A stretch of DNA of 39,506 bases from Thermoplasmata archaeon (GTDB taxonomy: Archaea > Thermoplasmatota > Thermoplasmata > Thermoplasmatales > Thermoplasmataceae). A program made the translations under genes and the position numbers. Below are positions 1-39,506 of the stretch, piece after piece (the first letter of the stretch is position 1; each line of letters begins with the position of its first letter). The DNA is taken from assembly GCA_021818675.1 (NCBI GenBank), contig JAKATR010000069.1:1-39506 (forward strand), read 5' to 3'. The notes beneath the pieces are model-generated. The model did no database searches. It had not been told where the DNA came from and saw only the letters and a program-made list of their open reading frames with translations.

Positions 1-116
1 ACTCATAGGTTCATGTAGAACTGTAATGTAAAATATTCAGCCGAGGTCTTTAACAAAAACCAACAATTTTTTCTTATTCTATGCCAATATAATTTATTTT
101 TCTAAGAGGTGACAGC

Positions 117-197
117 GCGGGGAGAGGGATTCGAACCCTCGCTCTCTAATGAGAAATAGCTTAGCAGGCTACCGCCGTACCGCTGGGCCATCCCCGC
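117..197 (-). tRNA. tRNA-Ser(GCT)
   Basis: Reverse complement GCGGGGATGGCCCAGCGGTACGGCGG...CTGCTAA...GGTTCGAATCCCTCTCCCCGC: 7-bp acceptor stem, T-loop TTCGAAT, anticodon loop CTGCTAA, long variable arm typical of Ser. Confidence 0.95.
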
Positions 198-359
198 TTA
201 TGATGGAAAACGCTCCTGAAGATCGTTCGCTATCTGTTCGAGGACTTCCTCAAAATCATCATTTTCCAGCGTCACAACGTCTCCTGTGGGCAGTATGATT
301 CTAGCTAAATATGTTTCTCCTTCTTTTGAAATTTCAACTTCCGCAAGTCTCTCTGACAT
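198..359 (-). CDS. Small conserved-looking acidic protein (MSERLAEVEISKEG...); track ORF extends to 383
   Basis: Track ORF 198..383. The internal ATG at 359 fits better with a TATA-like element (revcomp AAGTATAATATAGG, about 385-397), giving a near-leaderless mRNA. Stop TAA at 200-198 abuts tRNA-Ser. Confidence 0.7.
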   Translation of the reverse strand: MSERLAEVEISKEGETYLARIILPTGDVVTLENDDFEEVLEQIANDLQERFPS

Positions 360-384
360 GTTATCATCGGTAAATTTCAGCACC

Positions 385-397
385 TATATTATACTTA
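385..397 (-). promoter_or_regulatory. TATA-box-like element for the 61-aa ORF/tRNA-Ser unit
   Basis: AT-rich TATA motif about 26-30 nt upstream of the ATG at 359. Confidence 0.45.
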
Positions 398-656
398 TTT
401 TGATTTTCTGAAAAAACAGATGAATAATAGTTTTTGATTATTTACATTGTAACAAAATTCAATCCTGAACGACTCAATGCTAACAGAAACCTTAGAATTT
501 TCTAAATTTAAATTTTTTTGGTGCTTTAAATGTGGATAACTTAGTAATTACTGTCTTCAAATCAAATGCAAAGGAATAAATTACTCTTGCATAACAAATT
601 AAGCATATGATTTCACTTTTAATTATGTTATCTGAGGTGCTTTTGGCATAAATCAG

Positions 657-790
657 TTAAATTTATATAACTGTAAATTAATTGGTGTTTTGGAGGTTAG
701 TATCATGGACTTCATTGCAAAAAGAAGAGACTACGACGATGATGATGAATATGATGATGACGATTAGAATTATTTAAAACCTTTTTTTGA
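657..790 (+). other. Candidate micro-gene unit: TATA-like element, SD GGAGGT (692-697), ATG (705), acidic reading frame to TAG (766-768), T-run
   Basis: AAATTTATATAAC, then GGAGGT, 7 nt later ATG GAC TTC ATT GCA AAA AAG.... The acidic frame DYDDDDEYDDDD* is offset by one nt across an A6 run. A T7 run follows. Confidence 0.4.
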
Positions 791-912
791 ACTATTTTTA
801 AATTATAAATCACAATACATGAATGTTAAATTAGATTTATTGATAAGTTATAAACTGGCAGAGTGAATATGGTGAAGTTATTGTTTTCGTTTCCTTTTGA
901 AGATGGACGGTA

Positions 913-3627
913 ATGAACGCAAGGAATATGCTGATTCAGCCAATAAATAACCTCCTGGATAGATATGGTATCGATCAGCTTACAGAGGCTCAGGAAAAAC
1001 TAATTCCAGCCATATTAAGCGGTGAAAATGCCATTCTTATATCGCCAACAGGAAGTGGTAAAACAGAAGCGGCCATCTTACCTGTTTTTCAAAAGATAAT
1101 TGAAAATTCCCTGTTGCCCATAAGTGCCCTATTTATTACGCCTTTAAGAGCCTTAAATAGAGATATACTTGGCAGACTGAAGGAATATGGTCAGCATCTT
1201 GGAATCCGTATTCAGGTAAGACACAGCGATATGTCCGATGCGCAAAGAAAAGAGCTCAGGGATAATCCTGCCAATATTATTGTTACAACACCTGAGTCGC
1301 TGCAGATTCTTCTTAATTCAAAAAAAATGGATGAAAGCCTCATGAACATTAAATATGTCATTGTTGATGAACTTCATGAACTCGCCCAGAACGAGAGAGG
1401 TACACAACTTTCCATAGGTCTTGAGAGACTCAGAGAACTTAGCGGAGATTTTCAAAGAATTGGTCTTTCAGCAACAATAGGAAACCCTGAAGAACTTGCC
1501 CTTTTCCTTAAATCGGACGGATCTGTTAAGGTTCTTAAAACCTCAATGGAAAAAGACATATCCATAGAGGTTACGATAGCCGAGAACGCTAAACCTGAAA
1601 TTGCTGAAAAGATGGGATGCGATCCGGAATATGCAGGAGCAATTGCAATGATCCATGATCTCGTTGAAAGTCACAATGGGACCCTTGTATTTGTAAACAC
1701 CAGAAGTGTTGCCGAGGATATTGCTTTCAGATTATCACTATACTATAAGGAATCACTCCTGAAAGTTCATCACGGATCTCTTTCCAGGGAAGTACGAGAA
1801 GAGGCTGAAATGCTCTTCAAATCTGGCCAGATAAAAGGGCTCATATGCACTTCCTCGCTAGAACTTGGGATTGATATTGGAAGTGCAGATCTGGTTATTC
1901 AGTTCAACTCCCCAAGACAGATAAACAAACTTATTCAGAGGACCGGAAGATCTGGCCACTGGATAAAGAAGAGATCGAAAGGCGTAATTATATGCAGTGA
2001 TATCATTGAACTTGAAGAAGCTATGGCCATTGTTGGGCAGGTTTACGATCGTGTATTGGAACCTGTTATCATAAGAAAAGGGTCAATGGCCACTGTGGCA
2101 AATCAGATCATACTTGAAGTTCAGAGACTAAAGGAATTTAATTCAATTAATTTTATGAATTTGTTAAGAAGAAGCTATCCGCTTATAGATATGACCCAAG
2201 ACCTCTTTGAGGAAGTTGTGAATTTTCTTATTGAGACCAGAAAGATCAGGTTAGAAGAAAACATTATAAAGAGAAGAGCCGGAACTCTGGACTATTTCAT
2301 AACAAATATTTCCATGATACCCAGCGAACGCAACTTCAGGGTTATTGATGTTATAAACAGAAGATTTGTGGGAACTCTTGATGAAAGATATGTCCTGAAT
2401 GAAATTGAGCCTGGCTCATATTTTGTTATTCGCGGTGCTACCTGGAGAACAATCAGGATTGAGGAGGAAAAGATACTGGTTGAACCTTTTGTCACAGCAG
2501 CACTGGCTCCAAAGTGGACGGGCGAAGACATTCCGGTTCTGCCCGATGTGGTGAAGAGAGTTTCGGAAAACCGAAAGCGTATGGGCATAGATGAATGCGT
2601 TACCGGGAGATCCAGGGAAATTTTAAAGGAGTGGTATGAGAGTGAATCCGGCACCTTTGAAAGGGTTATCATTGAGTCACAGGGCTCAGAAATTGTCATA
2701 CAATCAATGCTTGGAACCAGGGGAAATTTTGCCCTCACTGAAATCCTTGGAGGAATCATAACAACAATAACAGGAGAAAGTGTTGAATCAGACTATTCAC
2801 CGTATCATATATTCTTCAGGGTTTCCAGAAGAATGTCAGCCATGGATGTAGAAAAAATAATCCGGGGAATAGAAGAGGACAGGATAATGTCATATATTGA
2901 AGCCAGCTCAAGAAGATCAAGGTTCTTCACCAATGTATTTCTATATGAGGCCAGGAAGTTTGGCGTAATAAAAAATGATGCTGACATTTCAAGAATAAGG
3001 TTCGATAAGATCGTGGAGTCCTACAAGGAAACAATTCTCTACAAGGATTCTGTAAGAAAGATGATAGCTGACTATATGGACATTGAATCGGTTGTAGATT
3101 TTCTTCACAGGATCAGGAACAATTCTGTTATATTTGTTGGAAAAGATAGAATATCAAAGTCCTCAGAAATATTTCTCACCCACTATTCTGAGAGGATAAT
3201 GCCCCTCAAACCCACCAAGGCCATTATTGATTCAGTTACGTCAAGGCTTATGAACGAAGAGATAACCCTGCTGTGCCTTTCCTGCAGGAATACAAGAACT
3301 ATGAAAGTAAAGGACGTAACTGTAACAAGATGCCCCTTATGCGGAAGTTCCCTTGTTGCAGGCATTTCACATTATGAAAAGGATCAGATAATGAAAGGAA
3401 TAAATTCAGGGAAAATAGAGGAGAAAACCCTGAAAAGACTGAGAAAAAATGCTCATCTGGTTAAGGAACGCGGAAAAAGGGCAATAATTGCGCTTGCCGG
3501 GAGAGGAATTGGATCGGAAACAGCTTCCAGAATATTATCAGTGAGTTATTTCAGCGACGAAGATTTTATTAAGGAAATTCTCAATTCTGAAATGGAATAT
3601 GCAAGAAATCGGAGGTTCTGGAGCTGA
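913..3627 (+). CDS. lhr: Lhr-type large DEAD/DEAH-box helicase
   Basis: 904-aa ORF: SPTGSGKTEAA (Walker A), VDELHEL (DExH), GLSATIGN, QRTGRSGHW; C-terminal CxxC...CPLC zinc motif. Confidence 0.93.
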   Translation: MNARNMLIQPINNLLDRYGIDQLTEAQEKLIPAILSGENAILISPTGSGKTEAAILPVFQKIIENSLLPISALFITPLRALNRDILGRLKEYGQHLGIRIQVRHSDMSDAQRKELRDNPANIIVTTPESLQILLNSKKMDESLMNIKYVIVDELHELAQNERGTQLSIGLERLRELSGDFQRIGLSATIGNPEELALFLKSDGSVKVLKTSMEKDISIEVTIAENAKPEIAEKMGCDPEYAGAIAMIHDLVESHNGTLVFVNTRSVAEDIAFRLSLYYKESLLKVHHGSLSREVREEAEMLFKSGQIKGLICTSSLELGIDIGSADLVIQFNSPRQINKLIQRTGRSGHWIKKRSKGVIICSDIIELEEAMAIVGQVYDRVLEPVIIRKGSMATVANQIILEVQRLKEFNSINFMNLLRRSYPLIDMTQDLFEEVVNFLIETRKIRLEENIIKRRAGTLDYFITNISMIPSERNFRVIDVINRRFVGTLDERYVLNEIEPGSYFVIRGATWRTIRIEEEKILVEPFVTAALAPKWTGEDIPVLPDVVKRVSENRKRMGIDECVTGRSREILKEWYESESGTFERVIIESQGSEIVIQSMLGTRGNFALTEILGGIITTITGESVESDYSPYHIFFRVSRRMSAMDVEKIIRGIEEDRIMSYIEASSRRSRFFTNVFLYEARKFGVIKNDADISRIRFDKIVESYKETILYKDSVRKMIADYMDIESVVDFLHRIRNNSVIFVGKDRISKSSEIFLTHYSERIMPLKPTKAIIDSVTSRLMNEEITLLCLSCRNTRTMKVKDVTVTRCPLCGSSLVAGISHYEKDQIMKGINSGKIEEKTLKRLRKNAHLVKERGKRAIIALAGRGIGSETASRILSVSYFSDEDFIKEILNSEMEYARNRRFWS

Positions 3628-3668
3628 AAGATCCTGAACTGTGCGTTCTGAAGGATAAGGCCATAGAA

Positions 3669-4022
3669 TTGAATATGCATGTGCCTGTACTTGTCGAGGG
3701 AAATCACGATGTTGAAGCACTTCGGGAAATCGGTTTTAAGGGACATATCATAAAGATTAACAGGGGACTCTCACTGGACATTTTTGCAGAAAAGATCGCG
3801 AGAAATTTTCCTTATGTTATAATATTAATGGACTTTGATCGAAAGGGGAAATCCATAAAGGAAAGGCTTGTTGTACTCCTGAAATCATACGGTTGCAATA
3901 TAAATGGGGATCTGTGGGATTTCATTATGAAAAATTATAACATAAAAAGCGTGGAAGATATTCCATGGCTGGTCAGGAAAGTTTTATCTGATTCTGAATT
4001 TGGAATAAAGAATAGATTTTGA
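3669..4022 (+). CDS. Toprim-domain protein
   Basis: 117 aa: VLVEGNHDVEALREIG (Toprim Glu motif) and VIILMDFDRKGK (DxD). Starts at TTG 3669; the frame is open upstream to the end of lhr. Confidence 0.75.
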   Translation: MNMHVPVLVEGNHDVEALREIGFKGHIIKINRGLSLDIFAEKIARNFPYVIILMDFDRKGKSIKERLVVLLKSYGCNINGDLWDFIMKNYNIKSVEDIPWLVRKVLSDSEFGIKNRF

Positions 4023-4027
4023 ATGGA

Positions 4028-5233
4028 TCACATTTTCAATTTACCGTCGATACTCATTGAATTAAGTCTTTCGGTTACCTTCGCACGGATATCACTGTCC
4101 GATTTGGGATTTATAATTTCTTCTCCGTTTTCATAGACTTTCCTGTTGAGAAGTTCCAGTTTCCCACCGCATTCACATTTTTCAATATGCAGTTCCGATG
4201 GTTTGACCTTCACTTTGTGACACTTATTACATCTTGAAACGTCCTTTTTACCGGAATATTTTCCCTTCTTGGTTATTGCAGTTCCGTTTATACTCACAAT
4301 ATCCATGGAAAAATCGATAGATTTTGCTGATGAGATGTATGTTCCTACACCGAATGCTTCTGCACCTGCCTCCCTGAGCTTTGAGACAGCTTCATAATCA
4401 AGCCCGCCGGACACCATTATCTTAATATTACTGAAGCCTCTAAGATTCAATTCCCACCTTATCTCCCTTACGATATTCGGGAAGTTACCCCTTCTGGATC
4501 TTGGTGTATCCAGTCTTATATAATCTATACTGGGAAACATTCTGGCTGCTCTCAGCGCACTCTCCTTTTCATCACTGAAGGTATCTATGAGAATGGTTCT
4601 TTTTCCTTCCGGGAAATTTTCAGTAATATATTTCCATGCTGCCTCCTCGCCCATGAGCAGAGCCATTGAGTGAGGCATGGTACCAACTGGATCCATGGAT
4701 ATCCTTTCAGCTCCAAGAATTCCAGATACTCCATGGGCTCCTCCAATATATGCGGCTCTGTCAATCATTGGAGATATTGCAGGGTGCATTCTCCTGATGC
4801 CGAAGGAATAGAACGGGGCTGGGTAACTTGCCATATATACCCTTGATGAGGCCGTAGAAATACCGGATGACTGGCATATCAATCCGAGAATAGCGGTTTC
4901 CATCTCCCCTATTTCTGAATACTTCCCTTCAATAGTTATGAAAGGAACAGGAATTCCTGCACTATCCCTAGTTCCTATAATTTCTCCTTCCTCCAGAGCA
5001 CTGATTGTCAGGTTCCTTGGTTTTAGAAGAGACAGAACTTCCTTTAAACCGCTGAATGTTATCCATTCCTCCTCGTTGGAAGAAGTTATTTCTACTACAA
5101 CTTCCTGATCATGTGAAAGTCCTTTCATACTTCTGCTAAAATAAACATCACTTGCCTTTCCCGCTCTTATCTCATCCTCATCAGCTATGTAAAATCCAGA
5201 ATGATCCTTTACCGTCTTAATCAACCTCTTCAC
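4028..5233 (-). CDS. pncB: Nicotinate phosphoribosyltransferase
   Basis: 401 aa with NAPRTase-like motifs (RRMHPAISPMIDRAAYIGG, IMVSGGLDYEAVSKLREAGAEAFGVGT) and a C-terminal Cys4 cluster. Confidence 0.85.
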   Translation of the reverse strand: MKRLIKTVKDHSGFYIADEDEIRAGKASDVYFSRSMKGLSHDQEVVVEITSSNEEEWITFSGLKEVLSLLKPRNLTISALEEGEIIGTRDSAGIPVPFITIEGKYSEIGEMETAILGLICQSSGISTASSRVYMASYPAPFYSFGIRRMHPAISPMIDRAAYIGGAHGVSGILGAERISMDPVGTMPHSMALLMGEEAAWKYITENFPEGKRTILIDTFSDEKESALRAARMFPSIDYIRLDTPRSRRGNFPNIVREIRWELNLRGFSNIKIMVSGGLDYEAVSKLREAGAEAFGVGTYISSAKSIDFSMDIVSINGTAITKKGKYSGKKDVSRCNKCHKVKVKPSELHIEKCECGGKLELLNRKVYENGEEIINPKSDSDIRAKVTERLNSMSIDGKLKM

Positions 5234-5744
5234 TTTTTATTATGGACACACCATAATTTCTTTTCATATCTTCCAGTGCTTTCATGTGATTTTCTTCAGA
5301 AATCGAGGTGCACAGGTCCCCAATAACAGTTATGGAATATCCTCTGAAAAAAGCTCCTGCTGCTGTGTGCAGTACGCAGATATCCGTGCTTATCCCAAAT
5401 AAGTATAACCGGGTAACCCCCTTAGCTCTCAAATAACCATCAAGATCGGAGTCAAAAAAAGCATCAAAGTGCCTTTTTTTAATGTGATAACCAGAGATTC
5501 CATTGAGTGATTCGTGAAGTTCCGAACCCCATTGTTCCATTAAGCAGTGTTCACCCCATACCCTGAATTCAGGATCATCCTGAATATGGCTGTCCATTGT
5601 GAATATTATGAGATCATCCTTTCTTTCAGAGAGAAATCTGGATGCCTTTTTCGTTACTTCAAGAGCCCTGTTACTTCCAAATTTACCCTCAACAAAATCG
5701 TTCACCAGATCGACAACAACAAAGGCTTTTTTCTCATTGCTCAT
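5217..5744 (-). CDS. pncA: Nicotinamidase (isochorismatase-like hydrolase)
   Basis: 175 aa: VVDLVNDFVEG, TMDSH, GISTDICVLHTAAGAFFRGY. Overlaps pncB and cysS. Confidence 0.85.
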   Translation of the reverse strand: MSNEKKAFVVVDLVNDFVEGKFGSNRALEVTKKASRFLSERKDDLIIFTMDSHIQDDPEFRVWGEHCLMEQWGSELHESLNGISGYHIKKRHFDAFFDSDLDGYLRAKGVTRLYLFGISTDICVLHTAAGAFFRGYSITVIGDLCTSISEENHMKALEDMKRNYGVSIIKSEEVD

Positions 5745-7104
5745 AAAACCACTGACTTCCGTCTTTCCCGTCTTCTATTGTAACTCCTGATTCTTTCAGG
5801 GCTTTCCTTATCTCATCTGATTCCCGGAACAGTTTTTTCTTCCGAAGGTCTTCCCTTATTGAAAGTAGGGTTTCTACTGTCTGCGAAGATATCTGTTTCG
5901 GTTTTTCAATGAATATAACTGAAAGGAAACTGTCTGCCCATTTCAATGTTTCAATCCCTTTGAGTGCTTCCTCATGGGACAAACTGGTTTCCTTTTCAAC
6001 TGCCTTTCCCGCGATGTCAAGTATGTATCTTAAGGCACCTCTTGTGTTGAAATCATCATCCATGGATTCCTTTATGCCGTCCTTATACAGCTGAAAGTCT
6101 ATTCCTGAACCGTTTCCCTTAGCATTTTCCATTATCCTGAGTGCCCTCTTAATATAGTTCAGATTAACCCGCGATTCCTTTAACAGCTCAATGCTGAAAT
6201 CTGCAATGGATCTGTATTGAGCAGAAAGCATGGCATATCTTATCTCAGAAGGAGAATAATCCTTCAGAAGATCGCCCGGTATGAGGAAATTATTAAGAGA
6301 CTTTGACATTTTCTGTCCATTCAATGTGAGCATACCTGTGTGCATCCAGAAATTGGTAAGACGGTCTTTACCGCTAATGCTTTGCATTATGGCTATTTCA
6401 CCCTCGTGATGCGGGAATATGAGATCCAATCCGCCTCCATGAATATCATACACATCTCCAAAGTATTCTTCAGTTATTGCGGTGTCTTCGATATTCCATC
6501 CGGGTCTGCCCTTTCCCCATGGTGAATCCCAAGATGGTTCACCCGGTTTCTGAAATTTCCACAGTACAAAGTCCCCCTGATTTTCCTTGTCTTCGGATAC
6601 GGATGCCCTCAGGCCGGATCTCAATGCGTCAGTGTTTTGACCGGATAGTTTTCCATAATCCTTGAATTTAGAGATCCTGAAATATATACCATCCTCAAGT
6701 TTGTATGTATACCCCTTATCTTCCAGTATCTTTATCTGCTCAATTATCTCATTGATATGAAATGTTGCTCTGGCATAAAGCGATACAGAATCTATTGAGA
6801 AGGTCTTCATGGATTCCATATATTCATTGAGGAATGAAATGGAAAGTTCCTGTGACGAAACAGCTGTTTCATTGGCTCTGGTGATTATTTTGTCATCGAT
6901 ATCTGTTATATTCTGAAGATAAAAGACTTCATATCCTGAAGATCTTAGATATTTTGCAACAACATCAAAGAATATGAATGTTCTCAGGTTACCCATGTGT
7001 GGGGAATCATAGGGCGTTATCCCGCATACGAACATCTTCACACGCTTGCCGTTGATTGGCTTGAATTCCTCCTTTGAAGATGTCATGGTATTAAATATGA
7101 ACAT
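5734..7104 (-). CDS. cysS: Cysteinyl-tRNA synthetase
   Basis: 456 aa: CGITPYDSPHMGNLRTFIFFDV (HIGH), GWNIEDTAI, HGGGLDLIFPHHEGEIA, KMSKSLNNF (KMSKS). Confidence 0.96.
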   Translation of the reverse strand: MFIFNTMTSSKEEFKPINGKRVKMFVCGITPYDSPHMGNLRTFIFFDVVAKYLRSSGYEVFYLQNITDIDDKIITRANETAVSSQELSISFLNEYMESMKTFSIDSVSLYARATFHINEIIEQIKILEDKGYTYKLEDGIYFRISKFKDYGKLSGQNTDALRSGLRASVSEDKENQGDFVLWKFQKPGEPSWDSPWGKGRPGWNIEDTAITEEYFGDVYDIHGGGLDLIFPHHEGEIAIMQSISGKDRLTNFWMHTGMLTLNGQKMSKSLNNFLIPGDLLKDYSPSEIRYAMLSAQYRSIADFSIELLKESRVNLNYIKRALRIMENAKGNGSGIDFQLYKDGIKESMDDDFNTRGALRYILDIAGKAVEKETSLSHEEALKGIETLKWADSFLSVIFIEKPKQISSQTVETLLSIREDLRKKKLFRESDEIRKALKESGVTIEDGKDGSQWFYEQ

Positions 7105-7223
7105 GTTTCCATGGCATGCTGATTTACGTTAAAACGGTTTTGACACTAACAGAAGCATTTCTGTGTCTAAAAACGGTTATCTTTTAGGCAAATTTTTATG
7201 ATGTCCCATAACCTCTCAATTAT

Positions 7224-7847
7224 ATGTCAAAAGATTCACGGGCGTTTTACAGTGAAATGGGGGTTCAATGGCTTTCGGACAGAAAAGATCCATTGCATAC
7301 CGATGAGGAGTTGACCTATTTATTGGATGTGCTGAGAACTAAAAATGATGTCCTGGATCTGGCATGTGGCTTTGGAAGGTTCAGTATACCGCTGGCCAGA
7401 AAAGGGTACAATGTGACAGGAATAGATATCACACCAATATTTATTGAACGCGCAAGGGAAATTGCAGATCAGGAAGGATTGCGAATTCAGTTTTCAGTTG
7501 GTGATATGAGGAACATTACATATGATGACCACTCATTTGATGCAGTTATATGTATGTGGAATGCATTCAGCGAGATTATAGACTCTGCTGATCAGATAAA
7601 GGTGACTGGGGAAATTTACAGGGTTCTTAAGAAGGGAGGATTAGGTCTAATCGAGGTCAGGAACCACAGATCACCAAAAGTCCTTACTGAAAATTATATT
7701 GATGATTTGGAGGCTATGCCAAGTTTCAATCACACGAGGGGTACATTAAAAAAGATAGCAAGAGAAGCCGGCATGGTAAATTATGAGGTATATCTGGATA
7801 CTTTCGGTGGAAGAAGAAGACTTTTCCTTAAGATTTTGAAATCATGA
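7224..7847 (+). CDS. Class I SAM-dependent methyltransferase
   Basis: VLDLACGFGRFSIPLARKGYNVTGIDIT; SFDAVICMWNAF. Confidence 0.85.
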   Translation: MSKDSRAFYSEMGVQWLSDRKDPLHTDEELTYLLDVLRTKNDVLDLACGFGRFSIPLARKGYNVTGIDITPIFIERAREIADQEGLRIQFSVGDMRNITYDDHSFDAVICMWNAFSEIIDSADQIKVTGEIYRVLKKGGLGLIEVRNHRSPKVLTENYIDDLEAMPSFNHTRGTLKKIAREAGMVNYEVYLDTFGGRRRLFLKILKS

Positions 7848-7976
7848 CCGCTCCAGGAATTTTGTATTCGCAGGGTCCCAATTTTTCATTGCGTGACCAA
7901 TTGATGAGGAGGAACTATTCACGAAAATATTGGGGCAAATAGTCAGATATATTATATTTATCGTAATATTAGGGGA

Positions 7977-8927
7977 ATGAGTTCTGATGACTTTGCCATT
8001 GAAGTTAATGACCTTGTGAAGAGTTACGATGGAAAGAGCAATCAGGTTGATCATCTTAATTTTAAAGTTCCATATGGAGAAGTATATGGCTTACTGGGGA
8101 AAAATGGTGCGGGTAAGACAACAACAATCAAGATTCTTACCACTCTAATACAGCAGAATTCAGGGTCTGCAAGTATATGTGGAATTGATGTGAAAAGGAA
8201 ACCAAACAGCGTCAGGAAGATTATTGGTGTTGTGCAGCAGAACGAATCCTTTGACTTCACAACGGTTGAAAAGAGTTTCTATATTTATGGGCTGTTATGG
8301 GAAATACCAAAAAGCACAGTGACGCAAAGAGCATCTGAACTGATGCAACTCTTCGATCTCAACGAAATCAGGAACAGAAGAATGTTTGAACTTTCTGGAG
8401 GACAAAAGAAAAGAGTTCAGGTGGCAAGGGAATTTATTCATGATATGAGTGTCCTGTTTCTGGATGAACCCACTGTTGGAATGGATCCAATAATGAGAAG
8501 AGAGATACTTAACTACATCCGTGAAAAATCAAAGGAGGGCCTGACTGTGCTCTTCACAACACATATACTGGAAGAAGCAGACTATCTCTGCAAGAAGATC
8601 GGCATGATCAATAAAGGAAAGATGGTTGCTGAAGGCAGGTCTGAGGAACTGAAAGAAAAATTTGAGTCGATGAGAAAGCTTGCAATAACATCAAGGGAAC
8701 CTGTGGATAAGAATCTAAAGAGCTCCCTGATGAAAAAGTTCTCACAAATGCAAACCAACATTGAATATGAAGTGGAAAATAAACAGATAACGGTAATAGG
8801 GAAAGACATGGGCAGAATTCTTCCTGAAGTGATACAGATAGTCAATTCACTTTCCATCGAGATAGATCAGGTAGTTTTGGATAATCCATCACTTGACGAT
8901 GTCTTTATTGAGGTGATGAAGGGTTGA
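7977..8927 (+). CDS. ABC transporter ATP-binding protein (DrrA/ABC-2 type)
   Basis: GLLGKNGAGKTTTIKIL, LSGGQKKRVQVAREF, VLFLDEPTVGMDP, TTHILEEAD. Confidence 0.95.
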   Translation: MSSDDFAIEVNDLVKSYDGKSNQVDHLNFKVPYGEVYGLLGKNGAGKTTTIKILTTLIQQNSGSASICGIDVKRKPNSVRKIIGVVQQNESFDFTTVEKSFYIYGLLWEIPKSTVTQRASELMQLFDLNEIRNRRMFELSGGQKKRVQVAREFIHDMSVLFLDEPTVGMDPIMRREILNYIREKSKEGLTVLFTTHILEEADYLCKKIGMINKGKMVAEGRSEELKEKFESMRKLAITSREPVDKNLKSSLMKKFSQMQTNIEYEVENKQITVIGKDMGRILPEVIQIVNSLSIEIDQVVLDNPSLDDVFIEVMKG

Positions 8928-9697
8928 AACTTCCTTCCTTTGTCCGACTTACAATAAGAAATATTCGCGTGAATATGGATCCGGGAACAATGATGTTCAT
9001 GCTTGGGTTGCCCGCACTCTATCTGGCAGTTCTTGGCGTTATGTACGAAGGATTAATAACTTCAGTTCCCGGACCCAATGGTCCAATATCTTACATAACG
9101 TTTCTTGCACCAGGCATTATAGGAATGCAGGCTCTCACTGCAGGCAATATAGGGGGCGGAATGCTATGGGCAGACAGGAGATGGGGCATGTTTGAACAGA
9201 TATTGGTTGGCCCATTCAGAAGGATCGACTATCTTATGGGTATCATGCTTCTTGCAGTCATATTTTCCGTAACTGGGAGCACAATAATGGCTGCATTGGC
9301 ATTCTATACCTCTGCTCACCTTTTTGTGACCCCGGTAAATATTATCCTTCTTTTCATAACACTTGCCATAGGAACTACTTTCTTCAGTTCTCTATTTCTC
9401 ATATTCGCTGTTAAAATAAAAAGCATGAATGCCTATAATACAATAACAATTGTCCTCTTCTTCTTCCTTGATTTTGCAAGCCCGTCATTCTATCCAATAA
9501 CCAGCAAAACTCCTGTTGCCTTGAAGGCATTTATCGATATTAATCCCCTGAGCTATATAGTCTATTCGGCCAGAGATATACTTTCCTACAATCAGCCATA
9601 CTCATCCCTTGAACCATTGCTTGTAATATTTATTATAACACTGGCTTTTCTTGGGCTCGCTGTGAAATTATACGGAAATGTTCAAACAGGAGTATGA
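8924..9697 (+). CDS. ABC-2 type transporter permease
   Basis: 257-aa multi-TM protein, TTG start overlapping the ATP-binding gene by 4 nt. Confidence 0.88.
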   Translation: MKLPSFVRLTIRNIRVNMDPGTMMFMLGLPALYLAVLGVMYEGLITSVPGPNGPISYITFLAPGIIGMQALTAGNIGGGMLWADRRWGMFEQILVGPFRRIDYLMGIMLLAVIFSVTGSTIMAALAFYTSAHLFVTPVNIILLFITLAIGTTFFSSLFLIFAVKIKSMNAYNTITIVLFFFLDFASPSFYPITSKTPVALKAFIDINPLSYIVYSARDILSYNQPYSSLEPLLVIFIITLAFLGLAVKLYGNVQTGV

Positions 9698-9785
9698 ATT
9701 TACTTCATAATTTCTCATACCATAACAATTGCGATGATTTTCTGGAAAACCTCATAAGCTTTCAAAAATGAAATTCCATGAAAAA

Positions 9786-10190
9786 TTATTTGGTCTTTGA
9801 CATGCTGAAATGGTTGAGAAGATTAATTAAATGATTGAGACTAAGTCGATTTATTGACGGTCTCTGGAGGCTCTCCATGTATCTGGTGATATATTGAGAA
9901 TTGGCATCTTTGCTTTCAAGTGTCTCCTGCATAAATATCATAAGTTTGCCCTTATAGGAAAACCGATAAATAATGTAAATTATGATCAATGGCCAGAATA
10001 GGAACTCGTTGATCTCTGTGAAAATGGCATTTCCAGCGGTTGAATAGAATAGAAAAATTATGATTACAATCAGAATGCATATCTTTAGTAAAAGGAGGAT
10101 ATTTTTCCCTGCCTCAAGTTCTTTAATTCTTGTATCTCTATACTGATTCCCGTCCATGTTAGTTACGCTTCTGTTAATGTCCTTAACCAA
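9786..10190 (-). CDS. Hypothetical membrane protein (two predicted TM segments)
   Basis: 134-aa ORF with hydrophobic ILLLLKICILIVIIIFLFY and FWPLIIIYIIYRF. Confidence 0.55.
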   Translation of the reverse strand: MVKDINRSVTNMDGNQYRDTRIKELEAGKNILLLLKICILIVIIIFLFYSTAGNAIFTEINEFLFWPLIIIYIIYRFSYKGKLMIFMQETLESKDANSQYITRYMESLQRPSINRLSLNHLINLLNHFSMSKTK

Positions 10191-10243
10191 TAAAAAGGGA
10201 TTGAGAGTTAATAGTTTTATCCAAATTCAATAATTTATCATGT

Positions 10244-11392
10244 TCAAATGCGATTATCCCTGTATTTCAGGAAGAAAGCCAGATCATATGAAATTTTAGT
10301 CAAAGCAGCCATGAAAAATATTCCAGGGGGAAAGATTTCCATGATAATTCCTGCAATACCCGGTCCCGGTATCTGCATTCCATTTCTGATACCAATAAAC
10401 ACTGAATTACTGTTCACTCTGGATTCCTGCGGTATGACAGTATTTACAAAACTGTCTCTAGCAGGTACATCCATCTGGCTGGTGGATTGACGCAAATATA
10501 GAAATACTTCACTGACAACAAGCATATGAAACACAGGTACCATAAAAAGCATGATATTACTCATAATATGAGTGTAAACCATTGTCCTTACAAGTCCAAT
10601 GTTTCCTGAGATATACTTTGACCCTATAATGGACAGTGCTGTAATAATGTTAACAATGATAAAAATGAAACCTACCTGTGAAATGTCGAGGTTATAAACC
10701 ACCTTAAAGAACAGAGTTATAATCGAATTATTCACAAGTCCACCGCCAAGAGAATCCACGGAAAAAAGCAATGCCAGACTCCTTACCAGACTTTTTGTCT
10801 TCTCATCATGTATCCTTTCCCCTTTCTTTTTAGGAACAAATGCAGGGAACTTGATAAATAAATAAATTGCAACCTGTACAAGGGACAGGATAACATTTAT
10901 CAGAAAAACCAGCTGGAATGAACTTGGGTTGTATAGGAAGAGAAATAGTGATGCTATAGCGCCACTTCCATAGGAGCCAAAATTGTATACTGCGAACATG
11001 GAATTCTTCTGATTCTGATTATCCGTATACAGACTCATGGTATACTGTTCTATGGACTGATTTGCCGTAAGATCTCTTCCACTTAAGGAAAATCCTCCAA
11101 CGATAAGCGCAATAAAAAGGAATATTACATTTTCCTCCAAGTAAAAGATTGTAAGGGATATTAAAAAAAGTAAGGCCATTAGAAGAAGCTTTCGCTTTGC
11201 CATTATTCTGACGGCAGTGTAAACGTATAGAAAAATTGTTGAAATAGCAAGACTAACAAGAATGACAATTCCGATCTCCAATGAGCTAAAGTCAAAGCTG
11301 GCAAGAAAATATGGTATGGTTATTGCAAGAGATGTAAAAATGAAAGAGCGAATAGATTTGGTAAACGAAAGCAAAATAGCCTCAAATTTCAT
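10244..11392 (-). CDS. MFS-type transporter
   Basis: 382 aa, about 10-12 hydrophobic segments, MFS-like loops (SGRDLTANQSIEQY). Confidence 0.8.
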   Translation of the reverse strand: MKFEAILLSFTKSIRSFIFTSLAITIPYFLASFDFSSLEIGIVILVSLAISTIFLYVYTAVRIMAKRKLLLMALLFLISLTIFYLEENVIFLFIALIVGGFSLSGRDLTANQSIEQYTMSLYTDNQNQKNSMFAVYNFGSYGSGAIASLFLFLYNPSSFQLVFLINVILSLVQVAIYLFIKFPAFVPKKKGERIHDEKTKSLVRSLALLFSVDSLGGGLVNNSIITLFFKVVYNLDISQVGFIFIIVNIITALSIIGSKYISGNIGLVRTMVYTHIMSNIMLFMVPVFHMLVVSEVFLYLRQSTSQMDVPARDSFVNTVIPQESRVNSNSVFIGIRNGMQIPGPGIAGIIMEIFPPGIFFMAALTKISYDLAFFLKYRDNRI

Positions 11393-11411
11393 AAATGGAA
11401 GATTGCTGATT

Positions 11412-11603
11412 TTATTTAGCTTTTCTCATCTGTCTGAAGGATACCTTTGTTGATTGCCCAATTTTGTCTTTATATTCAAAAAAATTGAAATTCGAGAGTA
11501 ATCCCTTTTTTTCCATATCCCTTTCGAGTTTAATGAGATTTGGAAAATATTTGGAGAACCATATAAAGACTGGGGCATTTCGTCTTCTAATCCATATCCC
11601 CAA
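11412..11603 (-). CDS. Possible small basic protein directly downstream of tRNA-Met (TTG start at 11603)
   Basis: Track ORF 11412..11642 overlaps the tRNA. Trimming to TTG 11603 gives MGIWIRRRNAPVFIWFSKYFPNLIKLERDMEKKG...QMRKAK; no clear SD. Confidence 0.4.
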   Translation of the reverse strand: MGIWIRRRNAPVFIWFSKYFPNLIKLERDMEKKGLLSNFNFFEYKDKIGQSTKVSFRQMRKAK

Positions 11604-11611
11604 AGTTATAA

Positions 11612-11685
11612 TGGGGCTGATCGGATTTGAACCAATGACCACCTGGTTATGAGCCAGGCGCTCTACCTAGCTAAGCTACAGCCCC
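11612..11685 (-). tRNA. tRNA with CAT anticodon (elongator Met, or Ile2 with modified C34)
   Basis: Revcomp GGGGCTGTAGCTTAGCTAGGTAGAGCGCCTGGCTCATAACCAGGTGGTCATTGGTTCAAATCCGATCAGCCCCA; cloverleaf folds, loop CTCATAA. Confidence 0.93.
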
Positions 11686-11687
11686 TA

Positions 11688-11760
11688 CGCCGTTGATCGG
11701 ATTTGAACCGATGACCGCTCGGTTAACAGCCGAGTGCTCTACCAGCTAAGCTACAACGGC
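11688..11760 (-). tRNA. tRNA-Asn(GTT)
   Basis: Revcomp GCCGTTGTAGCTTAGCTGGTAGAGCACTCGGCTGTTAACCGAGCGGTCATCGGTTCAAATCCGATCAACGGCG; loop CTGTTAA, discriminator G. Confidence 0.95.
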
Positions 11761-11967
11761 AGGCTTAACGAAAACGTTGAAAAGCTTTTAACTCTTTCGG
11801 ATCATAGAATCTCAGATATAATAGTTTCCAAGACTCAAAGATTTAAATTCAGAGATTGACCTTCAATAATAATTTTAATCTTCAGAATAGCCTTCAAAAG
11901 CACATTTTGATTATATTACTCTGTTATGAGTGAGAAATATGACAAGTATTTTCGCATTAAAAGCGTT

Positions 11968-13032
11968 TTATCCATGTATCAATTCCTGACTGATCTCCTT
12001 TATGTTTATGCCGCAAATTTTTTCAATGTCTTCATTAAGCTTAACAATTTTATTGGCTGCTTCAACCAAATTTTTTCTTTTATAATTTTCAACAACTTCT
12101 TCCAAGGTAATAATTTTGTTCCCGGATACCAGGTTATCGGCTTGTGCAACTATTTTTTCTTCCAATGTGACTGGAGTATAATCTTTCACAGGAAGCCCTA
12201 ATTTTTCGGCTTCATCTTTAGATATTCCCGCCCCGGTATGCCTTTCAACGATTTTCACAATATCTTCGGAAATTTTTGCTGTTCTAAGAATCTCAGCTCC
12301 TTTTACTGCATGGTCAATTCCGTTAGTTACCGTTCTTCCTATATCATGAAGCATGGCCCCAGCCCTTACAACCTCAATATTGGCATTGCACGATGAAGCT
12401 ATACGTGTCGCAAGGCGTTCCACCATAAACACGTGATCAAGTAACCGCTGACTGGCGTTATTCCTTTGAAGAATCAACAGACATTCCTCTCCGTCAGGAA
12501 TATAATCGACTTTCTTTCCGCGTTCCATTGGAATTATGCGCCTCATCCCTGTTATTAGATTTTCCAGCTCTTTACCATCATTGAGGCGATCCATAAGAAT
12601 AGCAAGTGCTGAGACTTCACTAATTGGCTGTGAAGTTACAGATACGTTAAAGTCACTCATTTCGTATGCCCAGAAAGGTACCTTTTCTGCCCCAACTATG
12701 ATCATTATACCGTTTCCGGTTTTAATCTGAGATTCCTTAATCTTCCCTATTGTATCTTTCAGAGGCATCCCGTACATTGTGAGATGAATCTTCAAAAATC
12801 CTTTTTTCGAGGCGATATCTTTAGGGTCGATACCAGATCTTACAAAGAATTTCCCTCCAAAATTCCTGTTTACGCTTTCAATATTTTCTTCAATTGCAGG
12901 GTCTTTTGTGTCGATATAAATTCCCGAAGCTCCAAAAGCTCTTGCTGTGAGCGCAACGTGAGTTGTTATCCTTTTGTCCCTCTCTGGTCGATGTCCAATA
13001 CGAAGTATTTCGATATCCTTCTTTCCATCCAT
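11968..13032 (-). CDS. trm56: tRNA (cytidine-56 2'-O)-methyltransferase (aTrm56, SPOUT) fused to a C-terminal HD domain
   Basis: N-terminal ILRIGHRPERDKRITTHVALTARAFGA...MYGMPLKD...GNGIMIIVGAEKVPFWAYEMSDFNVSVTSQPISEVSALAILMDRL; C-terminal LLDHVFMVERLATRI...RAGAMLHDIGRTVTNGIDHAVKGAEIL...VERHTGAG. Confidence 0.85.
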   Translation of the reverse strand: MDGKKDIEILRIGHRPERDKRITTHVALTARAFGASGIYIDTKDPAIEENIESVNRNFGGKFFVRSGIDPKDIASKKGFLKIHLTMYGMPLKDTIGKIKESQIKTGNGIMIIVGAEKVPFWAYEMSDFNVSVTSQPISEVSALAILMDRLNDGKELENLITGMRRIIPMERGKKVDYIPDGEECLLILQRNNASQRLLDHVFMVERLATRIASSCNANIEVVRAGAMLHDIGRTVTNGIDHAVKGAEILRTAKISEDIVKIVERHTGAGISKDEAEKLGLPVKDYTPVTLEEKIVAQADNLVSGNKIITLEEVVENYKRKNLVEAANKIVKLNEDIEKICGINIKEISQELIHG

Positions 13033-13037
13033 CCAGT

Positions 13038-13541
13038 TTACTCTGTGTCGACCTTTTCTATTTTGTACCCTTTAATCTGCATCAGTGATGATCTCTTCAC
13101 CAAGCCTCTGAGAAGAGTCTGTGAAATATCCAGATTTGTTGCGGCATCGCCAAGGAATACCCCCTCGTTTCCCTTCATCATTCCTATTAACTTATCCTCA
13201 TATTCGTTAAGCTTTGACTCTGAAATGGTTGTGGCATATATTATATCTGCAAGTTCACTCATAGTCCCCATCAGATTGATCTGAACGTTCGTATAATAAG
13301 TATGATATGCCTTTTCTGGGCCGCTGTCTCCTGTGATCCACTGACTTTCGATCATTTTGATCTTATCCAGATAATGTAATGCTTTCTTTCCTTCATTGCC
13401 ATATCTTTCCTGAATCACGGGCATTGTGATCCAGCTCATTGAAAGATCAAGAAGAAGCTTTCTTTTAACTTCTGAGTCAGCAGCGTGAAATATTGATACT
13501 AATTCTCCCGGATCATTTACAACCTTTATTCTACTAGTCAT
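13038..13541 (-). CDS. ArsR-like winged-helix transcriptional regulator (predicted)
   Basis: 167-aa ORF with an HTH-like N-terminus, 5 nt from the trm56 start, same strand. Confidence 0.55.
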   Translation of the reverse strand: MTSRIKVVNDPGELVSIFHAADSEVKRKLLLDLSMSWITMPVIQERYGNEGKKALHYLDKIKMIESQWITGDSGPEKAYHTYYTNVQINLMGTMSELADIIYATTISESKLNEYEDKLIGMMKGNEGVFLGDAATNLDISQTLLRGLVKRSSLMQIKGYKIEKVDTE

Positions 13542-13657
13542 CCAACCTATATATCATCAGAGTATATTTGATTTAATGGCTGAATTTTTTTCTTGTTTAT
13601 TTAAAAACTTCACTTTTATTGCCTGAAACCCTTTGATTACTCATACTCCTAAGAGAC

Positions 13658-14104
13658 TCATTGTTTCAGCATATTAATATTCCAGACCAGAAGCATGCTT
13701 ACAGCATAGTTTATTGGAGCTGCGATTATTGAACCTGCTAAATTACCGATTAATGGAGATATATTGAATTGGAAGAGTAGAAATAGCTGAAGTAGAACTG
13801 ATTCTGCTGACCCTGCTAAATTTATTAGTTCAAATTTACCCAACCTCAATAAGAATCCCGTTTTTCCTCCTCCGTGCCATCCCTGCCCCCTGGCTGTCCA
13901 AACCTCATTGAGATAGAACCCAACAGCCACCGCACTGGCCGTTGCAATTATTTCGACCTCAATGATAAAAGAATAACCGGTAAATACTATGAAAAGTAAC
14001 AATAAACCTTCAGAGATGAGAAAACTTATGCCTCCCACAGCAAAGAATTTTGCACTCCTTTTAGCATTATTTTCAATAAATTTACCCATTTTAGGGTTCA
14101 ACAC
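13658..14104 (-). CDS. GtrA-family membrane protein
   Basis: 148 aa, 4 TM: FFAVGGISFLISEGLLLLF...VGFYLNEVWTARG...GSIIAAPINYAVSMLLVW. Confidence 0.75.
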   Translation of the reverse strand: MLNPKMGKFIENNAKRSAKFFAVGGISFLISEGLLLLFIVFTGYSFIIEVEIIATASAVAVGFYLNEVWTARGQGWHGGGKTGFLLRLGKFELINLAGSAESVLLQLFLLFQFNISPLIGNLAGSIIAAPINYAVSMLLVWNINMLKQ

Positions 14105-14517
14105 TTTGAATTTAATTAATTGATCTGTTATTTCTTCTATTTCGAAGTTAACTTAAATGCAGGGTGCTAATGATGAACATATAAAAAATAAATGATTTGT
14201 TTTTCATTTACAAATCTCAGTATTCAATTTGCACTTTTTGTTCATACCCATTCCTTACCTGAGGAATTTTAATCTCTTATTCTTTTATTCTAATTTGGTT
14301 CCGCGAACATTTTGAATTTCCAGTCAATCCCATATTACCATGATTATTATTACATAAATTTTAGAATAACCTTATTTTTAATTTATTGCCAGTTTAGATT
14401 CTTTTTTGTAAACTGTTTTGTTAACAAAAACCGTTGAAAAATCCTATTAAAAGAGCTAAAAAGATTTAATTGCATGAGGGATTACCTTAGAACCCAACTT
14501 AATATTTGGTGGAAATT

Positions 14518-16233
14518 ATGGAAGAAACTTTCAAGACAATAAAAACTGATGTTCTCGTTATTGGGGCTGGAGGAGCAGGTATGAGAGCTTCTATAGCCGT
14601 GAAAGAGGCGGGACTTGATGTTGTGATGGTTACAAAGTCCCTGCTGGGAAAAGCCCATACAGTTATGGCAGAAGGAGGAATTGCAGCAGCTCTGGGAAAT
14701 GTTGATCCTCAGGACAACTGGAAGGTACATTACGGAGATATCATAGAAGAGGGAGTATATATCTCAAACTGGAAAATGGCAGAAATTTGCGCGAAGGAGG
14801 CTCCTGAAAGAGTATTCGAACTTGAATCCTATGGGGCACTTTTTGACAGGACTCCAGATGGAAGAATACTTCAAAGAGCATTTGGAGCACATACTTACCG
14901 AAGACTTTGCCATGTTGGAGATAGAACTGGTCTTGAAATAATAAAAACGCTGGAGGATCAGATTCTTCACAGAGATGTAAAGTTCTACGATGAAATGTAT
15001 ATAACAAAAATTGTAGTTAAAAACGGAAAAGCCTGCGGAGCAATTGGAATCAAGATGAATACGGGCGAATTCCACTATTTCCAGGCAAAATCAGTTATCG
15101 TTGCCACAGGAGGATGTGGAAGAGTATACAAGGTAACTTCCAATTCATGGGAATCAACCGGCGATGGTCTTGGATTAGCTTACGAAGCTGGGGCTGTTTT
15201 GAAGGATATGGAAATGATCCAGTTTCACCCAACAGGAATGGTTTACCCTCCTGGAGTTAAGGGTCTGCTCATAACAGAAGCTGTGAGAGGAGAGGGAGGA
15301 ATTCTTCTGAACAGCAAAGGGGAAAGATACATGCTGAGATATTCACCCCAGAAGAAAGAACTTGATGCAAGAGATGTTGTAGCAAGGGCTAACTACAGAG
15401 AAATTCAGGAAGGAAGGGGAACAGAACACGGTGGTGTTTACCTAGATATTACAAGCAAGGGGGCAGATTATATAAAACACAAACTGCCTTCAATGTACAT
15501 GCAGTTCATGGAATTTGCCGGTGTCGATATAACCAAGGAGAAAATGGAAGTTGCTCCAACCGTCCATTACCAGATGGGCGGAATCAGGGTAGAACCTGAG
15601 ACAGGCCACAGCTCTCTGGAAGGATTGTTTGCAGCCGGAGAGGTTGCTTCAGGTCTTCATGGGGCAAACCGGCTCGGAGGTAATTCTCTTGCAGATATTC
15701 TTGTGTTTGGGAGGAGAGCAGGAATAGGTGCCGCGGAATATTCAAAGAATGTAAAGGACATTGAAGTTGACACAAAAGTTGTTAATGATGAAATTAAAAG
15801 AATAAAAGGCTTCCTTAGAAAAGATGGAAAGAATCCATATGAACTCATAGACAGACTCACAACAGCAATGAGCGATCATGTTGGAATTGTCAGGACAAAG
15901 GAAGAGATTGAGAAAGCCATAAAAATAATAAACGAACTCAAGGAGGATTACAAGAATGTTGGTTCTCTGGGATCATTCAAATACAATCACGGTTTGCTTG
16001 GATGCCTTGAGCTTGGAAATATGCTAATTGCAACCGAAGCAATATCCAGAGCAGCCCTTATGAGAGAAGAGAGCAGGGGTGCCCATACAAGAGTTGACTT
16101 CCCAAAAAAGGATAAAAATTGGCTGAAGAACATAGAAATCAAAAAGGCTAATTCTGGAATGCAGTTCGATGTGGTTCCAGTTGAGGAAATGCCAGAGGAA
16201 TACAAGCAATATGCGAAACCGGAGGAATATTAA
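14518..16233 (+). CDS. sdhA: Succinate dehydrogenase/fumarate reductase flavoprotein subunit
   Basis: DVLVIGAGGAGMRASIAVKEAG, HTVMAEGGIAAAL, RAFGAHTYRR, HPTGM, EAVRGEGGILLN, GLHGANRLGGNSLADILVFGRRAG. ATG at 14518 preferred over the track GTG at 14506. Confidence 0.97.
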   Translation: MEETFKTIKTDVLVIGAGGAGMRASIAVKEAGLDVVMVTKSLLGKAHTVMAEGGIAAALGNVDPQDNWKVHYGDIIEEGVYISNWKMAEICAKEAPERVFELESYGALFDRTPDGRILQRAFGAHTYRRLCHVGDRTGLEIIKTLEDQILHRDVKFYDEMYITKIVVKNGKACGAIGIKMNTGEFHYFQAKSVIVATGGCGRVYKVTSNSWESTGDGLGLAYEAGAVLKDMEMIQFHPTGMVYPPGVKGLLITEAVRGEGGILLNSKGERYMLRYSPQKKELDARDVVARANYREIQEGRGTEHGGVYLDITSKGADYIKHKLPSMYMQFMEFAGVDITKEKMEVAPTVHYQMGGIRVEPETGHSSLEGLFAAGEVASGLHGANRLGGNSLADILVFGRRAGIGAAEYSKNVKDIEVDTKVVNDEIKRIKGFLRKDGKNPYELIDRLTTAMSDHVGIVRTKEEIEKAIKIINELKEDYKNVGSLGSFKYNHGLLGCLELGNMLIATEAISRAALMREESRGAHTRVDFPKKDKNWLKNIEIKKANSGMQFDVVPVEEMPEEYKQYAKPEEY

Positions 16234-16985
16234 TGACAGATATTAATCTGAAGATTTATAGATTCAATCCAGAAGAGGAAAGTGTAGGAAAGTTTGTAGA
16301 GTACAAGGTACCATATGTTGATGGAATGGTTGTTCTTGATGCAGTAAGATATGTTCAGGAGAAAATCGATCCAACTCTGGCCATAAGGTGGAATTGCAAG
16401 GCTGCAAAATGTGGATCATGCTCAGCCGAAATTAACAACAGGCCATCTCTTATGTGTAAAACCAGAGTGGACAGCATAGGAAACAATATTTCTGTGGCAC
16501 CAATGGGAGCATATCCTAATATTAAGGATCTGGTAACTGATATTTCTGCCAACTGGTCTATCCTGAAAAAGATACCACCGTTCACCCCAAAACCAGGAAT
16601 GGAGAAGCCATGGAGAATCCATCCCGCAGATGTTGAACGCTCAAAGGAATTCAAGAAATGTATAGAGTGCTTCCTTTGTCAGGATGTATGCCATGTAATC
16701 AGAGAACACAACACAAAATATTTTGGACCGAGACATATGGTTAAAGCTGCGTCAATGGATATGCATCCCCTGGACGTTCTTGATAGATCAGAATTTCTGG
16801 ACGATGAAGGCGGTATAGGATTCTGCAACATTACAAAATGCTGTCAGGATGTGTGCCCTGAACATATACACATAACAGATAACGCCATCATTCAGGAGAA
16901 AGAGAGAGCAGCCGATCTTAAATATGATCCAATTGCTATGATAATCAAAAGAAGGAAGAGCAGAAAAGAAAAGGTGGTGAAATAA
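16233..16985 (+). CDS. sdhB: Succinate dehydrogenase iron-sulfur subunit
   Basis: CKAAKCGSCSAEINNRPSLMC (2Fe-2S), CIECFLCQDVCHVI and CNITKCCQDVCPEHI cluster motifs; overlaps sdhA by 1 nt. Confidence 0.95.
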   Translation: MTDINLKIYRFNPEEESVGKFVEYKVPYVDGMVVLDAVRYVQEKIDPTLAIRWNCKAAKCGSCSAEINNRPSLMCKTRVDSIGNNISVAPMGAYPNIKDLVTDISANWSILKKIPPFTPKPGMEKPWRIHPADVERSKEFKKCIECFLCQDVCHVIREHNTKYFGPRHMVKAASMDMHPLDVLDRSEFLDDEGGIGFCNITKCCQDVCPEHIHITDNAIIQEKERAADLKYDPIAMIIKRRKSRKEKVVK

Positions 16986-17728
16986 TGGTTGAAAACGTAA
17001 CCTCAACAAAGAACACTGGTGAAACAAGAAAACCTCTTATACCGGTGGAATTAACTGAAGCAAACTGGAGATTCTGGTCTTTCGTTTTGCTTGCGCTTAT
17101 TGCAATTTATCTCATGACGGAATTTCAGGTACCCGTTGTTCAGGGTCTGACTGACCCGTTCTATTCTCCAACCATACTGGTTTTGCCACTGGTGGCAGGA
17201 TTTAGGGCCACGTGCTATGCTTACAGAAAAGATTATCACAGACATCTGTTCAACCACCCAAATGCCTGCAATACCGATGTTAGAAAAGAATTCAAGGGCA
17301 GAAAATACACTGGAGAAACAAGGCTTTTCAGACTTGAAAACTATCACCGGTATTTCTGGTATACTGCCGTTGCAATTCTTCCATTCTTTTATTATGATCT
17401 GTATATTGCACTTACATATCAGGCAGGACAGTTTACATTATCTCTGGGGGCGCTTCTCCTGATTCTCAACACATTATGGGTTACAATTTACACATTCTCC
17501 TGCCATTATTTCAGACATGCCACAGGCGGGAACATTGACTGTTACAGTTGCCCTGTGAACAAAAAGAGTGTGAGAAGAGGATTCTTCAACAGGATATCGG
17601 CTATAAACCATCACCATGAAATGTTCGCGTGGATCAGTCTTGCATCGTTCTTCCTTGTTGATCTGTTCATCAGAGGCGTTGGAGCTGGATTGAGCATAAA
17701 CCCAATTCTGCTCAACTTTAAGTGGTGA
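16985..17728 (+). CDS. sdhC: Succinate dehydrogenase membrane subunit (SdhC-like, Cys/His-rich)
   Basis: 247 aa, several TM segments; third gene of the overlapping sdh operon; contains CHYFRHATGGNIDCYSC. Confidence 0.75.
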   Translation: MVENVTSTKNTGETRKPLIPVELTEANWRFWSFVLLALIAIYLMTEFQVPVVQGLTDPFYSPTILVLPLVAGFRATCYAYRKDYHRHLFNHPNACNTDVRKEFKGRKYTGETRLFRLENYHRYFWYTAVAILPFFYYDLYIALTYQAGQFTLSLGALLLILNTLWVTIYTFSCHYFRHATGGNIDCYSCPVNKKSVRRGFFNRISAINHHHEMFAWISLASFFLVDLFIRGVGAGLSINPILLNFKW

Positions 17729-17904
17729 TAAAAATGAAACATATAATGAAAGCAGGATACCGATACCCATTTTTCTTCCTTGGATTGTTCATTATTGAAT
17801 TGGGAGGCTTGGCCTATAAATTCCTCTCTTTCACAATTCAGGATGTTGAAATATTTGCAGTTGTGGGATTTTTAATCTTTTTATTTTCTCTGATTACTCC
17901 ATAA
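17722..17904 (+). CDS. Small two-TM membrane protein, probable SdhD-like subunit
   Basis: 60 aa, overlaps the sdhC-like ORF by 7 nt; two hydrophobic helices. Confidence 0.6.
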   Translation: MVIKMKHIMKAGYRYPFFFLGLFIIELGGLAYKFLSFTIQDVEIFAVVGFLIFLFSLITP

Positions 17905-19107
17905 TCAGCCAAAAACTTTTTTAAACCCTTTTTCAAGATCATTTATTAAGTCTTCAGGTTCTTCAATACCCACACTCAGACGTATAAGGCCATCTGTTAT
18001 ACCTCTCGCTTCTCTTTCTGCCTTGGGTATTACCAGATGGGTCATCAGTGCAGGAATTTCAATCAAAGATTCCACCCCGCCGAGGCTCTCTCCAAGTGTA
18101 AATAGATCAAGTGCCTCCGAAAATTCTTTTGCTTTAGGTGAGTTCAGGCTGAAACTTATCATCCCTCCATTTCCCCTGGCCTGTTTAGCCTGAATCTTAT
18201 TATATTCAGTTCCCGGATAACCTGGAAAATGAATCGTTTTAACCTGACCCTTTTCCTTTTTTTTCATAAGATAGTTGAAGATCTGCATTGCGTTATCACA
18301 GTGAGCCTTCATCCTTATTGAGAGCGTCTTGATTCCACGAAGAGTGATCCATGAATCAAAGGGTGAAGGAACTGCACCGGTGGAGTTTTGAATGAACTTC
18401 AATCTCTCGTAAGTTGCCAGATCGTTGAGCATTATTGCCCCGCCAATCACATCCGAATGCCCTCCTATATATTTGGTTGTACTGTGTACAACAATATCCG
18501 CACCAAGATCAAGAGGATTCTGTAAATAGGGGCTCATGAATGTATTATCCACCACAAGTCTCACATTATGCTTCTTTGCTATTGCGGAAATTGCGGCGAT
18601 ATCATAAACTTTCAATAGAGGATTCGTAGGAGATTCTATGAGAATCATATCATATCTGTTCTTTTTTAGTTCTTTTTCTATTTCTTCAATGTTGGAGAAA
18701 TCCATCATCCTGATGCCGACATTGAAGTTGTTCAATATCATATTGAATAGCCTGTATGTCCCTCCATAAACGTCATCTGAGGATAGTACCATTGAACCCG
18801 ATTTCAGAAGCATGGATATGGCGGTTATTGCGGCCATTCCCGATGAAAAAGCAAGGCCATAATTCCCACCTTCTATTGATGCCAGAGATTTTTCCAGTGC
18901 CTCCCGGGTTGGGTTAGCTGTTCTGGAATAATCATACCCCTTGGTTTTGCCAGGTGACGTCTGCTTATATGTACTTGTAAGAAAAATGGGAATGCTTACC
19001 GCCCCTGTATGTTCTTCAGCCCCCTGACCATCGTGAATGGCCCTGGTTGTAAATCCCTTTCCTTTAAAATTATCCTGACTCAAAGAAATCCCTTTTCCTT
19101 CATCCAC
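17905..19107 (-). CDS. Cystathionine gamma-lyase/synthase family PLP enzyme
   Basis: DYSRTANPTREALEKSLASIEGG, VVDNTFMSPYLQNPLDLGADIVVHSTTKYIGGHSDVIGG (PLP lysine motif), ESLGGVESLIE. Confidence 0.93.
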   Translation of the reverse strand: MDEGKGISLSQDNFKGKGFTTRAIHDGQGAEEHTGAVSIPIFLTSTYKQTSPGKTKGYDYSRTANPTREALEKSLASIEGGNYGLAFSSGMAAITAISMLLKSGSMVLSSDDVYGGTYRLFNMILNNFNVGIRMMDFSNIEEIEKELKKNRYDMILIESPTNPLLKVYDIAAISAIAKKHNVRLVVDNTFMSPYLQNPLDLGADIVVHSTTKYIGGHSDVIGGAIMLNDLATYERLKFIQNSTGAVPSPFDSWITLRGIKTLSIRMKAHCDNAMQIFNYLMKKKEKGQVKTIHFPGYPGTEYNKIQAKQARGNGGMISFSLNSPKAKEFSEALDLFTLGESLGGVESLIEIPALMTHLVIPKAEREARGITDGLIRLSVGIEEPEDLINDLEKGFKKVFG

Positions 19108-20087
19108 TCGTCGTTAAATACCTTTGACGCGTATCTTTCGCCTCTGTCAGGTATAATGACAACAACAAGATTCTCCTCAGTGAGTATTTTTGAAAGCTCA
19201 AGTGCACCTGATACAGCAGAACCTGCAGAACTGCCAGCCAGAATACCTTCCTCTGCCGCAAGTCTTCTTGCCATATTGTAAGCGTCCCTGTCTGAAACTT
19301 TCAAAACATCATCGATAACCTCAAGATTCGTTGTTCCCGGGAGAAAATCCTCCCCGATACCTTCAGTCAGGTAACTTTTGTATGTGTAATCTCTTTTACC
19401 ATCCTTCAGCTCTTTATAAATAGAACCTTCGGGTTCAACGCCTATAATCCTTATTTTTTTATTTTTCTCCTTCAAATACTTACCAATTCCGGTAATTGTC
19501 CCTCCTGTTCCTATACCGGCCACCAGATGTGTAATTTTTCCCTTTGTCTGATTCCATATTTCAGGTCCTGTGGTTTCGTAATGTGCCTTAGGATTTGATT
19601 GATTATAGTATTGATTGGGCAAATATGCATTTCTCTCTTTGGAAATTTTCTTGGCCACGGTCATATAGTGATTTTCGCTTCCAGCCGGCGCTTCGTCTGG
19701 ACAAACCACAACTTCTGCTCCATATGCTTTTAATATTGATCTCTTTTCCTCGCTGACTTTGTCCGGCATTGTAACAATGAGGTTGAAACCCAGTATTTTG
19801 CATGCCATTGCCATGCCGATGCCAGTGTTTCCCGAAGTCGGTTCAACCACTGAATCCCCTTTTTTTATGTGACCCTTCTTTTCGGCATCGTTCAGCATGG
19901 CTAGACCGATTCGATCCTTGACAGAACCGCCGGGATTGAATCCTTCCATCTTCAGAAGAATTTTTGGCCTGATCCCTGATCCTATTTTTGAAAGTAATAC
20001 GAGTGGAGTGTTTCCTATTGTTTCCAGTATAGTCCTTGCATATTCAACCTGATCGAGAAGATTTTTTGAAGAAGATTTTTTAGCCAT
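19080..20087 (-). CDS. Cystathionine beta-synthase / cysteine synthase family
   Basis: IGNTPLVLL, KMEGFNPGGSVKDRIGLAM, EPTSGNTGIGMAM, GIGTGGTITGIGKYLKE; adjacent CGL favours CBS. Confidence 0.9.
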   Translation of the reverse strand: MAKKSSSKNLLDQVEYARTILETIGNTPLVLLSKIGSGIRPKILLKMEGFNPGGSVKDRIGLAMLNDAEKKGHIKKGDSVVEPTSGNTGIGMAMACKILGFNLIVTMPDKVSEEKRSILKAYGAEVVVCPDEAPAGSENHYMTVAKKISKERNAYLPNQYYNQSNPKAHYETTGPEIWNQTKGKITHLVAGIGTGGTITGIGKYLKEKNKKIRIIGVEPEGSIYKELKDGKRDYTYKSYLTEGIGEDFLPGTTNLEVIDDVLKVSDRDAYNMARRLAAEEGILAGSSAGSAVSGALELSKILTEENLVVVIIPDRGERYASKVFNDEWMKEKGFL

Positions 20088-20237
20088 AAAGTGCGCCTAC
20101 CCCTTATGATCTATTTCTTTTAAATATTTCCCAGTATAAGAATGCGAAAAAATAATGTAAAACCATTTACTGTGGACTGTAATATAAAATCAGTCCAAAT
20201 ATTGTTAATTTAATAAATAAAGAACTCATTTGAGATC

Positions 20238-21134
20238 ATGGCGGATATAAGAAAGGGGAATGTGGTCGGTGCAATAGCAGCAATGATTGCCCTGATGATT
20301 TCCCTTTTCGTATTTGTTTACATTATTACTTTTGTTTTTCCCATAATCCCCTCTGATTTTTCAAGATATGTGAATGCAATCTTTGTTGCAATCATTGTAT
20401 ACATTATTCTGAAGGTAGTTCTAAGCGTGCTTGGAAAGTACATGTCCAGGTACATGTCTCCAGCAAGGGCCCATCCCATAATGTTTATTATCAGTCTTTT
20501 TGGCTATTTTATTCTTGGCGTGGCAGTGATGGCCCAGCTTGGTATTGATGTTTCATCTCTTATCCTTGGTGGATCCATAATATCGGTCATAATAGGTCTG
20601 GCCTCACAATCTGTTCTGGCAAACCAGTTTGGCGGCATTCTTCTGACCATTGTGAGACCATTTAAAATCGGTGATCGTGTGTTTATCAATACATGGCAAT
20701 ATGGAGGAACCTTTCCTACGTTGTTTCCAAAATTCTTTTCCACTGACAGAATCGAATCCACGGGTTATGGAGGGGAAGTTATTGCGTTAACAATCAATTA
20801 TACAACTCTGAAACTAAATTCAGGAGATATTGTGAGAATTCCCAATGCCATAGTCATTCAAAGCGCCATAATTCTGCGGAAAGGTGGGATTATTGTTCAG
20901 GCAAGATATGAAATTCCAAAATACATCACTTATGCTTCCATTGCAAATGAAATAGAAAAGAGGGTCGTTTCCCTGAAGGATTATGATAACGAATTTTCAA
21001 TGTATGTGGATGAAACCACCATGAATACATATATATTGATTTTAAAAGCACGTTTTAAAACAATGGAGCCAGACCGGAAAAGGGGGGAAATCATGCTTGC
21101 CCTTATGGAACTTATTGAACCCATGAAGGCTTGA
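20238..21134 (+). CDS. Small-conductance mechanosensitive channel (MscS family)
   Basis: LGIDVSSLILGGSIISVIIGLASQSVLANQFGGILLTIVRPFKIGDRVFI, typical MscS TM3. Confidence 0.92.
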   Translation: MADIRKGNVVGAIAAMIALMISLFVFVYIITFVFPIIPSDFSRYVNAIFVAIIVYIILKVVLSVLGKYMSRYMSPARAHPIMFIISLFGYFILGVAVMAQLGIDVSSLILGGSIISVIIGLASQSVLANQFGGILLTIVRPFKIGDRVFINTWQYGGTFPTLFPKFFSTDRIESTGYGGEVIALTINYTTLKLNSGDIVRIPNAIVIQSAIILRKGGIIVQARYEIPKYITYASIANEIEKRVVSLKDYDNEFSMYVDETTMNTYILILKARFKTMEPDRKRGEIMLALMELIEPMKA

Positions 21135-21159
21135 ATTTTCTCACTCTGTTTCTCATGGT

Positions 21160-21369
21160 TCAGGATTTTCTTCTGGCATGAACCCGGCATATTCCAACCG
21201 GCAGAATTATAAATTCCTCAGATTTTTCAGAAGGAACTGAAAAAATATATGCTCCCTGATCAATTCCAACCAGAACTCCCTCAAAGCGCTGCCCTGGGAT
21301 AATGTTCTCTTGTCCCTGCCCAAGAAGCCAAACCGTAACGGCAGAACCAAGAAGCTCGGAAATGTTCAT
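21160..21369 (-). CDS. Small protein with possible Sm-like beta-barrel pattern
   Basis: MNISELLGSAVTVWLLGQGQENIIPGQRFEGVLVGIDQGAYIFSVPSEKSEEFIILPVGICRVHARRKS. Internal ATG 21369 preferred over the track start 21390. Confidence 0.5.
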   Translation of the reverse strand: MNISELLGSAVTVWLLGQGQENIIPGQRFEGVLVGIDQGAYIFSVPSEKSEEFIILPVGICRVHARRKS

Positions 21370-21462
21370 AATTATGTATACCCATATCAATTAAAACTTT
21401 TGAGTTGCTCGAAGTGCAGGTTCAATTGAATACCTTCATTCATTTATCCTGAGTTTGCTTAT

Positions 21463-22512
21463 CTATTCAATGGAATATTCAAGAAAATTTTTAAGCAAAC
21501 CTTCTGCAATTGAAAATGGATCATAATCGAATGTATTGTTGCCCATTATACCTCCCGAGGCATATTCCTCCTGAAGCTTTTTCTTTAGTTTACCGGTTAT
21601 GGTCTCGTTGATCTCATCTTCCAGTGCCGTTTCAAGCTCCATAAATCTTCTCTTCACTGAAAGGTTATTATTCAATTCAAGGTATTTTCTATGGGAAAGA
21701 ATTGCATCAATAAGCCCATTATAACTTTCATTGTCCTTGGTGGTTGTTCCAACTACGGGTCTCTTCCATCCCGAATGGTCATCCATAGATACAATATCCT
21801 CAATATCCTTCATTGCAAAATAAGCGCCTTCCCTGTCCATTTTATTTATGACAAATATGTGCGATATTTCCATTATGCCTGCTTTAATTGCTTGTATTTC
21901 ATCTCCAAGACCCGGTGCCAGAACCAATACTATCGTGTCAGCCAGGTTCATGATATCCAGATCCGCCTGACCAGCACCCACGGTCTCGATTATGATTTCC
22001 TGATTTCCAGCGGATTCAAGTATCCTTACAGCACCGATAGCCGATCGTGAAAGACCACCTTTTTCTCCTCTGTTTGCCAGGCTCCTCATAAAAACATGGG
22101 ATTCGCGAAGTTTGTCCTGCATTCTTATTCTATTACCAAGGAGTGATCCGCCTGTAAAGGGGCTTGACGCATCAATTGCCAGTACCCCGTTGGTTATTCC
22201 TCTGGCCATCATTCCCGATGAAAGATTTCCTATCAGGGTACTCTTGCCAATTCCGGGTGGACCGGTTATACCGATTACGTGCGCCCTGGTCTCTGATGTG
22301 CCAATCTTCCTCAGGATCTCTTTGCGTAAAAAAGGATCTTCATCCTCCACCATTGAAATTGCTCTGGCAATGCTTGAAAATTTGTTTTCCTTAACTCCCG
22401 ATACTAAGTCAGCGATTTTCGTTTCAATCCTGCCCCATCTTCTTTGCTCTTGCTTCTGCAGCCCTTTTCTGGACATGTTCAATGATTGTGGAAAGCGGTG
22501 TACCGGGACCAT
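21463..22512 (-). CDS. meaB: MeaB/ArgK-type GTPase; true start probably downstream, near 22420
   Basis: GITGPPGIGKSTLIGNLSSGM, LAIDASSPFTGGSLLGNRIRM, ETVGAGQADLDI, VINKMDREGA. Confidence 0.92.
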   Translation of the reverse strand: MVPVHRFPQSLNMSRKGLQKQEQRRWGRIETKIADLVSGVKENKFSSIARAISMVEDEDPFLRKEILRKIGTSETRAHVIGITGPPGIGKSTLIGNLSSGMMARGITNGVLAIDASSPFTGGSLLGNRIRMQDKLRESHVFMRSLANRGEKGGLSRSAIGAVRILESAGNQEIIIETVGAGQADLDIMNLADTIVLVLAPGLGDEIQAIKAGIMEISHIFVINKMDREGAYFAMKDIEDIVSMDDHSGWKRPVVGTTTKDNESYNGLIDAILSHRKYLELNNNLSVKRRFMELETALEDEINETITGKLKKKLQEEYASGGIMGNNTFDYDPFSIAEGLLKNFLEYSIE

Positions 22513-22891
22513 AATTTCCCGTTATACCCATTGCTTCAAGTGCAGGCTTATCCTCATCAGGTATGGTTCCACCTCCAACAAGAGCAATGTCGTCTATCCC
22601 CCTTTCCTTCATGAGGTCAGCTACCCTTTTGAATACTGTTAAATGAGCACCATTGAGAAGACTCATAGCTATGACATCAACATCCTCATTTACGGCAGTA
22701 TCTATGACTTCTTCAGGTGTTGGAAGAAGACCTGCATAGAGGACTTCCATTCCTGCATCCCTGAACGCCCTTGCCAGTACAAGTACTCCTCTGTCATGCC
22801 CATCGATCCCTGGCTTGGCAAGAAGAATTTTTGTAGGTCTCTGCTTAGATGATGATTGGTTCTTTCCAGCCGCCATATACCTCCCTTCCAA
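22424..22891 (-). CDS. Methylmalonyl-CoA mutase, cobalamin-binding subunit
   Basis: KILLAKPGIDGHDRGVLVLARAFRDAGMEVLYAGLLPTPEE: DxHxxG B12 motif. Confidence 0.95.
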   Translation of the reverse strand: MEGRYMAAGKNQSSSKQRPTKILLAKPGIDGHDRGVLVLARAFRDAGMEVLYAGLLPTPEEVIDTAVNEDVDVIAMSLLNGAHLTVFKRVADLMKERGIDDIALVGGGTIPDEDKPALEAMGITGNYGPGTPLSTIIEHVQKRAAEARAKKMGQD

Positions 22892-24563
22892 TATTGCTTA
22901 TTTCTTCAAGAGTTGCATAAGATTCCACAGCATCAATGAGATAGGGCATTATATTTTTCTCAGGATCTTCCATGGCTTTTCTGAGCTTTTCCAGCGTTTC
23001 TGATACCTTTTTTCCATCTCTTGATGCCTTTACCTCATTCAATCTCTTAATCTGCTTCTCCTGAGCTTCCTTAGGGATTCTCAGAATATTTATGGGTTTT
23101 TCATCAGATTCAACATATTTGTTTGCTCCTACCATTACTTCCTTACCTTCCTCTATCCTCTTCTGTCTTCTGTACGATGTTGTGGCAATCTCCCTTTGGA
23201 TATAACCGCTCTTCACAGCTTCAAGTATTCCGCCCATTGATTCTATCTTATCAAAGTAACGGTATGCCTCCTCCTCAATTCTGTTTGTGAGCCATTCAAC
23301 ATAATAAGAACCAGCCAGTGGATCCACCGTATCAGTTACCCCTGTTTCCTCAGCTATGATCTGTTGCGTTCTCAACGCAACCTTTACGGCCTCCTCTGAA
23401 GGAAGCGCCATTGCTTCATCGTAAGAGTTGGTATGAAGGCTCTGTGTACCGCCAAGAACTGCGGCAAGTCCTTCAAATGCTGTCCTGACAATGTTTATGT
23501 GAGGCTGTTGCCAGGTCAGTGTGTAGCCGGAAGTTTGTGTGTGAAACCTTAACATCATTGCTCTCTTTGTCCTGGCTCCGTATTTCTCTTTCAATGCGGT
23601 TGCCCAGATCCTTCTGGCAGCTCTCATTTTAGCAATTTCTTCAAAGAAATTAATTGATGAATTAAAGAAAAATGAAAGTCTCGGGGCAAATTGATCCACA
23701 TCAAGACCTGCTTTCTTTCCCATTTCAACGTAATAGAACCCGTCGGCAAGCGTAAATGCAAGCTCCTGAACGGCACTTGAACCAGCCTCCCGGATGTGGT
23801 AACCGGAAATGCTGATATAATTCCACTTTGGAACATTCTCTGTGCAGTAGATCATCATATCCCGGATTATCCTGATATGGGCCTCCGGAGGGTATATCCA
23901 TTCCTTTTGTGCAATATATTCCTTCAGTATATCCGCCTGGACTGTTCCTCCAATCCTGTCAAGTGACAGCCCCTGCTTTCTGGCTATTGAGAAATACATT
24001 GCAGTAAGGACTGCAGCCGGAGCGTTTATTGTCATTGAGGTAGTAACCTTTGACAGGTCGATTCCATCGAAAATAACCTCCATATCCTTCAAAGAAGATA
24101 CATTCACACCACACTTTCCTATTTCTCCATTTGCTCTCTTATTGTCACAGTCGTAAGCATAAAGCGTGGGCATATCAAATGCTATGCTCAATCCAGTTTC
24201 CCCATGGCTTATGAGATATTTCAGACGTGCATTGGTATCTTCAGGCGTACCAAATCCTGAAAACATCCTCATGGTCCACTCCTTGCCCCTGTACATATTT
24301 GGGTACACCCCCCTGGTGAAAGGATACTCTCCGGGAAGTCCAAGGAGCTTCTCCTGATCTTCAGGCAGATCCTCTTTCGTATAAACGTCTTTGATCTCAA
24401 TTCCCGATGAATTAATGAATTCCTTTGGCAAGTATCCAGTCTTCTCTTCCCACGGTTCAAGGGTATTTTTTCGCCATTTATTCAGGATCTCATCCTTTGA
24501 TGAAGAATTCCTTTCTGATGCTTCCCTTAATTTGGAATGCCAGAAACCTTTTTGGTCCTCCAT
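22845..24563 (-). CDS. Methylmalonyl-CoA mutase, large (catalytic) subunit
   Basis: YPFTRGVYPNMYRGKEWTMRMFSGFGTPEDTNARLKYLISHGETGLSIAFDMPTLYAYD; GGTQSLHTNSYDEAMALPSE. Confidence 0.96.
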   Translation of the reverse strand: MEDQKGFWHSKLREASERNSSSKDEILNKWRKNTLEPWEEKTGYLPKEFINSSGIEIKDVYTKEDLPEDQEKLLGLPGEYPFTRGVYPNMYRGKEWTMRMFSGFGTPEDTNARLKYLISHGETGLSIAFDMPTLYAYDCDNKRANGEIGKCGVNVSSLKDMEVIFDGIDLSKVTTSMTINAPAAVLTAMYFSIARKQGLSLDRIGGTVQADILKEYIAQKEWIYPPEAHIRIIRDMMIYCTENVPKWNYISISGYHIREAGSSAVQELAFTLADGFYYVEMGKKAGLDVDQFAPRLSFFFNSSINFFEEIAKMRAARRIWATALKEKYGARTKRAMMLRFHTQTSGYTLTWQQPHINIVRTAFEGLAAVLGGTQSLHTNSYDEAMALPSEEAVKVALRTQQIIAEETGVTDTVDPLAGSYYVEWLTNRIEEEAYRYFDKIESMGGILEAVKSGYIQREIATTSYRRQKRIEEGKEVMVGANKYVESDEKPINILRIPKEAQEKQIKRLNEVKASRDGKKVSETLEKLRKAMEDPEKNIMPYLIDAVESYATLEEISNIGREVYGGWKEPIII

Positions 24564-24617
24564 GAGTTCCTTAGTATTTATTACAATATATGCTTTAAGG
24601 ATGTTTTCTGTATTCCT

Positions 24618-25418
24618 TCATTGCTTCGAAAAGTCTATCTTTCTAAAAATGCAATATATGTATCCTGACAACCCTACCATATTCCTCAATATCAATATGG
24701 GAGACATCAGATGCGTCGTTATTTCCCCCTTTTCTATCTGGTTCCATACCTTTACATTCTTCATTCTGAGCTGCCTTCTGCCATAACCGTTCCAGAAAGC
24801 CTGCTTCATTATGGCCAACATACCATTGCGTGATCGGTGTCTTACAATGCATTCTTCGCATATGTCCCATTTTGCCCCATTTTGTATTGCCCTGAGATTG
24901 AGGTCAATATCTTCGGCAGTTACGAATGATTCGTCGAATCCGCCCAGTTTTTCAAATAGGGATTTTTTGATGCCTAGATTCATTGACGGAAGTGTGATCT
25001 CGAAGCCCTTGAAATATAGAGCTACCCTAGGAAGATTGCTGGTTCCTTTGCCCTCCATGCTTACCGTTTTCCCTGCTACAAGGTCGCAATCATCAAGGGC
25101 ACTGGCCATTTTCCTGATCCAGTCATTTTGCGGTATTGCGTCTCCGTCCGTGAAAATGATATATTTACCATGAGATGCCCTTACACCTATATTCCTCCCC
25201 TGTCCTCTTGAGCATCTCTGTCTTATGTATTTTATATTTGCCTTTTCCCTACAAATCTTATCCATAATGGTTCTGGTTTCATCATCGCTTTCAGAATCTA
25301 CAATAATGATCTCAAATTCTCCCTTCCCTTTCGTTAATGCATCCAAAAGCAGAGGGAGGTTCCTGCCTTCGTTTTTTACTGTGATTACAACCGATGCAGA
25401 AGGTTCGACTATACCCAA
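24618..25418 (-). CDS. Family 2 glycosyltransferase
   Basis: ASVVITVKNEGRNLPLLLDAL, IIVDSESDDET, GRNIGVRASHGKYIIFTDGDAIP. Confidence 0.9.
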   Translation of the reverse strand: MGIVEPSASVVITVKNEGRNLPLLLDALTKGKGEFEIIIVDSESDDETRTIMDKICREKANIKYIRQRCSRGQGRNIGVRASHGKYIIFTDGDAIPQNDWIRKMASALDDCDLVAGKTVSMEGKGTSNLPRVALYFKGFEITLPSMNLGIKKSLFEKLGGFDESFVTAEDIDLNLRAIQNGAKWDICEECIVRHRSRNGMLAIMKQAFWNGYGRRQLRMKNVKVWNQIEKGEITTHLMSPILILRNMVGLSGYIYCIFRKIDFSKQ

Positions 25419-25600
25419 TCAGCCCTCTGATTTTTCCTCTCTTCCTTTGTCTCCTTTTTAAACTTTTTATAATGCTCCTTGCACAGATGTACTTTTGTGC
25501 TGTCTCCATTTATTTCAAGAGCTTTCTTTGCCAGAGCAGCATCAACTGTATGAAAACTTTCCTCCTTACAATCCCTAACCTGACACATCTTTTTTGGCAT
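25409..25600 (-). CDS. Small Cys/His protein, possible zinc-binding
   Basis: 63 aa MPKKMCQVRDCKEESFHTVD...VHLCKEHYKKFKKE; overlaps the GT2 gene by 10 nt. Confidence 0.55.
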   Translation of the reverse strand: MPKKMCQVRDCKEESFHTVDAALAKKALEINGDSTKVHLCKEHYKKFKKETKEERKNQRADWV

Positions 25601-25645
25601 TATTCAATATATATTCTCTATCCTTAAGCTTTATGTGGGTATAAT

Positions 25646-25958
25646 GGGACTGCCCGGAGTAAGCCCCCTTCTGTTACCCCTTTCAGGCTTGCAGCATTCG
25701 ACTGATCGGCCTTTAGCCTTCGTCCTACCTGACCCTCCCGGTGGCGTCACAGGGTCTGTTTGGACTTTCTCCGGCCAGGATAAGTTCCCATCGCCACCCC
25801 CGGAAACATCATGTTTTCCAGTCATATTTTACCGGGGAGCGTTTATTTCTTTTCTCATTGCCATTCCTCTCGGAATACCGGCTTTGGACGGTTGGCCTCC
25901 ACCTGCGGAGGGGGGACTTTCCTCACCTCATGGGCGTCAGCTGCTCTCGGGCTTTCCC
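25646..25958 (-). ncRNA. rnpB: RNase P RNA
   Basis: Revcomp contains 5'-GAGGTGAGGAAAGTCC (CR-I) and 3'-ACAGAAGGGGGCTTAC (CR-V). Ends pair as P1 (GCCCGAGAG/CTCCGGGC). Confidence 0.93.
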
Positions 25959-25977
25959 ACAATTGATAACACTGAAG

Positions 25978-25988
25978 AATATTTAAGA
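25978..25988 (-). promoter_or_regulatory. TATA box of RNase P RNA
   Basis: Revcomp CTCTTAAATATTC about 25 nt upstream of the inferred RNA 5' end. Confidence 0.6.
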
Positions 25989-26049
25989 GGTGCCCCTCAA
26001 GTTATGTGTTGTTTTACCAGTAAAAAGCCAGATAGACAGGTTAAAATTT

Positions 26050-26170
26050 GAGTCACTTACAGACTCTGAGACATAAGAAGCCTATCCGTTCGCAGGTATC
26101 AGATTGTGAAGCAATCCCATGCAGAACCCCGACGTCTAAATGCCATCATTTCTGCTCTTGAATGACCTAT
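26050..26170. mobile_element. Possible truncated remnant of an IS200/IS605-type right end
   Basis: GATTGTGAAGCAATCCCATGCAGAACCCCGACGTCTAAA resembles TnpB 3'-end hairpin regions; the complementary arm of the terminal hairpin is missing. Confidence 0.25.
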
Positions 26171-26304
26171 TTTATGCATTGTCATGAGAATAATGGGTGT
26201 ATCATACGGACTGAAAGACAGTAGATAGAATACATTGCGTTAAATGAGAAAGAGGAATAAAATGTGTACTGTTTCTCTCACTTCTGGACAATTTACGAAA
26301 AGAA

Positions 26305-27364
26305 TTATGAGACAGTTTCTGCCGTTTCACCTCCTTTTCGTTCTTTCATATTTCTTTCCCTCCTTAATATTCTTGCCTTCTCAATCTTTGATTGTCTTAT
26401 CATGAGGAAACTCTCAGGATTTCCCCTGTAATATTGCATTGGCATGAGATAGTTCAACGATGAATGTCTCCGTTTATTGTTGTAATTATCCACGATTTTT
26501 GATATCTCATGTCTGGCATGATCATAATCTGTCAATATTACCGGCACCAAAGATTCACGCATTGTTTTGTTAGCCCTTTCAACAATCCCATTCTGTTCAG
26601 GTGTATGCGGTTTTATTAGTTTCTGTGTTAGATTGTTCTGCTTAAGCACCACTCTGAATTCCATGGAGATGAATGATGATCCGTTATCTGATTGTATGAT
26701 GGGTTCTGCAATAGAATCTTTCCTGAGTTTTTTAATAGCAACCTGTGCTTCTATTGATACGGAATCTCCATCCATTGATGTGAGAAGATTGTGGTGAACA
26801 ATATATCTTGAATATTCATCTATGAATATTATGAGGTAGAAGAACCTGTTCCTGATCTTTACATACATTATATCGGTCTGCCATTTTTCATCAGGGTGTT
26901 TTGCATGATCCGGTCTGGTGGATTCCCATACGGGGTGTTTCCATGGCGTTATGAGATCGTGTTTTTTCAAAATTCTATATTGTTGACAATGAAAGATATG
27001 CAATATCTTCGTCTATGAGTGTATATGCTATCTCCCTGAAGGACATCCTTGGATGCTGTTTCTTGAATCCTATGACAATCCATTCATCATCATCTCTTAT
27101 GGCCATGGTGTTGAATCTTCTGTCAAGTAAGGGTGAGAATGAGAGCTGTGAATAGTACCATGATCTGGATATTCCAAGAATGGAGAGTATCCTTGATATG
27201 GAATATCCGGCTCTTTCAACGGTATTCATCACAGTTCTGTGGATATCATAAAAAAGAGATCTCATATCTGCCCCCTCCTCTGCAAGCGATCTCCAATCTT
27301 TTTTTGTTCTCAAGATTTTCTGATACGATCTCGGCAATGGTTTCCTTGAGTCTTGCAATTTCAA
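26305..27364 (-). pseudogene. IS3 OrfB (rve/DDE integrase), broken into 26975..27364 and 26305..27003
   Basis: N part ends ...LSLSTI*; C part resumes YRILKKHDLI...DEKWQTDIMYV...QSDNGSSF...NGIVERANKTMRE. Join restored by adding 2 nt (TATA to TATATA) at about 26976-26980. Confidence 0.85.
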
Positions 27365-27581
27365 TATCCTTCTCTGACCTTATACGATCCTCATCGATCT
27401 TTCTTCCCCGATTCTCAAATATTTCAGGTGCACTGTTCAGAAGCTGATCCTTCCAGTAATAGAATCTTGCCGGTCTCAGATCATATTTCCTGCAAAGATC
27501 AGATACCGATATGGTACCACTCATTCCCTCCAGGACGATCTTCAGTTTCTCCTCAGGTGTGTATATCCTCTTTGCTGCCAT
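27246..27581 (-). CDS. IS3 OrfA (HTH protein)
   Basis: MAAKRIYTPEEKLKIVLEGMSGTISVSDLCRKYDLRPARFYYWKDQLL... Confidence 0.85.
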   Translation of the reverse strand: MAAKRIYTPEEKLKIVLEGMSGTISVSDLCRKYDLRPARFYYWKDQLLNSAPEIFENRGRKIDEDRIRSEKDIEIARLKETIAEIVSENLENKKRLEIACRGGGRYEISFL

Positions 27582-27656
27582 TTATAAGGCAATAAACAAC
27601 ATGGATCATAATTAATTTCGTATTTTGTCCAGAGATGCGTGAAACATTTCAAAATG

Positions 27657-29182
27657 GTAACTGGTCAGTCTGTTGTTCCCGACCAATTATCCCGGTATGG
27701 CCATTCTTTTCATAACTGATGGGGCATCTGAAATGAAATTCTTTCCCCTGAGTTTTGATGTGTAGTAGATGGAATATATTTTGGTATATATTTCAGCACC
27801 ACGTTCTGATCTGGATCCACCTGAGGTTTTCCTGTAAATTACAGGAGGTCTGAGACCTCTCTCTGCTCTGTTGTTCGTAGGTTCAACATGAGGATTCATC
27901 ACAAACTGTAACAGCCACTCTTTCTTCCGTTTCAATAGATTTTCCACAAATCTTTGTGATCTCTTATGCTCATAATGGGAGGTAAGAAGGAATGTGAGAT
28001 CGTGATGAAGCTTCTTCACATCTTTCATGGTACCATGACCATGATATTCCTTTGCCTCATCGTATATTGTTTGAAGGCCTTTTTTTATTCTTCCTCCCTC
28101 TTCACCGTAGAATTCTTCAAGTTCCTTTCCATCACATATGATATGTGACCAGAAATATTGCTGATCGTTTTTGGATTTGGATGCAAAGGTTTCCAATGCA
28201 GAATGTCTGTCGTGTATATCGATACCTTTGTGATCAGCAAGCATCTCCAGTGGTACTTCGTGACCATTGCTCTTTCGTATGGCAAATATTGACTCGCTTT
28301 TCGTGAGGAATGCCCATAGGTTGTATGGATTACCGTTTATTCTCCATGAGGTTGAATCCATGTGCCTTGAAGGTGCATCTCTTATTGTCTGTAAAAGAGA
28401 GGTATATTCATATCCAAGTGAATCTGATAGCTGGGAGAGAATATGCTGAATTTCACCTTCTGATATATGTATTCCAAATACATTCATCATGGTGGATGAC
28501 ACATTCTCAATGCTCATCCTCATTCCTATGCGGAAGTATGCAACGGTTAACATTGTTCTGATTGAAAGTGTGGTACCGCATAATGCATCAGGTATTTCAG
28601 GTTCGTATATCCTGTGGCATTTGTTACAACATAATCGATTCATTTTATATTCTATGATATCTGTCTTTATAATGAGTATATCCTCTATGATGCGTTTTCT
28701 TGTACCTTTTCTTCTCAATGAGGAATTACATTCCGGACATTGATGAATATCCAGATTGATCCTGATCCTTCTGGTTGGTCTCTTTCTGATCCTGAAATAT
28801 CCTTTGTGTCCAGGCTGTGCACCCGGTCTTTTCTTTATTTCATCGGTTGATCCATGAATATGAGAATCCTCAGGTTCCGGTATAGTCTCTGCCTGAGATA
28901 TGACATATGGCTTTCCATTCTTAATGCCAATGTTGGAAGGATGTCTTTTTTTGTATTCCTTAATCTGATCCTCAAGTTCCCTTATCTTTTCATTTTGTTT
29001 GTCCACAATCTTCTTAAGATTCTCATAGGCACGCTGGAACTTCTCAATTATCTCCTGATCTCTGGGTGTGTCTGCGGTAAGTAAAATCATTCTATTAATA
29101 TAATGTATTCATTATATCTGGATCTTTCGGTGCATACAACCGCTTTTACAGAATATTATGGCACATTAGACTGACCAGTTAC
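27657..29182 (-). mobile_element. IS66-family insertion sequence (single large transposase ORF)
   Basis: Perfect inverted termini GTAACTGGTCAGTCT at 27657 and 29182; encloses a 467-aa transposase. Confidence 0.85.
27687..29090 (-). CDS. IS66-family transposase (TnpC-like)
   Basis: CPECNSSL zinc motif, HMDSTSWRINGNPYNLWAF, DRHSAL, NNRAERGLRPPVIYRKTSGGSRSERGAE. Confidence 0.92.
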   Translation of the reverse strand: MILLTADTPRDQEIIEKFQRAYENLKKIVDKQNEKIRELEDQIKEYKKRHPSNIGIKNGKPYVISQAETIPEPEDSHIHGSTDEIKKRPGAQPGHKGYFRIRKRPTRRIRINLDIHQCPECNSSLRRKGTRKRIIEDILIIKTDIIEYKMNRLCCNKCHRIYEPEIPDALCGTTLSIRTMLTVAYFRIGMRMSIENVSSTMMNVFGIHISEGEIQHILSQLSDSLGYEYTSLLQTIRDAPSRHMDSTSWRINGNPYNLWAFLTKSESIFAIRKSNGHEVPLEMLADHKGIDIHDRHSALETFASKSKNDQQYFWSHIICDGKELEEFYGEEGGRIKKGLQTIYDEAKEYHGHGTMKDVKKLHHDLTFLLTSHYEHKRSQRFVENLLKRKKEWLLQFVMNPHVEPTNNRAERGLRPPVIYRKTSGGSRSERGAEIYTKIYSIYYTSKLRGKNFISDAPSVMKRMAIPG

Positions 29183-29275
29183 CAAGAAAGGAAAAAGATG
29201 TAAAGAATATCCCTATATACAGTTACGATTAAATCAAAATTTAAAACTGGGAGACGGGAAGAAGCACTAGAAGTA

Positions 29276-29845
29276 TTGCCCGAAGTGATGTCACTAGCAG
29301 ATAGTGTTCTAAAATCAGATGAAATTGAAAAAGCTGACCGATTATCCAAGATGTTGGTTGAAAGCAAAGCTAATAAAGAAACCGCTATCAACGAATTAAG
29401 ATGTCTTATAGGTGAAGAACCAAAAAGGCCTCTTTTTTACGCCAATTATGAATTAAAATTTCTACCTCACTGGACTAGAAACAGCGTCCGATATCTTGGT
29501 GATTATATCGATCAACTTTGCAAGCACTGGGCCTACATTTGCACACAAAACGAAGATACATTAAAAGGTTCAATGGGTAAATCTTTGACAATAATAAAGA
29601 AAAGCACAGGAGAACAATACTCCAACTTGACTAGCGTTCTTGAAGAATTCAATAGAGTTTTTTACGTTCCTGCCAAGCATGATTTTACTCTTCCAGAGGA
29701 GAGAAAAGAACATAGAATAACATCTAAAGAAGTAGTTTACACAGTTTTCATTACTATAAATATAGGGCATCGCATAAGAGATATTACCAAATGTGTTCAG
29801 AATATGGAATGCCATAATGGAAATAAGGCCAAACATACTGTCTAA
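29276..29845 (+). CDS. Hypothetical protein (start uncertain; frame open back to about 29207)
   Basis: 189-aa ORF just outside the IS66 right end; no recognised family. Confidence 0.55.
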   Translation: MPEVMSLADSVLKSDEIEKADRLSKMLVESKANKETAINELRCLIGEEPKRPLFYANYELKFLPHWTRNSVRYLGDYIDQLCKHWAYICTQNEDTLKGSMGKSLTIIKKSTGEQYSNLTSVLEEFNRVFYVPAKHDFTLPEERKEHRITSKEVVYTVFITINIGHRIRDITKCVQNMECHNGNKAKHTV

Positions 29846-30130
29846 TAAATCTGCCATCGCTGTATTGTCAGATTGCATCTTGAATGCTTATGCGTGTTTG
29901 CGAAAAGGCAGAGAAGGGATAATTCGCCCCGGTCTTTAGGATATGTTCATAAATGAGGTGGTATTAGGAACGTAACAACGGAAGGCTAACCTGAGAATTT
30001 ACATGCGTGTGATATTGATAAAGGAATGACGATTTGTTGTGCCAGAGCCCCAATTTCAACATTCTATCAAAGATGTGTGTACCGATTTATTGTACCATAA
30101 ATTAGTTTATGTGTCAACCAATAGTTGATT

Positions 30131-31972
30131 ATGAACAAAACAGCAGTTTTAGTTTTGACAATATCATCTCTGATGATGATGTCCGGGAGCCTTGCCTTTG
30201 CACAGGGAGGAACTACGGACAATTCTTCTTCAGCGATGATGAAGTTGTCTGCATACTCGATTGGGTCTTATAACAGCTTTGGAACACTTAACAATATAAC
30301 ATATACAAGCAGTGAAACGGGTAATCAGACAGAGATAGCATCTTCGGTATATGTGAATGGATCGGCAATAACCGTTCCGAGCAATTCTAGCAATGAAAAA
30401 GTTTCTTTTGTTTCTATAGCAAATGAAACGCTTATAGGAATAAGCGAACCCAGAGCACTCATAATAGCTACCTCTCCGACCGTGTCAACCTTAGGAAAAG
30501 CGAACATTAAATTTGATTTAACAACAGTGGCTAAACCCTTTGCTTTTAATCTGAACGTTTCATCAAATGCATCTTTGGGCAGTCTGATTCAATTTAACGC
30601 ATTCATGAAATTGTCATTGAAAGGGTATTCCGCATACCAGATCTCCAATGGATCGTTCACAGGATACTTTGTAACAAACGGGAAGGTAAACTTATCGTCA
30701 AACGGTATGCAGCTAACGGTGAATAACAATGGAAGCATGATGCTTGTTGCCGGATTTGTTTCAAACGGTGGATTGAAAAATGCGCTTCAAAAATACTTCG
30801 GCGAGGGTGAAAATGAAAACAGATTCTCATACAACAATACAACAGGTCAGGTAATTGGGAAATTTGTTAATTTCAACTATTCGGCATCCAATCAGATCAT
30901 TTACAACATGTCTGGAACTTTCAATGGACAAACCGTACCAGTATTTACATATGTAAACGCCTCTGGCAACAGTGTGCTCATAAGTAAAGCCAGTATGAGT
31001 TCTATTCCATTGAACAGAGTTATTACCGTGGGATCAGTATTCTTCTATGCCAATGAAAGCTTCATATATGTCATTCATGACACACCTTCTTTGCAGTCTG
31101 CCTTTGCTTTGAGAAATGGAACACTGAATCTGACTCTGGCTAGTGGACTTAGTGCATCCATTTTCTCCACTACTTCGGCAAAGGTATCATATAACGCCTC
31201 GGCTATTGCAGACAACGAAGATACCCAAAACAGTATTCTGCTTGGGGTAGGAGGGCACATGAATGCACAAAGCCAGGCAGTGATTATTTCAGGAAAGAAT
31301 TTTACAGGATTCCTGATGGTACCAGGCAATGCGTCCATAACGATTAGCAGCAGTATGATATCCATATCAACCAAAGATGTGGCTATAATTCACTTCGTTT
31401 CCCCACCAGGCTTAAGAAACATTGGAAAGCTTAATAGTGACATTAAGTATGCAATAGAGAACGGAAAAATTTCTGATCAGATAGTAATCAATGCAACAGG
31501 TACCGGCCCCAACTCAAACCTTACAATTGGATTTAATGGAACAGTAAATGCAGGCGTTTCATCTCAATCACAGGGAAAGGCAACTGTATCTCTTTCATCA
31601 ACGAATCACAGGGGAACCACGATAGCTGTTTTCGTAACAAAGCAATTCCTTGGAACATCAAATACAGTATATCTCAAATTTGATGGAAGCGTTATCAACA
31701 TAACGGGGACTTCTTCAATATTCAATATAACCTCAACAACAAATGCTTATTACGCAGTAATAAACGAATCCACAGGCATAATGATATTGATTCACGTACC
31801 ACACTTTTCAAACCACACCATAGAAATTAGTTCAACACCTTATACGACAAGCACTTCGTCGCCTACCCCGACAAACGTTCCATTAAATGTGGAATATTTC
31901 TCCATTGCAGCCGGTGTTGGAATAGTAGCAATAGTTGGTGGAGCGGCTCTGGTTATGAGAAAAAAGAAATAA
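30131..31972 (+). CDS. Predicted secreted/surface glycoprotein with C-terminal membrane anchor
   Basis: Signal peptide MNKTAVLVLTISSLMMMSGSLAFAQGG, many N-x-S/T sequons, C-terminal TM plus MRKKK. ATG 30131 preferred over TTG 30125. Confidence 0.8.
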   Translation: MNKTAVLVLTISSLMMMSGSLAFAQGGTTDNSSSAMMKLSAYSIGSYNSFGTLNNITYTSSETGNQTEIASSVYVNGSAITVPSNSSNEKVSFVSIANETLIGISEPRALIIATSPTVSTLGKANIKFDLTTVAKPFAFNLNVSSNASLGSLIQFNAFMKLSLKGYSAYQISNGSFTGYFVTNGKVNLSSNGMQLTVNNNGSMMLVAGFVSNGGLKNALQKYFGEGENENRFSYNNTTGQVIGKFVNFNYSASNQIIYNMSGTFNGQTVPVFTYVNASGNSVLISKASMSSIPLNRVITVGSVFFYANESFIYVIHDTPSLQSAFALRNGTLNLTLASGLSASIFSTTSAKVSYNASAIADNEDTQNSILLGVGGHMNAQSQAVIISGKNFTGFLMVPGNASITISSSMISISTKDVAIIHFVSPPGLRNIGKLNSDIKYAIENGKISDQIVINATGTGPNSNLTIGFNGTVNAGVSSQSQGKATVSLSSTNHRGTTIAVFVTKQFLGTSNTVYLKFDGSVINITGTSSIFNITSTTNAYYAVINESTGIMILIHVPHFSNHTIEISSTPYTTSTSSPTPTNVPLNVEYFSIAAGVGIVAIVGGAALVMRKKK

Positions 31973-32139
31973 CCAAAATTTATTTTTTTTTTGAAATTAA
32001 TATTCAACTCCTCCAAAATATCTTTTCTTTTGTTTTTATTGAGAATTTATTGTTGAAAGCTAATACACTTTTAGAATTATCAGTTCAGTTCCACTCTCAG
32101 GAATTCTAAAATGGATATGGTTGGAAGGTTACAAATTCA

Positions 32140-32769
32140 TTACATTGATACTGCAGACTCTCTCTTTAAAAGAATTTCAGCTATATTCTTTGGAAGATAG
32201 ATAATATCATTTTTTCTCAGGTAATAATTTCCATCTTTGAGTGCTATTGGCATGTAATCAATCGTTATTCTGAGTCGGGATAGATCCCTGCTTCTGTCAG
32301 GTATATTTTGAGGTTCCTCATTTTCCTGTTTAATTTCTGGTTCCTCGTGAAACTCTTCAGGGCTTTCCCTTTCCTGAATCTTACCAGGGTCTATAAGAGA
32401 ATCACGGATTGCCATCATCTCGTTATGCATTTTCATGATGAACTCTCTTTCCTGAGGAGTCAATATATCCAGTGTTTTTCCTTCAATGTCGTAGAGGGAT
32501 TCCCTAAGTATCTTCTCATACCTCTTTTGGAAAAAAAGTGATAGTGATTTTTTGATATTTCCCTCTCTTTCCCTTATGGCTATGTACTGATCTATATCCC
32601 CTTTGGATAACGATTCCTCTGCAATCTCTTTTAAGAATAGGAGTGCCTCTCTTACTTCTGAGTAAAAATCCTGATTGATCCTGTTCAGTGTTACTCCTTT
32701 GGATTCGATCCTTGAGTAATCCCTGATCTTTTTGAACAGGCGATCAATGTCTGAGGCATTTAATGGCAT
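32140..32769 (-). CDS. GINS-family DNA replication protein
   Basis: 209 aa, helical N-terminus and C-terminal GINS B-domain pattern DGNYYLRKNDIIYLPKNIAEILLKRESA. Confidence 0.75.
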   Translation of the reverse strand: MPLNASDIDRLFKKIRDYSRIESKGVTLNRINQDFYSEVREALLFLKEIAEESLSKGDIDQYIAIREREGNIKKSLSLFFQKRYEKILRESLYDIEGKTLDILTPQEREFIMKMHNEMMAIRDSLIDPGKIQERESPEEFHEEPEIKQENEEPQNIPDRSRDLSRLRITIDYMPIALKDGNYYLRKNDIIYLPKNIAEILLKRESAVSM

Positions 32770-33040
32770 TTCATAAGACTATTTACCTCGAGTATTTTAA
32801 TTTCTTGAAGATTATAAAGAAATTCAAATTTGCATCGATGTTATAAGTCTAAGAGTGCTGTAGAGGTGCATCCGTTTACATTTGATGCCCATAACTCAAT
32901 TGCTGGAGATATTTGTTGCAATTCCTTTAACCTGGAAAACTTGCATTGTGCACGATCCGCAAATAGCAGCAAATTATCTAGTTGTACAGTAAAATCAATC
33001 ATATATTCATCTTTAGTAGAGAACTTACCTTCTCGTAAAA

Positions 33041-33054
33041 TAATTATATATAAG
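33041..33054 (+). promoter_or_regulatory. TATA box upstream of L41e/tRNA-Trp
   Basis: TAATTATATATAAG upstream of a short leader. Confidence 0.55.
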
Positions 33055-33081
33055 AGCATCAAATACCTGCTTACTCTCTGT

Positions 33082-33123
33082 GAGCCTTTACTTATTTACC
33101 ATAAGCGGCTCCCAATTGGGGTG
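33082..33123 (+). promoter_or_regulatory. Leader hairpin (GAGCC..CTTAT/ATAAG..GGCTC) followed by CCCAATTGGGGTGA containing the SD
   Basis: Paired segments 33082-33086/33107-33111 and 33091-33095/33101-33105; competing CCC-AATT-GGG at 33111-33120 overlaps the SD. Confidence 0.4.
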
Positions 33124-33128
33124 AAACA

Positions 33129-33236
33129 TTGAAAAGAAGTTCAAGGGACTGGAAAAAACGCGGAAACATGCGATGGAAGTGGAGAAAGAAGAGAATCCGA
33201 AGGCTGAAAAAGCAGAGAAAGGCTAACAGGACGTAA
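33129..33236 (+). CDS. rpl41e: Ribosomal protein L41e (aL41), TTG start
   Basis: TTG AAA AGA AGT ... = [35 protein letters not shown]; preceded by GGGGTGA SD. Not in the ORF track because it is only 35 aa. Confidence 0.85.
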
Positions 33237-33376
33237 GGGAGCATGGGGTAGTCAGGCATCCTATCGGGCTCCAGTCAGGGTATGTTTAGCAACGGGTCAT
33301 CTGATTCATGATGAGTGACTGGAACTAAGAACCGGGAAGAGACCCGCAGATCTGGGTTCAAATCCCAGTGCTCCCA
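33237..33376 (+). tRNA. tRNA-Trp(CCA) with intron at 37/38
   Basis: GGGAGCA...TGCTCCCA acceptor, T-arm CTGGGTTCAAATCCCAG, CGGG-CTCCAG|intron|A-CCCG; mature length 73 nt. The 27-43 pair appears mismatched. Confidence 0.88.
33275..33341 (+). ncRNA. tRNA-Trp intron with C/D box guide features
   Basis: CTGA (33301-33304) then ATGATGA (33308-33314). CGGGTC (33293-33298) is complementary to GACCCG of the 3' exon; GACTGGA (33317-33323) is complementary to TCCAGTC across the 5' splice site. Confidence 0.7.
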
Positions 33377-34221
33377 CTACCGACGAATGCTTTATAGTAA
33401 CCAGTTCAACATCATATTTTTGCCTCATATTACTACCTCCGCCGCGATTCGAAAAAATCCGGGCTCCCGCATGGAGGAGTAAACCTCGTAAATCTCCGCC
33501 TGGACGTCACTTGAAATTAAATGCGTGTAAAGTGGAATGATCTCAATGTAACAGTTGAAGAAGGCATACATGTATTGTTATCGATAACCTGCATTAGCGT
33601 GCAGGTCGGTGCTGTGAAGTATAATTCTATTCCGAAGACAAGAGAACTGTGATCAGAACTTATCAAGGCCCCTAAAAGTAACTATCCCAAATGTTATTCC
33701 AAACCGGGAAATAACCATAGCCAAAAGAAAAAATTAGACTGGAGCACCATTCTCGATGAGTTATTTCGATTAATTTTCATGAAAATTCCGTTGAATGCTG
33801 TGAACGCGCCCTTCGTAGAGTCAATGTTATCCTTCCTGAAATCTGATTAATGCATGCACTGCACTTTTGTTGGCTACTCCACAAGTTCCGGAGAACTATA
33901 ATGGTGCATTAAGAACTCTGGATACAGGTAGTATGTATGAGTAAAACCTCCCTATAATACACCACGTGTAAATACGGAGTCTGGAAAACCTTTATGGAAC
34001 CTGCTCGTTGCCCATATGAATATGAGAAACCATCCCTTAATATCAAAGACTCCAAGTAAGGCAATAAAACTTGTTAATGAGCAAGGATAAATATGATCTC
34101 ATTGATGTTCGTATTTAGGGAAAGTCCATTATTTATATAAGGAGTGAAAAAATGTATGAGAAGAGAGAAAAGGGAAAACACTTAAGTTGTGGAAAAAGAA
34201 TAAAATCGTCTATATATTTAC

Positions 34222-34242
34222 TCCCATTCTTAACTGATGGGA
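34222..34242 (+). promoter_or_regulatory. Inverted repeat TCCCAT-N9-ATGGGA near the inferred start of the 34262 gene
   Basis: Perfect 6-bp arms between TATA-like TCTATATATTTA and SD GGAGGTT. Confidence 0.35.
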
Positions 34243-34261
34243 TAAATTCCGAGGAGGTTAC

Positions 34262-34651
34262 ATGAAAAACAACAGAGAAGAAGTTTTGAAAACAGATAAA
34301 AGGTTGAAAATTGCCATTTCAATATCATTGATTTCTACAATAATTATTTCAGCGGTAACTTTAGATCATTTAAATAAATCTGGATATATTACTTCCTCCA
34401 CCGATTTTGTTACATTCTTTTTATTTTACATCAGTTTGATTTTACTTATAATACCTCTAACAGTCATTATTATTTCTAATAAGAAAATGGTTTACTTACT
34501 AGTTGTATTGCAAAGTATTGGCTTTTTATGGTTTGGCTTTTTTTTCGAAGAAACCGCGCTGTTGTTTATATCTTGGGCAATAAATTTTTCTGTGATTGGA
34601 TACTCTTTCAAAAAATTTGAATTAACATCTGTATTTCCCAGTAACTACTGA
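34262..34651 (+). CDS. Hypothetical four-TM membrane protein
   Basis: 129-aa hydrophobic ORF with SD GAGGAGGTT just upstream. Confidence 0.65.
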   Translation: MKNNREEVLKTDKRLKIAISISLISTIIISAVTLDHLNKSGYITSSTDFVTFFLFYISLILLIIPLTVIIISNKKMVYLLVVLQSIGFLWFGFFFEETALLFISWAINFSVIGYSFKKFELTSVFPSNY

Positions 34652-34978
34652 TATTTCCAATGCATTCTCCGGTGCAGTAGAAGGGCTTCACATGACACAT
34701 GTGTGTTCTTTAAGAGCATTCCGGTGCACTGCACCGTGGGGCATCATTTGCTTATTTGAGTTGTCTCTCAAGGAACTTGTATAATATTTTTAGCCAGTTC
34801 TGATTCCAAAGGATGCGAAAACATCCACAATTTTTCAAGGTATGACAATTAGAGAAAGCTCTTTTCAACCACCTCACACCGTGCCTTTTACCCAAAGCAA
34901 GCGTCGTTTTACTTCTGGCATAAGGTGGTAAATTACCGGATCGAATCGGAATTCAAAATAAATGAAAAGTTTATTATA

Positions 34979-35003
34979 TGTGTTATACTTAATCTATAAC
35001 ACA
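34979..35003 (+). promoter_or_regulatory. Perfect inverted-repeat operator candidate TGTGTTATA-CTTAATC-TATAACACA
   Basis: 9-bp arms, 7-nt spacer, between TATA-like TTTATTATAT and the ATG at 35013 of a GntR-family gene. Confidence 0.7.
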
Positions 35004-35012
35004 GGTATATCC

Positions 35013-35489
35013 ATGTCAGAATTTGTAAAAAAAGACCTAATGGCCCAAATAGAAAGAAACAAAGGTGCAAAAAGAATGTCCAAAGAAAAGGATGGCTTTG
35101 CCATAACTATAGACCTGACTTCATCTGAACCGATTTACAGGCAGATTATGAACAATATAATTAATAATATTGCGGGCGGTATACTGGAGGAGAACGATAA
35201 ATTGCCATCTTCCCGTGAACTCTCAACAATCCTTGGTATCAACTACCATACAGTTAACAAAGCATACAGTTATCTTGAACAGGAAAAATATATATATATG
35301 GATAGAAGAAAGAGAGTTCTTGTAGGCCGGATTGCAAGTAAGAGTGATAACGAGCTAGATGTTGTTTGGGAAACTCAGATGAGAAACCTTCTTTCCGAGT
35401 CCATTTCCAAGGGTTATTCCCCAATCCAAATAAAGAATAAGATAGATCAAATTTTAGATGACATACTTGGAAAGAGGGGATTCAATTGA
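35013..35489 (+). CDS. GntR-family regulator (YtrA-like)
   Basis: SSEPIYRQIMNNIINNIAGGILEENDKLPSSRELSTILGINYHTVNKAYSYLEQEKYI. ATG 35013 preferred; track start 34962 lies upstream of the promoter. Confidence 0.88.
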   Translation: MSEFVKKDLMAQIERNKGAKRMSKEKDGFAITIDLTSSEPIYRQIMNNIINNIAGGILEENDKLPSSRELSTILGINYHTVNKAYSYLEQEKYIYMDRRKRVLVGRIASKSDNELDVVWETQMRNLLSESISKGYSPIQIKNKIDQILDDILGKRGFN

Positions 35490-36577
35490 TTTCACTATTG
35501 ATTTTGTTTGGCGTCCTTCCAGTTATACTGTTCATTGGTATAATATTCGGGCTTATTCCCTATTTCACGAGACCTGACCTGATCTTCGGTCTAAGGGTGC
35601 CGGATTACGAATCCCTTGAACCCGTTATAAGTAAAATGAAGAAAGAGAATCTTGCGTATGATCTGACAATTTCCATCTTCTTAGCTATATTGTTTTTTGT
35701 TCTTTATTCATATACTCAGCTAATACTCATCGAACTTTTACCAATGTTAGAAATATTTTCGATGATTGGTGTATATTTCTCTTTTAGGTCAAAGACACGG
35801 AAATTGAAAGGTAATACCTTTTCCTCTGAACAACAGAGAAAAATATCAACTTTCGTTCCTATGAAGTCAACAAATATCAATTCAGTTTGGTATCTGATTC
35901 CATGGATAGAACTGATAATTTTCATAATAATTGGTGCAATATATTATCCTAATATCCCAACCACCTTCGCTACCCATTACGGAACCAATGGAAAGCCTAA
36001 TGCTTACGCCACAAAATCTATATTTTCAGTTTTTACACTATTAATTTTCATAGCAATTCCTATAACAGCCTTGTTTGACATTATAATTTTTGCAATCAGG
36101 AAGGTCAGGTCAAACCCAAATTTCTCTAACTCCAAAAAGGGCGTCCTGCAGCTGAAAGGTTTTAATTCAAGGCTTATTTTACTAACTATTGCTGTTAACA
36201 TTATCATCATCTTTACGATGTTTGTGGGTTCTCTCTTAATTTGGGGAATTATTCCAGACGCCTATTCTTTTGTCGTGATTCTTCCTCCCTTACTGATCTT
36301 CCCTCTAGTTCTCGTATTTTCAGCAAAAATTGGACAGGGAGGTTGGAAACTATATCCCAATGTTAAGGATGAAAATGATAGAGAGACAGTAAAAAGTGAT
36401 GACAGTGAGTGGGCAGGCGGTATTGTTTATCACAATAAAAAAGACAATTCAATTTTTGTACCCAAGAGGTATGGTGTTGGGTATACACTCAACTTTGGAA
36501 ACAAATGGAGTTTCGTTATCCTGGGGCTCATTATCGCGTTGCCCATATTGGTGATTATTTTTACAATTATGAGGTGA
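35486..36577 (+). CDS. DUF1648-type membrane protein with C-terminal DUF5808-like segment
   Basis: PTTFATHYGTNGKPNAYATKS; C-terminal EWAGGIVYHNKKDNSIFVPKRYGVGYTLNFGNKWS; overlaps the gntR gene by 4 nt. Confidence 0.8.
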   Translation: MISLLILFGVLPVILFIGIIFGLIPYFTRPDLIFGLRVPDYESLEPVISKMKKENLAYDLTISIFLAILFFVLYSYTQLILIELLPMLEIFSMIGVYFSFRSKTRKLKGNTFSSEQQRKISTFVPMKSTNINSVWYLIPWIELIIFIIIGAIYYPNIPTTFATHYGTNGKPNAYATKSIFSVFTLLIFIAIPITALFDIIIFAIRKVRSNPNFSNSKKGVLQLKGFNSRLILLTIAVNIIIIFTMFVGSLLIWGIIPDAYSFVVILPPLLIFPLVLVFSAKIGQGGWKLYPNVKDENDRETVKSDDSEWAGGIVYHNKKDNSIFVPKRYGVGYTLNFGNKWSFVILGLIIALPILVIIFTIMR

Positions 36578-36809
36578 ACACAATTACTTAAATAAATTCA
36601 TTTTCCACTCATTTAATAAGAGACCGGAATTAAAATGTTTAGAATTATCGCGCAGATGGTTGTAGAAAGTGAATATTTTCAATGAGAAATAAGTGTTTCC
36701 GCCTATCTTCACACGATGAAACCAGAAAAAAGCAATCTGTAAAAGATGTTGATTTAGATATATTGAGTTATTTTCAGAATATATTTATCTGAATATTCGA
36801 TGTGACTAA

Positions 36810-37277
36810 ATGATAGAACTTGTTCCAATGAATGAGAAGGATTTTCAGAGTTATTTAGAATTTTCAGTGAAGAATTATGCAGAAGAGAAAGTAAAATCCG
36901 GAAACTGGCCACAGGAAGGTTCATTTGAAAGATCTGAAAAGGAGTTCAAAAAACTGCTTCCCAATGGACTTAAAACTGCTGATAATTATCTCTTCTCCGC
37001 TATGGACAGCAAAACCAATGTTGGTATGATATGGATCGCAAAAAGAAAAGATGATGGAATAAATGATATCATCTGGATTTATGATATTGTGGTTGAGCAT
37101 GAAGAGAGAGGGAAAGGCCATGGTTACGAAATAATGAAAGCGCTTGAAACAAAAACGAAAGAATTTTCCCTGTCAACAATCAAGTTACACGTTTTTGGGC
37201 ATAATGCCCCGGCGATTTCGCTTTATAGAAAACTTGGATATTCCATAACGAATATGATAATGGAAAAGACTCTCTGA
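36810..37277 (+). CDS. GNAT-family N-acetyltransferase
   Basis: IYDIVVEHEERGKGHGYEIMKALE...LHVFGHNAPAISLYRKLGYSITNMIMEK. Confidence 0.9.
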   Translation: MIELVPMNEKDFQSYLEFSVKNYAEEKVKSGNWPQEGSFERSEKEFKKLLPNGLKTADNYLFSAMDSKTNVGMIWIAKRKDDGINDIIWIYDIVVEHEERGKGHGYEIMKALETKTKEFSLSTIKLHVFGHNAPAISLYRKLGYSITNMIMEKTL

Positions 37278-37374
37278 TTTGATGAAATGTGATCAGGTAA
37301 ACAAAAAATAGTTCCCCTCTGATTGGTGGGATTTTCAAGTAACCCTTTAATATTGTGGTGAGATATACATATGT

Positions 37375-38241
37375 ATGAGCGGACTAGAAATATTTCTGAT
37401 ATTCATTGTGATAATTGTGATCCTGATTCTGCTATCGGGGCTTCACATATTAAAGGAATGGGAAAGGGCACCGGTTTTGACATTGGGAAGATTCAGCGGA
37501 ATCAAAGGGCCGGGAATAATTTATGTGACCCCGATAATCAGTAAAATACCTGTTGTGATATCCACGAGGATACAGGCTGTGGCCTTCAAAACAGAAGCAA
37601 CATTTACAAAGGATAATGTCCCTATCAATGCTGATTCAGTTATGTATTATCAGGTCATAGACCCCCAGAAGGCTGTCCTGAACATTGAAAATTTTGCAGG
37701 TTCAACCAGTTTATCAGCACAGACAACACTCAGAGAAGTGCTTGGAAAATATGCTTTTGATGAGATCCTTTCAGAAAGAGAGAAGATAGGAGAGAGTGCA
37801 AGGGAAATTATTGATGAGAAGACCGAACACTGGGGAGTAAAAGTTTCTGCAGTGGAAATAAGGGATGTTATTGTTCCACAGGCTTTACAGGAGGCAATGT
37901 CCAGACAGGCTTCTGCAGAGAGGGAAAGAAGATCCAGAGTAACGCTTGCATTGGCTGAAGTCGAGGCGGCCCAGAAAATGGTTGAGGCAGCTCAGCAATA
38001 TACAAATGATCCGACCGCACTTCAGTTAAGATGGATGAACATACTTTATGAAATTGGTCTTGAAGGAAAAGGGACCCTGATGATGATGCCCATGAATGTC
38101 ATTACTGCAGGAGTTACAGGACCTCAAATGCTTGGCTTATCAGAATTTGCAATGAATCAGGCGCAGGGAAAATCACAGAACCCCAGAGCAAATGTCAGCA
38201 GGAGCAGTTCTTCTCAGGATACAGGGAATAGCACATCCTGA
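37375..38241 (+). CDS. SPFH/band-7 protein (slipin/stomatin-like)
   Basis: N-terminal TM, LKEWERAPVLTLGRFSGIKGPG, TLREVLGKYAFDEILSEREKI, VSAVEIRDVIVPQALQEAMSRQASAERERRSRV. Confidence 0.93.
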   Translation: MSGLEIFLIFIVIIVILILLSGLHILKEWERAPVLTLGRFSGIKGPGIIYVTPIISKIPVVISTRIQAVAFKTEATFTKDNVPINADSVMYYQVIDPQKAVLNIENFAGSTSLSAQTTLREVLGKYAFDEILSEREKIGESAREIIDEKTEHWGVKVSAVEIRDVIVPQALQEAMSRQASAERERRSRVTLALAEVEAAQKMVEAAQQYTNDPTALQLRWMNILYEIGLEGKGTLMMMPMNVITAGVTGPQMLGLSEFAMNQAQGKSQNPRANVSRSSSSQDTGNSTS

Positions 38242-38953
38242 TAATTTCATCTGGAGTTAACTCTTCAATCCTTTTTTGGGAGAATTCAAAATCATTTTTC
38301 CCAATTACCGATGATATTTTTTTTCTCCTCTGTGAAAACATTTTTTTTGTGACTTCGCTCACTGTTTCGTAGTCAATACCATAATCCCATGGTCTTGGAA
38401 CCAGTGATACTATAACTGAATCCACCTTTGGAATTGGTGAAAAATTTTTTCTGGAAATTTTTCTTTCGAGTTTGCAATCAAAACTTAGAGACGCCATTAC
38501 CGATAAACGGGAGTAAGATTCTGAACCCTGTTTGGCACACAACCTTTCTCCGAATTCTTCCTGTACCATGAGGATTGCCTTTCTGAAAGACATTGTTCGA
38601 AGTTTTTCAATAATTGGTGACGATATTTGATATGGAACATTTCCAGCAATATAATCTGCGGATTTCTGTTCTGATTTTAAAAAATCTTCTTTTATTATCT
38701 TCAGCTTTCCATCCCTTACTTCATCTGCAAAATGATATTCAAGTTCATCAACGAATCTATGATCTGATTCTATGGCAATTACATTATAATCGTTCTGAAG
38801 AAGTTCAGCGGTAAGCATTCCATGACCAGGCCCGATTTCAATGACAGATGATCCAGCAATCCCATTGATTAAGGATACTTCAAATGATGCTATGTTTCTA
38901 TTTTTGAGAAAAACCTGCCCGTACTTCTTTGAAAATCCCTGGTTCTGGCTCAT
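38195..38953 (-). CDS. rsmA: 16S rRNA dimethyladenosine transferase
   Basis: KYGQVFLKNRNIASFEV, VIEIGPGHGMLTAELL, YIAGNVPYQISSPII, FSPIPKVDSVIVSLVPR. Confidence 0.95.
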   Translation of the reverse strand: MSQNQGFSKKYGQVFLKNRNIASFEVSLINGIAGSSVIEIGPGHGMLTAELLQNDYNVIAIESDHRFVDELEYHFADEVRDGKLKIIKEDFLKSEQKSADYIAGNVPYQISSPIIEKLRTMSFRKAILMVQEEFGERLCAKQGSESYSRLSVMASLSFDCKLERKISRKNFSPIPKVDSVIVSLVPRPWDYGIDYETVSEVTKKMFSQRRKKISSVIGKNDFEFSQKRIEELTPDEIIRMCYSLYPEKNCSC

Positions 38954-39498
38954 CTGGCCACGAATATTTTATATTTTTCGTTCCTCTCTTCAAGTTCCTG
39001 AACGACTCTTCCTGCAATCATTTTTGCAGGGTTGTGAATTGTTTTTACTCTCTCGGTAAGGTCTGTAAAAGATTCAAAAGGCTTTTTCTTCCTCTCATCA
39101 AGAATATTCCACATACTCTTGTTTCCAAGACCTGGAAGTAGCTCAAGACTGTGGAGCCTTGTATTGATTGAATCAGCAGTGTTAAAGAATTTTATGTATC
39201 TCTTTTCGTCCTGTTTTACCGCTGCCTCAATGACATATGGAAGTTCATTTTGGGCCGCATTTGTAAGCTCGGAATAGGATATTCTCCTTCGAACGGAAAT
39301 GATCTTGTCCCTCTTCCCCTGATCCTTTCCGATGTAGACTTTCTCCCCAACCGCTATGACGACATTATTCTTTGGGATAAGTTCAAGGAGTTTAAATTCG
39401 GTTTCACCCATGGCAAGAACCAGCGGCTCCTTCCTGTAGTTTCGATCTTCCGATCTCCCCTGAGGCAGGTAATCCAGAACAATTGCAAATTCTTCCAT
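38950..39498 (-). CDS. DUF655 family protein
   Basis: EFAIVLDYLPQGRSEDRNYRKEPLVLAMGETEFKLLEL...LHSLELLPGLGNKSMWNILDERKKKPFESFTDL; overlaps the rsmA start by 4 nt. Confidence 0.85.
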   Translation of the reverse strand: MEEFAIVLDYLPQGRSEDRNYRKEPLVLAMGETEFKLLELIPKNNVVIAVGEKVYIGKDQGKRDKIISVRRRISYSELTNAAQNELPYVIEAAVKQDEKRYIKFFNTADSINTRLHSLELLPGLGNKSMWNILDERKKKPFESFTDLTERVKTIHNPAKMIAGRVVQELEERNEKYKIFVAR

Positions 39499-39506
39499 AA
39501 GTGTTA

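Follow-up and report, generated by a model that had tools for sequence, protein, structure and literature searches.

A conserved small protein gene of 53 amino acids and the tRNA-Ser(GCU) gene that begins on the base after its stop codon probably form one dicistronic mRNA-tRNA transcription unit, which would be driven by the TATA box of the open reading frame (ORF), and the lack of any spacer between the two genes would be a product of compaction rather than a regulatory device. We assign this reading a probability of roughly 77%. The DNA analyzed (the window, 39,506 nucleotides in full length) is contig C7 of a 1.42-Mb archaeal genome assembled in 99 contigs, and its relevant features are collected in Table 1. 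The sequence of the minus strand, ARAGORN and Rfam confirmed that the zero-gap junction described in an earlier note is real, and the Rfam match to the tRNA ends at position 116. The same note let the ORF start at GTG 383 (61 amino acids). This start is unlikely and we took ATG 359 instead since the conserved residues begin there and a conserved TATA-like box is located 37 to 26 nt upstream. When the 3′ end of the ORF was included in the predicted fold, the acceptor stem of the tRNA still formed.

Table 1. Features of the window that bear on the ORF/tRNA-Ser(GCU) unit and on a second abutting gene pair
Feature	Coordinates	Strand	Evidence
Small conserved ORF, 53 amino acids (ATG 359–357, TAA 200–198)	198–359	−	Homologs, dN/dS, pLDDT of the model
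Stop codon TAA, last base 198, immediately 5′ of tRNA base 1	198–200	−	Sequence; gap 0 in 32/67 orthologous loci
tRNA-Ser(GCU), apparently single copy, lacking a TATA box of its own	115–197	−	ARAGORN; Rfam RF00005, 60.2 bits; one match in its own genome; promoter score −2.3
TATA-like box AAGTATAATATA, predicted promoter of the whole ORF-tRNA unit	385–396	−	Score 8.9; conserved in relatives
RNase P RNA gene (archaeal), presumed processing enzyme	25648–25956	−	Rfam RF00373, 171.8 bits, full-length match
rpl41e (ribosomal protein eL41), TTG start after a GGGGTGA motif, TAA 33234–33236	33129–33236	+	Pfam Ribosomal_L41, weak match that does not reach the curated cut-off
tRNA-Trp(CCA), 67-nt intron, begins directly behind the rpl41e stop codon	33237–33377	+	ARAGORN, long introns allowed

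Homologs of the ORF were present in 59 of 61 relatives, and thus the objection raised in the earlier note, that the ORF might not be conserved, does not hold. A profile search retrieved family members from 177 of the 200 genomes of the class, a number that counts in a distant paralog group, so that some of these sequences are not strict orthologs. This paralog is about 31% identical to the small ORF and has a wide distribution in the order, for instance at G000:C57:13011–13163 and in many relatives. The named relatives found with this protein belong to the Thermoplasmatales and their allies (E-plasma, Thermogymnomonas, Cuniculiplasma, Thermoplasma, Acidiplasma, I-plasma), and more distant ones to Aciduliprofundum/DHVE2. 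When 57 sequences were compared, synonymous differences were near saturation (median pS 0.84), pN was 0.16 and the median dN/dS was 0.097 for those comparisons in which dS was measurable. Judging from these substitution patterns, the ORF is a genuine protein gene under strong purifying selection. Synonymous variation in the ORF extends as far as its last codon, which speaks against a hidden RNA element near the junction. AlphaFold predicted three strands followed by a helix (beta-beta-beta-alpha) with a mean pLDDT of 89.8. For the protein we obtained no Pfam match above the cut-off, no NCBIfam match, no credible sequence match in the PDB and no fold match at E ≤ 0.001. Matches to retinoic acid-binding proteins (E about 0.001) were limited to a beta stretch of 31 residues, and we judged them spurious.

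The order of the two genes is conserved. The ORF is followed by tRNA-Ser(GCU) in all 19 sampled genera of family f1 (Thermoplasma and allies) and also in family f3 (the I-plasma family). The genes flanking the pair differ by genus: an Lhr-type helicase gene is located upstream in six genera and another gene in six, and there is no common downstream gene. In the sister families f4, f5, and f6, no tRNA follows the ORF and tRNA-Ser(GCU) is encoded elsewhere with no tightly abutting coding sequence. Among 67 distinct loci (63 measured by pattern, L013 and L017 read by hand, plus L274 and L275), the gap is 0 in 32, −1 in two and −10 in six, and it ranges from 1 to 10 in the others. Exact zero gaps occur in 12 genera of f1 and in one genus of f3, whereas the cultured relatives Thermoplasma, Cuniculiplasma, and Acidiplasma have gaps of 1–10. 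The earlier note had counted a varying gap among orthologous loci as an argument against a meaningful junction. This expectation was borne out in part: exact abutment is not required, since the gap runs from −10 to +10 between orthologous loci and varies even inside genera, but the pair itself is kept. The stop codon may be TAA, TAG, or TGA, and together with the varying gaps this rules out both stop codon identity and strict zero spacing as constraints. Where a gap exists, the base 5′ of the tRNA seems never to be C: T, A, or G was counted there by eye in 24 of 24 pattern-measured loci, whose sequences are related. A C in this position could pair with the discriminator base G73. Stop codons end in A or G, so that at zero gap a base other than C is provided automatically.

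A tree calculated from the ORF and the tRNA requires a minimum of 17 gap changes. The rate of gap change per branch length was about 1.0 starting from gap 0 and 3.2 starting from gaps of 4–10 nt, and this roughly threefold difference comes from a tree of 231 columns with many weakly supported branches. Slower change at gap 0 is expected without selection because a zero-length spacer offers one insertion site only. Compared with a spacer of about 7 nt, a pure target-size effect predicts an approximately eightfold slower change at zero, whereas about threefold is seen on this weakly resolved tree, which speaks against target size as the only cause. Selection for the zero gap is not required by the data. 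Three observations make exact zero look like compaction rather than tuned coupling: the gap drifts, synonymous positions remain unconstrained right to the end of the ORF, and the rate of change at zero is still about one third of that at longer gaps. Gaps above 10 nt are missing altogether, a hint that the two genes are under some pressure to stay close.

In the I-plasma family f3, the two genes overlap at some loci. At gap 0 (L050) the junction reads AAA ATA TAA, followed directly by GCGGGGATAG. At gap −1 (L174) it reads AAA ATA TA and then G CGGGGATAG, so that the G is shared. At gap −10 (L179 and others) the ORF ends AAG ATA CAG CGG GGA TAG. Loss of one A and a single T-to-C change at the junction separate these three states. 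Two further loci of this family have gaps of 1 and 10. The order 0, −1, −10 would be the simplest reading of the letters, but L174 branches outside the clade that comprises L050 and the −10 loci and the tree does not prove the order. At the −10 loci of the I-plasma clade, the stop codon is formed by tRNA bases 8–10 (U8-A9-G10), and for this reason RNase P cleavage would strip the stop codon from the mRNA. Since the stop codon lies inside the tRNA, a single RNA of this kind can give an mRNA with a stop codon or a mature tRNA, but not both. The sequences suggest that the pair persists although no stop codon would be left on the mRNA after cleavage, and they fit either translation before cleavage or tolerance of nonstop mRNA. 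The earlier note had expected an mRNA ending exactly at UAA. This cannot be general, since in eight loci the stop codon and the tRNA have bases in common. The I-plasma overlap offers a natural way to ask whether translation by archaeal ribosomes precedes RNase P cleavage. One I-plasma genome (G042) carries, in addition to its intact copy, a decayed second ORF and tRNA-Ser copy (L280:1346–1574) with two stop codons in the ORF and a mutated tRNA. By eye, the decayed copy looks nearer to family f1 than to the intact copy of this genome, and it is possibly a transferred or wrongly binned piece.

It was proposed before that translation and tRNA maturation interfere or are coupled through the zero gap. 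According to this explanation, the terminating ribosome would cover the RNase P site, so that translation of the ORF would gate maturation of tRNA-Ser or cleavage would gate translation, and abutment would be selected. Zero is indeed the commonest gap and no locus departs far from it, tRNA-Ser(GCU) is apparently single copy (one intact match in each genome checked), and the I-plasma loci with the stop codon inside the tRNA would force a choice between the two products. However, the gap drifts in both directions, also inside genera, and zero-gap lineages change only about threefold more slowly than those with gaps of 4–10 nt. Moreover, synonymous sites and stop codon identity are unconstrained, and the family search gave no connection of the ORF protein to serine or tRNA. 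We found no evidence for coupling and consider it rather unlikely. We are equally doubtful about direct competition of termination and tRNA 5′ maturation on one RNA, in which a ribosome finishing the ORF would shield the RNase P site and an I-plasma transcript would become either translatable mRNA or mature tRNA-Ser. If true, such competition would link the supply of this serine tRNA to translation.

To quantify promoter-like elements, we used a 12-base TATA matrix learned from the upstream regions of tRNA genes of two relatives (G003 and G010), from which the Ser(GCU) tRNA was excluded. The scores reflect consensus matching only, and the 95th percentile of random genomic positions (6.1) served as threshold. 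Upstream of the ORF, the median score was 9.1 and 89% of 62 loci exceeded the threshold. Archaeal TATA-to-start spacing would put the transcription start close to the ATG, and thus the suggestion of a TATA-like element in front of ATG 359 and of a nearly leaderless mRNA appears sound. Upstream of tRNA-Ser(GCU), none of 63 loci exceeded the threshold (median −2.0), as the earlier note had read from the window, whereas 64% of other tRNAs did. In f4, f5, and f6, tRNA-Ser(GCU) is mostly preceded by an AT-rich, TATA-like stretch about 25–40 nt upstream (by eye, unscored). Because these families mostly keep such a stretch, the tRNA behind the ORF in f1 and f3 lacks a box that it holds elsewhere, and it has apparently lost its own promoter in these two families. 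With a TATA box before the ORF and none before the tRNA, the proposed co-transcription from the ORF promoter gains in plausibility.

It is improbable, in our estimate, that the tRNA has a promoter of its own that is not TATA-like and is located inside the ORF, so that the two genes are transcribed separately and merely abut. The coding sequence before the tRNA is free at synonymous sites, no conserved AT-rich element was seen there in the 63 loci, and the sister families retain a TATA-like box in front of this tRNA. When the tRNA genes of the two genomes G003 and G010 were sorted by score, an ORF or tRNA was located ≤25 nt upstream in 11 of 20 TATA-less tRNAs vs 7 of 68 others (Fisher p = 7 × 10−5). 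This count considered ORFs of at least 60 amino acids, so that the Ser(GCU) pair of G010 (57-aa frame) counts against the association. By the rule used, 9 of the 20 TATA-less tRNAs lack a near upstream gene, and for this reason the matrix must miss some promoters. Non-consensus promoters may therefore exist in the same genomes, and this is what speaks for a separate promoter. Chance abutment, or an artifact of a spurious ORF or of the contig end, is hardly credible: the window contig does stop 114 nt beyond the tRNA and the sister genome G003 has a 38-aa, probably spurious ORF that ends at gap 0 upstream of tRNA-Ser(GGA), but conservation and dN/dS rule out a spurious ORF, the junction is conserved in many contigs including some complete genomes, and the same junction is internal to contigs of 556 kb and 2.2 Mb. 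A lone zero gap could be chance, but judging from the sequences its recurrence over 19 genera and a second family is more than that.

Transcription as one mRNA-tRNA unit remains the reading that we prefer. The pair is adjacent, conserved and on the same strand, a promoter-like box precedes the coding sequence only, and RNase P RNA is encoded in the window. From these patterns we infer that the TATA box upstream of the ORF drives both genes and that the mRNA is leaderless or nearly so. RNA polymerase would read through from the ORF into the tRNA, and ribosomes would translate the ORF while the transcript is nascent or still uncut. Cleavage by RNase P at tRNA base 1 would set free an mRNA with the stop codon as its 3′ end. 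Zero spacing would be the end point of compaction: a tRNA that has no promoter and follows a coding sequence needs no spacer, and a spacer of zero length leaves few sites for indels.

The earlier note had reported the same layout at 33236/33237, and this is correct: the TAA of rpl41e abuts an intron-containing tRNA-Trp(CCA). We found matches to rpl41e in 54 of 61 relatives, including one weak match. Where the pair is present (parts of f1, f3, f4, and f5) the gap is −1 to 3, and in other genera tRNA-Trp is absent behind rpl41e. More close pairs were seen in sister genomes, namely eL15 with tRNA-Ser(UGA), RpoN with tRNA-Pro(GGG), and DUF1015 with tRNA-Thr(CGU). In two families, the eS1 (S3Ae) gene is followed at about 0–13 nt by an intron-containing tRNA (L078:11968–12621, L111:787–1437, L190:2247–2966), which appears to be tRNA-Met as named by its CAT anticodon with intron. 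In two genera, the G of the TAG codon of an adenosine-specific kinase gene is base 1 of tRNA-Arg(CCG), which corresponds to a gap of −1 (L074:6363–6857, L268:8653–9207). Because of these pairs, the ORF/tRNA-Ser junction is one of a set, and likely mRNA-tRNA units in Thermoplasmatales can be flagged behind eL41, eS1, eL15, RpoN, and the adenosine-specific kinase.

Comparable layouts exist in other systems. In animal mitochondria, coding sequences and tRNAs abut (tRNA punctuation) and truncated stop codons occur. Here too the genes abut, a cut at the tRNA edge would set the 3′ end of the mRNA, and the −1 overlaps would leave UA after cleavage, as in mitochondria. In contrast, the archaeal case is one single unit that has a promoter of its own and full stop codons in most loci, among them the TAA of the window, and only the two −1 loci would leave UA. 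Completion of stop codons by polyadenylation is not known for this unit. In function, the abutting layout would resemble mitochondrial tRNA punctuation without belonging to that system. In Nanoarchaeum equitans, tRNA promoters give leaderless tRNAs and RNase P is absent. The lack of an intergenic leader before the tRNA is common to both, but none of 63 loci had a TATA box above the threshold at about 26 nt upstream of tRNA base 1 and the window encodes RNase P RNA, so that the unit described here represents the opposite solution.

Co-transcription of tRNAs with protein genes has already been reported in archaea. In Thermococcus kodakarensis, tRNA-Lys lies inside the 5′-UTR of TK0306 as a co-transcript (PMC4247193). 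For Haloferax volcanii it was suggested by tRNAs that lack a proximal start site, one of which is possibly part of a multicistronic operon (PMC4983044). As in these cases, the tRNA would be transcribed with a protein gene and processing would be needed to free it, as predicted here from sequence comparison. Unlike them, the tRNA is located 3′ of the coding sequence with zero spacer, the arrangement is kept over 19 genera, and coding sequence and tRNA overlap in one clade. Archaeal protein gene pairs are reported to use stop-start overlaps for translational coupling (PMC10666635; PMC6728339). Neighboring genes share bases there in −1 overlaps as they do here, but our downstream gene is an untranslated tRNA and for this reason termination-reinitiation cannot apply. 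In the open-access literature, we found no description of the ORF/tRNA-Ser(GCU) junction. What is new is how widely the junction occurs, that it has no spacer, and that in one clade the tRNA contains the stop codon. The loci provide a comparative series of a tRNA that lacks its own promoter and follows a protein gene, with an overlap of the two in that clade.

Some minor observations concern the surroundings of the tRNA. The end of the window contig shares 28 bp with contig C85 (window 100–127), and several contigs of metagenome-assembled genomes stop at the 3′ end of tRNA-Ser(GCU) (L007, L012, L023, L025, L147). By eye, integrase-like ORFs adjoin tRNA-Ser(GCU) in L005 and L019, and integration may take place at the 3′ end of the tRNA. 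A gene for an IS66-family transposase is located at 27687–29090 of the window.
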